DNA of 64,000 bases from Sialis fuliginosa (Eukaryota; Arthropoda; Insecta; Megaloptera; Sialidae): positions 30,268,267-30,332,266 of the forward strand of contig OY540809.1 of NCBI GenBank assembly GCA_961205875.1. The letters run 5' to 3'. The position numbers and the translations under genes were made by a program. Shown here one piece after another: positions 1 through 64,000 of the stretch. The notes under the pieces are model-generated. The model was not told the origin of the DNA. It did not search any database and saw only the letters and a list, made by a program, of their open reading frames with translations. Each line of letters starts with the position of its first letter. Position 1 is the stretch's first letter.

Positions 1-885
1 GAGTTTAGCAGTAACATGGGCAAATGACGCGGTGTTAAAAGCAGCCGGATCAAATTGTGGGAAAAAGACAGTTTATTAATAAAAATAAATGTTATAAGAA
101 TTATAATCTTTAGATAAACACACACATAGGTTGTACTGTTATATACTCAGTGGCGAAACTGGTCTTATGAAGCTTAAAAATTGATATGAAGACTAAAAAA
201 GGGTTTCAATAAGTTCAAGAAAAAGTTTTCAATTAAATCAGGAGAGGGGGAGGGAGGATTTTTTAGTTTTCGACCTCCAGCAAGTTAAACAGGTTAAACT
301 GTGAACTTTTATTATTATATTAAATTAAAAAAAATCATATTTTAAGTATTCAAAAATTGTGTATCTAATTAGAAATAATTAAACGAATAATTATATTTAT
401 TTGGACTTATTGCTCCTCCTTAAGACGATCCTATGTATGCGAGTATGGGTGGTTTGTTTCGGTTAATATTTTAATTACAGTTTTGACGGATGTTTGACTC
501 CAGTGCGAAATTTCCCAGAGCATAAAGAACAAAGGTGTAAATATATTATATTATATGGAACATATTATGTACATTTATACTCTAGATTAGAGGTTCCCAA
601 ACTTTTTCAACTCGCGATGCCCTTTTTGAACTAATGTAAGATTTTCCCATGGCGCTCATTCAAGTAAAAAAACTGCATCCTTGAACAAATTCATTAATTT
701 ATTATTTATTCATTCATGAGATAGCTGACAATGAGCCTGCAGTTTTTTGCAGACTTTATCAACTTGTATGTCCGTTATTCGTATTAAAAATAATTGTAAA
801 TTGAATTACGAATGATAAATAATAATAAATTCTAAATTAGTAAACCATTAATTTATTGACTTCCATAATCGATAAGAAAAATAAG
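1..885. other. AT-rich DNA with two solitary hAT-like ends
   Basis: I see no gene here. At 148-162 the sequence CAGTGGCGAAACTGG resembles a hAT transposon terminus. At 589-632 AGAGGTTCCCAAAC followed by TTTTTCAACTCGCGATGCCC resembles the left end of a second hAT-type MITE. Neither has a recognisable partner end nearby, so both are probably decayed or truncated. The rest is AT-rich sequence without structure I can name. Confidence 0.4.
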
Positions 886-1102
886 AGCGTTTTCCCACAC
901 ACCGGCAAAACTGGTGCTGTTGCCGATGACGGCAACGGCACCGGCCAACGGATCTTTTTCTACACGCCGGCATTTCAGTGCCGGTGCAGTTGAGTTATAG
1001 CTGTGGTGATAGAAACATTTCTGCAGTGCTCAACAAACATTACCTTCTTGGGTTATTATACTTCAGAAGGAAGTATATAAATCGAAAATACATATAAAAA
1101 AA

Positions 1103-1908
1103 CGGCCAAGTGCGTGTTGGGCACGCACATGATAGGTTTCCGTAGACATTACGATTTATAAACAAGAGTTATTTCAATTTGTTTTATAAACTATTCTAGC
1201 TACAGTGTTCATTATAATTTTCATGTATCTACTAACTAAAAGCTACATTTTGGATTATTTTTTTTGTTTTGTATTGATAGTTAAGAAAGTAGAAGGGGGG
1301 AGGGGAAGCTCTGATAACGACATTTAAATGGATATATTTCCATGACTGAAGGTTTAAAATCAAAAGGTCATATAACATTTTTTGTTACATTTTAGGAGAC
1401 CTATCTAAAGATACCCCACTCAATGGAGTAAGTGAAAAAAAATTTAAGTAAAATTTTCAGTCTATGGGAAGAGGTCCAAAATATTTTTTTTGTGTTCGTT
1501 ATAATTTTCAGTGAAATTACTAATTAAAAGCTACATTCTGAATTTTTTTCAGATTTTTTGAATATATTGTTTAGAAATTAGGGGGGAGGGGACGCTCTGA
1601 TAATGACATTTAAATGCAAATATATCGTGACTGAAGGGTTAAAATCAAAAGATCATTTAACATTTTTTGTTTCATTTTAAGAGACCTATCTAATGACACC
1701 CCACTTAATGGGGTAAGTAAAAAAATGTGAGTTCACTTTTCAGTCTATGGAAAGGGGGTCCAAAATTTTTTTTTTTTTTCAAAAATCTTATCATTTCTGT
1801 TTTTGTGTTATCAGTCTTCGATACACCAAATTTCATCTTAATCGGCTTAAAATTTTTGAGGACGGACATGGCGAAACTATAAGGTTGCTAGTTTTCTACG
1901 GAAACCTA
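1103..1908. mobile_element. nested repeat inserted in E1, with GGCCAAGTGCG motif and a 287-bp duplication
   Basis: Comparison with the copy at 30.4-32.0 kb shows that 1103-1908 interrupts sequence that is otherwise continuous (ATAAAAAA then AAAGGCAGTA). The insert begins with CGGCCAAGTGCG, a motif common in insect dispersed repeats. It carries a 13-bp perfect inverted repeat, TAGGTTTCCGTAG at 1133-1145 and its complement at 1896-1908. Its interior is two direct copies of about 287 bp (1207-1493 and 1494-1779), each containing a GGGGGGAGGGG tract and a CAGTCTATGG(G/A)AAG block. I cannot assign a superfamily. Confidence 0.65.
1207..1779 (+). repeat. tandem direct duplication, two ~287-bp units
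   Basis: Unit 1 starts at 1207 and unit 2 at 1494. Both begin GTTC(A/G)TTATAATTTTCA. Both continue through AAAGCTACATT, a G-tract, CTCTGATAA(C/T)GACATTTAAATG, GACTGAAGG, GAGACCTATCTAA and CCCCACT(C/T)AATGG(A/G)GTAAGT. The units have diverged by scattered substitutions and small indels, so the duplication is not recent. Confidence 0.75.
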
Positions 1909-2195
1909 AAAAGGCAGTACCTAGTTGGAACATCCTTTATACCTTTATAAGGTATATGTTTGGCCCGGCATCCGATTGTCGAGTTCAACACCGGCAGCAT
2001 TTGACGGTGCCGGTGCCGTCACCGGCAAATTAGCCGGACTGGTGGTTTACGTGGAAAAGTGTTGATTTGAGTACATTGCAACCGGTGCCGTACCGGTTTT
2101 GCTGGTCTATGGAAAAACAGCCTTGTAACGTTTTAGTCTTCAGTACCTCGACTCTTTTGTAAATTTATTACCATACTTCGGAAAATTCGTAAGTG

Positions 2196-2646
2196 GCTTC
2201 TTTTTGACGAGTCTAATAACTTTTTTATTTGTGAAATTTTTTAAAAATGGGACATTTTCGAACGTGCATCCGCGGAATTTTCCGGGCGGCGGACTGGAAA
2301 AACGACCCAAGATATTTGTCGGACAAAATGACTAATGGATTGTAAATATAATTGTTTAATAATTTTACAAATTTCAGGTAGCTAGTAATAAACTATAGGT
2401 AATAACCTCGTTATTTTGACATGTTGAAGGTGGTACTAGGTGATACTCCACTATTTTTGTACAATTTTTTTCTTTCAATTTTCTCACCATATTATCTTAT
2501 TGTTAGTTACAATCCATTGGTAATTTTGTCTGAGAAATATCTTGGGCCGTTTTTCCAGTCCACCACCCGGAAAATTCCGCGGCTGCACGTTCGAAAATGC
2601 CTCATTTTCGCTAAGAAAAAAGTTGTTAGACTCGTCAAAAAGAAGC
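2196..2646. repeat. 451-bp foldback (inverted-repeat) element
   Basis: The left arm 2196-2345 and right arm 2507-2646 are reverse complements over about 140 bp. The outer ends are GCTTCTTTTTGACGAG and CTCGTCAAAAAGAAGC, and the inner boundary is ATGGATTGTAA / TTACAATCCAT. The arms share CCGCGGAATTTTCCGG. An AT-rich spacer of about 160 bp separates them. This is typical of a snapback MITE. No clear target duplication is visible. The open frame at 2421-2681 runs through the right arm and is not a gene. Confidence 0.85.
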
Positions 2647-3461
2647 AAAAAAATTATTTCTTTAACATTGTCATAACATGAATGTTACTTTTCTTTAAGA
2701 TTGTCTTGCAGAATTGCATATATGTATAATAATACCTGTTATGTAGATTGTAGATGCTATGCATTATTTTGTAACGTGTGTTGATACAATTACATTTTCT
2801 TTATAGATAATTATCTGCGAAATTAACATGCCTATTAAATATTCTGTATTTTTCTTGTATGTAACTGAAATCGATCTGAAATAACTGTAAATTAAATCGA
2901 CTATTAACAACCGTATTATTATCTCGTTTGGTTACACATATTTTAGTTTTATTCTTATCAAAATTAATACAAAACAGTGGTTTTCAATATGTTTTATTCC
3001 TTAAAATATGTAAACTATAACAGTTGTTTATGTGTTATATGGGGGATTATGTAAATCATTTTTTTAAATGTTATGAGTTAGAAACTTGATTTTTTTATAG
3101 GACTATGAGGCTGTGAAAAAAGGGTTTTGACGGATAGAAAGACACAAAGAGTAATCCTAAAATGGTTCCGTTTTTTTCAGTTATTGGTACGGAACACTAA
3201 ACAATAATCGCGGTTAGTAAATCGCCGGTTAATAACGATGATTAAGTTTAGAATAAATGTTACTTAATCTTAGAAATTGATGGTTTATTAATATGACGAT
3301 TTTCTTTATGCGACCCACCCTACATATATTTAGTTCGATCTTATGCCGTGTTTAAATATGTATAGGGTTCATTGCACTTTTGTCAAAAAGACACGATGTT
3401 GCTGTTTTGTTTTTTCGGTCTAAACACGGCATTACGACTTGAGTCGGAAATTATTTATGGT
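2647..3461. other. AT-rich DNA with a small GGTTCCGT/ACGGAAC repeat end
   Basis: There is no gene signal. Around 3165-3197 GGTTCCGT and ACGGAAC form a short hairpin that resembles the TACGGAAC-type ends of common insect dispersed repeats. A weak inverted repeat, ATGCCGTGTTTA / TAAACACGGCAT, lies at about 3342-3431. Neither is strong enough to name an element. Confidence 0.4.
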
Positions 3462-4100
3462 TCAGGTTTGATTTGAGTTCAAATATAAATTTAGGTTCGG
3501 GTTCGGGTTTGGGTTTAACATGTTGCAAACTATTTGGATTCAAAAACCGTTATTTTTTTAGGGTTCAGGTTCGGGTTTGGGTTCAAGTTTGTAATTGAAA
3601 GAAAATTATTTTGTTCGAAAAAAAATTATTATTAATAAATAAAACAATTTCTGAAGAAGGAAGAAAACATTAAGCCATTAAAATATTGCTAGAAAAAGGG
3701 ACAAAAAAATAAAATAACATTTTAAAGATTGAAATATATTTTTCAGATTTTTTTGCAAATTTAAATGTAATGCAGTTATAGAATTAAAAAAGAAAATAAA
3801 AAATATGTAAATTTTAATAGTTTACTTAATAAGTCACATTATACCATAAAATTCAAACAGATTTTCAGTATTAGTACATCATAATCTCTTTTTAAAATTA
3901 TTAGAGAAAAATATTAAAATATTAAAAATAATTTATTGAACCTTTTAAAAATATATGGTTACCATCCATAAAAAGGTTCGGATTCAAATTCAGGTTCATT
4001 TACTTTGAAATATAGCGGTTCGGTTCTGGTTCAGGTTAATAAAAACTACGGTTTTTTTCGGGTTTACGATTTGGGTTCGGGTTCAAGTTCAAGTCCCTGA
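3462..4100 (+). repeat. two blocks of degenerate GGTTCGGGTT repeats
   Basis: Blocks at 3462-3592 and 3975-4100 are built from loosely repeated GGTTCGGGTT / GGTTCAAGTT-type decamers, all in the same orientation. About 380 bp of plain AT-rich sequence separates them. The G+T bias of one strand is obvious against the background. This is best read as a decayed minisatellite or two repeat fragments. No coding meaning is apparent. Confidence 0.6.
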
Positions 4101-4632
4101 TTACAATTAGTAATTTTAATTTTTGTGTGATATCTTTAAGTATCTATATGGCAATGGCTTGCAACATTTCAAAATTATTAATACATTATGAAAATGGAGT
4201 CTGTTAACTGGAAATACAATAATTACAATGTATCATCATTTTCACTGTGAGTATAATTAAGTATATTGATAACTCTATACAGGAGTATGTATATATTATA
4301 TAAAAATCAATAGAATATATTTTACAGTGGCTCTGATTACATACTATTATTTTTGATTGAGTTATACTAAGACACATTAATTACGCACTAATCACGAACC
4401 AATGTATAAAGGGATCACTGAACCTGAAGCAGTGGTGTTTAAACTTCAACTTGAAATTGTAGCAGTTGTATAACCTATTACAGTTATAAGTCAAGGGTGA
4501 ATATTTTTAAAAATTTATAATCCGGGGAAATATGCATATATATTTTTAGTGATTAAAACGATCTTGAATGGGATATTTCTTTAGGAGAGGGAATAATTTA
4601 ACTAATTACAGTTAATTAATATATTAGGTATA

Positions 4633-5242
4633 AAAGAGATCAGTGGCGCCGGAACACAGTTTTATGGGGGTGGGGGGGAGTGACAGTACGAACCTCAAAA
4701 ATTAAACTGACCTAATTTTACTTGGAGTTCTTAAAATTCAAAATTGACTTAAATTTTCATTAGTTTGATTAATATCGTATTATTTGTTAAAAAATAAAAA
4801 TAAATAGAAATACAGTGGAACCTCATTAGTACGTTTTTAAAAGGACTGCGGGAAAACACGTACTAACGAGAAAAACGTACTAACGAAGTATGGGGTCTTA
4901 TGGAAGAATGCCAGGACTTAAATAAAGAAAAACGTTCTAAAGCAAAACGTACTAACAAGGTTTCACTGTACTCACTTTTTATTTTTCTTTGTCTCTGACT
5001 AGACTCATGGGTACATTTTATAATTTGTTGGTGAGCTCAGTTTACAAAAATTAAATAATTTTTAAGAGTAAAAAATTACAGAAAACAGATTTTTATAATT
5101 ACACGTTGCTTCAAACTCACCCTAAAAAACAGGATCCAAATTTTGAAGGGAAAAAAAGTAATCATTGTACCCTCCTTGAAAATTTTGGGGAGGAAACTGC
5201 CCCCCCCCCTGTAACACCGGCTCCGGCGCCACTAAAAGGGAT
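4633..5242. mobile_element. hAT-type non-autonomous element with 8-bp target duplication
   Basis: The terminal inverted repeats are CAGTGGCGCCGGAACAC (from 4641) and, reversed from the right end, AGTGGCGCCGGAGCCGGTG (ending 5233/5234). The flanks AAAGAGAT (4633-4640) and AAAGGGAT (5235-5242) match at 7 of 8 positions, the duplication length typical of hAT. Homopolymer G (4664-4678) and C (5200-5209) tracts sit just inside the ends. The element is about 594 bp, carries no transposase, and is itself interrupted by the pogo-like MITE at 4811-4970. Confidence 0.85.
4811..4970. mobile_element. pogo/Tc1-like MITE nested in the hAT element
   Basis: The 156-bp sequence 4813-4968 starts CAGTGGAACCTCATTAGTACG and ends in the complement of CAGTGAAACCTTGTTAGTACG. 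TA flanks both sides (4811-4812, 4969-4970). CAGTGRAACCT ends with TA duplication are characteristic of pogo/Tigger-type MITEs. The repeated ACGTACTAACGA motif near both ends may be subterminal transposase-binding sequence (inference). Confidence 0.8.
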
Positions 5243-6259
5243 ATTCAACTCATTTCTTGGTAATATACCAAGTTTCGAAACAGCATTTCTAGTTGATTTC
5301 TCGGGCGGTTTATCTGCTTTTATAATAAATGGCATAGAATTACTTATTATTCTGTTCTAGCAATGCAAATTATTTGTGATAAATAAGGCAAATTAATGAA
5401 TAATTCTAATAGATATACCGGGTGTCCCAGATAACTTTTCATAAAAGCAGGATATTATTTATGTTACCTAAAGGTTAATAGGCAAAAAAAATAATCAAAT
5501 GATGTTCAATGTATAGCTTTTATTGAAATATACCGGTATTTGATCTAATATCGATAAGGTAGATGAGCATTAATTATATTTCATATAAATATGACAGATT
5601 ATGCTAAAAAATTAAGCTCACATGGAATGTTAATAATATTTTTTTTGTTTAACGATTCCTTTTATGTTTGAAAAAAAAAAACTATATTTTATTGGTGGAG
5701 ACTCCTTTATGATGGGAGCCCCTAGGCAGCATTTATAGTCTACCTACATGAATAATCACATTTTATTTCAAGTAGTACTTATAAGCTTGTTTAAACCAAC
5801 CCCACAGCTCAGAAATAGGTACATATTAATAGTTTTTCTACACTACACTTGTTAAAATGTTAATTCGTATGATTTGATTTTGTGTACCACTGGCTGAGGC
5901 CACAGGCGCGTTGTAACTGAGCCTTCGCAGTACCTAACAATTACGTGCCTATTTACTTTATACTTGTAATTGATGCTGTTGTTATTATATCTCGCGCGAC
6001 GTCTAATTTATATTCTCTTCCAATGCTTGGACTTTTATTTTAAAAGCGCATTTCTCGGAATGAGATTATTGTACGCTGTGTTTTGTATTTTTATTTGAAA
6101 TGGAAGAAATATTTTGTTCGCAGATGCTAAGAAAATGTAATGGAATTTGTTTATATTTGCAGTGTAGATTAGAAGTTTTTGTACTGGAAAAGAGTATATA
6201 GAACTATAATGATAGATAATATACGCATTCTGTAATTTCAGGAAAATAATTGTAGGTAC
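5243..6259. other. AT-rich DNA with one solitary ACCGGGTGTCCC terminus
   Basis: At 5417-5436 the sequence TACCGGGTGTCCCAGATAAC resembles the terminus of the foldback at 23.85 kb (TACCGGGTGTTCC). No matching opposite end is visible, so it is a truncated or decayed element end. The remaining kilobase has no gene or repeat I can support. Confidence 0.4.
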
Positions 6260-6469
6260 CTAGTACTCAGGGCCGTAACTATCACCGGGACAGTGGAGCA
6301 GTGCCCCGGGACCCCCAAAGGTAGGGGGGCCCTGCGGCAGAGTAAAACATTTATTTTATTTGGTTCTAACTTGAAAAAAGTTATACTGATTAGGTACAAA
6401 TTTTGATTTTTTTTTCGTTGCCAACTTGAATTTTACACGCGAGCCTCTAGTTACGGCCTTGATAGTACG
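6260..6469. mobile_element. 194-bp hAT-type MITE (CAGGGCCGTAACTA ends)
   Basis: CAGGGCCGTAACTA at 6268 pairs with TAGTTACGGCCTTG ending at 6461. The 8-bp flanks CTAGTACT and ATAGTACG match at 6 positions. The interior is G/C-rich near the left end (GCCCCGGGACCCCC). The same termini recur at 6608-6757 and 54520-55317, which defines a family in this window. Confidence 0.75.
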
Positions 6470-6599
6470 TATGTACTATATATACGTTTGTTTAAAATTT
6501 CCATAAAGAAATTTCAATGGAATCAAAGTTTTGTAATAATAAAAAAAAATTTAACGTTAATATGCGCGTTTACATTAAAAAGACAAAATAGTAACATGG

Positions 6600-6765
6600 T
6601 ATTCTATTAAAGCCGTAACTACCACCAGGGAAACCGGAGTAGTACCCAAGGGCCCCCCGAGCGTAGAGGGCCTGTGAACAAACGAAAGTGGGAAAATGAA
6701 GGGCCCCTCGATCACTATAGCTGTTCCCGGGCCCCAGAGCCTCTATTTACGGTCCTGTGTTTCAT
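6600..6765. mobile_element. decayed second CAGGGCCGTAACTA-family hAT MITE
   Basis: AGCCGTAACTACCACCAGGG at 6611 and TCTATTTACGGTCCTG ending near 6757 are diverged versions of the termini at 6268-6461. The internal GGGCCCCCC and GCCCCAGAGCC blocks also match family members. The 8-bp flanks match at only about 5 positions, so the boundaries are approximate. Confidence 0.6.
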
Positions 6766-7630
6766 TGACAAAATGGCAACAAATCTTATACATTTTTAAA
6801 TACAAATTGTTTTAAAACACTGTGTAATGTTGAAAATTTCACAATAGAGTGATATTGTTAAAGAGGAAGTTTAATATTTGATATATTTTTTAACACAATT
6901 ATGAACATAACTCATAGTTTATGAACATAGTCAGCAGTCTAGTAAATCTCCAAATATGTACATATACCAGTTTTAAAAGATAGGCTTTTAAATACTATAG
7001 GCTGTTAGAAATAACTGTGTTAGTTGTAAGTGTATTTAACTGTTTTATTTGATTGAATTGATACATATTTATAAGATGTTATGTATTTCAATAAATCAAT
7101 TATCTATAATCAATTATTAATATATTTTTAAAAGTCTAAAAAAGAGAAGTTAAATTGCTGGTTAATGAATAAGTTAACTACCGCACACAAACTTATGGGA
7201 TCCATTAAGTGCTTATGTAGTTATTTATAACGTTTATTTAATACCAGATTGCTTTAAACGTTCTTGCATTGATTTTTTTATTCTTATTTTATTGCTTTGT
7301 ACATGATTGACCATTTATATTAGATATAATTAATAGTGAAAAATTATCGTAATTAGCATGCTTATTTAGTTTATTTAGAACCCCCATTAAGAAAACAATT
7401 TATTAAGTTTATTTAATTGGTTGGAACAGGTGAGTATAAATACAGTTTAAATGTTTGGTTCAAAATGTACATTAAAATAGTAAGTAAGATTGTATGTTGA
7501 TAGTAATTATAATTTGGTTAGTTTTTTATTTATATATTTCTTAAGTAGTTAAAATTGACGATTTTCTGGACAAATAGATTTAATAAAGCGAGAAAGTATG
7601 GGTATTAAAAACCATTTGATTCATTTATGT
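6766..7630. other. AT-rich intergenic DNA, nothing supported
   Basis: Stop codons are dense in all frames. No inverted repeat, tandem array or recognisable dispersed repeat is seen. Confidence 0.5.
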
Positions 7631-7647
7631 ATATTAACTGATAGAAA

Positions 7648-8025
7648 TAAAACCGACTTAAAAAACATAAAAACACTGAGAAGTATATAATAAATAATAA
7701 TTAAATTAAAATAAGTCGGTTTTAATTTTCTTTCTTAAAAAGTTTTTTACTAGCATAACACCGATTTTAAAAACTGTTAAATTAAATTATTATATACTTT
7801 TCAGTTTTTTTAGGATTTTTGAAGTCGTTTTTATTTTTTTCTTAAAAAGTTTTATTTTTCCCATTTAAGTGGTGTTTCTTCGAAGTCTAATTTATATGGG
7901 ACCACCTCGGGAGTATACTCTGTTAGTCAAAATTCTCCAAATCGGTGTATATTTGTTCAAACAAACATAAAAAATACCCACAGGTAAATTGAGAACCTCC
8001 TATTTTTTTGAAGTCGGTTAAAAAA
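7648..8025. repeat. insect dispersed repeat with AAGTCGGTTTTA blocks and inverted arms
   Basis: AAACCGACTTAAAAAACATA at 7650 is inverted at 7778-7835 (…ATATACTTTTCAG…TTTTTGAAGTCGTTTTT). The block AAGTCGGTTTTAATTTTCTTT at 7713 recurs directly at 7822. At 7991-8020 GAGAACCTCCTATTTTTTTG followed by AAGTCGGTTA is a tail motif seen widely in insect genomes. The family cannot be named from sequence alone. Confidence 0.6.
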
Positions 8026-8886
8026 TGGCATATTCTTGTTGTACCTTTATTTGAACGTAAATAACATTTACAATCTACATATTACGAAGCATGTGATATT
8101 TGTATTTTAGTAAATACCAAAAATTAATTATATATAACACCTATACAATTTAATTAAGTTATTTTCTTAAAAATAATCTCTGTATTTGTAAAACTGTTTT
8201 ATTTTTCACAAATGTTAAAATAATTGTAAAGAACATACCTATGTCTTAAATTTAATAGTATTTAAGATTAATTTATATTATTTCCATAATAATTTGAATA
8301 CTCATTTTGTTTACAAAATAATATAAGTGCATATATGTAATTAAATTATAAGATAACACAAAAACAATTTTACATTACATTTCTATACAAGTTTTATTTA
8401 ATGTTTTCAATCAACTTTATATGTTTTTAATTTGTTATGCAATTTTTCTCGTTACATTATGTTAAAACAAGTTGTATTAATTTTTGTTTTAATAAATAAT
8501 GATTTTATTTAGTTGAGAATAAGATATTATGTGCTGTAGTACAAGTTAGTTTTTATTTATTTTATATAAAAAAAATATTTACATGAGTGAAGTTTTTGGG
8601 GAATCGAAGAAGATTTCAAAATATCGGTAAGTGGATTTTTGATATTAAATTATCGTTTATAATTTTTTATTCGATTATTTATGAATCTTTGATATACATA
8701 TTTTATTATTGTACTGTGTATTTTTTGTTCTTAATTTTATTTTTTATAGTTTTTATTTCATTTTTAAATTAATATATAAGATCGCTTTTTTATAGATAAG
8801 CTACATTAGTATTTATATAAATAATAAATTTTAATTTTAGAAATCAATTTGAAAAGGTTACTCAACTTGAAAATTTCAAGTTTAGA
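8026..8886. other. AT-rich intergenic DNA, nothing supported
   Basis: Only very AT-rich sequence. The 61-codon open frame at 8587-8772 encodes almost only Ile/Leu/Phe/Tyr, as expected by chance at this composition. Confidence 0.5.
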
Positions 8887-9393
8887 TAAGGTACTGGCAA
8901 CAGTCTTCGATATGACCTCAGTAATAGCTATTTTTTAATTTAATGTACTGAATTAGAAATATTTGTTGTTGATATTTGATTACTACCATTTCTGAATATT
9001 AATCTACACTATATACATTTAACTGTCTTACAGCGTGATTTGATGAGAATGGGTGTCAAAATGGTGAACATTTAAACTAACTACTAGTATAAGTTATTTA
9101 ATAATTATTATATTATCTTGTTTCAAATTTGACGATTATTTCTTTTATATCTTTTGTGCCGTAGTATTGATCTTTTTGTAATCATTAGCAAGGGTCCACC
9201 CGAGAAAACACAAACAAAATAAAAGGCTATAATTTAACAAATTATTTCTATGCGGACGTTGGTAGTTAAATTGATTAAATAAAGAGTTACTTGTATTATT
9301 AGTAACATGAGTTCATGAGAGTTACAAAAAAGAAGCCCACCAATCACAAATAACCTTGCTCTTATAGCGGTCATAACTGGAGCCAGTACCTTA
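8887..9393 (+). mobile_element. AGGTACTGG-family MITE, copy A (TA target)
   Basis: The element 8889-9391 has ends AGGTACTGGCAACAG and the complement of AGGTACTGGCTCCAG, with TA on each side. Internal landmarks are CTGTCTTACAGCGTGATTTGATGA, a GGTGAACATTTAAACTAA block and AGGCTATAATTTAA. They recur in the same order in copy C (39081-39570) and inverted in copy B (38069-38641). There is no coding capacity. TA duplication with short inverted repeats suggests a Tc1/mariner-type MITE. Confidence 0.85.
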
Positions 9394-11898
9394 TGTAGTT
9401 TATTTTTTTTATAAATTTTACAAGCTAACTTTATAATTAGACTGAAAAATTAGATTTTTAGTTTTTTATATTTTATAATATGTTCTTATCTATAATAATA
9501 ACTACTGTTTTATGAACCTATTGAAATAAAAATACCATTTTTTATTAAATGTTTTTATTTCGATGTGTATTATTAAAATATTTTTTATTATTTATATTTT
9601 ATAGATTAAATCGCAATATTTATTGGATATATAAATACTTACTAATATTCCATTAAATAAAATTTATGTAAGAACTTTTTTTTTAATTTTTCAAAAAAAT
9701 CAATGAAATATTGAATTCTACAAGTTTTAACGAATTATTTATTTTATGTTACAGTATATTGATACGTTTCTTTTAATTTATAAACAAAAAAATACTTTTA
9801 TTGAAATTTAAATATGTCAATTTATTGTCATTAATATTAGAATATAATTGATGGTACTGAACAGAACAATAATATTATTAAGATACAATTTTAATGAGGT
9901 ACACAGATTAATATAGTTAATATTAGTAAGAAAAAATGAAAATTATATTATTAATGAACACTATTTTATGCATGTGGTATTTTAATATTTAACATAGTTA
10001 AAATAATGAAAAAAAATCTATAACCATCCAAGTAAATAATAATATAAAAACAAATTTTAATGTGTCAAAAAACATAAAAAAACACTCACCAAGGTACTTT
10101 TATCGTTGAATCGAATGTAAACAAACTACAGCACTAAAAGTTAATGTAAATTTTCGAACCACCACTGGCTTGCTCAGAAGGTGTTGAACTCACTTCGGTC
10201 ACTGTGTAAGAGACATTGCACTGAGCACATCGCGAATGCTCAAATAAATGCTTCGCGATCTTGTATTACTTAACGTGTGGTAGACACAGACAGCATGTGT
10301 CGAATACACTGTACGTGTATTGCACTGTCTCTCTCGGACATTGTTCAGGTAAATATTTCGCGATTTTATATTACTCAATATATAACAAACGAAGATAGTC
10401 AGAGGCGGGTCTAGGTGTCTATCATAATAGTGGAGGGGTGTTATTTTTATTTTATATTATGGAAATAATAAACATTAAAAATTATTAGATAGATATTTTT
10501 TGGGGTTATGCTTATTAATAATTGAAAGAGGCAAAAATAAAGTTTTGAGAAATTTTAATACGAAAATTGATTTACATGAACAGAAAATAAAATAGTTTTC
10601 CTAAAAGTTTTTCCAATTTCATTATAATGTAGGTGCTCTTTATTGAAAATAGTATTAATAATATTTTTAACTGTGCCACTTTAAGCATTTTATTTGTTCA
10701 CTATTTAAATTAATAGTAAAATCTTCTTTTAAACAAAAAGAGGGAGGTAATATTATTGTCCTCTAATCCCCCTTTTTTTGTTTTATTATATGATTCTCTC
10801 TCTCACGCACATACATATATCAAATAAAAAATTAAAACATCGTTATAAAAAAGAACAGATACACCAATAAGCAATACACTGTATTGCTATCTCAGTTTTT
10901 ATACCAGTGTTTATATATGTATGTACATTTACATATATGCGTGCGCTAAGACGTGTTGATTATCTTTGGATGAAGAGAAGTTTGATTTCCGCTTGATTTT
11001 TTTTCAAACTGATACAATATTAACTATTTATATTTTTTAACTGGAATACATAAACCTACAAGTTCTTTTGATTCGTATTATGGTAATTTAGTGCTGTTGT
11101 AACGGTACATTAAATCTGAGATAGATGTTTATATAGAACATTTATTTTCAGACTGTACAGCTTATTTCTTATTAAGGAAATGTGTTAGAATACTTGAAGA
11201 TCTGTTGGTTGATGTTTTTGTACATTTTGCAGAAAAGTGAGTGTATGTAGTTATTAGTCTGGTTTGCAGTGGTAGTTGGCTGACTAATTTCATGGGAGGT
11301 ACCTATAGTTACTTAGGATCATAAAGGCGGCACTTCACATGGTGACGCGTGATGTAGATGTGGCAAATATTTGTTATATTTGTGAATATCTCAAATTTAT
11401 CATCAACACATGGTTTATTATTATTAAAATAAAATAAATAAAAAAATCCCCCCCCCAAAAAAACTACCTAGCATCCCTCCTAAAAAAATCTTCCTAGCAC
11501 CACCCAAAAAAAAATTATTTACCCCCCCCCCCCCCCCCGAAAAATTCTGCCCAGCATTGCCTTATTAAAAAATGGTCACCCTATTAGAAACCAAAAATTA
11601 TAATAACGGTTATGTTTTATATTTATAAGAATTGGATTGAGAAAGCCAGGTGTGGAGGGTAAAGACAGATATTTGCGTATTGAAATGTGCGCTCAAAAAC
11701 CGATTTACGATGGATTGGTATTTGCGTATTGGCCATGTTTGGTAATACATGGTAAACAAATTGTAAGCGAATATGACCATCTACACATTGGCTGATTTGG
11801 TTTTTTTTTTAGGTACGTTAGGATTTGATTAGTTATTATTAAGATAATAATTAATCGTGTTTGTACTTAATTCAATTATATTTTTCAAAAATCCTAAA
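9394..11898. other. AT-rich DNA with a solitary hAT-like end and homopolymer tracts
   Basis: CAGAGGCGGGTCTAGG at 10400 resembles a hAT terminus, but no partner is found. C-tracts occur at 11449-11456 and 11522-11538 (17 C), the latter in a stretch of repeated (A/C)-rich CTACCTAGCA(T/C)CCCTCC-like units. A GC-richer block lies at 10140-10340. No gene evidence. Confidence 0.4.
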
Positions 11899-11945
11899 CA
11901 ATAATTCCGTAGTCCAAGCGGGCGAAGCCGCGCGGGCCCAGCTAG
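11899..11945 (+). repeat. 3' tail fragment of a Helitron/RTE-like repeat
   Basis: The sequence CAAGCGGGCGAAGCCGCGCG followed by GGCCCAGCTAG matches the tails at 19961, 28834, 29667 and 40796. A small imperfect GC hairpin lies about 10 bp before a terminal CTAG(T). That arrangement fits Helitron 3' ends, but the same tail is also found on retroposon-like insect repeats, so I leave the class open. Confidence 0.55.
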
Positions 11946-13417
11946 TTATTTATATATATAGTTGCAAAGATTAGTACACTGACAATGAGATAAAAACTCC
12001 GGAAGAGAATATGAAAATTCTGACAATGAATAGATGGCGAGAAAATTTTGGATAAAAAATTAGTCTCAAAGAAATGAATATTTCTACTACAAATATAAAA
12101 ATTATTATATTAGGTTGGGGATGGGTGTGAAGTTAGGGGGTTATTTTACGGAAGGAATGCCCTTCTTCCGACACCCCACTAAATTCAACACGGGGTAGAA
12201 AATAAGTTTTATGTTTATTCTTCTGTTATGAAAAATATAAACATGTTCTTTCTAAGTAATTAATCAGTGTATAGTGTAATTTTGAATAACCTAGATTTGG
12301 GACCTTCTTATCAATGTTAAGACTTGAAAAAAGAATTAAGTCCTAAATTTCTGAAAAATATATAATTATTCTTATATGGTTAGAATATAATTTACAAAAA
12401 TTTTCTGATCATTTTTAACACGATTTATTTTATTTGTATGATCTTTTTAGATACTGTTAAAAAAGATAATCTCAATTTACAAACATAAAAAATACTTCAT
12501 AATGAATATAATCTTAAGTAATAAACTGGTTTCAAAGACTTGGAAAAGCTTACAAATATATTAAAAACGTCCATGTTCATAATATAGTAATTTTAAATGC
12601 ATTAGTTCTAACAATTGTATCTATTACGGTATAGAGAAAACGAATAATTCATTTTGTTAAAACAACTTCATTTTACATTGTTTCTACTCACCATGATCCC
12701 TCCAAAAAGGGGGCTGATAAGGCTATAGCCTGGCGGCCCAGGGATAAGGGAGTCCAGCCCGGCGAGTCAACGAGATTTTTTTTTGGTCGTCGTAAAAAAA
12801 GTCTTAAGTTTCTTACCAGGAGAGGGCCCACGATAAGATGTTGGGGTCATACTTATCACTGCAAAAACTAAAATAATAACTTTCGGGAATTTTAATGATA
12901 AATCTAGACTGAGAGACACATTTTTTATTACCATTACAGTTATTGATGTAACGGACAATCTTTTTAAGTTAATATGAGATATAGTTGTACTTATTTTAAA
13001 AGAATTTTCACTAATTTAAAGCATAATAATACTTTTTAGTAATTTTATTATACTTTACATTTCATGATAATTTTTTTCTTTTTATTACTGCATGATATGT
13101 GAAATGTAAACATTGAATTATAAATCAAATTAAAGATCGAATATTTCAAACTTTTCTTATACATATATTTGATAATAAAGATATTCAGAAAATGTATTAT
13201 TCTTATAATTGATAAAAAAATACCGTATTTTTTTTGATTAATTTTATTACTTTGATGTGAAGATACATATTTTTTATTTTGATAAAAATCATTTGTTTTA
13301 CTTTTGATACATAATTAGCTTCATAAAACTGTTTGTGTAAGAAACATACACAATTAAATATAAATAATTACCCGAATAATATACAAGTGTATATATAAAT
13401 ACATATATAAAAAAAAA
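11946..13417. other. AT-rich DNA; one GC-richer open segment at 12635-12871
   Basis: Most of this stretch shows nothing. From 12635 to about 12871 the + strand stays open for roughly 78 codons without an ATG, and 12690-12770 is distinctly GC-rich (CTGGCGGCCCAGGG, CCAGCCCGGCGAGTC). The translation includes GADKAIAWRPRDKGVQPGES. I do not recognise it. It may be an eroded transposon or retroelement reading frame rather than a host exon. Confidence 0.3.
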
Positions 13418-13671
13418 AATAAAAATAAAAACAAACTTGTTTGTTTAAACGTCAAAATTTATTAAAGAAGAGGTATATTTCTGAATTTTTATTTTAAAAT
13501 ATCAATATTTTGCATTATATTTATTGTATTTAATTGTTACTTATTATATTTTAGCCTGGCGATGATTCTGTGAATCGAAAGCTTGCGGTTTTCTCTTCTT
13601 TAATAAATTTTGACGTTTAAACAAACAAGTTGGTTTTTATTTATATTTAACGTCACTACTATTATATTATA
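13418..13671. repeat. foldback element with GTTTGTTTAAACGTCAAAATTT arms
   Basis: The left arm about 13418-13472 and right arm 13594-13649 are complementary over 55 bp (…AACTTGTTTGTTTAAACGTC… / GACGTTTAAACAAACAAGTT). The loop is about 120 bp and holds the only GC-rich patch, GCCTGGCGATGATTCTG. The right arm continues as TTTAACGTCACTACTATTAT to 13671. A single arm with this extension recurs at 37447-37510. Confidence 0.8.
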
Positions 13672-14644
13672 AATACATATATATATATAATATATAAAAA
13701 AAGGTTATTTTGAGAAATAAGCCGTCAAAATTATTTTTAAAATCTTTTTATTTTCAATTAATAAAATATGATTAATGTATATACAGAGGTAATTAAATAA
13801 AAATTATATAATTTAATAAAAAATACGCCCAATTAATGTGTTATTATTTGGCGATCCCGATGACTGGAGTTCGGATAAATAGAGTTCTACTGTAGTATAT
13901 AGGTAATATAATTTATTATAATCATTGAAGATTTAACTCATATACTACTATACTTGTATTGTATTTTACTAAATGGCACGTTTATACGAGTATTGGTATG
14001 TGTTTTTTTAAGTGGCCTCAGCTATTAATGTCAAAGACCCTTTTAGCTATTAAGTTTTAGAAAAAACTTGTTACTTTTAATTTCTTTTGAGCAAACCGTA
14101 TTCGATTTATGCTGAGCGCTTCCTTTTCAAGTAAGTGAGTATTAATGCTTTAAAATGATACTTAAAATATATACAGGAAATGTCATAGAATATGTAATTT
14201 ATATCTGTATTTTAACTATATTTATTTTATGTGTTTATATATATATTACATTTGTAATAATACATCTGATAGTAAATTGACAAAATAAAATTTATTTGGA
14301 CTATAAGAGAGATTATAAATCTTTTGCAATGAGCTTAAATATGACATTATATTTATCGATTTATTTTATAAACTACACAATAACACATTTAAAATTTATA
14401 TTTATAGGAATTTTACAATTTCTAGCTTGGGTGAATATTTATTAATGTTTATTATATTTGGTTCCCTAAATTCAATCTGAGTTATATCCAATGTATTTAA
14501 ATTATTTAAACCTTGGAATGCTTCATAATTAAGATTCCAGCGAATTTTCTCGAAAACTAAGCTGTGTTAAATTCCCTAAGTCTTTAAACATTCCAGGAGA
14601 CAATTTAGTTAATTTGTTTTGAGTTAAATGCAAGTATTCTAAAT
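13672..14644. other. AT-rich DNA with a solitary pogo-like end
   Basis: At 13840-13892 TTCGGATAAATAGAGTTCTA followed by CTG and TA reads, on the minus strand, as a CAGTAGAACTC pogo-type terminus. No opposite end is visible. A (TA)n run lies at 13677-13692. Nothing else is supported. Confidence 0.4.
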
Positions 14645-14649
14645 CAAGC

Positions 14650-14906
14650 TTATCCAAGCCGCGGTCCGCGAGGATCTTCGGTGCGGCTCGCGAGGATAAT
14701 TTAAAAAAAATAAATAAAATAAAATTTATAATAATAAACCTGCATTGAAATTAACGCGACAAAAAAAAGGTCTTCAGTTTTTATTTTTCCTAATCTGACT
14801 TTATTTATTCAATAAAAAAAAGGTCCTCAGTTTTATATTCTGGCCTGCGGCCCTTAGTAAATTGAGTTTATGCTATGCGGCCTAGAAAGTTCAAAAGGTT
14901 GGATAT
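14650..14906. mobile_element. possible hAT-like MITE with CGCGGNCCGCGAGG interior
   Basis: The ends TTATCCAAGCC and the complement of ATATCCAACCT are inverted. The interior has paired GC-rich blocks (GCCGCGGTCCGCGAGG, then GGCCTGCGGCCCTTAGTAAA and TGCGGCCTAGAAAG) separated by AT-rich DNA. This pattern resembles hAT MITEs, but I see no convincing 8-bp duplication, so the boundaries and class are tentative. Confidence 0.4.
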
Positions 14907-15695
14907 GTTTTAAATTATCTAATCAATAAAAAGCACCAGTTTCAATTATATTGATTTGAGAATGAACCAACTAAATATATTCAACGTTACTTATGCGCCC
15001 AAAAACGTTCGGGTATGAAGAGTAGTCAAATTTATTTAATTCTAAATTAATAGATTGGATTTTTTTTACTGAACATGAATGCACTAGGTTCAATATAATA
15101 AATACCATTCAAGAATGCAATGAAAGTCTTAAGTAATGGTATACCAGATAAAGAACTTACACCTATTTTCAGTTATCCTTCGTTGAAAGTTTTTGGCGTT
15201 TTTTTTTGGGGGCAAAAAGTTATAATTTTTATAAATTCAATCCCAGCGAGTGGAGTATCGAATGAAAGCTGACAATTCAAGGAATTTAAATATTAAAACG
15301 TTTTTTTACTATATATATAAAGATTCTTGTTTAACAAATATTTTTCCTTACCCATATCTCCAAATGTAATAGTGAGAAAAATCTGAAAAAATGGGAATTT
15401 AAATATTAAATACCTTCCTTGAAAAATGTTAGATAATGCCTCCTGGTATGTAGGTGATACAGGATACTTAGCCACACTATAAAATACATATGTGTTTAAG
15501 GTATTATATGTTATATGAGTTTGTTTAATTATTAAAAAAAAAACACATATTTTATAAATAATTTTTTTTAGGAAAAGGCCTCGATTTCACCAAAATATAA
15601 ACTGAGTAGCATTGATTGAGTAATCGTAAAAAAATTTATTTAAATTTACATAGATATTTAAAATATATAAGAAACAAAAATTGATAGTCTTTTTT
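14907..15695. other. AT-rich intergenic DNA, nothing supported
   Basis: There is no repeat structure or plausible coding frame. The 60-codon minus-strand frame at 15293-15475 is unremarkable low-complexity translation. Confidence 0.45.
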
Positions 15696-16340
15696 AGAGT
15701 ACCGAAAAAACGCTATTAATATCACTTTGTCGTCCGTCCGTCCTTTATAGTCAAAACAAAATATCTCGTAAATTTTTACTGAACATGTAAAATGACGCCC
15801 TCTAGTAAAATATGTACAAAGTTGTAAATATAATTTTTCAGGGGAGGGTGAGCGTTAAGAAGCTAAAGCTAGGTAATTTTTTTTTATACCAAGGCATCTG
15901 GAACGTTAAAATGTATAACCAAAGCAGCAAAATTTGACCCTCTTTTTAATTTTTTTCTAAATCAAAAATGGCGCCTGTAGGGAGCTTTAAAGCAAATCGA
16001 AAAAAAACGAAAAATTGTATTCCAAAGCGTGTGGGATGTCAAAAGTTTGGCGCCAAACTGTATTTTATTTTATTTTGTCCCCACGTCCTCCAGCTCGGTA
16101 ACTACTGGCTCAAAAAATCTGAAAAAATTTGGTAACGAGGCTTTGGTGGGACTACCAACGACAAATACTAAAATCAACAATATTATTTTAAATTTTAAAA
16201 TAATAGGAAGGGGTGCCACAAAAGTAAATCTCAATTAGTAGAATATGACTTTATTTTTTATATTTTCTTCTAACTCAAAAATGCACCTGTAAGTGGCTCC
16301 AAACAGTCCACGTAGTAGGTACTTCGGAACCCTTGACCGA
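15696..16340 (+). repeat. dispersed repeat with GTCCGTCCGTCC and TTCGGAACCCTT ends
   Basis: It opens with AGTACCGAAAAAACG and GTCGTCCGTCCGTCC (15729-15743) and closes with GGTACTTCGGAACCCTTGAC (16318-16337), motifs typical of a widespread insect repeat. Two diverged internal units end CAAAAATGGCGCCTGTAGGG (15964) and CAAAAATGCACCTGTAAGTG (16276). The open frame at 16029-16238 falls inside and is not a gene. Confidence 0.55.
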
Positions 16341-16985
16341 ATTATTTTAATAAATGTTTTGAGCAGTATCGTTTTACAAAAACGGAGCGAGCAGTTTGAA
16401 TTTCTAAACGGTTAAGTTTTACATTTTTTAATTCTCATAAGTATGATGTTACTTATCTAAATCTCACAATCAGTCTTATCAACATTTTTCTTTAGTTTTT
16501 AAGAGTAACCTGTAAATGTGTAAGGTTATCGACCTTTTAATTTGTGTGTTTTAATTCTGTGGAAAATGAACGTGTTGAACTCTAAAATGCTTCTTGTATT
16601 CATCATGAAAATATAGGCGTGTTGTCATTATTTAAATGAAAATAAAAGCTTTTTTGTATACTTACAGATTGACAGCAGTTTACCTGACTTAATGATGATA
16701 AAATACAGAAAAGTCAATATTTATTAAATTTTAGTGTTTTTTTAGTTATGTAACTATTTGTATTTGTGTATAAAACGGTATTTTAAGTGGTAACGAAATT
16801 TAAAACAGCATTTGTGTATTTTAATATTGCAATTTTTAAGATGTAATAATATTTCAATTTATTCCTTGCCATTATTCCTATATGTGATCATCTTGAGTCT
16901 CCGATTAAAAAAAAATTACTTCATTTCTCTGTTTCAAGTCAAAACAAACGCTCATTCCTGTTGAATTAAAGCTTAAAATTGTTAC
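16341..16985. other. AT-rich intergenic DNA, nothing supported
   Basis: There is no reading frame, inverted repeat or tandem structure worth naming. Confidence 0.45.
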
Positions 16986-17580
16986 TGAATTCGATTGGTT
17001 TTTTGACCCCCCCCCCCTCCCTTCATAGGTTGTCACATTCGTGTGACGTCACAAAATATGCAATTTTAAATCTAAAACTAATTTAGATTAAAACATTATT
17101 TTTTAATCTAAAATCCTTTCACATTAATAATTTGTGGATTTTAAAACAATAAGTATACTTATTGTTTTTATAGGTACTCAAAATCAACGAAAAAAAAACA
17201 AAATAAATATTCTGCCATTGTCCTTGGATGTGTATATTATTTTTATCTATACAAAATTTTATTATTAAAAATTATATGAAATTTTGACTTGCCTTTCATG
17301 GTAAAAATTACCATGTAGCATTCTGTAATATTGTAGAATGCTACATGGTTTTAACCATTCACGTTTAAAATTTTCCCAATAACTCTTCACGGATCTCGAG
17401 TACCTAACAACATAGTAATGTTTCCTAAAATTTTTGCTTTAAGAATTTATATAAAATTCATTGTTTTAATTTTTTAGATGTGGTGTCTCAAAGTAGTGTC
17501 TCCCCCCCCCCCCATTGTCACACCATGTCACACTTTGTAGACCCTCTCCCTCCCCCTTAATGTGCGACGTAATTTATGGA
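16986..17580. repeat. C-tract/GTCACA repeat pair flanking a hairpin
   Basis: Two same-orientation blocks consist of a C homopolymer (11 C at 17007-17017, 12 C at 17502-17513) followed by TTGTCACA and a further GTGACGTCAC or CATGTCACAC motif. TGACGTCA at 17044-17051 is a perfect CRE-like octamer. The second block ends GTGCGACGTAATTTATGGAT, a sequence common near insect non-coding repeats. The family is not identified. Confidence 0.5.
17298..17358 (+). other. imperfect 30-bp stem hairpin (miRNA-precursor-like shape)
   Basis: CCATGTAGCATTCT (17311-17324) and AGAATGCTACATGG (17335-17348) form a perfect 14-bp stem with a 10-nt loop. Pairing extends outward imperfectly (ATGGTAAAAATTA / TTTTAACCAT). 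The size is at the small end for a miRNA precursor. Nothing shows that it is expressed, and a short decayed MITE is equally possible. Confidence 0.4.
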
Positions 17581-19651
17581 TGATGTGCAATAAAATAAAA
17601 ATTAAAAATGTTCGTTTTTAGATTTTTAGATGGGGCGTTCAAATTTAATTTTGTTTTGGTGTAGTTCCACATTGTAGATATTAATTCTTAATGAACATAC
17701 AGAGTTTTATATAATTTTTTTATATCCTATGAAATTCCGATTCGAAGAATACGAGAATTTTACATATAATACAAATAATAGACAAAATATACATATACCG
17801 TAAAATAAATTTGTACAGCTATCGTTCAATATAAAGTGACAATTTAAACTAATAACGTCAGTCTATACATACGTGTTCAGCTACAGTTACACCTTGCAAT
17901 GGCGTTATGTCTATACATGCGCAGAGGTATACATGAACGCAGAGCCGGCCTTAGCAAGTCTGTCACCCTGGGCGAGATTTATTTTTCCGCCCTCACCCCA
18001 CATTGAAAAGTTAATATCACAGCTTGGCGCGATCCTACAAACTCCAACTTTTTTTTTCAATATAGCTTCTATCATTAACTTTAAGACTATCAAATGCCCT
18101 AAGACCGTGGAGACCTCCTTCCCCTATTATTAACAAATTAAAATTGATAAATTAACAAATAAGTTGTGTAGTTAATATCTCAGTATATCATCTCACACAT
18201 TTTTGAACGACAAAAGACAAACTTATTATAAATAAATTTAATTAATAATAATTTTAATTTACTGTAATGAATTTATTTAATTAATATTCGTGCTTTTGCC
18301 CAAAAAAAGTTTTGACTAATTGTTAGACTAGAATGATTATAAAAAAAATAAAACGATTTTTTTCTAAAAATTATACTTTTTAAAGTTTTTTCAGTTAGTT
18401 AAATTAGATAAAAATTTTGACTCAAATAGATTTTTTTTAGAATAACCCTTGATAGATAGGATGGTTCTCTACTATCAAAAAAGTACTTCGGTTGTACTCG
18501 ATGTCTGGGTCTAATATTTGGAGTTATTGTAAGTAAAAATTGGGTGATTTTTATTTTTTTTATAACCAGATAACTTTTTTCTGCAGTATAGGATCAATCC
18601 TGTCTATTGATTTTGATGAATTTCTTTTATTATTAATTTTTTCTATTAAAAATTCTAATTTTATTGGCTTAAAAGGTACCACTAGCTATATACAATTTTA
18701 GATTGTTTTATTTTAACAATTTTAAGTATACTGTATATAGTCTTGTTATATAGTAGTTACGCCACTGTCTACGTCTTTGCTCGCGCAGATGACAATTTGA
18801 ATCACCGAAATTCGTTGTAAAGGTAAAAGAATTCTAACAGTGCTGGCATAACCGTGTCATGTCTATAATAGTTTAATTGTAAAAGTAAACATATACGCAA
18901 ATAGATGATTTGTATATTCTTTCTGTCTATTAAGAGTGCCATGACGAATCCATTCTTAGTTATGTTCTACTACTATTTTGTAATTAAATGAGACCACACA
19001 TTATGCAGTTTCGAAATTTTGTATCGATGCACATCATTTTTTTTTTATGTTTTCTTTTACGGACCATTAGGTACATTTAGAAATATTTCAAGTGCATGCA
19101 TGACAATGAAAACTAAACAGATTTAGAAATTAACTTATTGATTGTCAATTTAATGGATGCACTGACCGTTATTCTTATTCAGCTGTAAAAGTAAGGCGTT
19201 TTTATTAAACGAAAAAATTTAGATATGTGTTCTAAAAAATGCCCATAGGCAAAAGTGAGTTGATAGCTGTATTATGTTGTCTACGGATTTTAATTTCTCT
19301 TCAGCACTAATACAGATCAAACCCATAAACAATATAACACTCATCTGTATAATTTTTAATGTTCTGTGGTATTATGTAATACAATTTTGATTTTGCTTGC
19401 AAGCAAACTCTTTTAATTCCACTTTAGTTAGCATCGCGTTTTGATGTTAAGCAAATGCGGAGTGTCAAAATGCGATGTTAGGTAAAGTGGCAGCTTCATT
19501 CATTTACCCGATTTTAATTCTCGAGGTCGATACGGTAACGTAACAGTAATGAATTGAATTACAAAATTTTGTCTAAAAATGAAAAAAAAAATAGGCTCGA
19601 GAATACTGGTTCTAGGTAGCTTTAACTCTAGCTTCGAAGCCTTGGTAGATA
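17581..19651. other. AT-rich DNA with two solitary hAT-like ends
   Basis: CAGAGCCGGCCTTAGCAAGT at 17940, followed by CTGTCACCCTGGGCGAG, is a typical hAT-family left end. GTTACGCCACTG at 18756-18767 reads on the minus strand as CAGTGGCGTAAC, another hAT end. They are different families, so they do not delimit one element. The overlapping open frames at 17873-18133 and 17911-18093 are composition artefacts around the first of these ends. Nothing else is supported. Confidence 0.4.
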
Positions 19652-19660
19652 TTATCCATA

Positions 19661-19962
19661 ACTGATATTATAAATGCGAAAGTATGTCTGTCTGGTTCTT
19701 TGTCTATTTGTAAACTTTTCACGGCTAAACCTCTGAACCGATATGGTGAAATTTGGTATGGAGAAAGGACGTAGGTTACAATGTATCCCGAAAAATGTAT
19801 TAGATAAAAAAATGAGTGTGTGACATTTGTACGCATTATAGGTTATACTTTTCTGACGTAGACATCTAGCGTGTAAATGCGAAATTAAAAACATATTTAT
19901 CGATTATCATTATAACAGAAATATGTATTACCACGCGGATGAAGTCACGGGTAACAACTAGT
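19661..19962 (+). mobile_element. Helitron/RTE-like repeat, near-complete copy
   Basis: It begins TATTATAAATGCGAAAGTAT at 19666 with GTCTGTCTG and then ACTTTTCACGGCTAAACCTC and TGAACCGATATGGTGAAATT. It ends ACGCGGATGAAGTCACGGGT followed by AACAACTAGT. The head and tail match 29301-29667 and, in part, 40577-40796 and 41601-41790. A terminal CTAG(T) after a short imperfect hairpin suggests a Helitron-like element, but no protein or 5' TC signature confirms this. The minus-strand open frames inside it are spurious. Confidence 0.65.
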
Positions 19963-20293
19963 ACATTATAAAGTAATAAGAATTCCAATTTACATACAGT
20001 GCATATCAAAATTTTCAGGCCACGTAAATAATTTTTGAATAGCATGAAATGTAGGATTGAAATTTATAGGGTTACAATGGGATTACAAAGTCTATTATTT
20101 AACTACAAAAATATCCACCTCCACACCGCAGGTAGACGGTGGCAGGGAGGAGGCAAGAAATTTTAAATGGCATGTGGGGTTGAGTGATAGCTCGTTCGAA
20201 AGGGCTTTTCGTGACGAAAACAACGCGGGGTCGCCGAGGTTTCCACAATATTTTTTCGAAAAGTGATGATCATTTGAGATTAAGTTAAAATTG

Positions 20294-20431
20294 AAGAAGT
20301 ATCACTATTATTATCCTTACAAAATACATTTAGTTCAGAGGTTATCCGAAGATGATTATGACAGAAGAGTGGAATTTTGTGACACAATGATGACACGACT
20401 TGCTGATAATCGTATTTTTAAACTGGATCTG
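20294..20431 (+). pseudogene. Tc1/mariner-superfamily transposase fragment (46 codons)
   Basis: This is a continuous 46-codon frame without a start. It contains YPYKIHLVQRLSEDDYDRRV followed by EFCDTMMTRLADN. The PYKIxLVQxLxExDxDRRxxFC signature belongs to insect mariner/Tc-type transposases and normally lies just upstream of the first catalytic Asp of the DDE/D domain (family knowledge). The helix-turn-helix N-terminus and all catalytic residues are missing. The piece occupies the loop between the element's inverted arms. A shorter trace with the same RRV.FC..MMTRLADN pattern lies at 29974-30021, so the fragment was captured before the two copies separated. It cannot encode an active enzyme. 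Confidence 0.85.
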
Positions 20432-20721
20432 TTTTTTTCATTTTAATACATTTTTGAAAATACATTTAACCTAATCTCAATAGAAATGTTCAAATGATCA
20501 TAATTCTGCGAAAAAAAATTATAGAGACCTCGGCAACCTCGTGTTGTTTTTGTTTCGAAAAACCCTTTCGAAAGAATCCTCACTCAACCCTACATACCAT
20601 TTAAATATTTTTGTCTCCCCCCGTTCCCAGAGGGTGTGAAAGTAGGTGTTTTTGTGGTTAAATAATAGACTTTGTGATCCCATTGTATCCCTTGTATTAA
20701 TTCTATATTTCAAACCATTCA

Positions 20722-21450
20722 AAAGTTATTGGGTAGTATTTAAGTGCGCAATATTTTATATACTTTGAGCATTAAATATATTGTATTTGATCAATAACAT
20801 TTTGAATTCTGAGCATTATACTAAACATAAAGTGGGACATTAAAAATAATTTTTTTGAGCATTAAAATTTTGTTTTGCGTAGTAATATTTGCGTTCATTA
20901 TTATTCTATAATTTAATTTGCTTTAATTTTATAACTTTTTTTGAAGGGGGGATGTTCAGTTACCCCCCCCCCCCAAATAAAATAAGGAAAACCTGAAGAA
21001 TACGGGGCTACCAACGTCACAACTATCAAATATCACGTGTTGATGTGTTAGAATAGACCTAACCTAACCTATCCTAACCTAACGAAAACTAACCAACCTA
21101 AAACTATTCAACATGATTTCGCCCCAATAGATTGCCCTAACTAAGGACAGTTAACTTGTATTTTATTAGAACATCAACTCTTTACGATTTATAAAATATT
21201 ATATACTTAAATACAAGATATTGCTCTTTTAGTATAAATCTCACCAACCTAATACTCATTTAGCCATTTTATAAAGCAATTTTTTTTTGTGTGTTATATA
21301 ATATTAACTATTGCTAAAACACAAAAAATACTGTTCAATATTGTTTACAAATGTTATAATAGTTTATCAAGTGTTAGATTAGTTTAATACTCTTCACTAT
21401 TTCTCATTTCATTTAAAATAATGCGCGTTCAATTTGTTCCCAAAGTTATT
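20722..21450. mobile_element. Mutator-like (MULE) non-autonomous insertion with 9-bp duplication
   Basis: The insert 20731-21441 interrupts the right arm of the mariner-derived element. The 9-bp sequence AAAGTTATT occurs on both sides (20722-20730, 21442-21450). The related copy at 29.9-30.3 kb has an uninterrupted ATAGTTATTTAGGTGG at the same position, an empty site. The termini GGGTAGTATTTAAGTGCGCA and, reversed, GGGAACAAATTGAACGCGCA match at most positions. Nine-bp duplications with GGG termini fit the Mutator superfamily. No transposase is visible. The interior contains three GAGCATTA motifs, a C homopolymer and a CCTAA-repeat block. Confidence 0.75.
21058..21083 (-). repeat. interstitial telomere-like (TTAGG)n remnant
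   Basis: CCTAACCTAACCTATCCTAA followed by CCTAAC is five units of the insect telomere repeat with one substitution. Looser CTAACC/CCAACCTAAA echoes continue to about 21102. It sits inside the Mutator-like insertion, so it may have arrived with that element rather than by telomere repair. Confidence 0.65.
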
Positions 21451-21482
21451 TAGGTGGCCCGGAATTTTTGGAAGGCACTGTA

Positions 21483-22250
21483 TAATAATAATAACAATAA
21501 CTAGCAAGCGCTAACTAGCATGCATACAAATATAATTCTATCTTCATACAAAACGATTTACATCTGTATATTTGCGTCCCTCGAGGTTATCATGAGAAAG
21601 AACTGCTCTAATAAATACACAGCAGCGGGTAAACGCGGTGTCTAACAGTCATTATGTCTTTAACAAGTAGACGGGTAGACAATGCATAGTGCTTCTCACG
21701 TTTTGTATGTATTGTAAATATTGTGTTACCGTATCTTCAATTAGCTGCTTGCAAATTCATGTATTTGGTACTGAAAATAATTAGGAAGGTTGTAGGTACA
21801 TACATATACCGTGTGCAAATTCATTTTCTGCTAATTAGCTACTTTTATCTGGGTTTGTGGGTAAAATGCGTGATTTGTTGGTCATGTGTCATCGTGTCAT
21901 GTATAACAGGGACGTAGTCGAAAATTATATCCTGAACTTGATTATTACAACATCGACTTGAACGTCATCTCGACTATAGTGTCAGAATAGATAAATTTAA
22001 AAGGATCTCTATGGTTGGCTATAACGTTATTTTTCTAGGAAGCTGATTTAAAGTTTTACTTTTATTATATCTACATATTCACATTTATGTTATTGGGGTA
22101 GGAGTGGTAGGACATCCCTCTTTCTCCCAAAAAGCCCTCATAACAGGATTGAGGGCGTAGTAAGTAACCGAATTTATGTAAATTCAACTATGCAATATGA
22201 TTAAATTGTTGTTTTTTAAACACTAACTGCATTTGTACATTCATTTTATA
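21483..22250. other. intergenic DNA, nothing supported
   Basis: There is no repeat structure. The 64-codon frame at 21723-21917 has no recognisable feature. Confidence 0.45.
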
Positions 22251-22493
22251 ATGACTAGTAAACGAAGTAATAATGTTGCTGATAAACTTATGTTAGTTAT
22301 GGTTTTAAAGAAATCGAAAACGGGAAGAAACATGTGATTGCTTGTGAATTGAATCTAACAAATTCAGCATAGTACTCGTACACATTAAGTAATTAAATGA
22401 ATATTAGTTTGGAAGAATTAAATGAATTCTCTCGGTTATAACAACAAGAATTTATTAATCTCTTCAGTGAAGTTATACCCAAGTTCTACTGTA
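22251..22493 (+). pseudogene. decayed pogo/CENP-B-type transposase N-terminus and right terminus
   Basis: From ATG 22251 the frame reads MTSKRSNNVADKLM. A +1-type shift near 22298 gives GFKEIENGKKHVIACELNLT before a stop at 22370. The pattern KxxxxxxFKEIENGKKxxxxxxELNLTNS fits the Psq/CENP-B helix-turn-helix that begins pogo/Tigger transposases (family knowledge). Downstream, AAGTTATACCCAAGTTCTAC followed by TG and TA at 22492 looks like a pogo-type right terminus (CAGTAGAACTTGGGTATAAC on the other strand). No left terminus or catalytic domain is seen. At least one frameshift and one stop make it a pseudogene. Confidence 0.5.
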
Positions 22494-23330
22494 TTGAGAT
22501 CATTTCATTCCAAAACTATTTTTGCTTTCTCGTAATATGGAATAAGATTCGACGATGATGTACATATATAAATATAATTTAAATATATGGGCGTTTTTTC
22601 AACTTAGATTTTTTTAGTTCCATAAAATAAATTTAATTACCAGTAGGTACTCGAATATGGAGAATAAAAAAGTTTTCATCCTTGTAAGTTAAAAAACAAC
22701 GATCTTATTATCGATAAAATCAAATAATTACATCCTTTATAGTTTATAACGTTAACTTTTCTTTACAAAATTAATCGTGTAGTGTTATTGTTGAATTTTA
22801 TTTTCATAAAAAGTTCGTATTATCATATTATTACAACAATACGCGGTAGAATATTTTTCACATGAATTTTTGTTGTGCTTTTTACCTAATTATGTTTACC
22901 GCAATAATTCTAAATTTCATCTTCATTAATGTACTCGTAGGTGTCATTGTCATTGTGAAGATTCGTGATGAGTTTTTTAAAAATAAGTAAATAAAATAAA
23001 AATGTACTGTTTTCTTATTTCATAAATAAATTGAAACATTCTTGAAAGTATAACTGCCATCTATCGAGAAAAACATTTACTAATGCAATATTAAATCTTA
23101 CGAAACGTTGGAATGGGGTTTATATCGATAGATGTCACTATTATACACGTATAAAATATTATTTTTGTAAAATACTTTTATAAATATTTATCATTATGAG
23201 TGTATTATATTAAAACAAAAATGCGTAGTACATTTAAAAAAAAAGTGTCTAAAAATATATTCGATTATTTTTAAGTTGATTCATGTCAGTGGTTTTGGCT
23301 TCTGGAAGACTCAATAATTAAATTAATTCT
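22494..23330. other. AT-rich intergenic DNA, nothing supported
   Basis: There are no repeats or frames of note. Confidence 0.45.
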
Positions 23331-23372
23331 GTACCTATAGGTACATATTAGTAGGTATACCTACTAATATGT
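23331..23372. repeat. two adjacent perfect palindromes
   Basis: GTACCTATAGGTAC (23331-23344, 14 bp) abuts and slightly overlaps a perfect 30-bp palindrome at 23343-23372, whose half-site is ACATATTAGTAGGTA. GGTACCTA-type palindromic words are common in some insect genomes, so this may be a simple-sequence phenomenon rather than a binding site. Confidence 0.7.
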
Positions 23373-23847
23373 GTATTATAATTTAATTTTTAATAATAAT
23401 AAAATAGCAATGATTAAATGGCTATAATTGGTTAAAGTCAAGACACTTTGCCTGCTGTATGTATTCGTTAATTTGTTTTGCAATTATCTATGTTACATGT
23501 GCGAACGTTTATTTAATGACTGCAATTTGTAAATAATTTTTTTGACAATCAGTTACGCAGACATTACACAATAATCATTTTACATTTACTTATTTTTTAA
23601 TTTAAATTATCACATATTTGTTTAATATTATTTATGAGAGTATCTACAGTGTATAATTTAATAATTATACATTCATATATACATTATATATACGCATACA
23701 TAGGTAAGTATATACACATAAAAAGGTTAATCTAAAGCAAGAATTTATTGTTTTCATCCGACAATATTGTTTTAAAGAGAAACTATAATATACCTAGTTG
23801 GAAATATCATTATATTTTAATATTAAGAAAATACTGTTTATGATATA

Positions 23848-24971
23848 TACCGGGTGTTCCAGACCACCCGTCCACTATGTTTTACGCCTAAACTATTAGA
23901 GATAGAGTTATATGATGAAAAATTTACTATATATATCGACCCTAAAGAATTTCAGGAAAATATTTTCAACCTCCTAAAACTTCCCCTTGCGGGGTAGTTT
24001 GAGGGGTACATACCCGTTTTTCAGCAAAATCAAATGGAATGGTATATCTAAAAGTAGATAATTTTAAAAATCATAAAAAAGTAAGAAACTTTTGTAAAAA
24101 AAATTTTTTCATACATTCAATTGTTTAGATAATATGGCGACTTGATCCTAAATTTTAGGGTTTTACTAAAATTGCTCTAGTTTCGTTAAATATTAATGAA
24201 ATTTTATTTTTTAAATTTGTTTTGAAAGTAGAAATAACGAACTTTCTAATGATGTATGATTATTTGAGAATTGGATAATTTAAAGTGTCATACGCGACAT
24301 GTAAAAATTTAAAACTTCAAATGGGGATAATTCAAAAATTTTAAATAGAATGATATATCAATTAGTACTTTATCTTAAAAAATATATTTAAATTAACAAC
24401 TTTTGTTAAGAAAATTTTAAATGTAAAATTATAAATTTTTTAATTTAAAAAAAATAAAATTAAAAATTTTCTTTTTTAAAATTTTTGAATTATCCCCAAT
24501 TGAAGTTTTGCATTTTTGATATGTCGCGTATGACACTTTAAATTATCCAAATCTCAAATAATCATACATCATTAAAAAGTTCGTTATTTCTACTTTTAAA
24601 TAAAAATTTAAAAATAAAAATTCATTAACATTTAACGAAACTAGAGCACTTTCAGTGAAACACTAAAATTTGGGACAAGTCGCCGTATTTTCTAAACAAT
24701 TAAATGTATGAAAACATTTTTTTTACAAAAGTTTCTTACTTTTTTATGATCTTTAAAACGATCTACTTTTGGATATACCGATCCATTTGAATTTGTTGAG
24801 AAACGGGCATGTACCCCTCAAATTACCCCCCAAGGGGGAGTTTTAGGGGGTTGAAAATATTTACCTGAAATTCCTTAGGTTCGATATATATAGTAAATTT
24901 TTCATCATAAAACTCTATCTTTAATAGTTTGGGCGTAAAACATAGTGGACGGGTGGTCGGAACACCCGGTA
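23848..24971. mobile_element. 1.12-kb foldback element, almost entirely palindromic
   Basis: The ends are ACCGGGTGTTCCAGACCACC and its near-complement ending 24970. Arms of about 500 bp (23849-24345 and 24475-24970) are complementary with scattered mismatches. Landmarks in both are CATAGTGGACGGGTGG, AGTTCGTTATTTCTAC and GTGTCATACGCGACAT (or complement). The loop is only about 130 bp. TA flanks both sides if the ends are read as CCGGGTG. There is no coding capacity. The whole element could fold into a long RNA hairpin if transcribed. Confidence 0.9.
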
Positions 24972-25294
24972 TACAGTGAAACTGTTTATAGCGCTATCCC
25001 GTTTATTACGCGCTTTTGCCATGATCCTGACCTCGACACATTAATTAATATACACATATTCCCGTTTTTAACGCTCACAAATCCCGCAAAACGCATAAAA
25101 GTTTGTGTTGATAAAGAAAACCTTTTGTCAAAATCAAGTATGTAATTTATTATTTTACATATATTATAATAAAATTATGATTCTACATTTAAACACATTT
25201 TTAGAAAAAATATTCATTTTCTAATTTATTTCCCGCCTTTTAACGCGTTTTTGATCCGACCCGCTCAAGAACGTTATAACGAAGTTTCACTGTA
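24972..25294. mobile_element. pogo-like MITE abutting the foldback
   Basis: The 319-bp sequence 24974-25292 has ends CAGTGAAACTGTTTATAGCG and, reversed, CAGTGAAACTTCGTTATAAC. TA lies at 24972-24973 and 25293-25294. It starts directly against the foldback's final ACCCGGTA, the two sharing the TA junction. The 66-codon frame 24945-25145 spans the junction and is not a gene. Confidence 0.8.
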
Positions 25295-26203
25295 TATGAA
25301 ACAATTTTATTTCTGTGTATAAGTTAATCAAATCAAATTTTATTTATTCTAAAAAAAATTTAAAAACATTTTTGTAACTCTCTTTCTGCTCCGAAACACA
25401 TATTTATAAGCATTTTAAATTATTAATTATAAAATACATATTCTATATTATTTTACATCCGATTAAAATTCCCTTAATTATTGATATAAAACATTTATTT
25501 TTATTGAGTCGTGACTTGAAATTTAAGGAAAAAGCTTTTTTTTTTTTGAAAATCAAAAAACTTTGCTATATAGTGAAGTAAATGCAGTCCACAGGCCTCT
25601 AGTTAGTATACATTTTTTATGGCACACGTCGATAGTTTTTTTTATGATTTTATAATGCCTCCTTTATACACTCAAAAATAAACATATTAAGTATAATCAA
25701 AATAACATTAATTCATTTATTAAAATATCGTTATGAATAAAAACACAATAAAGTTATAATTATAGCATAATAAAAAATGTACCGTTACATACGTACGTTT
25801 TTCATTTGGAATAACGTTTAAAAAACGTACTTTAAATCAAAGAGATTGTCTGAAACTGAGCATGAAATGAAGTGATTTAATGACATATTAAATATTCATA
25901 AATGTCAGAAAGAAGTCATTATTTTTATTACTATCTTCTATGAATTTAGAGATTAGATTGTTATGTGTAATAATACTCACCCATTATTTTTTATGGTTTA
26001 TTATTAATTATAATGTTCTTTGCTGGAATATAGGTACCTATCAAAATTAATTAAGTTATTATAATTAATTAATAACTTTTATTTGTCAATAATTACACAT
26101 AGTTAGCATTGATATAAAACATCACTGAAATATCTACAGAAATAGTTAATTTTCGACTGTTATTAAGGTATATCAACTATAAGAAAATATAGAAAAAGGA
26201 GTA
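25295..26203. other. AT-rich intergenic DNA, nothing supported
   Basis: Only AT-rich sequence is seen, with no repeat or coding signal. Confidence 0.45.
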
Positions 26204-26371
26204 GGGGAAGGTCGGATAGCCCCGGACGACGGGTAACCGCGGACATTTATATTTCTAAGAAACCAACTACGTTGCGTCGGTAAAACTTTATTTTAAATGT
26301 GCACCCTTTAGAGAAAAAATAAATCTAACTCAGTTGCGGCGTGGGTGCCGAGTGAGTTACACGCTTTAAAG

Positions 26372-26581
26372 ACAAAGAAAAATATTCAAAGTCTTTCCGA
26401 AGAAGATCAAGTAAAAGAGACCGAATGTATCATATAGGTTTCTTTTGTAGAAGACTGGATTCAGAGCTATGAATGCAAATTGGGCCCATGAAGATTGTGT
26501 TTATATAGATTTTTCAGATATTCATTATTATATTATTGTGATGTTTGTAAGGCCAAGAAAAAACGATTGGGCCACCATTGA
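26372..26581 (+). pseudogene. degraded C-terminal zinc-finger of a pogo/CENP-B-type transposase
   Basis: The frame starts as KNIQSLSEEDQVKETECII and breaks. Pieces in shifted frames read WIQSYECKL, then WAHEDC, then YYCDVCKAKKKRLGHH and a stop. The ordered pattern ECxxC...WIQxxxCxxWAHEDC...YYCDxCK matches the PHD-like Cys/His finger at the C-terminus of many insect pogo-type transposases (family knowledge, from memory of the pattern). At least three frame disruptions and an internal stop show that it is dead. No DDE domain is visible upstream, so this is a terminal remnant. Confidence 0.6.
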
Positions 26582-26655
26582 TTACTATGTCCGGGGCTAC
26601 CCTCCTTCTTTTGTGTTGCCAAAAAATTAAGGCCAAAAAAAGTTTGTTATGATTA

Positions 26656-27181
26656 TACAGGATGATTTACAACTAGTGTAAAAAAAAATTACAGTAGATC
26701 GAGGATGTAATTTTAAGCAAAAAACTTTATGTGAACTTGTGTCCGGAAGTTTTTTATGAGGGAGCTAGTCTTTTGCCTAAAATGAGTGTTTATTTAATAT
26801 CTAGAGAACCATTGTGGTACAGTTCTAAATTTGACACAGGGTTTGGTATTAATAAGTGTAACTCAGGAAAAAATTCAAAAACAAAAAAATACTTGATAAA
26901 AATCGGCGGGCCCACTGGCCCCATACACCTTTGGTCTAAATTATTATTATTTGGTACTGGAAATCGATAACACTTATTAACACCAAACTCTGTGTCAAAT
27001 TTTATAACTGTACCACAATGGGTTATATATGCAGATATTAAATAAACACTAATTTTGGGGAAAAGACTGTAGCTCCCTCACGAAGAATTTTCGGACACAG
27101 GTTCACATAAAGTTTTTTGCTTAAAATTACATCCTCGATCTACAGTTAAATTTTTTTACACTAGTTGTAAATCATCCTGTA
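26656..27181. mobile_element. foldback family F, copy 1 (522 bp, TA target)
   Basis: The ends are CAGGATGATTTACAACTAGT and its complement, with TA at 26656-26657 and 27180-27181. The arms 26658-26865 and about 26960-27179 share TTTTAAGCAAAAAACTTTAT, TGTGTCCGGAA and GATATTAAATAAA-type blocks. The spacer has the asymmetric GGGCCCACTGGCCCCATACA. It is inserted into the pogo-type element around it. Related copies are at 30590-31766 and, as a single arm, 60917-61145. The open frame 26731-26970 is a by-product. Confidence 0.85.
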
Positions 27182-27320
27182 TATTACTTATATTTAATTA
27201 ATATGATTGAAAAGTTCCTAGTTTGATTTTAAGATTAAAATAAAGACAGAAAATTTGTTTATTGTATTTTGATTTGCAATTCGTTTAAGTGTCCGGGGTT
27301 ACCTGACGTTCGCCGACATC

Positions 27321-28533
27321 ATTAATACTTACTATTTTTAATGTCGGAGTACAGAAAATACATAGTCATTATCCAGAACAATATATCTAAATTACTTTTA
27401 TACAGTATGACTTATAAAGAATAAAGATACTAGAAGGGGTTAAGTTTTCCAGCCCTTTTGAATTGTTCTTTTCATTTTAAATAAGATAATGATAGTTCTT
27501 TTGGACAGATTGAAAAAATAAAATGTGCTCCATAATTTACGTTTTTTTGCAGTCTTATTAATAAAACACCAAAATTGTGACGAGAAAATATACTTTTCCA
27601 TAAGTATATACGATTACTTACAAATATTGAACTATACACATATAATTTATAATGGTATTACACATTCTGAGTTCTTCCTGTGCTATTTTCCCACACAATG
27701 AATGTATTAAAATTAAATTGCTTGAACTTCACCGCCTGCTACACACACTCTTTGTTTCATTTTCATTCTATTAAGAATAACATCAGCATTCGATGCAACA
27801 GTACAAACGCATTATTTCTATGCGTCATTATAACTATATACATATATGTAGGTACGAGTACCTTACCTACACATATGTACTGTACATACGTACAAATACA
27901 CTCACACTGTTATTATTTTATATAGAGTTAATATCGAGCTACAATAAGTTTTAATTTCCTGCTGAAACAGTACACACTATAATCAATAAAAATATGATGT
28001 TTGTAATGAACGATAAACCATTGGTTCATTGATGAGCTATGTAAAAACTATCAGTCAAGTTGACCGGTCAGTCACTTTTATTTTTGTATCAGTAACGCTG
28101 TAAGAAGATTGTTTTGAGGGTGCTATAATATATACTAAATACATTGACGTTTCATCTATATATATTATATATATTACAAAACGCAACGTCTGTCTTTCTG
28201 TCAGTGTGCTTATCACTAAAAAAATCAATTATCCCATTTACGTGTATTTAAAATTCATATATATGTTTGTTCTTTTCCCAGGTTTTAGTATATATTTGAC
28301 GATAATAGTTGGTTATGAAAACTGTGTTTTTTGATAGAAACAAAATCATAACAGAATAACAATATGTGAAAAAATATATACATTGAAATATATATCGTTG
28401 TAAAAATAAAAATATCTAATAATTTGTCAGTTTTTCATTCATTAATCAGCGAATTTATATAAGTATTTTGTTTTACACACTAAGTATTTAACAGCAATAC
28501 ACTGCTTAAACCGTTAAATTGAACAATATAATG
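27321..28533. other. AT-rich intergenic DNA, nothing supported
   Basis: There is no recognisable repeat. Short TATATATA and ACATATGT stretches are present. The 81-codon frame 27680-27925 is built on AT/CA-rich simple sequence. Confidence 0.45.
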
Positions 28534-28764
28534 TAGTAAAGCAGCGGTTCTTAAACTTATATGTTCTAGGGACCCCCTTTTGAACAATTATTTTTCAGGG
28601 ATCCTCTCCCCCGGATAGAAAAACAAAGAAGGTTATTAGATACTAATTATTAATCGCTGATAAATAGAAAAGTACTTTAAATGCCAAATATATTTCACGG
28701 ACCCCCGGCAAAAGTTCAGTGGACTCCCGGGACTCCGCGGACCCTAGTTTAAAAACCAGTAAAG
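28534..28764. mobile_element. hAT-type MITE with GGACCCCC/GGGACTCCGCGGACCC interior
   Basis: It starts CAGCGGTTCTTAAAC at 28542 and ends GTTTAAAAAC near 28756. Flanks TAGTAAAG (28534-28541) and CAGTAAAG (28757-28764) match at 7 of 8. The right terminus seems to have lost its last few bases. The interior blocks AGGGACCCCCTTTTGAAC and CCCGGGACTCCGCGGACCCT are typical of this hAT MITE type. Confidence 0.7.
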
Positions 28765-28794
28765 AATTATCTAGAATAAAAATCCTAAATATTA

Positions 28795-28834
28795 ATTCCG
28801 TAATCTACGCGAGCGAAGCTGCGGGTACAGCTAG
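28795..28834 (+). repeat. Helitron/RTE-like 3' tail fragment
   Basis: CGTAATCTACGCGAGCGAAG followed by CTGCGGGTACAGCTAG(T) matches the tail of 29301-29667. No body is attached upstream. Confidence 0.6.
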
Positions 28835-28990
28835 TACGGGATAAGATAAGATTTAGTGAATAAGTCTTGTCTCGTTTATACGTTAATGAGACGAGAATGT
28901 CTTGCGAGCAGTGTTGAATCCAAAGAGGGAGAATACAAATTTCAAGCGGGGGGGGGGGGGGTACAGAAAATTTTGAATAGAAAAATAGGA

Positions 28991-29667
28991 CATACTAATA
29001 TTTTAAATGCGAAAGTGTGTCTGTCTCTCTGTCTGTTTTTAATTTTTTTTTTGTAATTAATATTTTACCCCTCGTTACATATGAAAATACTACGGGGGCG
29101 GTGGGATCTAGGGGAAAAACAACCCTCTATCTCGCATAGGAGACGAGATATTTACGATTTTGTATAATGAAAGAAAACTAAAAATAAGAAAAATTTAATA
29201 TTTCACCTCCTGTCACATATGAAGGGTTGTAATTGGTTACATTCGATCTGGCGGGAATAATACTATGGAAAATAACCCCTTATCTTACATAGGAGTCGCG
29301 ACTTATATTATAAATGCGAAAGTGTATCTCTCAGTCTGTCTATATGTTACCTGTTCACAACTAAACCGCTTTACCGATTTTGATGAAATTTGGCAGTGAG
29401 ATAGCTTACATCCCAAGGACGGACATAGGCTATTTCGTATCTCGAAAATTCAACCCCTAAGGAATTGCAAAAGGATTGAAAAATTTGTATATGGAATTTT
29501 TTTTAGTAATAAAGATTTCATCCCCTGGCACATATGAAGGGTTGTAATTAGTTTTATTCGATCCGGCGGGAAAAATACCATAGGGTGGGGTTTTAGAAGG
29601 AAAAATAATATATCATGGGGATGGAGGTATCGAAATCCACGCGAGCGAAGCCGCGGGTAACAGCTAG
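28991..29667 (+). mobile_element. Helitron/RTE-like repeat, compound copy
   Basis: Heads occur at 28991 (ACTAATATTTTAAATGCGAA) and again at 29303 (TTATATTATAAATGCGAAAG). There is one tail at 29640-29667 (CGCGAGCGAAGCCGCGGGTA, ACAGCTAG). Between them lie diverged copies of a module with ACATATGAAGGGTTGTAATT, GATC(C/T)GGCGGGAA(A/T)AATAC and AGGAG(A/T)CG. The same module is amplified at 49.1-50.3 kb. A 12-G homopolymer lies just upstream (28950-28961). It looks like a tandem or nested pair of copies. Confidence 0.6.
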
Positions 29668-29850
29668 TTTAAAATATATTGGATCATATAATATGTGACC
29701 AGAATTTCATGTAATTATCCAACGATGTCTACACTAGTAAAAAGTGAATATCCAAATCAACGGTGTTGTATAACTTAGTAGGATGTAAATAAAGGGAATA
29801 TAATAAATGTAAGATTTTGATTTTCAAATTAATATATTTTATTTGTGTGT

Positions 29851-30320
29851 GTGGGGGGGGGGGGTAGCCGAGGTCTTTACAATTTTTTTTCGAAGAGTTA
29901 TGGTAATTTAAACATTTCTATTGAGATTAGGTTAAATGCATTTTTTTAAATGTTCTAAAATGAAAAAAAAAACAGAAGAGTACAATTCTGTGTCAAAATG
30001 ATGACACGACTTGCTGATAACGTCAGTTCTTCAATTGAATCTGTTTTTTTTTCATTTTAGAACATTTTTAAAATGATTATAATATCCCGCGTTGTTTTTG
30101 TCTTGGAAAGCCCTTTCGTACGAGCCCTTTTACAACCTCATGTGCCATTTAAGATTTATTGCCTCCCGCCTCCCCCTTCACCTGCCTCCCGGGGGTGTAC
30201 TGGTGGATTTTTTTGTTGTTAAATAATAGACTTTGTGATCTCATTGTATAAGTTTCAATCCTATATTTCAAACCATTCAATAGTTATTTAGGTGGCTCAG
30301 ATCTTTTGGAAGGCACTGTA
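29851..30320. mobile_element. Tc1/mariner-derived snapback element, copy 2 (left-truncated)
   Basis: The right end ACCTAAATAACT-type sequence and AAAAGATCTGAGCC (reversed) finish at GGAAGGCACTG (30318) with TA at 30319-30320, as in copy 1. The left arm is cut off at a G homopolymer (29853-29864). The central hairpin is well preserved: AAATGTTCTAAAATGAAAAA and its complement. A 16-codon transposase trace (29974-30021: RRVQFC..MMTRLADN) sits in the loop. The site of the Mutator-like insertion seen in copy 1 is empty here. Confidence 0.8.
29974..30021 (+). pseudogene. 16-codon trace of the same mariner-type transposase
   Basis: The codons read RRVQFCVKMMTRLADN, matching the loop fragment in copy 1 (RRVEFCDTMMTRLADN). 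It is too short to be functional. Its value is in dating the capture before the copies diverged. Confidence 0.7.
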
Positions 30321-30395
30321 TAAATTAATATACAATATTATTACACGTATGTGTTTAGTCAAGTATAAAATAGTAGACATGAAATGTGTGAAGAC

Positions 30396-31999
30396 TAGGG
30401 CCGTTTTTCCACACACCGGCAAAAAACGGCACCGGCACCGGCCATGGCTCTTTTCACACACTGGCATTCTCAGTGCCCATTTGCCCATGCCGGTGCAGTT
30501 GAGTTCTAGTTGTGGTGATTGAAACGACATGTCTGCAGTGATTAATAAGCGTCACTTTCATGGGTTATTATACCTCAGAAGGAAGTATACAGGGTGATTC
30601 GGCACTGTCGTGCCAAACTTGAACAGTACATCGAGAAAAATATTTTAAGCAAAAAACATTATATAAACATGTGTCCGGAAATTTGTCATGAGGGGGCTAC
30701 AGCCCTCTAAAGATTTTACTCAAAATTAGTTTTTATTTAATATCTTGAGAACCTATTGTACCATAGTTATGAAATTTGATACAGGGTTTAGTATTAATAA
30801 GTGTTATATATATCCAGTAACAACCAATAATAATTTTGACCAGGGTTGTATGGGCCCAGGAGGCCCGTCGATTTTTATCCAGTATTTTTTGTTCTTCAAT
30901 TTTTTCCTGAGTTAAAAATTTGAATAAGACTGTATGAGACAAAATACACAAAAATATACTTTGCTCATTTATCATAGGATAAACCGTTTACGAGAAATAT
31001 CGATGCAGAAGAAAGCATGCAGAATTTTACTTAATACAGATGCTTCAAATTAAACAAAATAAATTTAAATTTCTGTTCTTTGATTAAAGGTAAGAAAAAA
31101 GTACATATACATATATCACCTAATACGTGTCCTATTAGACCTATAGCCAGTTCTATTAATGTTGCAAGTAATTTACTAACACAACTATAGAAAGGGATAT
31201 TTAAAATGGCTATTTGTTGGTAAGGCTGAATTTTTGGAGGTATATTTTTATTATCTTTTTGTCTTATTTTTTATCATACAACAAGAATATAAAAATATTT
31301 TTTGTAATTTGAAGCATCCGTATTAAGTAAAATCTGCATCCTTTCTTTTGCATCCATATTTCTCGTAAACGGTTTATCCTATGATAAATGAGCAAAGTAT
31401 ATTTTTGTGTATTTTGTGCCATACAATCTTATCTAAATGTCTAATTCAGGAAAAAATTAAAGAACAAAAAAATACTAGATAAAAATTGATGGGCCCACTG
31501 GCCCCATACAGCCCTGATCTAAATTATAATTGCTCAATACTGGAAATCGATTACACTTATTAATACTAAACTCTGTATCAAATTTCATAACTTTAGCACA
31601 ATGGGGTCTCCAGATATTAAATAAAAACTAATTTTGAATAAAACTTTGAAGGGCTGTAGCCCCCTTACGAAAAATTTCCGGACACATGTTCATATAATGT
31701 TTTTTGCTTAAAATATGTCTCTTAATTTACTGTTCAAGTTTGGCACGACAGCATTGAATCACCCTGTATAAATCACAAATATAAAAAAGGCAGTATTGGG
31801 TACATCCTCTGTTGACTGTAAGATACTTATCTGATTGTCGAGTTCAACGCCGACAGCATTTGACGGTGCCGGTGTCGTCACCGGCAAATTAACCGGGCCG
31901 GACTACGTGGAAAAGCTCTGATTTGATTACATTGCAACCGGCGCCGTCACTGGCACCGGCACCGGTACCGGTTTTGACGGTGTGTGAAAAAACGCTCTA
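30396..31999. mobile_element. MITE-like element E2, second copy of the 886-2122 family, interrupted by a foldback
   Basis: GGGCCGTTTTTCCACACACC from 30398 and, reversed, GAGCGTTTTTTCACACACCG ending 31997 are the termini, with TA on each side. Subterminal CGGCACCGGCACCGGCC hexamers and GCCGGTGCAGTTGAGTTCTA match copy E1. Removing the nested foldback (30590-31766) leaves about 420 bp, equal to E1 without its own insert. There is no coding capacity. Confidence 0.8.
30588..31768. mobile_element. foldback family F, copy 2 (1177 bp, TA target)
   Basis: The ends are CAGGGTGATTCGGCACTGTC and, reversed, CAGGGTGATTCAATGCTGTC. TA lies at 30588-30589 and 31767-31768. Long complementary arms (about 30590-31075 and 31275-31766) share TCGTGCCAAACTTGAACAGT, ATGTGTCCGGAAATTT, TCATTTATCATAGGATAAAC and AGCAT(G/C)C blocks. 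GGGCCCACTGGCCCCATACA at 31490-31510 is shared with copy 1. It is inserted at AAGTATAAATC of element E2, where E1 has AAGTATATAAATC without it. Confidence 0.9.
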
Positions 32000-33400
32000 G
32001 TTGCAGTAGCATTTATATTACAAAAAATTTATTTTTTCATATTATATTAATCGTGTTTCTACCAATTATCTGTACTTAAATTACCACAACATGTAGGTAG
32101 GTACTCTTATTATATTATATATAAAAATAAATAATGCATGTTGAATAGTAATAATAATAATTATTATTATAGTTGTTGTATAAGATATTTTATTACTTCT
32201 ATGTGTTATGTATTTAATAAACTATCTAATTGTAAGTATAAATATAAAATGATAACGACTAACATTACAAGCTTTTCTTAAAAATTAATTATTTCGTACA
32301 TAATTTTATTTTTACGTTACCAATGTAAACAACTGCTTTTCAGGATATAAAACAATTAATTTAATATTTAATATGTCTTTTTATACCATAAACTTCTTTT
32401 TTGTAAGTATCTACATATGTATATTACCTATACGTGTTTCTTTATTGTAATATCTGTTAAATTAAAATAAGTGTTATGCAGAGATTTGTAATTATACGTA
32501 TCGCTTGAACGGTGCATATAAATATCATAAATTATATACATTTTGTATTATTATATTATGACTTTAAAGGATATAGAATATATATAATACTTTTTGGAAG
32601 ATGGGGTTCGTATAAATTATTCTCTAAATTTTTTATTGATTTGTTATGATTGATTATTTGAGTAACTTTTAATACCTATATTATTTATTTTTTTCACTGT
32701 ATGTATTAATTAAAAATTAATAGGTATATACTTACATTTTAATACATAATGCAATTCAACATATTTTACCGAAAATCATTTTTTCCGTACCAAAATCGGA
32801 AAAACTTATATTTGTCTGTCCGTCCGTTCGTCTGTCACAGCCTTCTAGCTACTGAACTGTATAACCTGAGATTTAAATTATATATATTAAATAGTGGATA
32901 AATAGACCTAAGTGACAAAAACAAAAATTAAAAGTTTTTGGCTCTTTTTGAGAGGGCGAATAGGTAACCAAAAATTATTTTATCCAATTCCGGTGTGTGG
33001 GTATCAAATATATATTCTATACTATAAATGGACGTTTGGTTACTATTAAAACTTCGTTTAGCAAAATAAAAAAATAAAAAAGTAAAAATATTTTATCTCA
33101 TATCTACAAAAGTAAGAGAGATAAATTTGAATTATTTTGGAATATGTATAAAGATACTGAGATCAAAACAAAATTATTATTACTCGCACTTTTTCCAAAA
33201 TAATGCAAAATTTGGAACTATTTATTTTCTAATAAAAAAATTATAATTGTTGTTCTTTTACTAAAATTATGTAAATTTAAAAACTATACGGTACGGGACA
33301 GAAGTTTGTACAAATTCTTGTTGACAAATTCTTATATAGTAAGAAATTTTCTATGTGAACTCATATTTCACGTCTCTATTAACTAAAAAATAAACACAGA
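32000..33400. other. AT-rich DNA; one TCTGTCCGTCCG tract
   Basis: At 32813-32836 GTCTGTCCGTCCGTTCGTCT followed by GTCACAGCC resembles the pyrimidine-rich head of an insect dispersed repeat. Its body cannot be delimited. Otherwise nothing is supported. Confidence 0.4.
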
Positions 33401-34242
33401 TACAGAGTGCCCCGTAAACATACCGACAAACTTTCAGAAGTTGTGAATGACATTAAAACAATCGCTTTTTGTTAATAAATCCATGTCCGCATACGAGCCG
33501 TAGAGCAAAAGAAAGGACTCAACACAAAAATAATGGATTTTGCCTATTGGCTGAAATTTTTTGAGGAAATGATAGTTCAAAGTATGCTACGAAAATCCAT
33601 AATTTCTGCTCCAGGGGGCGTTCAAACATTTTATGTTTATATTTATTATATTTTTATCTCCTAAAGGGTCAATTTAAAAAAATAGAAAGTGCTTCAATGA
33701 ACACAAAATAAATTTTTTTAGAACATTTGGTTACATTTTTTAGTTTTTTGATTGGGCATTTCTTATAAAATTGATAAATATTATAAAAAATTCTACAAAA
33801 TATTCATCCTTTGCAAAATTTTCTTAAAGTTAACCCTTTAGGAAATAAAAATAAATATATAAAATGTTTGGATATCCCCTGGAGTAAAAATTATGTTGTA
33901 CTCATTACAACTTTTTTATATTTATTTATAGAAACTTACAACGGCCCTGTCCTAATTATATTATTAATGTAATATATTTATTAATTATTATATAATCATA
34001 GCATCTAATTTACATTGTTTGAAATTTTACGATTCTTTTATTTGCATACTTTGAATTATCATTTCCATAAAAAATTTCAACAAAAAGGCAAAATCCATTG
34101 CTTTTGTGTGAGGTCCTTTCTTATGCTCTACTGCTAAAACAGTTCGTTTGCAGACATGGGTTTATTAACAAAAAGCGATTGTTTTAATGTCCTTCACAAC
34201 TCCTGAAAGTTTGTCGGTATATTTACGCGGAGACAGTCTGTA
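33401..34242. mobile_element. 838-bp foldback element (CAGAGTGCCCCGTAAACATA ends, TA target)
   Basis: The ends CAGAGTGCCCCGTAAACATA and, reversed, CAGACTGTCTCCGCGTAAAT share a following perfect block ACCGACAAACTTTCAG. TA lies at 33401-33402 and 34241-34242. The arms (33403-33670, 33831-34240) pair through ACAATCGCTTTTTGTTAATA, AGGAAATGATAGTTCAAAGT and CCTAAAGGG. The right arm contains about 150 bp (33896-34047) absent from the left arm, apparently a later insertion. There is no coding capacity. Confidence 0.85.
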
Positions 34243-34970
34243 TACATACATACTGTCATATGCGTCAAATGTACTAAACAAACTTTCAAACGAATTCATT
34301 ACCTGACGCAATGTAGTGATGTTTTGATTATAATATTTTAAATACGTAAGTAGATACTTAAAAAGTATTTACTAAAAAAATCCACCAATATTGACTTTTA
34401 GCTGTTGAATTGAAGTAGAATTTCTTACATGTAACTGTATGCCGGGTCAAACACCTTAATATATATATTTATTTTATATATTCTAGCGATTCCCAGGTAA
34501 TTAAAAAAAGTACTATGCTAAACGAATGAATGTACCTAATTGTTACCGAAATGTACACCTACATGTGTGTAAATATACGGAAAATAGATCGGTATGTGTA
34601 AGTATAACTGTACTCGATGTTATAATAGACAATTCAATAATGTATTTTAGTTTTTTGAATATAATTAATGTTGATAATACGTTTGGTTTTATTATATTTA
34701 ATAATATATTAATGCAGAATATAAATGATGATTGATTGTTTACAAAGTTTTTAAGAAAGAGAGGAAAGAGGAAATGCTATAACTTATTGTCAGATTGTTA
34801 GAGATTGGTTTAATTTAGAAGTATAAAATAGTACCTATACAGAAATAAAATTGTATTGAGCTAATATAATCTTTGTTTCATATATTATAGTAGATATACA
34901 TATATTATATGCAGGTACATATTATGTACATATATCGAAAACATTATTACTTCTTCGCCTTATCGAAGAT
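34243..34970. other. AT-rich intergenic DNA, nothing supported
   Basis: There are no repeats or coding signal. The 69-codon frame 34526-34735 is AT-rich and has no recognisable motif. Confidence 0.45.
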
Positions 34971-35175
34971 ATGAGAAGCTTTGTGATTGTTTTAAAAAAA
35001 TTATTCTCTGATTTCAAAATTTTAACTTGATCTTTCCGCTTTAGGTTAAGACAAACACTTTTCGTCTCGTGTCAGTATGTCTGTGTGTACCCTGAATCCT
35101 TAATATTTGTCACACGCATAACTCATGAACCACTGAACCGATATTAATGAAACTTGGTTGGTTGAGTCTGGCTTG
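34971..35175 (+). repeat. dispersed repeat fragment shared with 61483-61560
   Basis: GAGAAGCTTTGTGATTGTTT, TATTCTCTGATTTCAAAATT and TGATCTTTCCGCTT correspond to ACGAAAAGCTTTGCGATCAT, TGTTCTCTGATTTAAAAATT and CGATCTTTCTTTTT at 61.5 kb. It then passes into CGTCTCGTGTCAGTATGTCT and CACTGAACCGATATTAATGA, the usual head of ACTGAACCGAT-type insect repeats. Confidence 0.55.
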
Positions 35176-36962
35176 AGGATGGACCATTTCAAAATTATTA
35201 AAATCGTGTGTATGTATAACATCCCAAAATATTTAATAATAGATATCTTAAGAAAGACATATGTTACGTGAAAATTTTATAAATTTTTTTTACGTTTGTT
35301 GTAAAATATTCCTTTACAAAGATTTATCTAAATTGCTTTAAAAAATCGTCATTTGTTTTTCACCACCGCTATTTACTTTGGCGAATTTTTTTGACGTTTT
35401 AAATGTCATTTTGACGTTTCAAGTTAAGTGAAGGAAATACTCTAATTGTAATTCGTTTAGTTAAATTAGTACCTATATATAATATAATATAAATGGAGAT
35501 ATAATATACAATACAATAGTACATTATATTTTGAGCAATATTATATCATTTTTCCACTTCTAAGTTACAAATACCTACTTACATTTTTTTTATACACATC
35601 AAATTGACATTACGGAAAATATCCGCACCAATATTGTCGAGAATGTGCCGTTAAACAAATAATAACCATAAAAATATTAATATCTTCATCTTAATAGGAT
35701 ATAAAAATATCTGCCGTTTGCAAACATTCGTGAAGTAAATATGTTTATTAAAAATAGTATTTGTTTATTCAATTTTTATTGTCGTTTCTAATATCTATGC
35801 ATAGATATGAGAAACTATCAAATATCATATATATTCAATTATGTTATTGATATTCAATATATTAGTTTTTTATTTATTATTTAACTTATTAACCATAATG
35901 CATCAGCCAGATAATTGGACATTTTGATATAGTAACATTTTTTAAATCAATATTTATTAATACTTATGTATATATAGATTCAAAGTTTTAAAAAAAAATT
36001 TTGTCGTCTGTCTGATCCAACTTAATACAAAAATGACTGAACCGATTTTGATGAGACTTACATTGTTAGAAAGCCATATTGATCCAAAAATTAATTTAGG
36101 CAAGATATAATTAATATTTAATAATAAAGCAGGTCCGTACTAAAAAAATACAATTAATAAGTGTTATGAAAAATGAAATTAAAAGGATATAATTATTTCT
36201 AATAAAAATCTATAATCAGGACCTAAAAAATGAAAAGAATTTGTTTTTGAAATAAACACAAGAGAAACGATAGATAATACTATCTGCTATAATAAATACT
36301 GCATGCGATTTTCTTAACTTTGTAAGTCCGTTTACGGTTGTTAAGTGAATTTAATGATTTTGACGTCTGAACTACTACGAGTTTTTCAATATTTTATAAA
36401 ACATAATACAGCATAGTTTTCGCATCACCAAATAATAAATATATCAACTTACCATAACAAAAGGAAATATACGAAATAACTTTAGAGCCGTATTTAATAT
36501 CTCCACTACAAAACAGTTCTAGTAACGACGGGAGTTTTGATTAACGACATATGGATTTGGAAATGTGCCCATACTTTTTACGGGCGTCTGTGGTTTTTTG
36601 AAGATTCCAGTTTACAGTAGCGATACCATGACATAGCGAAAAATCTTAAGACTTCCATTGTTACGGAATGTATATTTTAAAGATATTTCATACATTTTCA
36701 CAATGGTCTAGATATCTGTGAATCATTTTATGTGTATATTGTCCTCTCTTAATGTATCCTTAGAGATCTGCTATCCATCATGCACAAGTCATGATTTTTT
36801 ATACGTTTTTGTAAAATGTATGAAATATTCAATAGATTTCGTATGTGCATATTTTGTTTGTCTGAAGTATTGTGTATTTTTATTACATATTTATGTTTTA
36901 AGCTTTGAGGCTTCCGCGGTGATCTTGATATGAAATTTTAAATTTTTTATAAGCTTATAAAC
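35176..36962. other. AT-rich DNA with one further ACTGAACCGATTTTGATGA fragment
   Basis: At 36002-36065 GTCGTCTGTCTGATCC and ACTGAACCGATTTTGATGAG are again repeat-head motifs without a delimitable body. The 71-codon frame 36718-36933 is unremarkable. Nothing else is supported. Confidence 0.4.
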
Positions 36963-37651
36963 CAGGAGTCTCCAACCTTTTTGTACCTAAGAGCACGTTC
37001 TAGACAACCGGACGGGCGGCGGGCACCATTTATTTTTTCGAGGTGCCCGAATGAAAATCGCGATTTTGAGGAGGGCATTCGGGCGTCTCTCACGCATAAA
37101 CAAAAAAGTTAGACATATACTCTCGCTGACTTTTTAATAGAAAATTTTGTGATCTACAAAAAAGGTACTGAAACATTTTTTCGTATACTGCTTACTTCTC
37201 TCTACGTAAACCGTGACAGAAAAATGCTATTCTTGAAACATTGATCATTGTTTGTTTAAACAATTTGCGAAATGTTTGTTATAAACACAAGTGTTCTTCA
37301 TTACCTCATAAACAAATCTGCATCAACAGAATATTTTTATTTTTGTTTTAGAATTAATGTAAGTGATTTTTGTAAAAAAGATGCAATCTTTTTCTGGCTT
37401 TTTTTGAAAGAAGTGTTGTAAAATGATATATATATGTATAATATAATAGTAGTGACGTTAAATATAAATAAAAACAAAATTGTTTGTTTAAACGTCAAAA
37501 TATTTTTAAATAAACACGCTTATATTTCTCTAATTAGTTACTATACATTAAAAAAATGCATAACATTTTATTGAAAACTTAAATAATTTTTTTTCGTTGA
37601 CGCACAGAGGCGGGCGCACGTAAAATGGTCGGCGGGCACCATGGTATAAAC
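36963..37651. mobile_element. hAT-like element, right end decayed
   Basis: The left end CAGGAGTCTCCAACCTTTTT is a common hAT MITE terminus. GGCGGCGGGCACCATTTATT (37015) near the left and GGTCGGCGGGCACCATGG (37629) near the right are paired GC-rich subterminal blocks. I cannot see a matching CTG terminus or an 8-bp duplication, so the right boundary is approximate. A single arm of the 13.4-kb foldback lies inside (37447-37510). Confidence 0.45.
37447..37510 (+). repeat. single-arm copy of the 13.4-kb foldback
   Basis: AGTAGTGACGTTAAATATAA, ATAAAAACAAAATTGTTTGT and TTAAACGTCAAAATATTT match the outer right arm of 13418-13671 (complement). No second arm is nearby. Confidence 0.7.
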
Positions 37652-37660
37652 TATTTACTG

Positions 37661-38066
37661 CAATTTGCGACACCAATATTCATATTTACGATTCTACAAA
37701 ATTCAAATGTATTATTTTTATTATGATGTTTTTCTACATTGGTTTTCGTTAGCATTTTTTTTTGATTCGAGATCACTAAAGTATAACAGCAAATATCGAT
37801 TAACAGTAAATATAATTACGAAAATATTTATCAAATTTTATGGAATTATATCAAGCAGAACGTTCTAAAATGTGGATTTATATTACAATATAAATATATC
37901 CAATTATTTGTTTTGTTTAATTCTGAACAAAAAAAAAATATTTTTTTTTATATAAAATAGTTATTGTTTTTATTATAAATATAACAATATGAGCAATGAG
38001 CAATCCACAGCTGACAAGAACTGCATTTTCATCATCGTCATAACAAGAAAATCTAATGATTATAAA
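37661..38066. other. AT-rich intergenic DNA, nothing supported
   Basis: The short frames at 37665-37868 and 37917-38126 are AT-rich. The second runs into the MITE beside it and is not a gene. Confidence 0.45.
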
Positions 38067-38643
38067 TAAGGTACTGGCACCAGTTATGGCCGCTATAAGA
38101 GCAAAGTTTACTGTTTTTAAAAACATTGTGATTGACGGGCTTCTTTTTTCTAATTCTCATGAACTTATGTTACTAACAAAACAAGTAACTCTTTATTTAA
38201 TTAATTTAATCACCAAAGTCCGCAAATATAGTTTGTTTTTTAAATTATAGCCTTTTATTTTGTTTATGTTTTTTCTCCAGTAATGGATAAAGTAAAACCA
38301 GTAATGAGCAGTGATGGACACTTACTAATGATTACAAAATGATAAGTACTAAGACACAAAAGATATAAAAGAAAGAATCGTCAAATTTGAACCAATGTAA
38401 AGCAGTTTCTATGATAATAATATAATAATTAATAAATAAATTATGCTAATAATTTGTTTAAATGTCCACCATTTTGACACCTATTGGTCGATTATCATCA
38501 AATTACGCTATAAGACAGTTAAATGTATATAGATTAATATTCAGAAATGGTAATAATCAAATATTAACAAATATTTCTAATTCAGTATATTTTATTTAAA
38601 AATAGCCATTTGGGTCATATTCAAGACTGGTGCCAGTACCTTA
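38067..38643 (-). mobile_element. AGGTACTGG-family MITE, copy B (TA target, inverted)
   Basis: The 573-bp sequence 38069-38641 has ends AGGTACTGGCACCAG and its exact complement CTGGTGCCAGTACCT. TA lies at 38067-38068 and 38642-38643. It is the inverted counterpart of copies A and C: it contains TTTAAACAAATTATTAGCA-like sequence, CACCATTTTGACACCTATTG and CGTAATTTGATGATAATCGA relatives in reverse order. It has the best-preserved ends of the three. The 64-codon frame 38056-38250 is inside the MITE. Confidence 0.9.
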
Positions 38644-39078
38644 TACAATACATATTTGTAAAATTATTTATTTAATACTACAAAACTTATATTTTATTCT
38701 TAAATGGTACCTGTTATATAAGAAGCAATCGAACAAAAAATTGCATGAATAAATAACATTTTAGACCCTTTAGGTCGATTCGCGCGTGGCGAGGTCTCCC
38801 TTTCAAACGTTTAGGGTTTTGTACAGGAAGCTTTTTTGTGAAACATTTTATACAAAAAAATCTACCTCTTCGCGACCTCACAGGTTACATAGCGCGTGCC
38901 AACATCCCCTTTTTAAATTAAAAAAGGGATTTTTTTTAAATAAAGGTAAATGTGGCTACTTTATTTAGAGCATTTAAAAATTACAAATAGTGTATTTATT
39001 TATAAATTTTTGAAACGAGGGAAATAAGTGCGAATATTCATTTTAATGTTTTATTAGATATTTTTTTTTGTAATTAAA
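38644..39078. other. intergenic DNA between two MITE copies
   Basis: CCCTTTAGGTCGATTCGCGC at 38765 and CTCTTCGCGACCTCACAGG at 38865 make a weak GC-richer inverted patch around a 60-codon open frame (38786-38968). No identity is apparent. Confidence 0.35.
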
Positions 39079-39572
39079 TAAGGTACTGGCACCAGTCTTG
39101 GCAAGGACCCCAGTAATGGCAAATTTTTTAAATAAATGTACCTAATTAGAAATATTTGTTGATATTTGATTACTACCATTTATGAATATTAATCTATATA
39201 CATTTAACTGTCTTACAGCGTGATTTGATGACAATCGGTCAATAGGTGTCAAAACGGTGGACATTTAAACTAATTATTAGTATAATTTATTAATTAACTA
39301 TTATAATATCATAGAAACTGCTTTACATTGTTTCAAATTTGACAATTCTTTCTTTTACATATTTTGTGTCATTACTGGAGAAAAAACATAAACAAAATAA
39401 AAGGCTATAATTTAATAAACAAACTATATTTACGGACTTTGGTGATTAAATTGATTAAATAAAGAGTTGCTTGTTTTATTAGTAACATGAATTCATGAGA
39501 ATTACAAAAAACAAGCCCATTAATCCATAAAAACGAAAACTTATAGCACCCATAACTGGTGCCTTTACCTTA
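39079..39572 (+). mobile_element. AGGTACTGG-family MITE, copy C (TA target)
   Basis: The 490-bp sequence 39081-39570 has ends AGGTACTGGCACCAG and, reversed, AGGTAAAGGCACCAG, with TA duplications. Internal sequence is collinear with copy A (CTGTCTTACAGCGTGATTTG, GGTGGACATTTAAACTAATT, AGGCTATAATTTAATAAACA). It lies in opposite orientation to copy B, 440 bp away. Confidence 0.9.
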
Positions 39573-40576
39573 CTTAATTTAATATAATAAAAATTCTATT
39601 GATAGAAGTTTAGAGTTTCATTTTTATAATGATTTTTTTAGATTTGATCAAACATTTTTTTACTGGTTTTTTACTTGATATTGCATATGACCCCGTGTGC
39701 ACGGATTACCTTAGAATTAAGTAATTAGGAATTACAATTTTTATTTACACTTATTCGAAATAAAACAACTACCTACACAAGATTTAATTAAAAAAATACC
39801 AAAATAAATTTTCTACAACACTGGTTTGTTCATTGCAACACATTTCAATTAACATAATTATTCAAATTTAGTCAAAATAAAAATAACTAAATTTCATCCA
39901 TGCATTTAATTATATTCTCAACATAAACAGTATCATTTTCATGGTTCAAGAAGTAAGATAACAATAGATCTTAACATAGTGTTTCCTTTTGTATTCACAA
40001 TACGAGAAACACATTTAAAGTAACTCAAATTGCGATCCATGTGAGATCAAAAGTTGGGTCACGCACATACAATGAGCACACACTCACACCTTTGAACCAC
40101 GGGTCTCATTCAAGTTACATGCACAAAGCCTGCTTAATCCTGGATTAAATATTGTGAAATTGTAGGTATTACATGTTTGAGGGGTGTATTGTAGATTTGA
40201 TATGTGTTGTAAAATAATTTCAGGTTTTAATTGATGTCTTAAATAAGGTTTAATGTTATATGGGTACGTGACCGTTATTTTTTCGGTAACTATAATCTCT
40301 TCTTCACCATATTTTTTGAAATCCCCCAGCGAGAAGTCGCGGTATGTTATACTTTATGTCAATTTTGATTACATTTGGATAAATACTAACTTTTATATTT
40401 TTTTCTTAAAAAATATACTATGCTCTATTTTAACCTCTCGCACTGCTTGCATTGTCTCGCGGAGTATTTAAAGTATTAACATATTTTTCTGAATAATTAT
40501 AAAATTAATTTTATAATTTTTAAATAAAAAAAAAAATACATTATTAAAACATGATAGATTTGTATTTCGAAATTTT
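39573..40576. other. intergenic DNA, nothing supported
   Basis: There is no repeat or gene signal. The 72-codon frame 40253-40471 has no recognisable motif. Confidence 0.45.
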
Positions 40577-40796
40577 TTTAGATAAAAAAATGGGTGTGTG
40601 ATATTTGCACGAGCAAAGGTTTATATTTCTTTGGCGTAGACAAATAGTGTATAAATGCGAAACTAAAAACCTGTCTTATCAACTATCATACAGAAATATG
40701 TATTATCTATCTGTATTATTTACCTATTACTTAATTTCATGGTGTTGTTTTCACTAACCTAAATTCCACGCTAACAAAGTCGCGGGTAGCAGCTAG
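40577..40796 (+). repeat. Helitron/RTE-like repeat, 3' portion only
   Basis: TAGATAAAAAAATGGGTGTG to AACAAAGTCGCGGGTAGCAG followed by CTAG matches the 3' two-thirds of 19661-19962, including GTAGACAAATAGTGTATAAA and ACAGAAATATGTATTA. The head is missing. Confidence 0.7.
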
Positions 40797-41600
40797 TTTA
40801 CTATAAAATAACAATTTTCAGAATGAATATTGACCCCTTCTCACAAGTTATTGATTAATATAGTAAAATAAGTTAATATTATCCCTCTATCTCAAGATAT
40901 TTTATTTTTATTTTATAAAATATCTTAAGATAGTTTTATTTTTATTCTATATCAAAAAAATAACAACATTTTAACTCCACCCGCTCCTTACCCATATATA
41001 ATGCTGTACACGCCCTTACAATACCAATTTTGGATTCTGTATATAAATTGTACATTTTAGAACTTCACAAAATAACTCATCATAATTATTTCATAATTAC
41101 ATAATCACCCTAAAATATTAATAAATAAAAGCACCATAAACCATCCCATTAAACAGTAAAACAGAAACAACAACATAACAAAAAAAAACTGACGACCAGC
41201 ACGTGTTTGGTGCGGTCAGTATGTTATATACACATATACAACTATATATAATTACCAGTATCACATATTTTTTAATTAACACAACCCTCGACACTTCTGT
41301 GAGTACCGCGAGTGGGTGGGTCTGATACACACCCATTGGCCCCATGTCTAACATCTGGGTACTGACCGCTAGTCACTCACTCTTTCTCTCTCTCGTTTCG
41401 TTAGGGCGTTTTTTAAACCTATCCCATAACACACTTTTAATGACGTTTATAAATCGATTGTTTTCTTGCTCATTTAAGGCTGTATATTAAAAAGTATTGT
41501 TTCAAAGTTATGCTATGTTATATTGTCTAAGGATTTTGTCTAGGAAGTTTGAATACAAAATACGCTGTATAAATAGAAACTTTAACTTAAAAAGAATTCA
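40797..41600. other. intergenic DNA with a short inverted pair
   Basis: TGCGGTCAGTA (41212-41222) and TACTGACCGC (41360-41369) are inverted about 140 bp apart and bracket ACACATATACAACTATATAT-type sequence. This is too weak to call an element. A pyrimidine-rich run TCACTCTTTCTCTCTCTCG is at 41377. No gene follows it. Confidence 0.35.
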
Positions 41601-41790
41601 TACTAATATTATAAATACGAAAGTGTCACTGTCTGTTTTTTACCTTTTCACGGCTAAACCGCTGAACCGATCTTGATTAAATTTGGCAGAGAAAGAACTT
41701 ACATCCTGAGGAAGGATATAGACCACTTGGCTACTTTGTATCCAGAAAATTGATTAGATAAAATAATGGGTGTGTGTACTTTTGTATCAC
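41601..41790 (+). repeat. Helitron/RTE-like repeat, 5' portion only
   Basis: TACTAATATTATAAATACGA, CCTTTTCACGGCTAAACCGC and TGAACCGATCTTGATTAAAT match the head of the family, then run out after ATAATGGGTGTGTGTACTTT without the tail. Together with 40577-40796 it could represent one element split and rearranged, though two separate fragments are equally possible. Confidence 0.65.
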
Positions 41791-42798
41791 GGACAAAATA
41801 AACAATTCCCTATATCGGAATAATGAAAAGCAGACCATAAATTATTGATAACAATATTCTCTACAATTACTTAATAAAATATTTTCTTCTATTTCGAACC
41901 TTTTTAAAAATAATTCGAAAAATCCGAAAGTTGACACGATTAATAATCGTCCCTTGTTTAGTGGTGCTCTTCAAAAATAAAATGTGCACATATACTGTAT
42001 ATATAAGATCTTCAATTTTTAAATTTTCTTGTTTGTTCGTAGGTTTGCCGTAGGTTGAGCGTTAGAAAATAACCGCACTCGATTCAGGGACCTTTAAAAC
42101 GTCTAATTCTGTATAGAAGTCCTTGGTTCGAATTTTTTCATGAATACTAAACATTATTATACAGTATGAATATTTGAAAAATCTGTTAAATATGATCAAT
42201 ACAATCTACATTTTCGTCTGATATTTAATTCATTACACATATAGAAACTAACAATTAAATACCATATAATGAAAGAATATTTAATCTTGATTTAATCCCT
42301 TCGTCCTATTGAGACTTCACACATGGTGAATTGACAGAATAAAGCAAACTGCATTGTCCTTTGACCATTAGTTGACCACTGTAATACCCCTACGTAAAAA
42401 TATATATGGGGTTTCTTTTCCAATTAATATTATTTCTATTGAATGTAATCTGGGAAAGCAATGAAGAGATGTTTTGGCGGACATAATATTGGTATGGGAT
42501 TATTTTATTTTAAATGAACTAACCAGTATCGTATCGATATGAATTGACTATCGTTAGGGACAGTGGCGTAAGTAAAATGACGAAATGATAGAAAAAGACG
42601 GAATATTTTAAGGACAAGAGTGTACAAGCTTAATACGCAGAGAGAAAAGGTATGCAGTTTTTTCGCTTACTATTTACATGAAATAGTAAATTATTGTCAT
42701 ATACAGTTCTATATCAATTAATTTTAAATCGAAATATGACTTGCCTATAAGTAAGGAAATGTTTTTTTATTAGTTTATTAGTATATAGCATGCATAAT
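41791..42798. other. intergenic DNA with a solitary hAT-like end
   Basis: CAGTGGCGTAAGTAAAATGA at 42561 resembles a hAT terminus and has no partner. Nothing else is seen. Confidence 0.4.
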
Positions 42799-42855
42799 CA
42801 GGACCGTAACTTCCCCTCAATCTCAATCAATCAGATTGAGATTGAGGGGAAAAAA
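42799..42855. repeat. perfect 18-bp hairpin beside a hAT-like end
   Basis: TTCCCCTCAATCTCAATC (42811-42828) and GATTGAGATTGAGGGGAA (42834-42851) are perfectly complementary with a 5-nt loop, AATCA. Just upstream, CAGGACCGTAACT is a diverged CAGGGCCGTAACT terminus of the hAT family at 6268 and 54520. It may be a collapsed internal remnant of such an element. Perfect pairing suggests recent origin. Confidence 0.7.
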
Positions 42856-44083
42856 CAGGTCATTAAAATTAGTAATAAGTGTAAAATTCAAGTTGATTTG
42901 GTATAGTGACAATGTTACAAATATTTTATGATTTATGATTAGCCATTTTAAAATTTAATAATAAATAATATTCTTAATTTTTATCTCATGTTAAACATAA
43001 AATTAATTTTCATTAAAATCTGCGAGTGTATCACTTTCAGTTTTATTTTTGCTATAACTATGTTATTAAACTATATATTTCATTATTAAAATTTTTCCAG
43101 ATTTAATTTTTATCAATTTGTGAGGTTCTTATAAGCTTATCAAAAGAATAAAATATAAAAAAAGTTTTTGACGTTGAACTACGTCTTTCCTGACATTCGG
43201 TACATTATTTTAGATATTTTTTTCGACACAATTCTTTACAACATTATTTAGTTCAATATTCAACGATTTAGGCTGCGTATTACAAAAAAGCGCTCTGGCG
43301 GCAAATTTTTTTCCGACTTGATTTACTATTATCGTCACTGCTTATTCTTTATGTTACCTAACGTAACAAAATATAGTCTATAACCCGTCCAGAGAATATA
43401 TCTATATGAATTAAAAATAAAAAACACGTAAATCGGATAAGTGGTTCTCGAGTTATAAGCGCACTAACGGACAGACAGACAGACATTGAGCTTTATATAC
43501 ATATGTATATTAAGGATGGGGCTTAAAGCCAAAATAAAACAACATCGAAAATAAAAGCTAGCAACCACTGCTTTATACGTGAGTCGGGTAGAGGATGTTT
43601 ACTAAAAAGTGTAGTAATTTATTACAGTAAATAAAAATCAATACCGATTTAACACGTCCATCTATTCGGGGCTCCCAGTTCGACTCCGGGTGGTGAAATG
43701 GCGCTGCTATTCACGGATCGTAGGAGGCTGTCGATTGGCTGCGACATCCCCACCACTTTACCGACCTTCCCCTACGTTCAGTTCGCTGTAAAATGTTTTC
43801 CCAATATTTAGTGTACTGCTGTTTGCTCTTTTTTAAGTATGACAATAAAAAACGACCCTGCTTTTTTATAGATTTACTTGCTTGGAGGTGTTTTTATATT
43901 GTGACAGCCATTTTGTTAGTTTTGGACAAATGGTTCTCTTAAAATGATGTTGACATTAAGTATAATGGTGCTAATTGTTTTATTTTATTTGTTATGGATG
44001 TATTTTGAGATTCACACTATTGTTAGATTTTAATTGAGCAAAATTTACAATTTTCAGGGCTGCTTATGCAAAGTGTACCAACA
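42856..44083. other. intergenic DNA; repeat tail at ~43430 and a GC-rich island at ~43655-43790
   Basis: AAGTGGTTCTCGAGTTATAA followed by GCGCACTAACGGACAGACAG (43438-43478) is a common insect LINE/SINE tail type. At 43663-43790 GGGGCTCCCAGTTCGACTCC and following sequence are GC-rich. GTTCGACTCC resembles a tRNA B-box, so a decayed tRNA-derived SINE is possible, but no A-box or clover-leaf can be drawn. Confidence 0.4.
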
Positions 44084-44399
44084 CTAAATACATTTTATAA
44101 ACTATGTTCTATACCTAAATCCATCTGTTAAAAAGATAAATATTTGAAGATTTAATTTAATTTGAATGATGTTACAACTTTATATTAATGCCGGCAGGTG
44201 GACATTTTGAACAAATAAATTAAATTTTGTGTTTATTTAATTTCTAGATTTTTATGTTGTTAAAGTTCTAGCGAATTGTTTTATGGATTATAATAAAGTT
44301 GTATTATTTTTATAAAACATGTTAAAGTTTTTAAAATCTTCAAATAACTCTTTAAAGGCTTGATTTAGGTATAGAACATAGTTTATAAAATGTATTTAG
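44084..44399. repeat. foldback with perfect 38-bp outer arms
   Basis: The arms 44084-44121 and 44362-44399 are exact complements (core ATTTTATAAACTATGTTCTA). Pairing continues imperfectly inward through AGATTTAA / TTAAAATCT. The loop contains GCCGGCAGGTGGACATTTTG. It is probably a small snapback MITE. The flanking duplication is not clear. Confidence 0.8.
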
Positions 44400-45892
44400 A
44401 ATTGAATAGGCAATTCGAAAATGTAAAAATATGTAGGGTGTTACATTTGAAAATTTTGAAAAAATGGTTCAGAGTTTTGATACACCCTGTACAAAGAATA
44501 TAATTTTGTAAATGTTTGATGTAATATCGCAATTATAGAGCATATACTAAAACTACTCTTAGCAGAGAATACATTTTTTTGATGTAATTAGACAATTACA
44601 AGGTGTTGAAAATATTTCAATTTTTTTGACCAAAATGGTCATAATTTCTAAACCATTATTTATAATCCCACACATGCTTGTATCAAAATGTCTAAACAAA
44701 TAAATGCTATTAGATTATAAATAAAAAAAATACTTTACCTAACTATTTTCAAAATTTGCTGCTTATCTATCCTGAGAACTTTTGTATTTAAAGTATTACT
44801 TCTATTTGTTATAATAATTAAAATATTGAACTTTGACACAGTGATGGGACAGCCTGTATGCAAAAACATTTTTTGTTAAATTAAAAATAATTCGATTTTA
44901 TTGGATCGAAATTTGATGTAGTAGTTAATGATATAAAAACTAAAATTAGATACCTGGATACATTCTTAAACTAAAAATATATATATATATATCTGTTATT
45001 TTGAATATAAATTATGTTTAATAATAATTATCAAATTATAATTTTAGTGCTTTTAAAACTGTGTATCGCCACTAGTAATTCAAATTGGCACTACGAGATT
45101 TAAAAAAATTTCATTTCTACTAGGTACCTACCTAATTACTTAATAAATATAACTGTTGGGTATTAATCGTATTTCTATTATCTTTGAACAGTTTAGAAAC
45201 TTCTTTTGTAATTTTTATTAAGTGCAATTCTGAATTTAATATACTATTAATATAGAAAATGGCGTAAATTTAAAAACTTAATAATTGCAGATTTTATTAA
45301 TTCAGAAGAGCTCTTTTCCCGTTTTATTGTTTAAATAATATATTTATATCCTAACACAGTGCATGCGTGGTTATCTAGTTGCATATGTTAATTAAAAATC
45401 AAAGCTTCAGCAAAAACAACGTAATGTATTCCATAATATAACCATTAATTTTTTTGAAAATAATCTATTTCCATAAATGCAGCTGCTGTCGAAAATAAAT
45501 AATAGCTATTATTCCATATATTTACAACCCTTACATGCGTGAAGCTGTAACATCATATTTTTCCAAAAAATTGAAGGGTTGAATAGATGTTTTTGTCAAA
45601 AATAAGGGTTGATTTACGCAGATAAGTGAATTTCTAGAGCAGATGTTTGAACAAAATGTGAATAACTTGAAATAATAATATATAATCTTTATTTTTGAAA
45701 TAAGCCTTAAATACAATATGCGAAATACTAACAATATACATATATGCGCAAGTACTTTACTTATACAATATTGTACATTAGCTTGCGTAAGCATAATACA
45801 AAAATACCTATTCAGTGCATCTAATCTAAATCATCCGGGAGATACCAAATTATTTCTAATTTATTGACAAATAATTTTTTTTTTGAAATATC
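44400..45892. other. AT-rich DNA; weak TAGGGTGT/ACACCCTGTA pair
   Basis: GTAGGGTGTTAC (44432) and GATACACCCTGTAC (44481-44494) form a short inverted pair, and GATGGGACAGCCTGTATG (44843) is a related end. No element can be delimited. The 87-codon minus-strand frame 45531-45794 has no recognisable motif. Confidence 0.35.
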
Positions 45893-46386
45893 GGGTATGC
45901 CAGCGATTCTCAACCTGTGTGGCGCGAACCTATAGAGAAAAAATATTATTAAAAAATTTATTTAATTTACTGAAAGAAGAGCAATAAAATACATTCTGAC
46001 ATAATAAAAAATAAAATACACGTTTACATTTACACTGATATAATACACTTATAAATAGGATTGTATCAGTGCTGCACAATGTATTTAATAATTAACTTAT
46101 CAATATTAAATTTAAAAAAAGATTAATAATTATTAGTGACTCCCTTGGGTCTGTCTTGCAGAGCAAAGTTTTTCGAAAGAAAATACAATTAAATTAAATA
46201 GAAACTTTTAATAACTGGCTGTATATGAAAATAAATGCAAAAAAAACAAACAAACTTATATTACAATTACAGCACGATTTTAGTGAAAATTATTGTATGA
46301 GGTTGGGGGGGGGGGGGGGGGCGATGAGAATTGTGATTGAAAATTGGGTCGCAAATACTAAAAGGTTGAGAAACGCTGGAGTATGC
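45893..46386. mobile_element. 478-bp hAT-type MITE with 8-bp duplication
   Basis: CAGCGATTCTCAACCTGTGT at 45901 and AAAAGGTTGAGAAACGCTG ending 46378 are inverted. The flanks GGGTATGC and GAGTATGC match at 7 of 8. Subterminal TGGCGCGAACC and TTGGGTCGC blocks and a G homopolymer (about 46305-46321) are inside. The 68-codon frame 46225-46431 crosses the right end and is not a gene. Confidence 0.85.
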
Positions 46387-47227
46387 GCCCTTGAAAAATT
46401 CACAGAACAAAAATTATGTTATCACAAATAATAATATTTTCTATAACTGTTATTTATAACGTTTGTTTCTCTTAATATTAGGTTTGAAAAATTAGAAATA
46501 TTTCAAATTCGGTTGTCACATATTTTCCTACGGGAGTCATATCGATTCTAAATTTACAGATACCTACATAGAAATCATGGTGAAAAATACCAAAATGGAT
46601 TTAAGGAAGGTCGAAATTGATATTTCCATGATCAAGAAAGTAAAAAGTATTATGTTTGATTAAAATACGATGATCGATCAGGCGCATATACAGCCTAACT
46701 TCTCGAAGGAGGTTATACAGAAAAAAAATACAAATTAAACTTTCTAATAGCAGCATATACATATATATTTGAAATAAACGTATAATAAATCTCAAAATAT
46801 TTCTTATTGTTTAGTTTTTGTAAAAAATAAATTCTAGAACAGTATACAGAAAAATTCGCTGATTAATAAACTATAATTTATTTAGAGCTGTTGTTTTCGA
46901 GATATTAGTTAACAAATGCAAATTCTTTAATTGTTTATTTTACAAATTCGAATGTTGCAATAAACGATAGTAGAAGAGATGCACAATATGGCAACTAGAA
47001 ATGAAGTCAAATCAATTTCCTATAACTCATATAAAATAATTACTAATTAGGTATATTAAAAATAGTATGTCAATCTTCATTTCTGTCAAGGAGCTAATTA
47101 TCAAAATATACATTTTTATTCAAATGATTTTGTAGTTGAAAATTTATTAATACATAGTGATTTTAACTCATCTGATGGCTATACTTTAAATAACTTTCGG
47201 ATTTCTTCAAAATAACTAGTGTATTTT
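46387..47227. other. AT-rich intergenic DNA, nothing supported
   Basis: No repeat or coding evidence is visible. Confidence 0.45.
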
Positions 47228-47300
47228 TTTAATTCTTGGGGGGGGGGGGTCACGACCCCTTACCCCCCCCCCCCCTCCCTTGTATACACGCCTGCGATCG
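47228..47300. repeat. facing G12/C13 homopolymers near a hAT-like end
   Basis: A G-tract (47238-47249), TCACGACCCCTTA and a C-tract (47264-47276) form a GC hairpin or potential quadruplex. CTTGTATACACGCCTG (47279-47294) reads on the minus strand as CAGGCGTGTATACAAG, a hAT-type terminus. The frame 47216-47428 through this region is an artefact. Confidence 0.55.
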
Positions 47301-48407
47301 ATCTCCATGGAAGCTACAAAATGAACCATATATTGCATCTGTTTGTAATCTCGATACAATACAAAATAAAATATAACTACTTCCCAATTCACCCTTAAGT
47401 TATAGAACCAATCTTTACCGAATTTCAAACAGTTTCCGTTTTTCTACACACATATAATAAAACCAAATATAAATCATGTCTGTTTCAATAAACAAAATAG
47501 ATTTTTCAAATAATAGGTAATAACAAATACGGGTTAAAAGTCAATAGGGTCAGGACGGTATCGACAAAAGAATGATTTAGTGTGTATAGTTTTTGGTAAT
47601 ATTTTCTACTGACCCTTGGTCATTTATTTGTGACATTGCTATTGTTCAGGACCTGGGGTCGAGACCCGCGTGGGATATTGCAAATGAAAGGGAACACAGT
47701 GTAATATATTTTTACAGTGAATACATAAAGTATGTGCGTGTATATATATAGGGTGTTGGGAATTTGGGAGGATGGTATGGGGTAGTCTGAATTTTTCTTT
47801 GAGATTTCAAAATAGCAATTAAATATTTCAGATAAAGACAAACTTACGGTATTCCAAACGCCTTATGATTGAATATAAAGATAGTTCTTTTTAAAATGTG
47901 TAACTACATTATACGTTATATACATGTAATTGCTGGTTCAGGTGTAAAATGTCTTTTAATCCTATCTTAACATTTAGAATGGGATTTTCCCATCATAGTA
48001 TCATATGGTTGCATCTTTTTTCTTGTGAACAGAACGTATAAAGCAATAGTTGTTGTGCTTAAGAATTTCCCAAAGGATTAGACATGTTAACATGAGAAAC
48101 AGACCTACCTTTTGGTACTGTTGTTAGTTTGTTATGTTTTAAAGTCAATTGTTTGCGTCTTTGTTTAAAGATGTAATATCTTATAAAATATTTAAAAAAA
48201 TACATTAGTTAAATTATAAAATATTAAAGTTATTTATAATTGTATTTACATTTTATATTTGCGTATCTATAGAATACAATATACTATACGTATTTGTCAA
48301 CTTTATTAATTAATTTGCTAGAGTTTTGGATGCAAACATTTTCTCCCGAGATCGTTGTACGTTGTTGTTAGTATGTTACGTTATGTCTTAAACACCTAAA
48401 GATGTAT
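47301..48407. other. AT-rich DNA, nothing firm
   Basis: TATAGGGTGTTGGGAATTTG at 47749 resembles a foldback terminus without a partner, and GGGGTCGAGACCCGCG at 47655 is a short self-complementary GC patch. There is no gene. Confidence 0.4.
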
Positions 48408-48423
48408 GTATTAAACGGGTTCC

Positions 48424-48805
48424 GGTCAATTTATCGTAAACAATTTATCGTAAACAGTTTATCGTACAACAGTTTATCGTAAAACAATTTACCGAACGAA
48501 CAATTTATCGTATGAACAATTTACCGTAAGAACAATTTATCGTAAAACAATTTATCGTAAGAACAATTTATCGTATGGACAATTTACCGTAAGAACAATT
48601 TATCGTAAAACAATTTATCGTAAGAACAATTTATCGTATGGACAATTTACCGTATGAACAATTTATCGTAAAACAATTTATCGTAAAACAATTTCTCGTA
48701 GAACAATTTATCGTAAAACAATTTATCGTAAAACAATTTATCGTAAAACAATTTATCGTAGAGCAATTTATCGTAAAACAATTTATCGTAAAACAATTTA
48801 TGTAT
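48424..48805 (+). repeat. left terminal array of ~25 CAATTTATCGTAAAA units
   Basis: The units are 15-16 bp, with variants TTACCG, TTCTCG, and TAAGAA or TATGGA spacers. A higher-order pattern of TATCGTAAAA / TATCGTAAGAA / TATCGTATGGA / TACCGTAAGAA repeats twice (48541-48650). A 15-bp period keeps a reading frame open and creates an apparent FIVKQ-repeat peptide, which is not a gene. Confidence 0.9.
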
Positions 48806-49097
48806 TATTATTGTCACAGACTCCACTGGACTTTCTTATACGTATTAAGGTCAAATCAATTATGAAAATATTATATAATATATTATTATATAGAAACCTT
48901 GTTTTCTAATTTTATCAATTAAAAAAAATGTACAGATGCGTATTAAGTTAGATTTTAGGCCCAAATTATTAAAATAATAAATACACATTACATATAAATA
49001 ATATATATAAACCTTATTTATTATTTAATCAATTAAAAAAAATGTACAGAAGCGTATTGAGTAATTATTGAGACCCGTGTATTAAACTAATTAATAA

Positions 49098-50330
49098 ACT
49101 CACAACTCGCCCCCTGTCACAGATGGAGGTTGTAACTGGTCTCATTGGATCCGGCGGGAAAAATACTATAGGATTCTAGGGGAATGGGGGGCAAAACAAC
49201 CCTCTATCTAGCACAGGAGTCGAGATATTTACGATTTTCTGTAATGAATACCATAAGTAGCGAAACAGAAAAATTCAATATTTACAATAAATACTGCATA
49301 TAAACATAAGATATTATTATTTAATTTAATAGAATGAAATAAAAAGTTCAGGCATGTATTAAGTGATATTTTAGGCCCGTATTGTTAAAACAACAAATAC
49401 ACATATGTATATAGAAACCTTGTTTATAATTTAGTCAGTTAAAAATAATTGTACAGAAGCGTATTGAGTGATTTTTGAGACCCGTGTATTAAACTAATTA
49501 ATAAACTCACAACTCGCCCCCTGTCACAGATGGAGGGTTGTAACTGGTCTCATTGGATCCGGCGGGAAAAATACTATAGGATTCTAGGGGAATGGGGGGC
49601 AAAACAACCCTCTATCTAGCACAGGAGTCGAGATATTTACGATTTTCTGTAATGAATACCATAAGTTTCGAAACAGAAAAATTCAATATTTACAATAAAT
49701 ACTGCATATAAACATAAGATATTATTATTTAATTTAATAGAATGAAATAAAAAGTTCAGGCATGTATTAAGTGATATTTTAGGCCCGTATTGTTAAAACA
49801 ACAAATACACATATGTATATAGAAACCTTGTTTATAATTTAGTCAGTTAAAAATAATTGTACAGAAGCGTATTGAGTGATTTTTGAGACCCGTGTATTAA
49901 ACTAATTAATAAACTCACAAATCGCCCCCTGTCACAGATGGAGGGTTGTAACTGGTCTCATTGGATCCGGCGGGAAAAATACTATAGGATTCTAGGGGAA
50001 TGGGGGGCAAAACAACCCTCTATCTAGCACAGGAGTCGAGATATTTACGATTTTCTGTAATGAATACCATAAGTAGCGAAACAGAAAAATTCAATATTTA
50101 CAATAAATACTGCATATAAACATAAGATATTATTATTTAATTCAATAGAATGAAATAAAAAGTTCAGGCATGTATTAAGTGATATTTTAGGCCCGTATTG
50201 TTAAAACAACAAATACACATATATTAAATAGAAACCTTGTTTATAATTTAGTCAATTAAAAATAATTGTACAGAACCTTATTGAGTGATTTTTGAGGCCC
50301 GTGTTTAATTAATAAACTCGCCTCTGTCAC
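49098..50330 (+). repeat. three near-identical 408-bp tandem units
   Basis: Units start at 49098, 49505 and 49913 (ACTCACAA(C/A)TCGCCCCCTGT) and differ at only a few bases. Each contains CTGGTCTCATTGGATCCGGC, ACAACCCTCTATCTAGCACA and AGTTCAGGCATGTATTAAGT. The right arm has one inverted unit (about 50650-51060). The module is also found, more diverged, in 29060-29640, so it derives from the Helitron/RTE-like repeat. Confidence 0.85.
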
Positions 50331-51340
50331 GTGATGAAAGAATGTAATATAACATTGTTTTACATTGAACTGTTTACCATAAATTGAACGCAAATCGATT
50401 AAATAATATTCAATGTTTCTAAATAGTAGGTATACGTGAATTTGTTATTTTAAGAATACAGGCCTATATTATCACTTGATATACATCTGTACATTTTTAA
50501 AATTTATTTAATTTAGTAATAATATCTAAGGTATATTATTATTGTGTAAGAGGTGGATATTGATTTTGTTTCTTTTTCACTATTTATTCATAATAGAAAA
50601 TCGTAATTAACACGTCACCTATACGAGTAAGGGGGTTGTTTTTAATTAGTTTAATACACGGGACTCAAAAATCACTCAATACGCTTCTGTACAATTATTT
50701 TTAACTGACTAAATTATAAACAAGGTTTCTATATACATATGTGTATTTGTTGTTTTAACAATACGGGCCTAAAATATCACTTAATACATGCCTGAACTTT
50801 TTATTTCATTCTATTAAATTAAATAATAATATCTTATGTTTATATGCAGTATTTATTGTAAATATTGAATTTTTCTGTTTCGCTACTTATGGTATTCATT
50901 ACAGAAAATCGTAAATATCTCGACTCCTGTGCTAGATAGAGGGTTGTTTTGCCCCCCATTCCCCTAGAATCCTATAGTATTTTTCCCGCCGGATCCAATG
51001 AGACCAGTTACAACCCTCCATCTGTGACAGGGGGTGATTTGTGAGTTTATTAATTAGTTTAATACACGGGTCTCAATAATTACTCAATACGCTTCTGTAC
51101 ATTTTTTTTAATTGATTAAATAATAAATAAGGTTTATATATATTATTTATATGTAATGTGTATTTATTATTTTAATAATTTGGGCCTAAAATCTAACTTA
51201 ATACGCATCTGTACATTTTTTTTAATTGATAAAATTAGAAAACAAGGTTTCTATATAATGATATATTATATAATATTTTCATAATTGATTTGACCTTAAT
51301 ACGTATAAGAAAGTCCAGTGGAGTCTGTGACAATAATAAT

Positions 51341-51721
51341 ACATAAATTGTTTTACGATAAATTGTTTTACGATAAATTGCTCTACGATAAATTGTTTTA
51401 CGATAAATTGTTTTACGATAAATTGTTTTACGATAAATTGTTTTACGATAAATTGTTCTACGATAAATTGTTTTACGATAAATTGTTCATACGGTAAATT
51501 GTCCATACGATAAATTGTTCTTACGATAAATTGTTTTACGATAAATTGTTCTTACGGTAAATTGTCCATACGATAAATTGTTCTTACGATAAATTGTTTT
51601 ACGATAAATTGTTCTTACGGTAAATTGTTCATACGATAAATTGTTCGTTCGGTAAATTGTTTTACGATGAACTGTTTACGATAAACTGTTTTACGATAAA
51701 CTGTTTACGATAAATTGACCG
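51341..51721 (-). repeat. right terminal array of ~25 inverted units
   Basis: This is the mirror image of 48424-48805, with the same unit variants in reverse order (GTTTTACGATAAATT, CTTACGGTAAATTG). The close match between arms points to recent formation or ongoing gene conversion between them. Confidence 0.9.
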
Positions 51722-52180
51722 CAAATCGTATTAAACATAGAATAGATTTATGATTACAATACGATTATAAAAAATACTAAAAAAATTTTTTTTTTTTTTT
51801 GTGAAGTTCGTTATAGCGAATGTTCGTAAGCCAAGAACTGCCTGTATAAGTTTTTGAGAGTCTGCACTACTTTTGATTATAATTATTGCTATTATGTATT
51901 TTAGATTCGGTTTTCGTCCAAAACTCTAGACCAGTGTCTGTCAAATTTTTTTACTTTACGACACTCTGGGCGGGGAGGATTTATTTCACGGCACACCAAA
52001 TAAAAATCCCAATAAAATTTAAATATATTTAACTAGTATACATAAATTACAAATACATAAAATAAACATTATAATAAATACATTATAATAAAATAATATA
52101 TTTAACCCTACACTGCACAGTGATGCATATTTGCATCACACAAGTTTTCCGCCTATAACTTAAAATTTAAAAAGAATTAA

Positions 52181-52330
52181 AAAAAACAAACAATAGAATG
52201 TAAGAGAAAGAAACATAATGCAGCTCCACTTCCTCCACAAGACGTACGACTGGATAATGTTAGTCATTTTCCAATTTGGAATGCTACAAGACTGCGATGT
52301 AAAAACCCCACATGCAAAGCACAAACATAT
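52181..52330 (+). pseudogene. piggyBac transposase C-terminus, upstream part
   Basis: This is an open frame of about 50 codons after a stop at 52178. It reads through NAAPLPPQDVRLDNVSHFPI and LRCKNPTCKAQTY, then runs into the foldback at a TA inside a Tyr codon. HFP...RxRCKNPxCKxxT is the start of the Cys-rich zinc-binding tail of piggyBac transposases (family knowledge). The DDD catalytic core upstream is missing. It continues in frame at 53628. Confidence 0.85.
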
Positions 52331-53629
52331 GAGCCGTTGATTTTGAAAGTGGCCTAACTCCATTTATGTTTAAACTGAGATATTAAAGAGTTTGCGTTTC
52401 AATAAAATTAAAAATATACGTGTAAGATATCAATGTGCCACATTGATTAAGTGTTTCTAAGGGAGTTAAATTTATAATTACTATTAAAATAACCCCAATT
52501 ATTAAATCAATAATATGTGTTTTTTTACCACAAATGGAGTTAGGCCACTTTCAAAATCAACAATTACGTTTGTTATTAATTTAAAAGAACTCAACTCCAT
52601 TTGTAGTTAGTAAAAATGCTTCAAATAAAAAATAAAAAAAATACTCATTTTAATTTATATTATTTCTTTATAACTCTTAAAAAATTATACAATTCAGGAA
52701 ATCTAAGTATGTATACAGGTGATTTTTAAGTCTTGAGATTGTTTAATATCTGGAAAACTATGGATTTTTAGGGAAAATATTTGGTACAAAAGTTTCAGGA
52801 TTTAGAGGGGCAAAATCAATGGAGTTAACAATTTCGACCTTGAGTGGAGGTTTGAAGGTCATTTTAGGGTCAACAATTTTTTTTCAAAGGAAATCTATTT
52901 ATTTTTTTGGAGATTCGTATTTTGCAGAAAAAAAGAAATAACTTTTGTCTGAAAAGTTTTGTAAAAAATTTCAATTTTAACATATTTTTTTAAATTTTGT
53001 AACATTAAAAAAAAATTTTTTGCTTTAAAAATTTATGAAATTATAAAAAAATTATTTTTTTAAACTGCATTTTTTCTCAAACATTTAAGATAATAATTTC
53101 AAAATTTTTGATCACAAAAAAATTTTTTTGATGTAAATTTTTTTTTAAAGTTACGTTAAAATTGAAATTAAAAAAAAAACTTTTCAAACAAAAGTTATTT
53201 CGATTTTTTTGCAAAATACAAATCTGCAAAAAAATAACTAAGTTTCTATTTAAAAAAAATTTACTGACCCCAAAATGACCTTAAGACCTCCACTCAAGGT
53301 CAAAATTATTACCTTCATTGGGTTTGCCCCGCCAAATCCTAAAACTTTTGTACCAAACATTTTCCATAGAAAGCTTTCGTTTTCCAGCTATTGTGATAAA
53401 TAAATCAACATTATTAATAATGAAGTGGAGTTAGGCCACTTTCAAAATAAACTTTTTAACTTGAAATTAATTATGAAAATTAATGTGTTCAAAAATTTAT
53501 TTTCCTTTGAATATATTTAACCAAAAATTGTTTTTTATGATAGTTTACTTCTAATTATACATGTTACTACAGTCAACAAAAAAAATTTGAAAAATGGAGT
53601 TAGGCCACTTTCAAAATCAACGGCTCATA
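52328..53629. mobile_element. 1.3-kb foldback element (TA target), innermost level
   Basis: The ends TGAGCCGTTGATTTTGAAAG and its exact complement (52330-53627) are flanked by TA at 52328-52329 and 53628-53629. The long arms share GTGGCCTAACTCCA, GACCTTGAGTGGAGG, AAAACTTTTGTACCAAA and AATACGAATCT/AGATTCGTATTTTGCA-type blocks. The motif TGGAGTTAGGCCACTTTCAA occurs four times (twice in each arm or its complement). There is no coding capacity. It interrupts the piggyBac transposase. Confidence 0.9.
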
Positions 53630-53708
53630 TATTCTTTGTGAAAAATGTCAAATTGCTTTATGTTTTAACAAAGACATAAATTATTTTAAATCATTCCATG
53701 TAATATAA
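53628..53708 (+). pseudogene. piggyBac transposase C-terminus, downstream part with stop
   Basis: It continues the frame of 52181-52330 across the foldback. It reads ILCEKCQIALCFNKDINYF, then KSFHVI and TAA at 53706-53708. CxxC...LCFNKD.NYFK.FH is the end of the piggyBac Cys-rich tail. The frame is intact once one TA copy is removed, so the exon was undamaged here when the foldback inserted. Confidence 0.85.
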
Positions 53709-53980
53709 ATATATTCATAATTAGATATACTAAAATGTATACCAATGCACATACATATATGAATCATAACATATTTTTCAAAAAAATATATATATAAACT
53801 TAAAGTTAATTTTTTTAAATTATTTTTCCCGTATTCCTATAGCATACACTGACATAGATTTACATTATTTCTAATAAAAAATTGTGCAGTGTAGAGTTAA
53901 TTAGGTAAACCTATATTTTTAATTTTTTCGCGGCACACTACTGTGCTGTGGCACACAGTTTGGCAGTCACTGCTCTAGAT

Positions 53981-54511
53981 TATAATATACTACAAATACT
54001 ACACCGTATCTTCATTTTTAAAATAGTTAATTTTATTAATTTAATTAATTAAAATTTTTATTAATATGAAAATATGATTAGTCGAACTCGAACATATTAT
54101 AAAATGATGGTTTGGACATGTAAAATATCTACGGTCCCTAAAATATCGGATGTTGATGAAGAAGAGCTACTGTTATTATCTGGGTTATACGAATATCTAC
54201 AAAACTTTCAAATCACACTCTACGACACAATTAAAACACCCATTGATCGCGTTACTTTATTCTTACCGATTGACAATATAAACACAATGGCCGTTTCTGT
54301 GATACGCGTTCACTCATTAACCCTCGCAACGCATCCCCTTTAGCTGATTCAGCATCTTGTGCACCTCCCCCCCTTCACAACTGTCCACCAATTCCACCCC
54401 CGTCATTCTATCGTCGCTTCGTCCCACCTTGTCAACAGTTATGTGCATCTGTAGTGACCAATGGACAATGGATGACATTTTGATAATGTTTTAATATTCA
54501 TGTAATTCTTG
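53981..54511 (+). other. GC-richer segment with two overlapping open frames, unidentified
   Basis: From 54074 an ATG frame of 89 codons (…SDVDEEELLLLSGLYEYLQN…) ends at 54343. An overlapping frame without ATG runs to about 54476 and includes SPLADSASCAPPPLHNCPPI. The base composition at 54230-54480 is more balanced than the surroundings and has few simple repeats. I do not recognise either product. It could be a decayed transposon gene, a host exon fragment or chance. Confidence 0.25.
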
Positions 54512-55325
54512 GTTTCTCGCAGGGTCGTAACTACCACGACCTTAGGGGGACCCCTAAAAAGGAAGGTATTTTTTACGAAATCGGATTTAAAAAGTTTTGA
54601 GTTAAACTCATTTTGATTCAACACGGAGAAAATTTTTCAAAAACAAAAATTCAAAAAAAAATTGTTTAATACATTTATAGAATTATCCTTAGCGCCGTCA
54701 CATAGTACATAAAAAATTTACAAAAAAAAGAATGTCACTTTGTTGCTCACAAGATATCAACGAGTCGATTTTTATTTTTAAATGTGTTTTTTAGCCGTTT
54801 TGATCATAAGGAATATCTTTCCCCAAAATTTTATTAAAATCGATTTTATTGGTCGTTGTAAATAGGTTCTGTAATAAAATTATAAGATTTAAAAAAAAAT
54901 TGTTTTATAGGGAAATTCATAACATGAATTTTAAAATGGTTTTTTATTTTTGCAATCCGACCAATAGAATTGGAGATATTTAAAAAAAATCGTACACGAA
55001 AAACCGTAAAAATGTTCGTTTTTTCAACAAGGTACAAAAAATTTCGCTAATATGACGCACTATAAATCGAGTTATATGCAGCTCGATATGAGAAATTATT
55101 GTTTGTTTTTTCAAAAAATTTATTTACTGGTGTAGTTTTCATTGTTTACAAAAAATATTAATAATTAAAATTTGAAAGCATTCACATTTTTATTGAAAAA
55201 CTTATTTTTTCGAAAATAGTCACATACTTCAAAACTGTTCAAAATTTTTTTTATAAGGGGGGGGGGGCTCGATCACCTACTGCCCCGGGGCCCCCCGAGC
55301 CTCTAGTTACGGCCCTGGTTTCTCT
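54512..55325. mobile_element. 798-bp hAT-type element (CAGGGTCGTAACTA ends) with 8-bp duplication
   Basis: CAGGGTCGTAACTACCACGA at 54520 and CTCTAGTTACGGCCCTG ending 55317 are inverted. The flanks GTTTCTCG and GTTTCTCT match at 7 of 8. GGGGGACCCC at the left, and a G homopolymer with GCCCCGGGGCCCCCC at the right, are family features shared with 6268-6461. The interior is AT-rich without a transposase. The minus-strand frames at 54439-54624 and 54846-55037 are artefacts. Confidence 0.85.
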
Positions 55326-55609
55326 GTGTCGTTTTAATCGTTATTCTAGGCAACTTTTGATTGCATTGTACATCCTAAATATTTTTAAAATATATAATAT
55401 AGCTTAGGTCCAGACGAGCTCAGTTCGGGCATGATTAATTTTCGCGACCAAGAAAACTACGTTCACGGTACCGAACTTGGGCATGCAAAGTAATGTTAAA
55501 ATAACAATAATTTTTGGAGAAAATTTATTATTTATTCTTTTCATTGTTTTTTATTATAAGTTAGATTTTAATTGATTAATCTTATAATAAATTTTTTACT
55601 TAGTTTTAT
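55326..55609. other. intergenic DNA
   Basis: CAGACGAGCTCAGTTCGGGC and CGGTACCGAACTTGGGCATG (55412-55488) are a GC-richer pair with partial inverted and direct similarity. They are not enough to name an element. Confidence 0.35.
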
Positions 55610-55929
55610 TAATGTCCGGTATTATAAAGGAACTAGCAAATTTGCTAGCTAGCAAGCACTTTCAAATGAGATATCAAACTTATATGACAGTTCTTTTGGA
55701 GTTTGTTGATGACTTTGACAAGTTTCGCGCACGCGTTGTAGGTAAATACCAACGGTATTAAAACAGTGGTGATGTTATGAAAATTATTTTGTACGGTGAA
55801 AGATGCCAACTGTGTTACAATTAGTTGAAGTGTCACTGCTCTAAATTCCATAGCTAATCCATAGATACTAGTACAGAATTAATACCCCATTTGAAAGTAA
55901 TTGCTAGCTCATTTATAATACCGGACATA
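55610..55929. mobile_element. 314-bp MITE (TGTCCGGTATTATAAA ends, TAA target)
   Basis: TGTCCGGTATTATAAAGGAA at 55613 and, reversed from 55926, TGTCCGGTATTATAAATGAG are the termini. TAA lies on both sides. Both arms contain CTAGCAA and CTTTCAAATG. A 16-bp palindrome CTAGCAAATTTGCTAG sits in the left arm. A 3-bp TAA duplication suggests a PIF/Harbinger (Tourist-like) MITE. The minus-strand frame 55645-55851 inside is spurious. Confidence 0.75.
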
Positions 55930-56224
55930 AATAAAGCATTTAGGTTCATTATGGTTTGGAATTATTTTTTAGCACCCCCCCTCCCAAAAAAACGTTAAGG
56001 GATTAAGACTGATTGTGAGATCATGTAAATCTGTATTAACATTTTCAAATGCATCGAAGTAATAGTTTTAAATTAAAGTTGCAACAAAATATTATTTATT
56101 ATATGTATAAGGCTCACATTATAAATGTAATTAATGGTGATGAGGGTGAACGTCTTCCCCTGACTCTTTGTTATTATCCATCATGTCATTTTTGTTTGTG
56201 TTTAGAAGTTGTTCCATACTTATA
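55930..56224. other. intergenic DNA
   Basis: No feature is supported. A short C-tract lies at 55975-55983. Confidence 0.4.
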
Positions 56225-56424
56225 AGTGATCTTGATATGGATCTTGGCTTCTGGGTGTAAGCCGCGTCGATTTGGTCGTGTTTTAGAAGAGCCCTGAAGA
56301 TGTTCACTGCAATGTGTGACGAAACGACGTGGCTTACACCTAGAAGCCAAGATCCATTATTTTGTATAATTTTGATTTTAATTTCATAAGGATAACTAAT
56401 GCCCCCCCCCCCCCCCTCCTCCAT
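56225..56424. repeat. inverted repeat with GATCTTGGCTTCT arms and GAAGATG...GACGAAACG motif
   Basis: ATGGATCTTGGCTTCTGGGT (56236) and ACCTAGAAGCCAAGATCCAT (56338) are inverted about 80 bp apart. Between them CCTGAAGATGTTCACTGCAA followed by TGTGTGACGAAACG resembles a motif found at the ends of several arthropod LINE/SINE families. A related CCTGATGAGGACTTCTTGTG...GTCGAAAC occurs at 59816. A C homopolymer (56402-56416) closes the region. The 97-codon minus-strand frame through the arms is not convincing as a gene. Confidence 0.55.
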
Positions 56425-58182
56425 TCCTCTCTATATTGAGAATCTTGATTATAGATAGCATTTTTTAACGTGTTTGTTATAGATTAGTCTCTTGAATAGA
56501 ATTTTTTTATAGAAATTGTAATTGCAAATTTTAAATAAATCCCAAACATATGTATAATATACTGTTATAAACGTTTAAGTATTTAAAAAAAAATCGCATG
56601 CCGGATGTGGTTTACACTATTCATAAATTAAACACTAGAATTCAAATTCTTACAGTTTATTGTTCTTATAATTAGATGTCACATATCAAAAATAATGGGA
56701 AAATGTATATTTTTTGCACACTGAAACATGACACGAGTCGGAATTCTTTTTCTGGTTCAAGAAGCTTTTGCATGCGGAAGCAACCGAAATATTTAACAGA
56801 AAAAAGCATCTTTTTCACTTTTAATTACCATGACTTTATTCCATAAATCATGAATAGAGATGGACAAACCGATGTCCACTTTACCATCTGACCATCTCAA
56901 TTCTTCTTTACTATCCTAAAGAAACATACCCAATATTTGAAATGGTCAATTGTCAGTTGTTTCCACTTCAAGCAACTTTGATCTCTAAGAATAATTGTAA
57001 GAAGTTCGATTTTGTTTTTTCCAAAAAAGCAAATTATGGTCTCTTGAAGTATTTTTAAGTGAAAAAAATAAAATGAAATGAAAGTATTTTTTATGAAAAG
57101 ATACATTTGTATGGTTTTTAAAAATCGAGCTTTGGCAGTGATTTATTTTTAGTGGGTGATTATGACCATTGTTAAGATACATTAGTATCAACTACTACCT
57201 AAAAAATGTAGGTTTTTGGAATGAGGTTGAATTTTTTAAAAGTGAAATTTTAATTTTTAATTTGCCATAACGATTTAAAAAAAATGCGATTTAATTTTTA
57301 AAATTGATTTAAAATTAAAATAAAAAATTGTAATTATTTAAATAAGTATTATATATTTTTTATTTTCTGTTAAATTAATAAATCAATTTATTTCGAAATA
57401 ATTTTTTTTAATTTGAATACTTTATTATTTAAATATATTGTTTTAAATATATATACTGATTCAATAAGATAATTTATAAAGAGTTGGAGTTTTAGTAAAA
57501 TGTACAAAAAATTGCAAAGATAAATAAAGAAAGTGAACATTTTCTCATGGATATTCAACCCTATACCTGCGCTTACCTGTCTGTCAATTCTGTTAGGTAT
57601 ATCGAACAAAAATACATACAAAAAATTCATGTGCACTTATACAAACTATATTTCTCTTTTTCTTTGTATGCAAAAAATGAAGTTTACGTTTGTATCCATT
57701 TATCTTATACAGGATGGCTTTTATTTCCTTTCAAGGTAAATGTAATTTACAATGAAATAATTCATTACAAACCCGATTAAGTTATGAGTAAAAAATATTA
57801 TCCTTATGAGTGCTCATAAAAATAGTTTTGAACTATTTTCAACATATTTTCTCTTTTAGTGATAATAAAATAATTCGTAAATTTTTAATTGTCATCAATA
57901 TAACTTTTCGGAATAATGATCCAGTCCATTATTTCATTCGGGGAATGTCCCTGGTATCAGAATGATGAAATTAAAGAAAATGTGCAGTCGTTTTAGATTT
58001 TGATATCTAAGAAATATTTTTTAAATAAATGAATATGAAACGTTCTTTGATTTGAAGAAATATTTTCATTATATTTAAATAAAATTAGAGATTACTGTTG
58101 TATCATTATTTATTATACAGCCATCAGGCTTAGCCTTTCAGCCAGTAGAGAATATAAGTAGGACATTTTAAAGGCATATTAA
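56425..58182. other. AT-rich intergenic DNA, nothing supported
   Basis: Overlapping short frames at 56897-57191 and 57388-57780 lie on both strands and have no motif. They are chance frames. Confidence 0.45.
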
Positions 58183-58183
58183 G

Positions 58184-58527
58184 GGTCGATCCCATATTTA
58201 TAATACTCCTATAAAGTCCTATATGGCCAGCCGCAGCCGCCCATTTGAGTTTGTAAAAGGAACGGGAGCCGCCAGAATGAGATGCAGAAAAGTATATTTT
58301 CTCTTAAATGCGCATGTGCGGCGCGGTACAATTTGAAATAAGAATTTTTGTGTACAAGCCGTCTGTCAGGCAATCACATGGAAATCAAAATGGTGAACAC
58401 GAGCATGCGCAGAAGGATGCGCGGGGTACTTCTGTGTGAGTGAGAAACGATTGTCTGCACTCTAGTGTTTTCTCTGAACTTCTCTCTCGGCTGGCTATAT
58501 TGGAGTATTATATATATGGTCGATCCA
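58184..58527. mobile_element. 344-bp MITE with NRF1-like GCGCATGCG sites
   Basis: GGGTCGATCCCATATTTATA and, reversed, the right end (CTGGATCGACCATATATATA) start a long imperfect inverted repeat. It includes AATACTCC(T/A)ATA and TATGGCCAGCCG / CGGCTGGCTATA. The interior is CpG-rich: ATGCGCATGTGCGGCGCGG and GAGCATGCGCAGAAGGATGC resemble NRF-1 sites. The right terminus overlaps the next element's left terminus at GGTCGATCC. Confidence 0.7.
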
Positions 58528-58948
58528 GACTATCGAGCCTGAAGTTCGTATTCACACTATGGGTACAATCAATGCCAGGTCCGATCACGTTCCAGTAAAA
58601 TATTCTTCGTATCGGAGCGAGATTGAACCGAGACTTCAGCGATACCTATAGTGTGAATGATTTCATAATTTATTGTTTATTTATATTTGATTCGAGCGAG
58701 ACCGGACCGAAAGCGGATTGACTGTGTGAATCAAACCTATGCTAGATTGATCACACTCCAGTAAAATATTTTTTGCACTATGCTGTATCGAAGCGAGATT
58801 AGACCGAGACCTGACCGATAACTACAGCGAGTGAATGATATTATTGTTTATTGTTTATTTATATTTGATTGGAGCAAACCTGGATCGAGACCGGCACTAG
58901 ACGGGCACGAGACCGGTACGAGACCGTCTCGATAGTCTGGATCGACCA
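58518..58948. mobile_element. 431-bp MITE with perfect 21-bp terminal repeats and an internal duplication
   Basis: TGGTCGATCCAGACTATCGA (from 58518) and TCGATAGTCTGGATCGACCA (to 58948) are exact complements. The interior is two diverged direct units of about 150 bp (58573-58720 and 58738-58890), each with TCCAGTAAAATATT, GAGCGAGATT or AAGCGAGATT, AC(C/T)GAGAC and TTATTGTTTATTTATATTTG. GACCGG/GAGACC words crowd the right side. The superfamily is unknown. Confidence 0.8.
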
Positions 58949-60916
58949 AAATTGAATGCAAATTTAATCAAGATGGGTCCAGAAACGAACTCTTTCAGAA
59001 ATGTAGGCAATTCTCAGGCTTGGCATATAAACACCCTGTATATATATTTATATACAGCATAATTCATACGTATGTATTGGTATAATCCCTTTTATAATAT
59101 GCTTTCACTCAGCAACTTTTTGTGAAAATATTCAGTTTCACGTAAATAATGACCAGAAAGGATGTTTTACCTATATTTTTCGGAAGGCTGTATTCAGATG
59201 TTCATTTTTTTCGCAAGCAGGTATGAAAGGAGCGGGTTACATTTACCTAAGCAGAAATATAATTTCGTGAGAAAGACATGAATTATGATGATATTGTATA
59301 CACATAAAATGAATACAGTATAGTAGAATATAGAATATTCGAAGATTGTTTTTTTTTAATCTCTTGATATTATTATAATACATATATATCAGCATATATT
59401 TATTTTTGCAAGGTATACGCATTTATATAAAATTGTTTATTTGATGATTAGAAAAAAATTATGCATAAAATATTTTATAAAAATTTATTAACTAGTAAAT
59501 GAAATATAGATAATTATTTTTTTTGGTGCCAATGCACTTGTGGTGGGTACGTTTGTCTTTCAATCAGCGTTAATTACGATTATAGTGGATTGCTTTAACT
59601 ATAAATAATTACTGTTAATAAATTGTTAGTTTAATAACCATGGATTAATGTTAATCATGACTTGAAAACGGACGATAAATAAATTGTGAATTATTTTTGT
59701 TCTGTGCAATCTACAATCAGTCATTTTGTGAATTAGTGACTCATACTATTGTCATATATCACCATTAAAAAAGCAATATCTAACCAAGACTGTGTTAGTC
59801 TGGAACTGTTAGGCCCTGATGAGGACTTCTTGTGAAGTCGAAACACGTGTTGAGTGACATTTTTTTATTGTGGTTAAGGTGTATATTTTTAGTTTAAGTG
59901 ACTAAGAAACCACAGTTTCTCCGTTTTTCCAGTAATAGTTATAGTAATAATATAATAATAATAATATTATAGTAATTAATAGTAATATTTGTTATAGAAT
60001 CAAATGTATTTTAATTTTTGTGTATATATTTTCGAAAAAATACACTTTGTATTCAAACTGGAGAAATGTACAGAGACTTTTGGAAAAAGTCAAGGCCAGA
60101 CATGTGTTTTCCTTCATTTGCATACCTACCATTTCATTTTACAAGGTTATTGAACTACGAAGGGTTTTTGTGGCTTTTAACTAACCATATAAATTAAAAC
60201 GTTTTTACAACAACCTCGTCGTAAAATATGTTAGTTTTTCTCTAAAATAGTGCTTTAAAAATCCTTTAGTTGCAGTTAAAAAGGATTGTGTTTTTGTGAC
60301 TTATTTATGACTCCTTAAGGAATTTGCCTATTTTTTTCACTTTACAAATATTTCTTGTTTATAAAATGGTTGGAATATTCAAAACAAATAATTGTAACCA
60401 AATGTGTCGAAGTAAAATTTCAAAAATTTCATGTACCTACTTTTTTTTGAAAACTGTTACACATTTATTTTAATAATTCTACAATACTGTTATAAATAAT
60501 AATTTTTAAAAAATCGATCAATAAAAAGACTACCGAGAGTATAGAAGATAAATGAATGAATTAAGATCTTTTATTAATGAAAATAATTGTTTTCATTTCT
60601 ATAAAAAAATACAGCAATAAAAAAGCAATAACTTAAAAAAACTATCAAATTCATGTAGATTGTGAAAATATACAAATAAATACACATATAGTCCTTGCTC
60701 CCGGCTTTAAATTAAAAAAAAAAAATGCTCCTCTGAAACTTCGTGACTGGATTCATTTGGTGTAACTACGTTTTTGATGTGGCATGCGTCAAACATGTCA
60801 ATTTAACAATAATTATAGGAAATTTACGAATAACCCTTTCTTTTTTACTTGAATTACAAGATTTTATAATGCAAACATCGGAAATATATTGACCTACAAA
60901 AATATTGGGGCATTTG
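58949..60916. other. AT-rich DNA; solitary ends and one LINE/SINE-like motif
   Basis: TATAAACACCCTGTATATAT at 59025 is a foldback-type end without a partner. CCCTGATGAGGACTTCTTGT followed by GAAGTCGAAACACG (59815-59848) forms a GACTTC/GAAGTC hairpin and matches a common retroposon tail motif. Otherwise nothing is supported. Confidence 0.4.
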
Positions 60917-61145
60917 GTGAGGGAGCTACAGATTCTCAAAAATTTTGTCTCGAATTAGTTTTTATTTAATATTTTGAGAACCCATTGTGATACAGTACTT
61001 AAATTTGATTCCCAGTTTAGTATTATATTATATCGATTTCCAATATTAACAAATTATTATTTAGACCAGGGATGTATGGGGCCAGTCCGACCGTTTGAGT
61101 TATATCTAGTTTTTTTTTGTTCTTAATTTTTTTCCTAAAAAATCA
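60917..61145 (+). repeat. foldback family F, single-arm fragment (copy 3)
   Basis: GTGAGGGAGCTACAGATTCT, AATTAGTTTTTATTTAATAT, TTTGAGAACCCATTGTGATA and AGACCAGGGATGTATGGGGC align with one arm and the spacer of the copies at 26658 and 30590. No second arm or terminus is present. Confidence 0.7.
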
Positions 61146-61240
61146 GTTTTTCTCCATGTGGCCGTCCGCCGCCCCTTTTGAACTGGCACCACGAGCAGTC
61201 GCCCAGTCTCCCTCCCTAAAGCCAGCATTGCTGTTATATA
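61146..61240 (-). repeat. hAT-like terminus (reverse orientation)
   Basis: On the minus strand the sequence reads CTGGCTTTAGGGAGGGAGAC and TGGGCGACTGCTCGTGG, a common hAT-family end (GCCGGCTTTAGG...TGGGCGAC). No opposite end is found. Confidence 0.45.
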
Positions 61241-61482
61241 TTAACAAAATGAGCAACGAATTTTAATAAATATTAAATCAGTTTTAAACATCAACCATTC
61301 TTTTTTCCAAAGCTTACTTGACTTAAATTTAATATTGCACTCGAGTGATTGTTATAATTTTGGCCGACGCGACGCCTCGACTAACAAAAATATTTTAGTT
61401 TTCCATGGCAATTGTGATTTTTATTCAATAATGAATAAAATGCGTTGTATCTTTATTATGAGTTGTTTTATTTTTGAAAATA

Positions 61483-61560
61483 CGAAAAGCTTTGCGATCA
61501 TTTTTTTAAGAAAAATTGTTCTCTGATTTAAAAATTTTCACTCGATCTTTCTTTTTATAT
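61483..61560 (+). repeat. dispersed repeat fragment shared with 34971-35045
   Basis: See the earlier copy. AAAGCTTTGCGATCAT, TTCTCTGATTTAAAAATTTT and TCGATCTTTC match over about 75 bp with substitutions. Confidence 0.55.
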
Positions 61561-62409
61561 CGTTTTTTTTTCGATCAAAAAAGTTTTATACCATCTGATA
61601 TGACCCTGTATATTATAATTCAATGTCCGTAATATAATTACATTTTTGTTAATATATTATTATACAAAATTTACTTATTTTTTATAGTCAATTAATGTTA
61701 TAAATAAATCATACTTTTGCTGCACAAAATGTTAAAAAACTGCATTTGTGTTATAAAATGATTGTTTCCATTAAAATTTTTGCTAATAAAATGTTCTTAT
61801 ATAATAATTTTATATTATAATTTTCATAACAAAAATAACGTATATTATTTATGAATTTCTTAGTAGAAAGCAGTAATAAATATTAGAAAATCCAGCCGGA
61901 TTTTACTAGTTCCGGCAGGAACCGAAACCGGAATAAAATCGAGAATTCCGGTACACCCCTACTTATAACCAAAAATGCTTTTATAGCAACTATGTCTTAT
62001 TACCCTATATAAGAAATGATAATCGATAACATTATTGTTTAATATTGCATGTAGGCAAGCTCGTTAGACAGAAAAATTATATCTGTACATTTTTTTACAA
62101 TCTGTTAACCTTTGAAAATCAATTAAGCTAAATGTTATGTCAGTTTGAAAACGAAATTGATTTGACACACGTGGCCTTTATTATTAATTCAAAGCTCTCA
62201 TTGTCAGTCAGAAGCGTTTGTTGACGTGCAGATATGTATAATATCGAAAACCACTTCTATTTTCTAATACTTATAGATTTGATGGGAAAAAAACTAAGCT
62301 TTTTTCAATTTTTTGTACAAATAAAAAGATGTGATTGGTGCATTTTGAAATACCGCCTCGAAATAAACTGAAAAATTTTAAATTAGTCAATAGTGTTTTG
62401 TTTTCAACT
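61561..62409. other. AT-rich DNA with a CCGG-rich patch
   Basis: At 61892-61958 CCGGATTTTACTAGTTCCGG, AACCGAAACCGG and GAATTCCGGTACACCCCTA look like a transposon end in reverse orientation (TAGGGGTGTACCGGAATTC). No partner is seen. Confidence 0.4.
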
Positions 62410-62931
62410 TTAACCCATTAACCCCCAAAAGAAAACAAAAAAATGCAGATTTTTTTAAATGAAATTAAGTACACATACAATATATTTAACTAAATATTAC
62501 AACAAAAACTTTTTTTTATATTTAGAAAAAAAATAACGGTGTGCAGTCGTGCGAGTAAATTTGGCAGATATGAAGCCTATTTTGTGTGAGACCGCTTTTT
62601 TTAAATTTTTTTAGATAAATTACATTTAGTAATCTAATTATATGGACATTTAAGTTATTCCATATGATTTAAACAAAATTCGAAATCACATGCTTCAGTT
62701 GGATAAAATATATTAGCATAACACATGCCTCTATTCATATACAAATAATTCGCAGCAATTAAAACACGTTTAAACACTCCTGAAACTAAAGACGTTAACA
62801 GATTTTGTTTGTTGCACTACAAGCATCTGGTTTTTAAGGAAATATTGTGAATAAATATCCATAAAAAACAACACAAATTATAAAATGAGGTGTACCTACA
62901 TAAGTGTGTATGGCGGGCGTTAATGAGTTAA
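62410..62931. mobile_element. 514-bp piggyBac-type MITE (TTAA target)
   Basis: TTAA lies at 62410-62413 and 62928-62931. The termini CCCATTAACCCCCAAAAGAA and, reversed, CTCATTAACGCCCGCCATAC share CCCATTAAC(C/G)CCC-type sequence. The interior has GTGTGCAGTCGTGCGAGTAA but no transposase. TTAA plus a CCC end assigns it to piggyBac with fair confidence. It is a different family from the element at 52106-53896. Confidence 0.75.
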
Positions 62932-64000
62932 TAAAGAATTAAAATTACTACAACACTTCTAATTTCCTCAATAATAAAATTGTTTGCCTTAATTAATCAA
63001 CTTGGAAGAGACTGTATGAACATTTGCCAACAATTAATGTTTTATTTCCGGCGCCAATATTTCGTCCATAATAAAATGACATTACAAATGGGTTATGCAA
63101 AACAAAGTGCAAATAATATTCTCGTTACACACCAGACTAATTACATATTTAAATAGACAATATGATTTTTAAAGACATATTATATCGTTGTACTAAATCT
63201 TAATATTTCCAATTAGCAAATTTGTTTACAATTTTGTAATGGTATTTTTCCAATATTTTACTTATCAATTCATTGCTTGAATATTTTTAAAATGATTACC
63301 TTAATTTCAGTTAACCTGTTTAGATTTTATGTGCTTGATAAAATGTTATATATGAAAATAAATGTGTGATGAAAAGTTAGATAAATATGTATTTAGTGAA
63401 ATTAAAAATTCTCTGAAATAGACTTTGGTAAAACGAAAGAATTTTAAATATTTTTTATAGATCTGTATAATGTAATGCGTCATAGAATTATTAATATAAT
63501 ATGTATCTGAAACGAACAGTTATATGTTAGCTATGTATATCCTCTTAATCAAATTATAAACATTAGACTTTCCAAATGTTTTTTTAGAAATAAGAATTAA
63601 TATATTATTATAGTACATTGCTTGCTAATAATTAGAGAGGTTGGTTTCTGTATTTGTAACTTTTTATGCATGAGTTTTTTAAAATATTGATAGACCATTC
63701 AGTTACGTTTACCTATGTATATATGTATACCTATTATTTTATATAATTTTTAACAAAATAACAAAATATGTTAATAAAAATAACTTGAAATTGAATTTGT
63801 TTTAATTCTAAAAAAAGTCTATAGAAAGTATTGAAAAGGTTAGAAAAGATAATATTTTGTTTTTATGAACATTTAACAACGCAAAGAATGTAGAAAAGGA
63901 TATATGAATTGTCTATGTTTTTTTATGCATTTTTTTATAAAGCTTAGAAAGTCGACAAAAAATTGTTTTTCGGCTATTGACCAAAATTATTTATTGTTTG
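62932..64000. other. AT-rich intergenic DNA, nothing supported
   Basis: No repeat, hairpin or coding signal is visible up to the end of the window. Confidence 0.45.

Follow-up and report, generated by a model that had tools for sequence, protein, structure and literature searches.

The element at positions 48417-51727 of the window (the 64,000-nucleotide stretch of Sialis fuliginosa DNA analysed here, C1:30268267-30332266 in a genome of 392,097,322 bases and 20 contigs) is one member of a recently active transposon family. We regard it with good confidence as a non-autonomous cut-and-paste DNA transposon of the Mutator (MULE) superfamily, of Phantom type and in foldback form; membership of the MULE superfamily is very likely, and the Phantom type likely. 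This kind of element is already known, and the family is a further member of the foldback-like MULEs. Its most interesting feature is the strict pairing of two different tips.

The window copy is 3,311 bp long and lies between perfect 9-bp direct duplications of GTATTAAAC, as the original prediction had it. Its features are as follows.

48408..48416, + strand: left target-site duplication GTATTAAAC, with a direct copy at 51728..51736
48417..48426, + strand: G tip GGGTTCCGGT, at one end in 23/23 copies read; 74 exact 26-mers genome-wide
48427..48801, + strand: left array, 24 full units and one cut unit, with 12-bp core CAATTTATCGTA and 2-4 bp spacers
48802..48906, + strand: left stem sequence
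48907..50308, + strand: left-arm 408-bp tandem repeats, including a diverged first copy; repeat number differs among copies
50310..50640, no strand assigned: middle domain, in which no coding potential was recognised; L014 and the C3:25.01 Mb copy have it in the opposite orientation with respect to their tips
50641..51237, - strand: right-arm 408-bp repeats, about 1.45 copies, inverted
51238..51342, - strand: right stem sequence
51343..51717, - strand: right array, 24 full units and one cut unit, in mirror order of the left array
51718..51727, - strand: D tip GATTTGCGGT, at the other end in 23/23 copies read; 74 exact 26-mers genome-wide
51728..51736, + strand: right target-site duplication GTATTAAAC

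Each arm thus runs, from the outside in, through a 10-bp tip, the array, a stem of ~105 bp and the 408-bp tandem repeats, of which the left arm has more than the right. The inverted arms are ~1.09-1.1 kb long and 98.4-98.8% identical. Tandem Repeats Finder reported the 15-bp unit in 24.5 copies on each side (48427-48801 and 51343-51717), on opposite strands. The predicted termini of about 25 units thus hold for each side, with 24 units complete and one cut, but do not make up the whole arm, which also contains the stem and the 408-bp repeats. The unit can alternatively be split into the 12-bp core and a spacer of 2, 3 or 4 bp (2, 13 and 9 of these per side, respectively). Two-unit matches with at most three mismatches numbered 23, compared to 0 in shuffles (n = 100). 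The order of unit variants is mirrored between the arrays, with 22 of 25 units in common order, where shuffles (n = 5,000) reached 15 at most. The two arms differ at 16 places, seven of them in the outermost 68 bp (three in the 10-bp tip and four in the first four units), none in units 5-15, three in units 16-25 and six in the 705-bp stem and 408-bp part.

No open frame of at least 110 codons was present in the window, and Pfam searches of the six frames of the element gave no family over the cut-off, and no transposase gene in the window copy. Rfam gave no match for the window or the element. Single-strand DNA folding of three short strings from the tips and units gave z-scores from -0.09 to -1.64, with no convincing structure. 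Patches of the 408-bp repeat are similar to a dispersed repeat at window 29111-29584, and part of the element's interior may therefore be captured DNA.

When considered alone, the duplication around the window copy is less telling than it seems, because GTATTAAAC is found five more times within the 408-bp repeats of the same copy. Of 17,684 usable random draws (20,000 drawn, 2,316 skipped for touching the element), 165 gave a 9-mer match within ±10 bp of two sites separated by 3.3 kb, and none gave one at the exact offset. The question was settled by the other copies' own duplications. A two-unit 30-mer had 207 + 196 exact matches in the genome (403, control 0), and 61 pairs of elements' ends could be defined by their tips, which confirmed the expectation that the 15-bp unit recurs genome-wide in inverted pairs. 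We read 23 two-ended copies including the window copy: 22 came from the first 100 listed places (C1-C3) and are not a random sample, and the 23rd (L050, 9,842 bp) was picked for its size. The copies ranged from 1,767 to 9,842 bp, with 0 to 5 of the 408-bp repeats and 12 to 28 of the 15-bp units per arm in the 18 copies in which these were counted.

An exact 9-bp duplication flanked 17/23 of the read copies and an exact 8-bp duplication 4/23 (L017, L024, C1:31.31 Mb and C3:25.01 Mb); the remaining 2/23 were imperfect (L012, 8/9 matching; L011, 7/8 matching). The original prediction of 9 bp in other copies therefore applies to most copies, the window copy included, but not to the four with 8 bp, the only cases that speak against it under its own refuting condition of another length; 8 bp is also described for the MULE Muta1 (PMC5225508). 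The duplications were distinct between copies except in L015 and L023. When flanks were cross-paired among 18 copies (306 pairings, of which 289 were informative because the left flank of L025 was unread there), a 9-bp match appeared only for both orders of L015/L023.

Empty sites were sought by comparing the joined flanks of 18 copies with 276,720 bases (L009-L038 and the window). Alignments crossed the joined-flank junction for L010, L015, L023 and L025, and the L025 site was discounted for its poor alignment at the target. Empty copies of the L010 site carry a single target, ATTAATAAG, and include window 30654-30948 and 31408-31702. Those of L023 and L015 carry a single target, TATATTTTG, exact at window 43222-43499 and differing by one base in two copies within L012. 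The check for unoccupied sites thus succeeded with paralogous ones, for three copies other than the window copy. L015 and L023 share their insertion point in the host repeat, down to the base. The two elements are 1.29% different, L023 is closer to L016 (0.49%), and the flanking sequences agree at 96.3% over 135 bp on the left and at 80.5% over 339 on the right; from these comparisons, two separate insertions at one site appear likelier than one copied locus.

These results also bear on whether a transposon is present at all. A segmental inverted duplication of a minisatellite could mimic the window copy alone, where the internal occurrences of GTATTAAAC might make the flanking match misleading, and yet the tips are fixed in 23 read copies, 21 of which have exact 8-9 bp duplications, and there are empty sites for three, which leaves this explanation with almost no credibility.

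In all 23 read copies GGGTTCCGGT stood at one end and GATTTGCGGT at the other, the left end being G in 12 and D in 11; this reading searched for both motifs and would have missed ends with an altered motif. Another reading, based on the arrays and made without the tips (17 loci and the window), also gave one G and one D end in 18/18. Genome-wide, exact tip 26-mers occurred 74 times for G and 74 times for D (controls 0), and neighbouring convergent exact tips less than 20 kb apart formed 61 pairs: 32 G-D, 29 D-G, 0 G-G and 0 D-D, although, as the copies are related by descent, these are not 61 independent trials. Of the 148 tips, 26 had no exact partner, and six of these belong to read copies with a change inside the other tip's 26-mer. 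A single G-G convergence on C14 consists of two adjacent elements and not of neighbouring tips.

The distinction between the sides extends inwards from the tips. The outer ~60 bp were side-specific in 18 copies, with three tip columns in 18/18 on each side. The columns of a unit shift were side-specific without overlap in the 18 copies (that unit is absent in five G arms), and a column near base 60 was side-specific with two and one exceptions.

The inner arms behave differently from these outer bases. Compared over the stem and first 408-bp repeat, 36 arms differed by a median of 1.05% within copies and 1.62% between copies, and the latter value was the same for same-side and opposite-side arms, which rules out left and right arms as separate lineages for the inner arm. 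Mean differences were 5.8-6.5%, these high values arising because the G arms of L011 and L012 contain unlike sequence. Counting ties, 8 of the 36 arms had their partner arm as nearest relative, where we estimate that random pairing would give about one. Arms of the same copy are thus somewhat more alike than chance, but in a young family this does not require general recent homogenisation. The earlier claim of recently homogenised arms therefore holds in part, for the lower within-copy median, but not for the side-specific outer ~60 bp or for the many arms whose partner is not the nearest. The inner arms are mixed between the sides, and their homogenisation is partial.

Among 22 copies tested, the middle domain had the window orientation in 19 (one of which, L011, retains just 65 bp), faced the other way with respect to the tips in two (L014 and the C3:25.01 Mb copy), and was present in both orientations in C1:31.31 Mb. 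The inversions would fit crossover or conversion between the inverted arms, and internal inversions of this kind, found in two copies, are the type of rearrangement expected from such arms.

What maintains the pairing of unlike tips? We advance tentatively the possibility that the transposase complex requires a G end together with a D end, in which case the outermost ~7 bp (perhaps ~60 bp) would be a left/right code that is never lost, and the interior could be exchanged or inverted between the arms. If so, foldback MULEs would be two-ended machines that look like symmetric hairpins, and the asymmetric motifs of the nematode element Tm1 (described below) would follow the same rule in another phylum. 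It is close to an even chance, however, that the G/D pairing was inherited from a single asymmetric founder and is not a need of the transposase, with arm exchange rarely getting to the outermost bases; this explanation concerns the pairing only and is compatible with a Phantom/Mutator identity. The copies are young (median 1.62% between copies), leaving little time for tip conversion, and the shared descent of the pairs that keeps them from being 61 trials favours it as well. Against descent alone, mixing of the two sides has already affected the inner arms, and two copies carry an inverted middle domain, yet like-like pairs number 0/61. The family would allow a clean test of the need for two different tips.

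The source of the transposase was sought through the MULE domain PF10551, found at 10 places in the genome, in six-frame domain and protein searches that miss split domains. The best place, L039 on C5, has a 15-bp array and an outward-pointing tip, GGTATCCGGCGAG, ~0.3 kb behind the gene. Its unit, CAATTTTTCGAAACA, is identical to that of the window family at 12/15 positions, which 430 of 100,000 shuffled units equalled. The similarity of its tip to the G tip was reached by 2/20,000 shuffles; that to the D tip was weaker (128/20,000) and confined to the shared array part. The L039 tip occurs 103 times in the genome with at most two mismatches (16 exact), so the chance of one lying as near to any of the 10 MULE matches is ~0.009. 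The L039 gene is broken into pieces, with MULE (E = 6.5e-17) and FLYWCH (E = 6.9e-17, read with X at stops) domains, and its protein pieces are 35% and 36% identical to the L041 frame, which has FLYWCH and MULE domains and no stops. This domain pair is the one reported for Phantom (PMC3169594). No second array was seen across the L039 gene in the 9 kb read, so this sister copy is one-sided and not a foldback. A possible 9-bp duplication of the sister copy in L049, ATAAATTAG, is weak, since by our estimate ~0.4 copies of such a 9-mer are expected by chance in 9 kb.

A full-length copy with a MULE or FB transposase between such arms, which the original prediction proposed to look for, did not come to light: none of the 10 MULE places or eight places matching the L039 protein lay inside an exact-tip pair (compared by eye, and by script for the eight largest pairs), and a related array was associated with the broken FLYWCH-MULE gene of the sister family. 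No MULE match was located within either the 12- or the 15-kb exact-tip pair. The large copies were considered as autonomous candidates and rejected: the 9.8-kb L050 has a 1,737-codon retroelement open frame, which by eye we take to be BEL/Pao-like, and gave no Phantom match (tblastn). In the unshared interiors of L013 and L012, 10 of 12 frames (all except two minus frames of L012) gave no Pfam family over the curated cut-off. Exact array patterns had 0 matches in IMG/VR viral contigs and prokaryote genome contigs, and a literature text search for the unit and tip strings returned only titles unrelated to transposons. The closest approach of a MULE match to a tip pair was on C8, with a FLYWCH-MULE copy (L044) starting ~0.7 kb beyond the D end of an element of 5.1 kb.

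The assignment to Phantom-type MULEs brings these observations together. The duplications (exact 9 bp in 17/23 copies, exact 8 bp in 4/23) fall within the 8-10 bp of this group, and the long inverted ends with subterminal tandem repeats are as in Aedes Muta. A FLYWCH-MULE transposase was found neither in the window copy nor in an exact-tip pair, and a broken gene for one adjoins the homologous tip and array of the sister family. Long inverted arms of short tandem repeats with a 9-10 bp duplication, as in Drosophila FB, are present too, and by this analogy of architecture the element probably works like a foldback element. The earlier description of an FB-like element tied to a Mutator-type transposase is thus supported by the architecture, the 8-9 bp duplications and the sister FLYWCH-MULE gene. 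We infer that the acting enzyme is a Phantom-type transposase encoded elsewhere in the genome. It would bind to the 12-bp core that both arrays repeat, a binding site proposed by analogy, pair one G tip with one D tip (both perhaps being needed), and cut at the tips; insertion at a staggered cut would then give the 8-9 bp duplication.

It is improbable that the foldback element is moved instead by another transposase that makes long duplications, for example one of Rehavkus or P/Galileo type. Rehavkus elements have a 9-bp duplication, a minisatellite and a PHD finger; Galileo duplicates 7 bp, which the family's 8-9 bp duplications do not fit. In its favour, 9-bp duplications and a minisatellite are listed for Rehavkus (PMC6446971), and the foldback form reportedly arose in more than one superfamily (PMC4079207, PMC3169594), whereas in the present genome a homologous array and tip stand behind a FLYWCH-MULE gene.

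Most of what is known about foldback elements is their shape, and for some, such as FB4, the mobilising enzyme is described as unknown (PMC8277862). With a young family, 61 exact pairs and a sister array behind a FLYWCH-MULE gene in one genome, the link between foldback arms and MULEs becomes testable. Drosophila FB4 itself is described with arms of ~700 bp, 9-10 bp duplications and a non-autonomous nature (PMC8277862); the window family resembles this description in its long inverted arms, duplication length and lack of autonomy, a likeness of architecture. Tetris of Drosophila virilis is similar in having variable-number tandem repeats within the arms, 8-10 bp duplications and no transposase, but its repeats are ~220 bp long, and 15-bp arrays are not mentioned in the portion of the description drawn on here (PMC4079207).

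Among the systems compared, the nearest published architectures, as far as their accounts extend, are Muta1 and Muta5 of Aedes aegypti and Tm1 of Meloidogyne. Muta1 has a 10-bp terminal motif, nine copies of a 12-bp repeat, 3-4 bp spacers and 8-9 bp duplications, and Muta5 an 8-bp terminal motif and nine copies of a 15-bp repeat; the authors termed Muta1 a type 2 foldback element, and described non-autonomous Muta derivatives with foreign interiors (PMC5225508). The window copy likewise has a terminal motif (10 bp) followed by subterminal tandem repeats (24 x 12-bp core, 2-4 bp spacers), and its family shares the 8-9 bp duplications of Muta1 and the non-autonomous state and varied interiors of the Muta derivatives (PMC5225508). 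Unlike those of Muta1 and Muta5, its arms have 12-28 units (18 copies) in place of nine, together with a second level of 408-bp repeats, unequal tips and no transposase. The terminal motif of Muta1 is an imperfect palindrome (PMC5225508), whereas that of the window family, by eye, is none.

Tm1, a Mutator/Foldback element, is reported to have outer motifs of 7 bp that are asymmetric, a step of 3 bp, repeats of 13-15 bp in variable number, duplications that are mostly of 9 bp and a Phantom-like transposase, with some copies lacking the gene (PMC3169594). The window family matches it in its asymmetric outer motifs (two different fixed tips in 23/23 copies), 15-bp units, predominance of 9-bp duplications and gene-less copies. 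It differs in having no transposase-bearing copy among those found, where Tm1 has one (PMC3169594), and in sequence: the motifs of Tm1 are CGGTTAA and CCTACCC with a 14-bp unit (PMC3169594), compared to GGGTTCC, GATTTGC and the unit CAATTTATCGTAAAA here. The Muta elements are placed in the Phantom group, and aphid Phantoms are tabulated with a minisatellite behind the transposase ORF (PMC6446971), a build, array behind gene, that is matched in the source genome by L039.

Two copies of the foldback-like family, L015 (C1:39.41 Mb) and L023 (C2:36.31 Mb), lie at the identical base position in two copies of one host repeat. These are probably separate insertions, and their coincidence suggests that the family has a target preference. 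A third copy, L010, was inserted into the repeat family represented in the window by two of the following palindromes, 30586-31770 and 26654-27183.

Loop-less palindromes in the window

2196-2646, imperfect palindrome without a loop
23846-24973, imperfect palindrome without a loop
26654-27183, imperfect palindrome without a loop
30586-31770, imperfect palindrome without a loop
52745-53392, imperfect palindrome without a loop

The arms of these five are 73-88% identical, and the palindromes at 30586-31770 and 23846-24973 have the termini ACAGGGTG and CCGGGTG, adjoining TATA. All five are probably other foldback transposons.

Some copies of the foldback-like family have enlarged or unshared interiors. 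L050 (C14:471901-481900) has grown to 9.8 kb through foreign DNA, which contains a 1,737-codon open frame resembling that of a retroelement, and it is flanked by an intact 9-bp duplication, GTAAAAATC. The unshared interiors of L013 and L012 are similar to dispersed repeats in the window, that of L012 being a tandem pair (~0.9 kb, 97%).

L041 (C7:18.23 Mb) and L044 (C8:1.32 Mb) each hold a stop-free FLYWCH-MULE frame, 482 codons long in the former and 479 in the latter. The two loci are 94.8% identical across 2.9 kb, with unlike flanks, and no arrays were seen in the 3.3 kb of each locus in which they were looked for. Both frames are candidates for an enzyme supplied in trans. The tip GGTATCCGGCGAG occurs at 103 places in the source genome, allowing up to 2 mismatches, and these places constitute a sister family; only one end is defined in the single copy read, which carries a related 15-bp array.

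Exact matches to the G tip, one of the two unlike outer ends of each foldback-like element, were clustered near one end of some contigs. On C14, which is 16.8 Mb long, eight of the ten fell within the initial 1.8 Mb (p ~6e-7, for a post hoc choice). On C10 and C11, each extending to at least 20 Mb, all six and all seven, respectively, fell within the initial 2.9 Mb. Exact G-tip positions on C1 and C2 showed no comparable clustering at the very contig end.

Elsewhere in the window, the only match above the curated Pfam cut-off among 10 frames tested was a leucine-rich-repeat stretch on the minus strand at 14532-14750 (LRR_8, E=2.3e-8).
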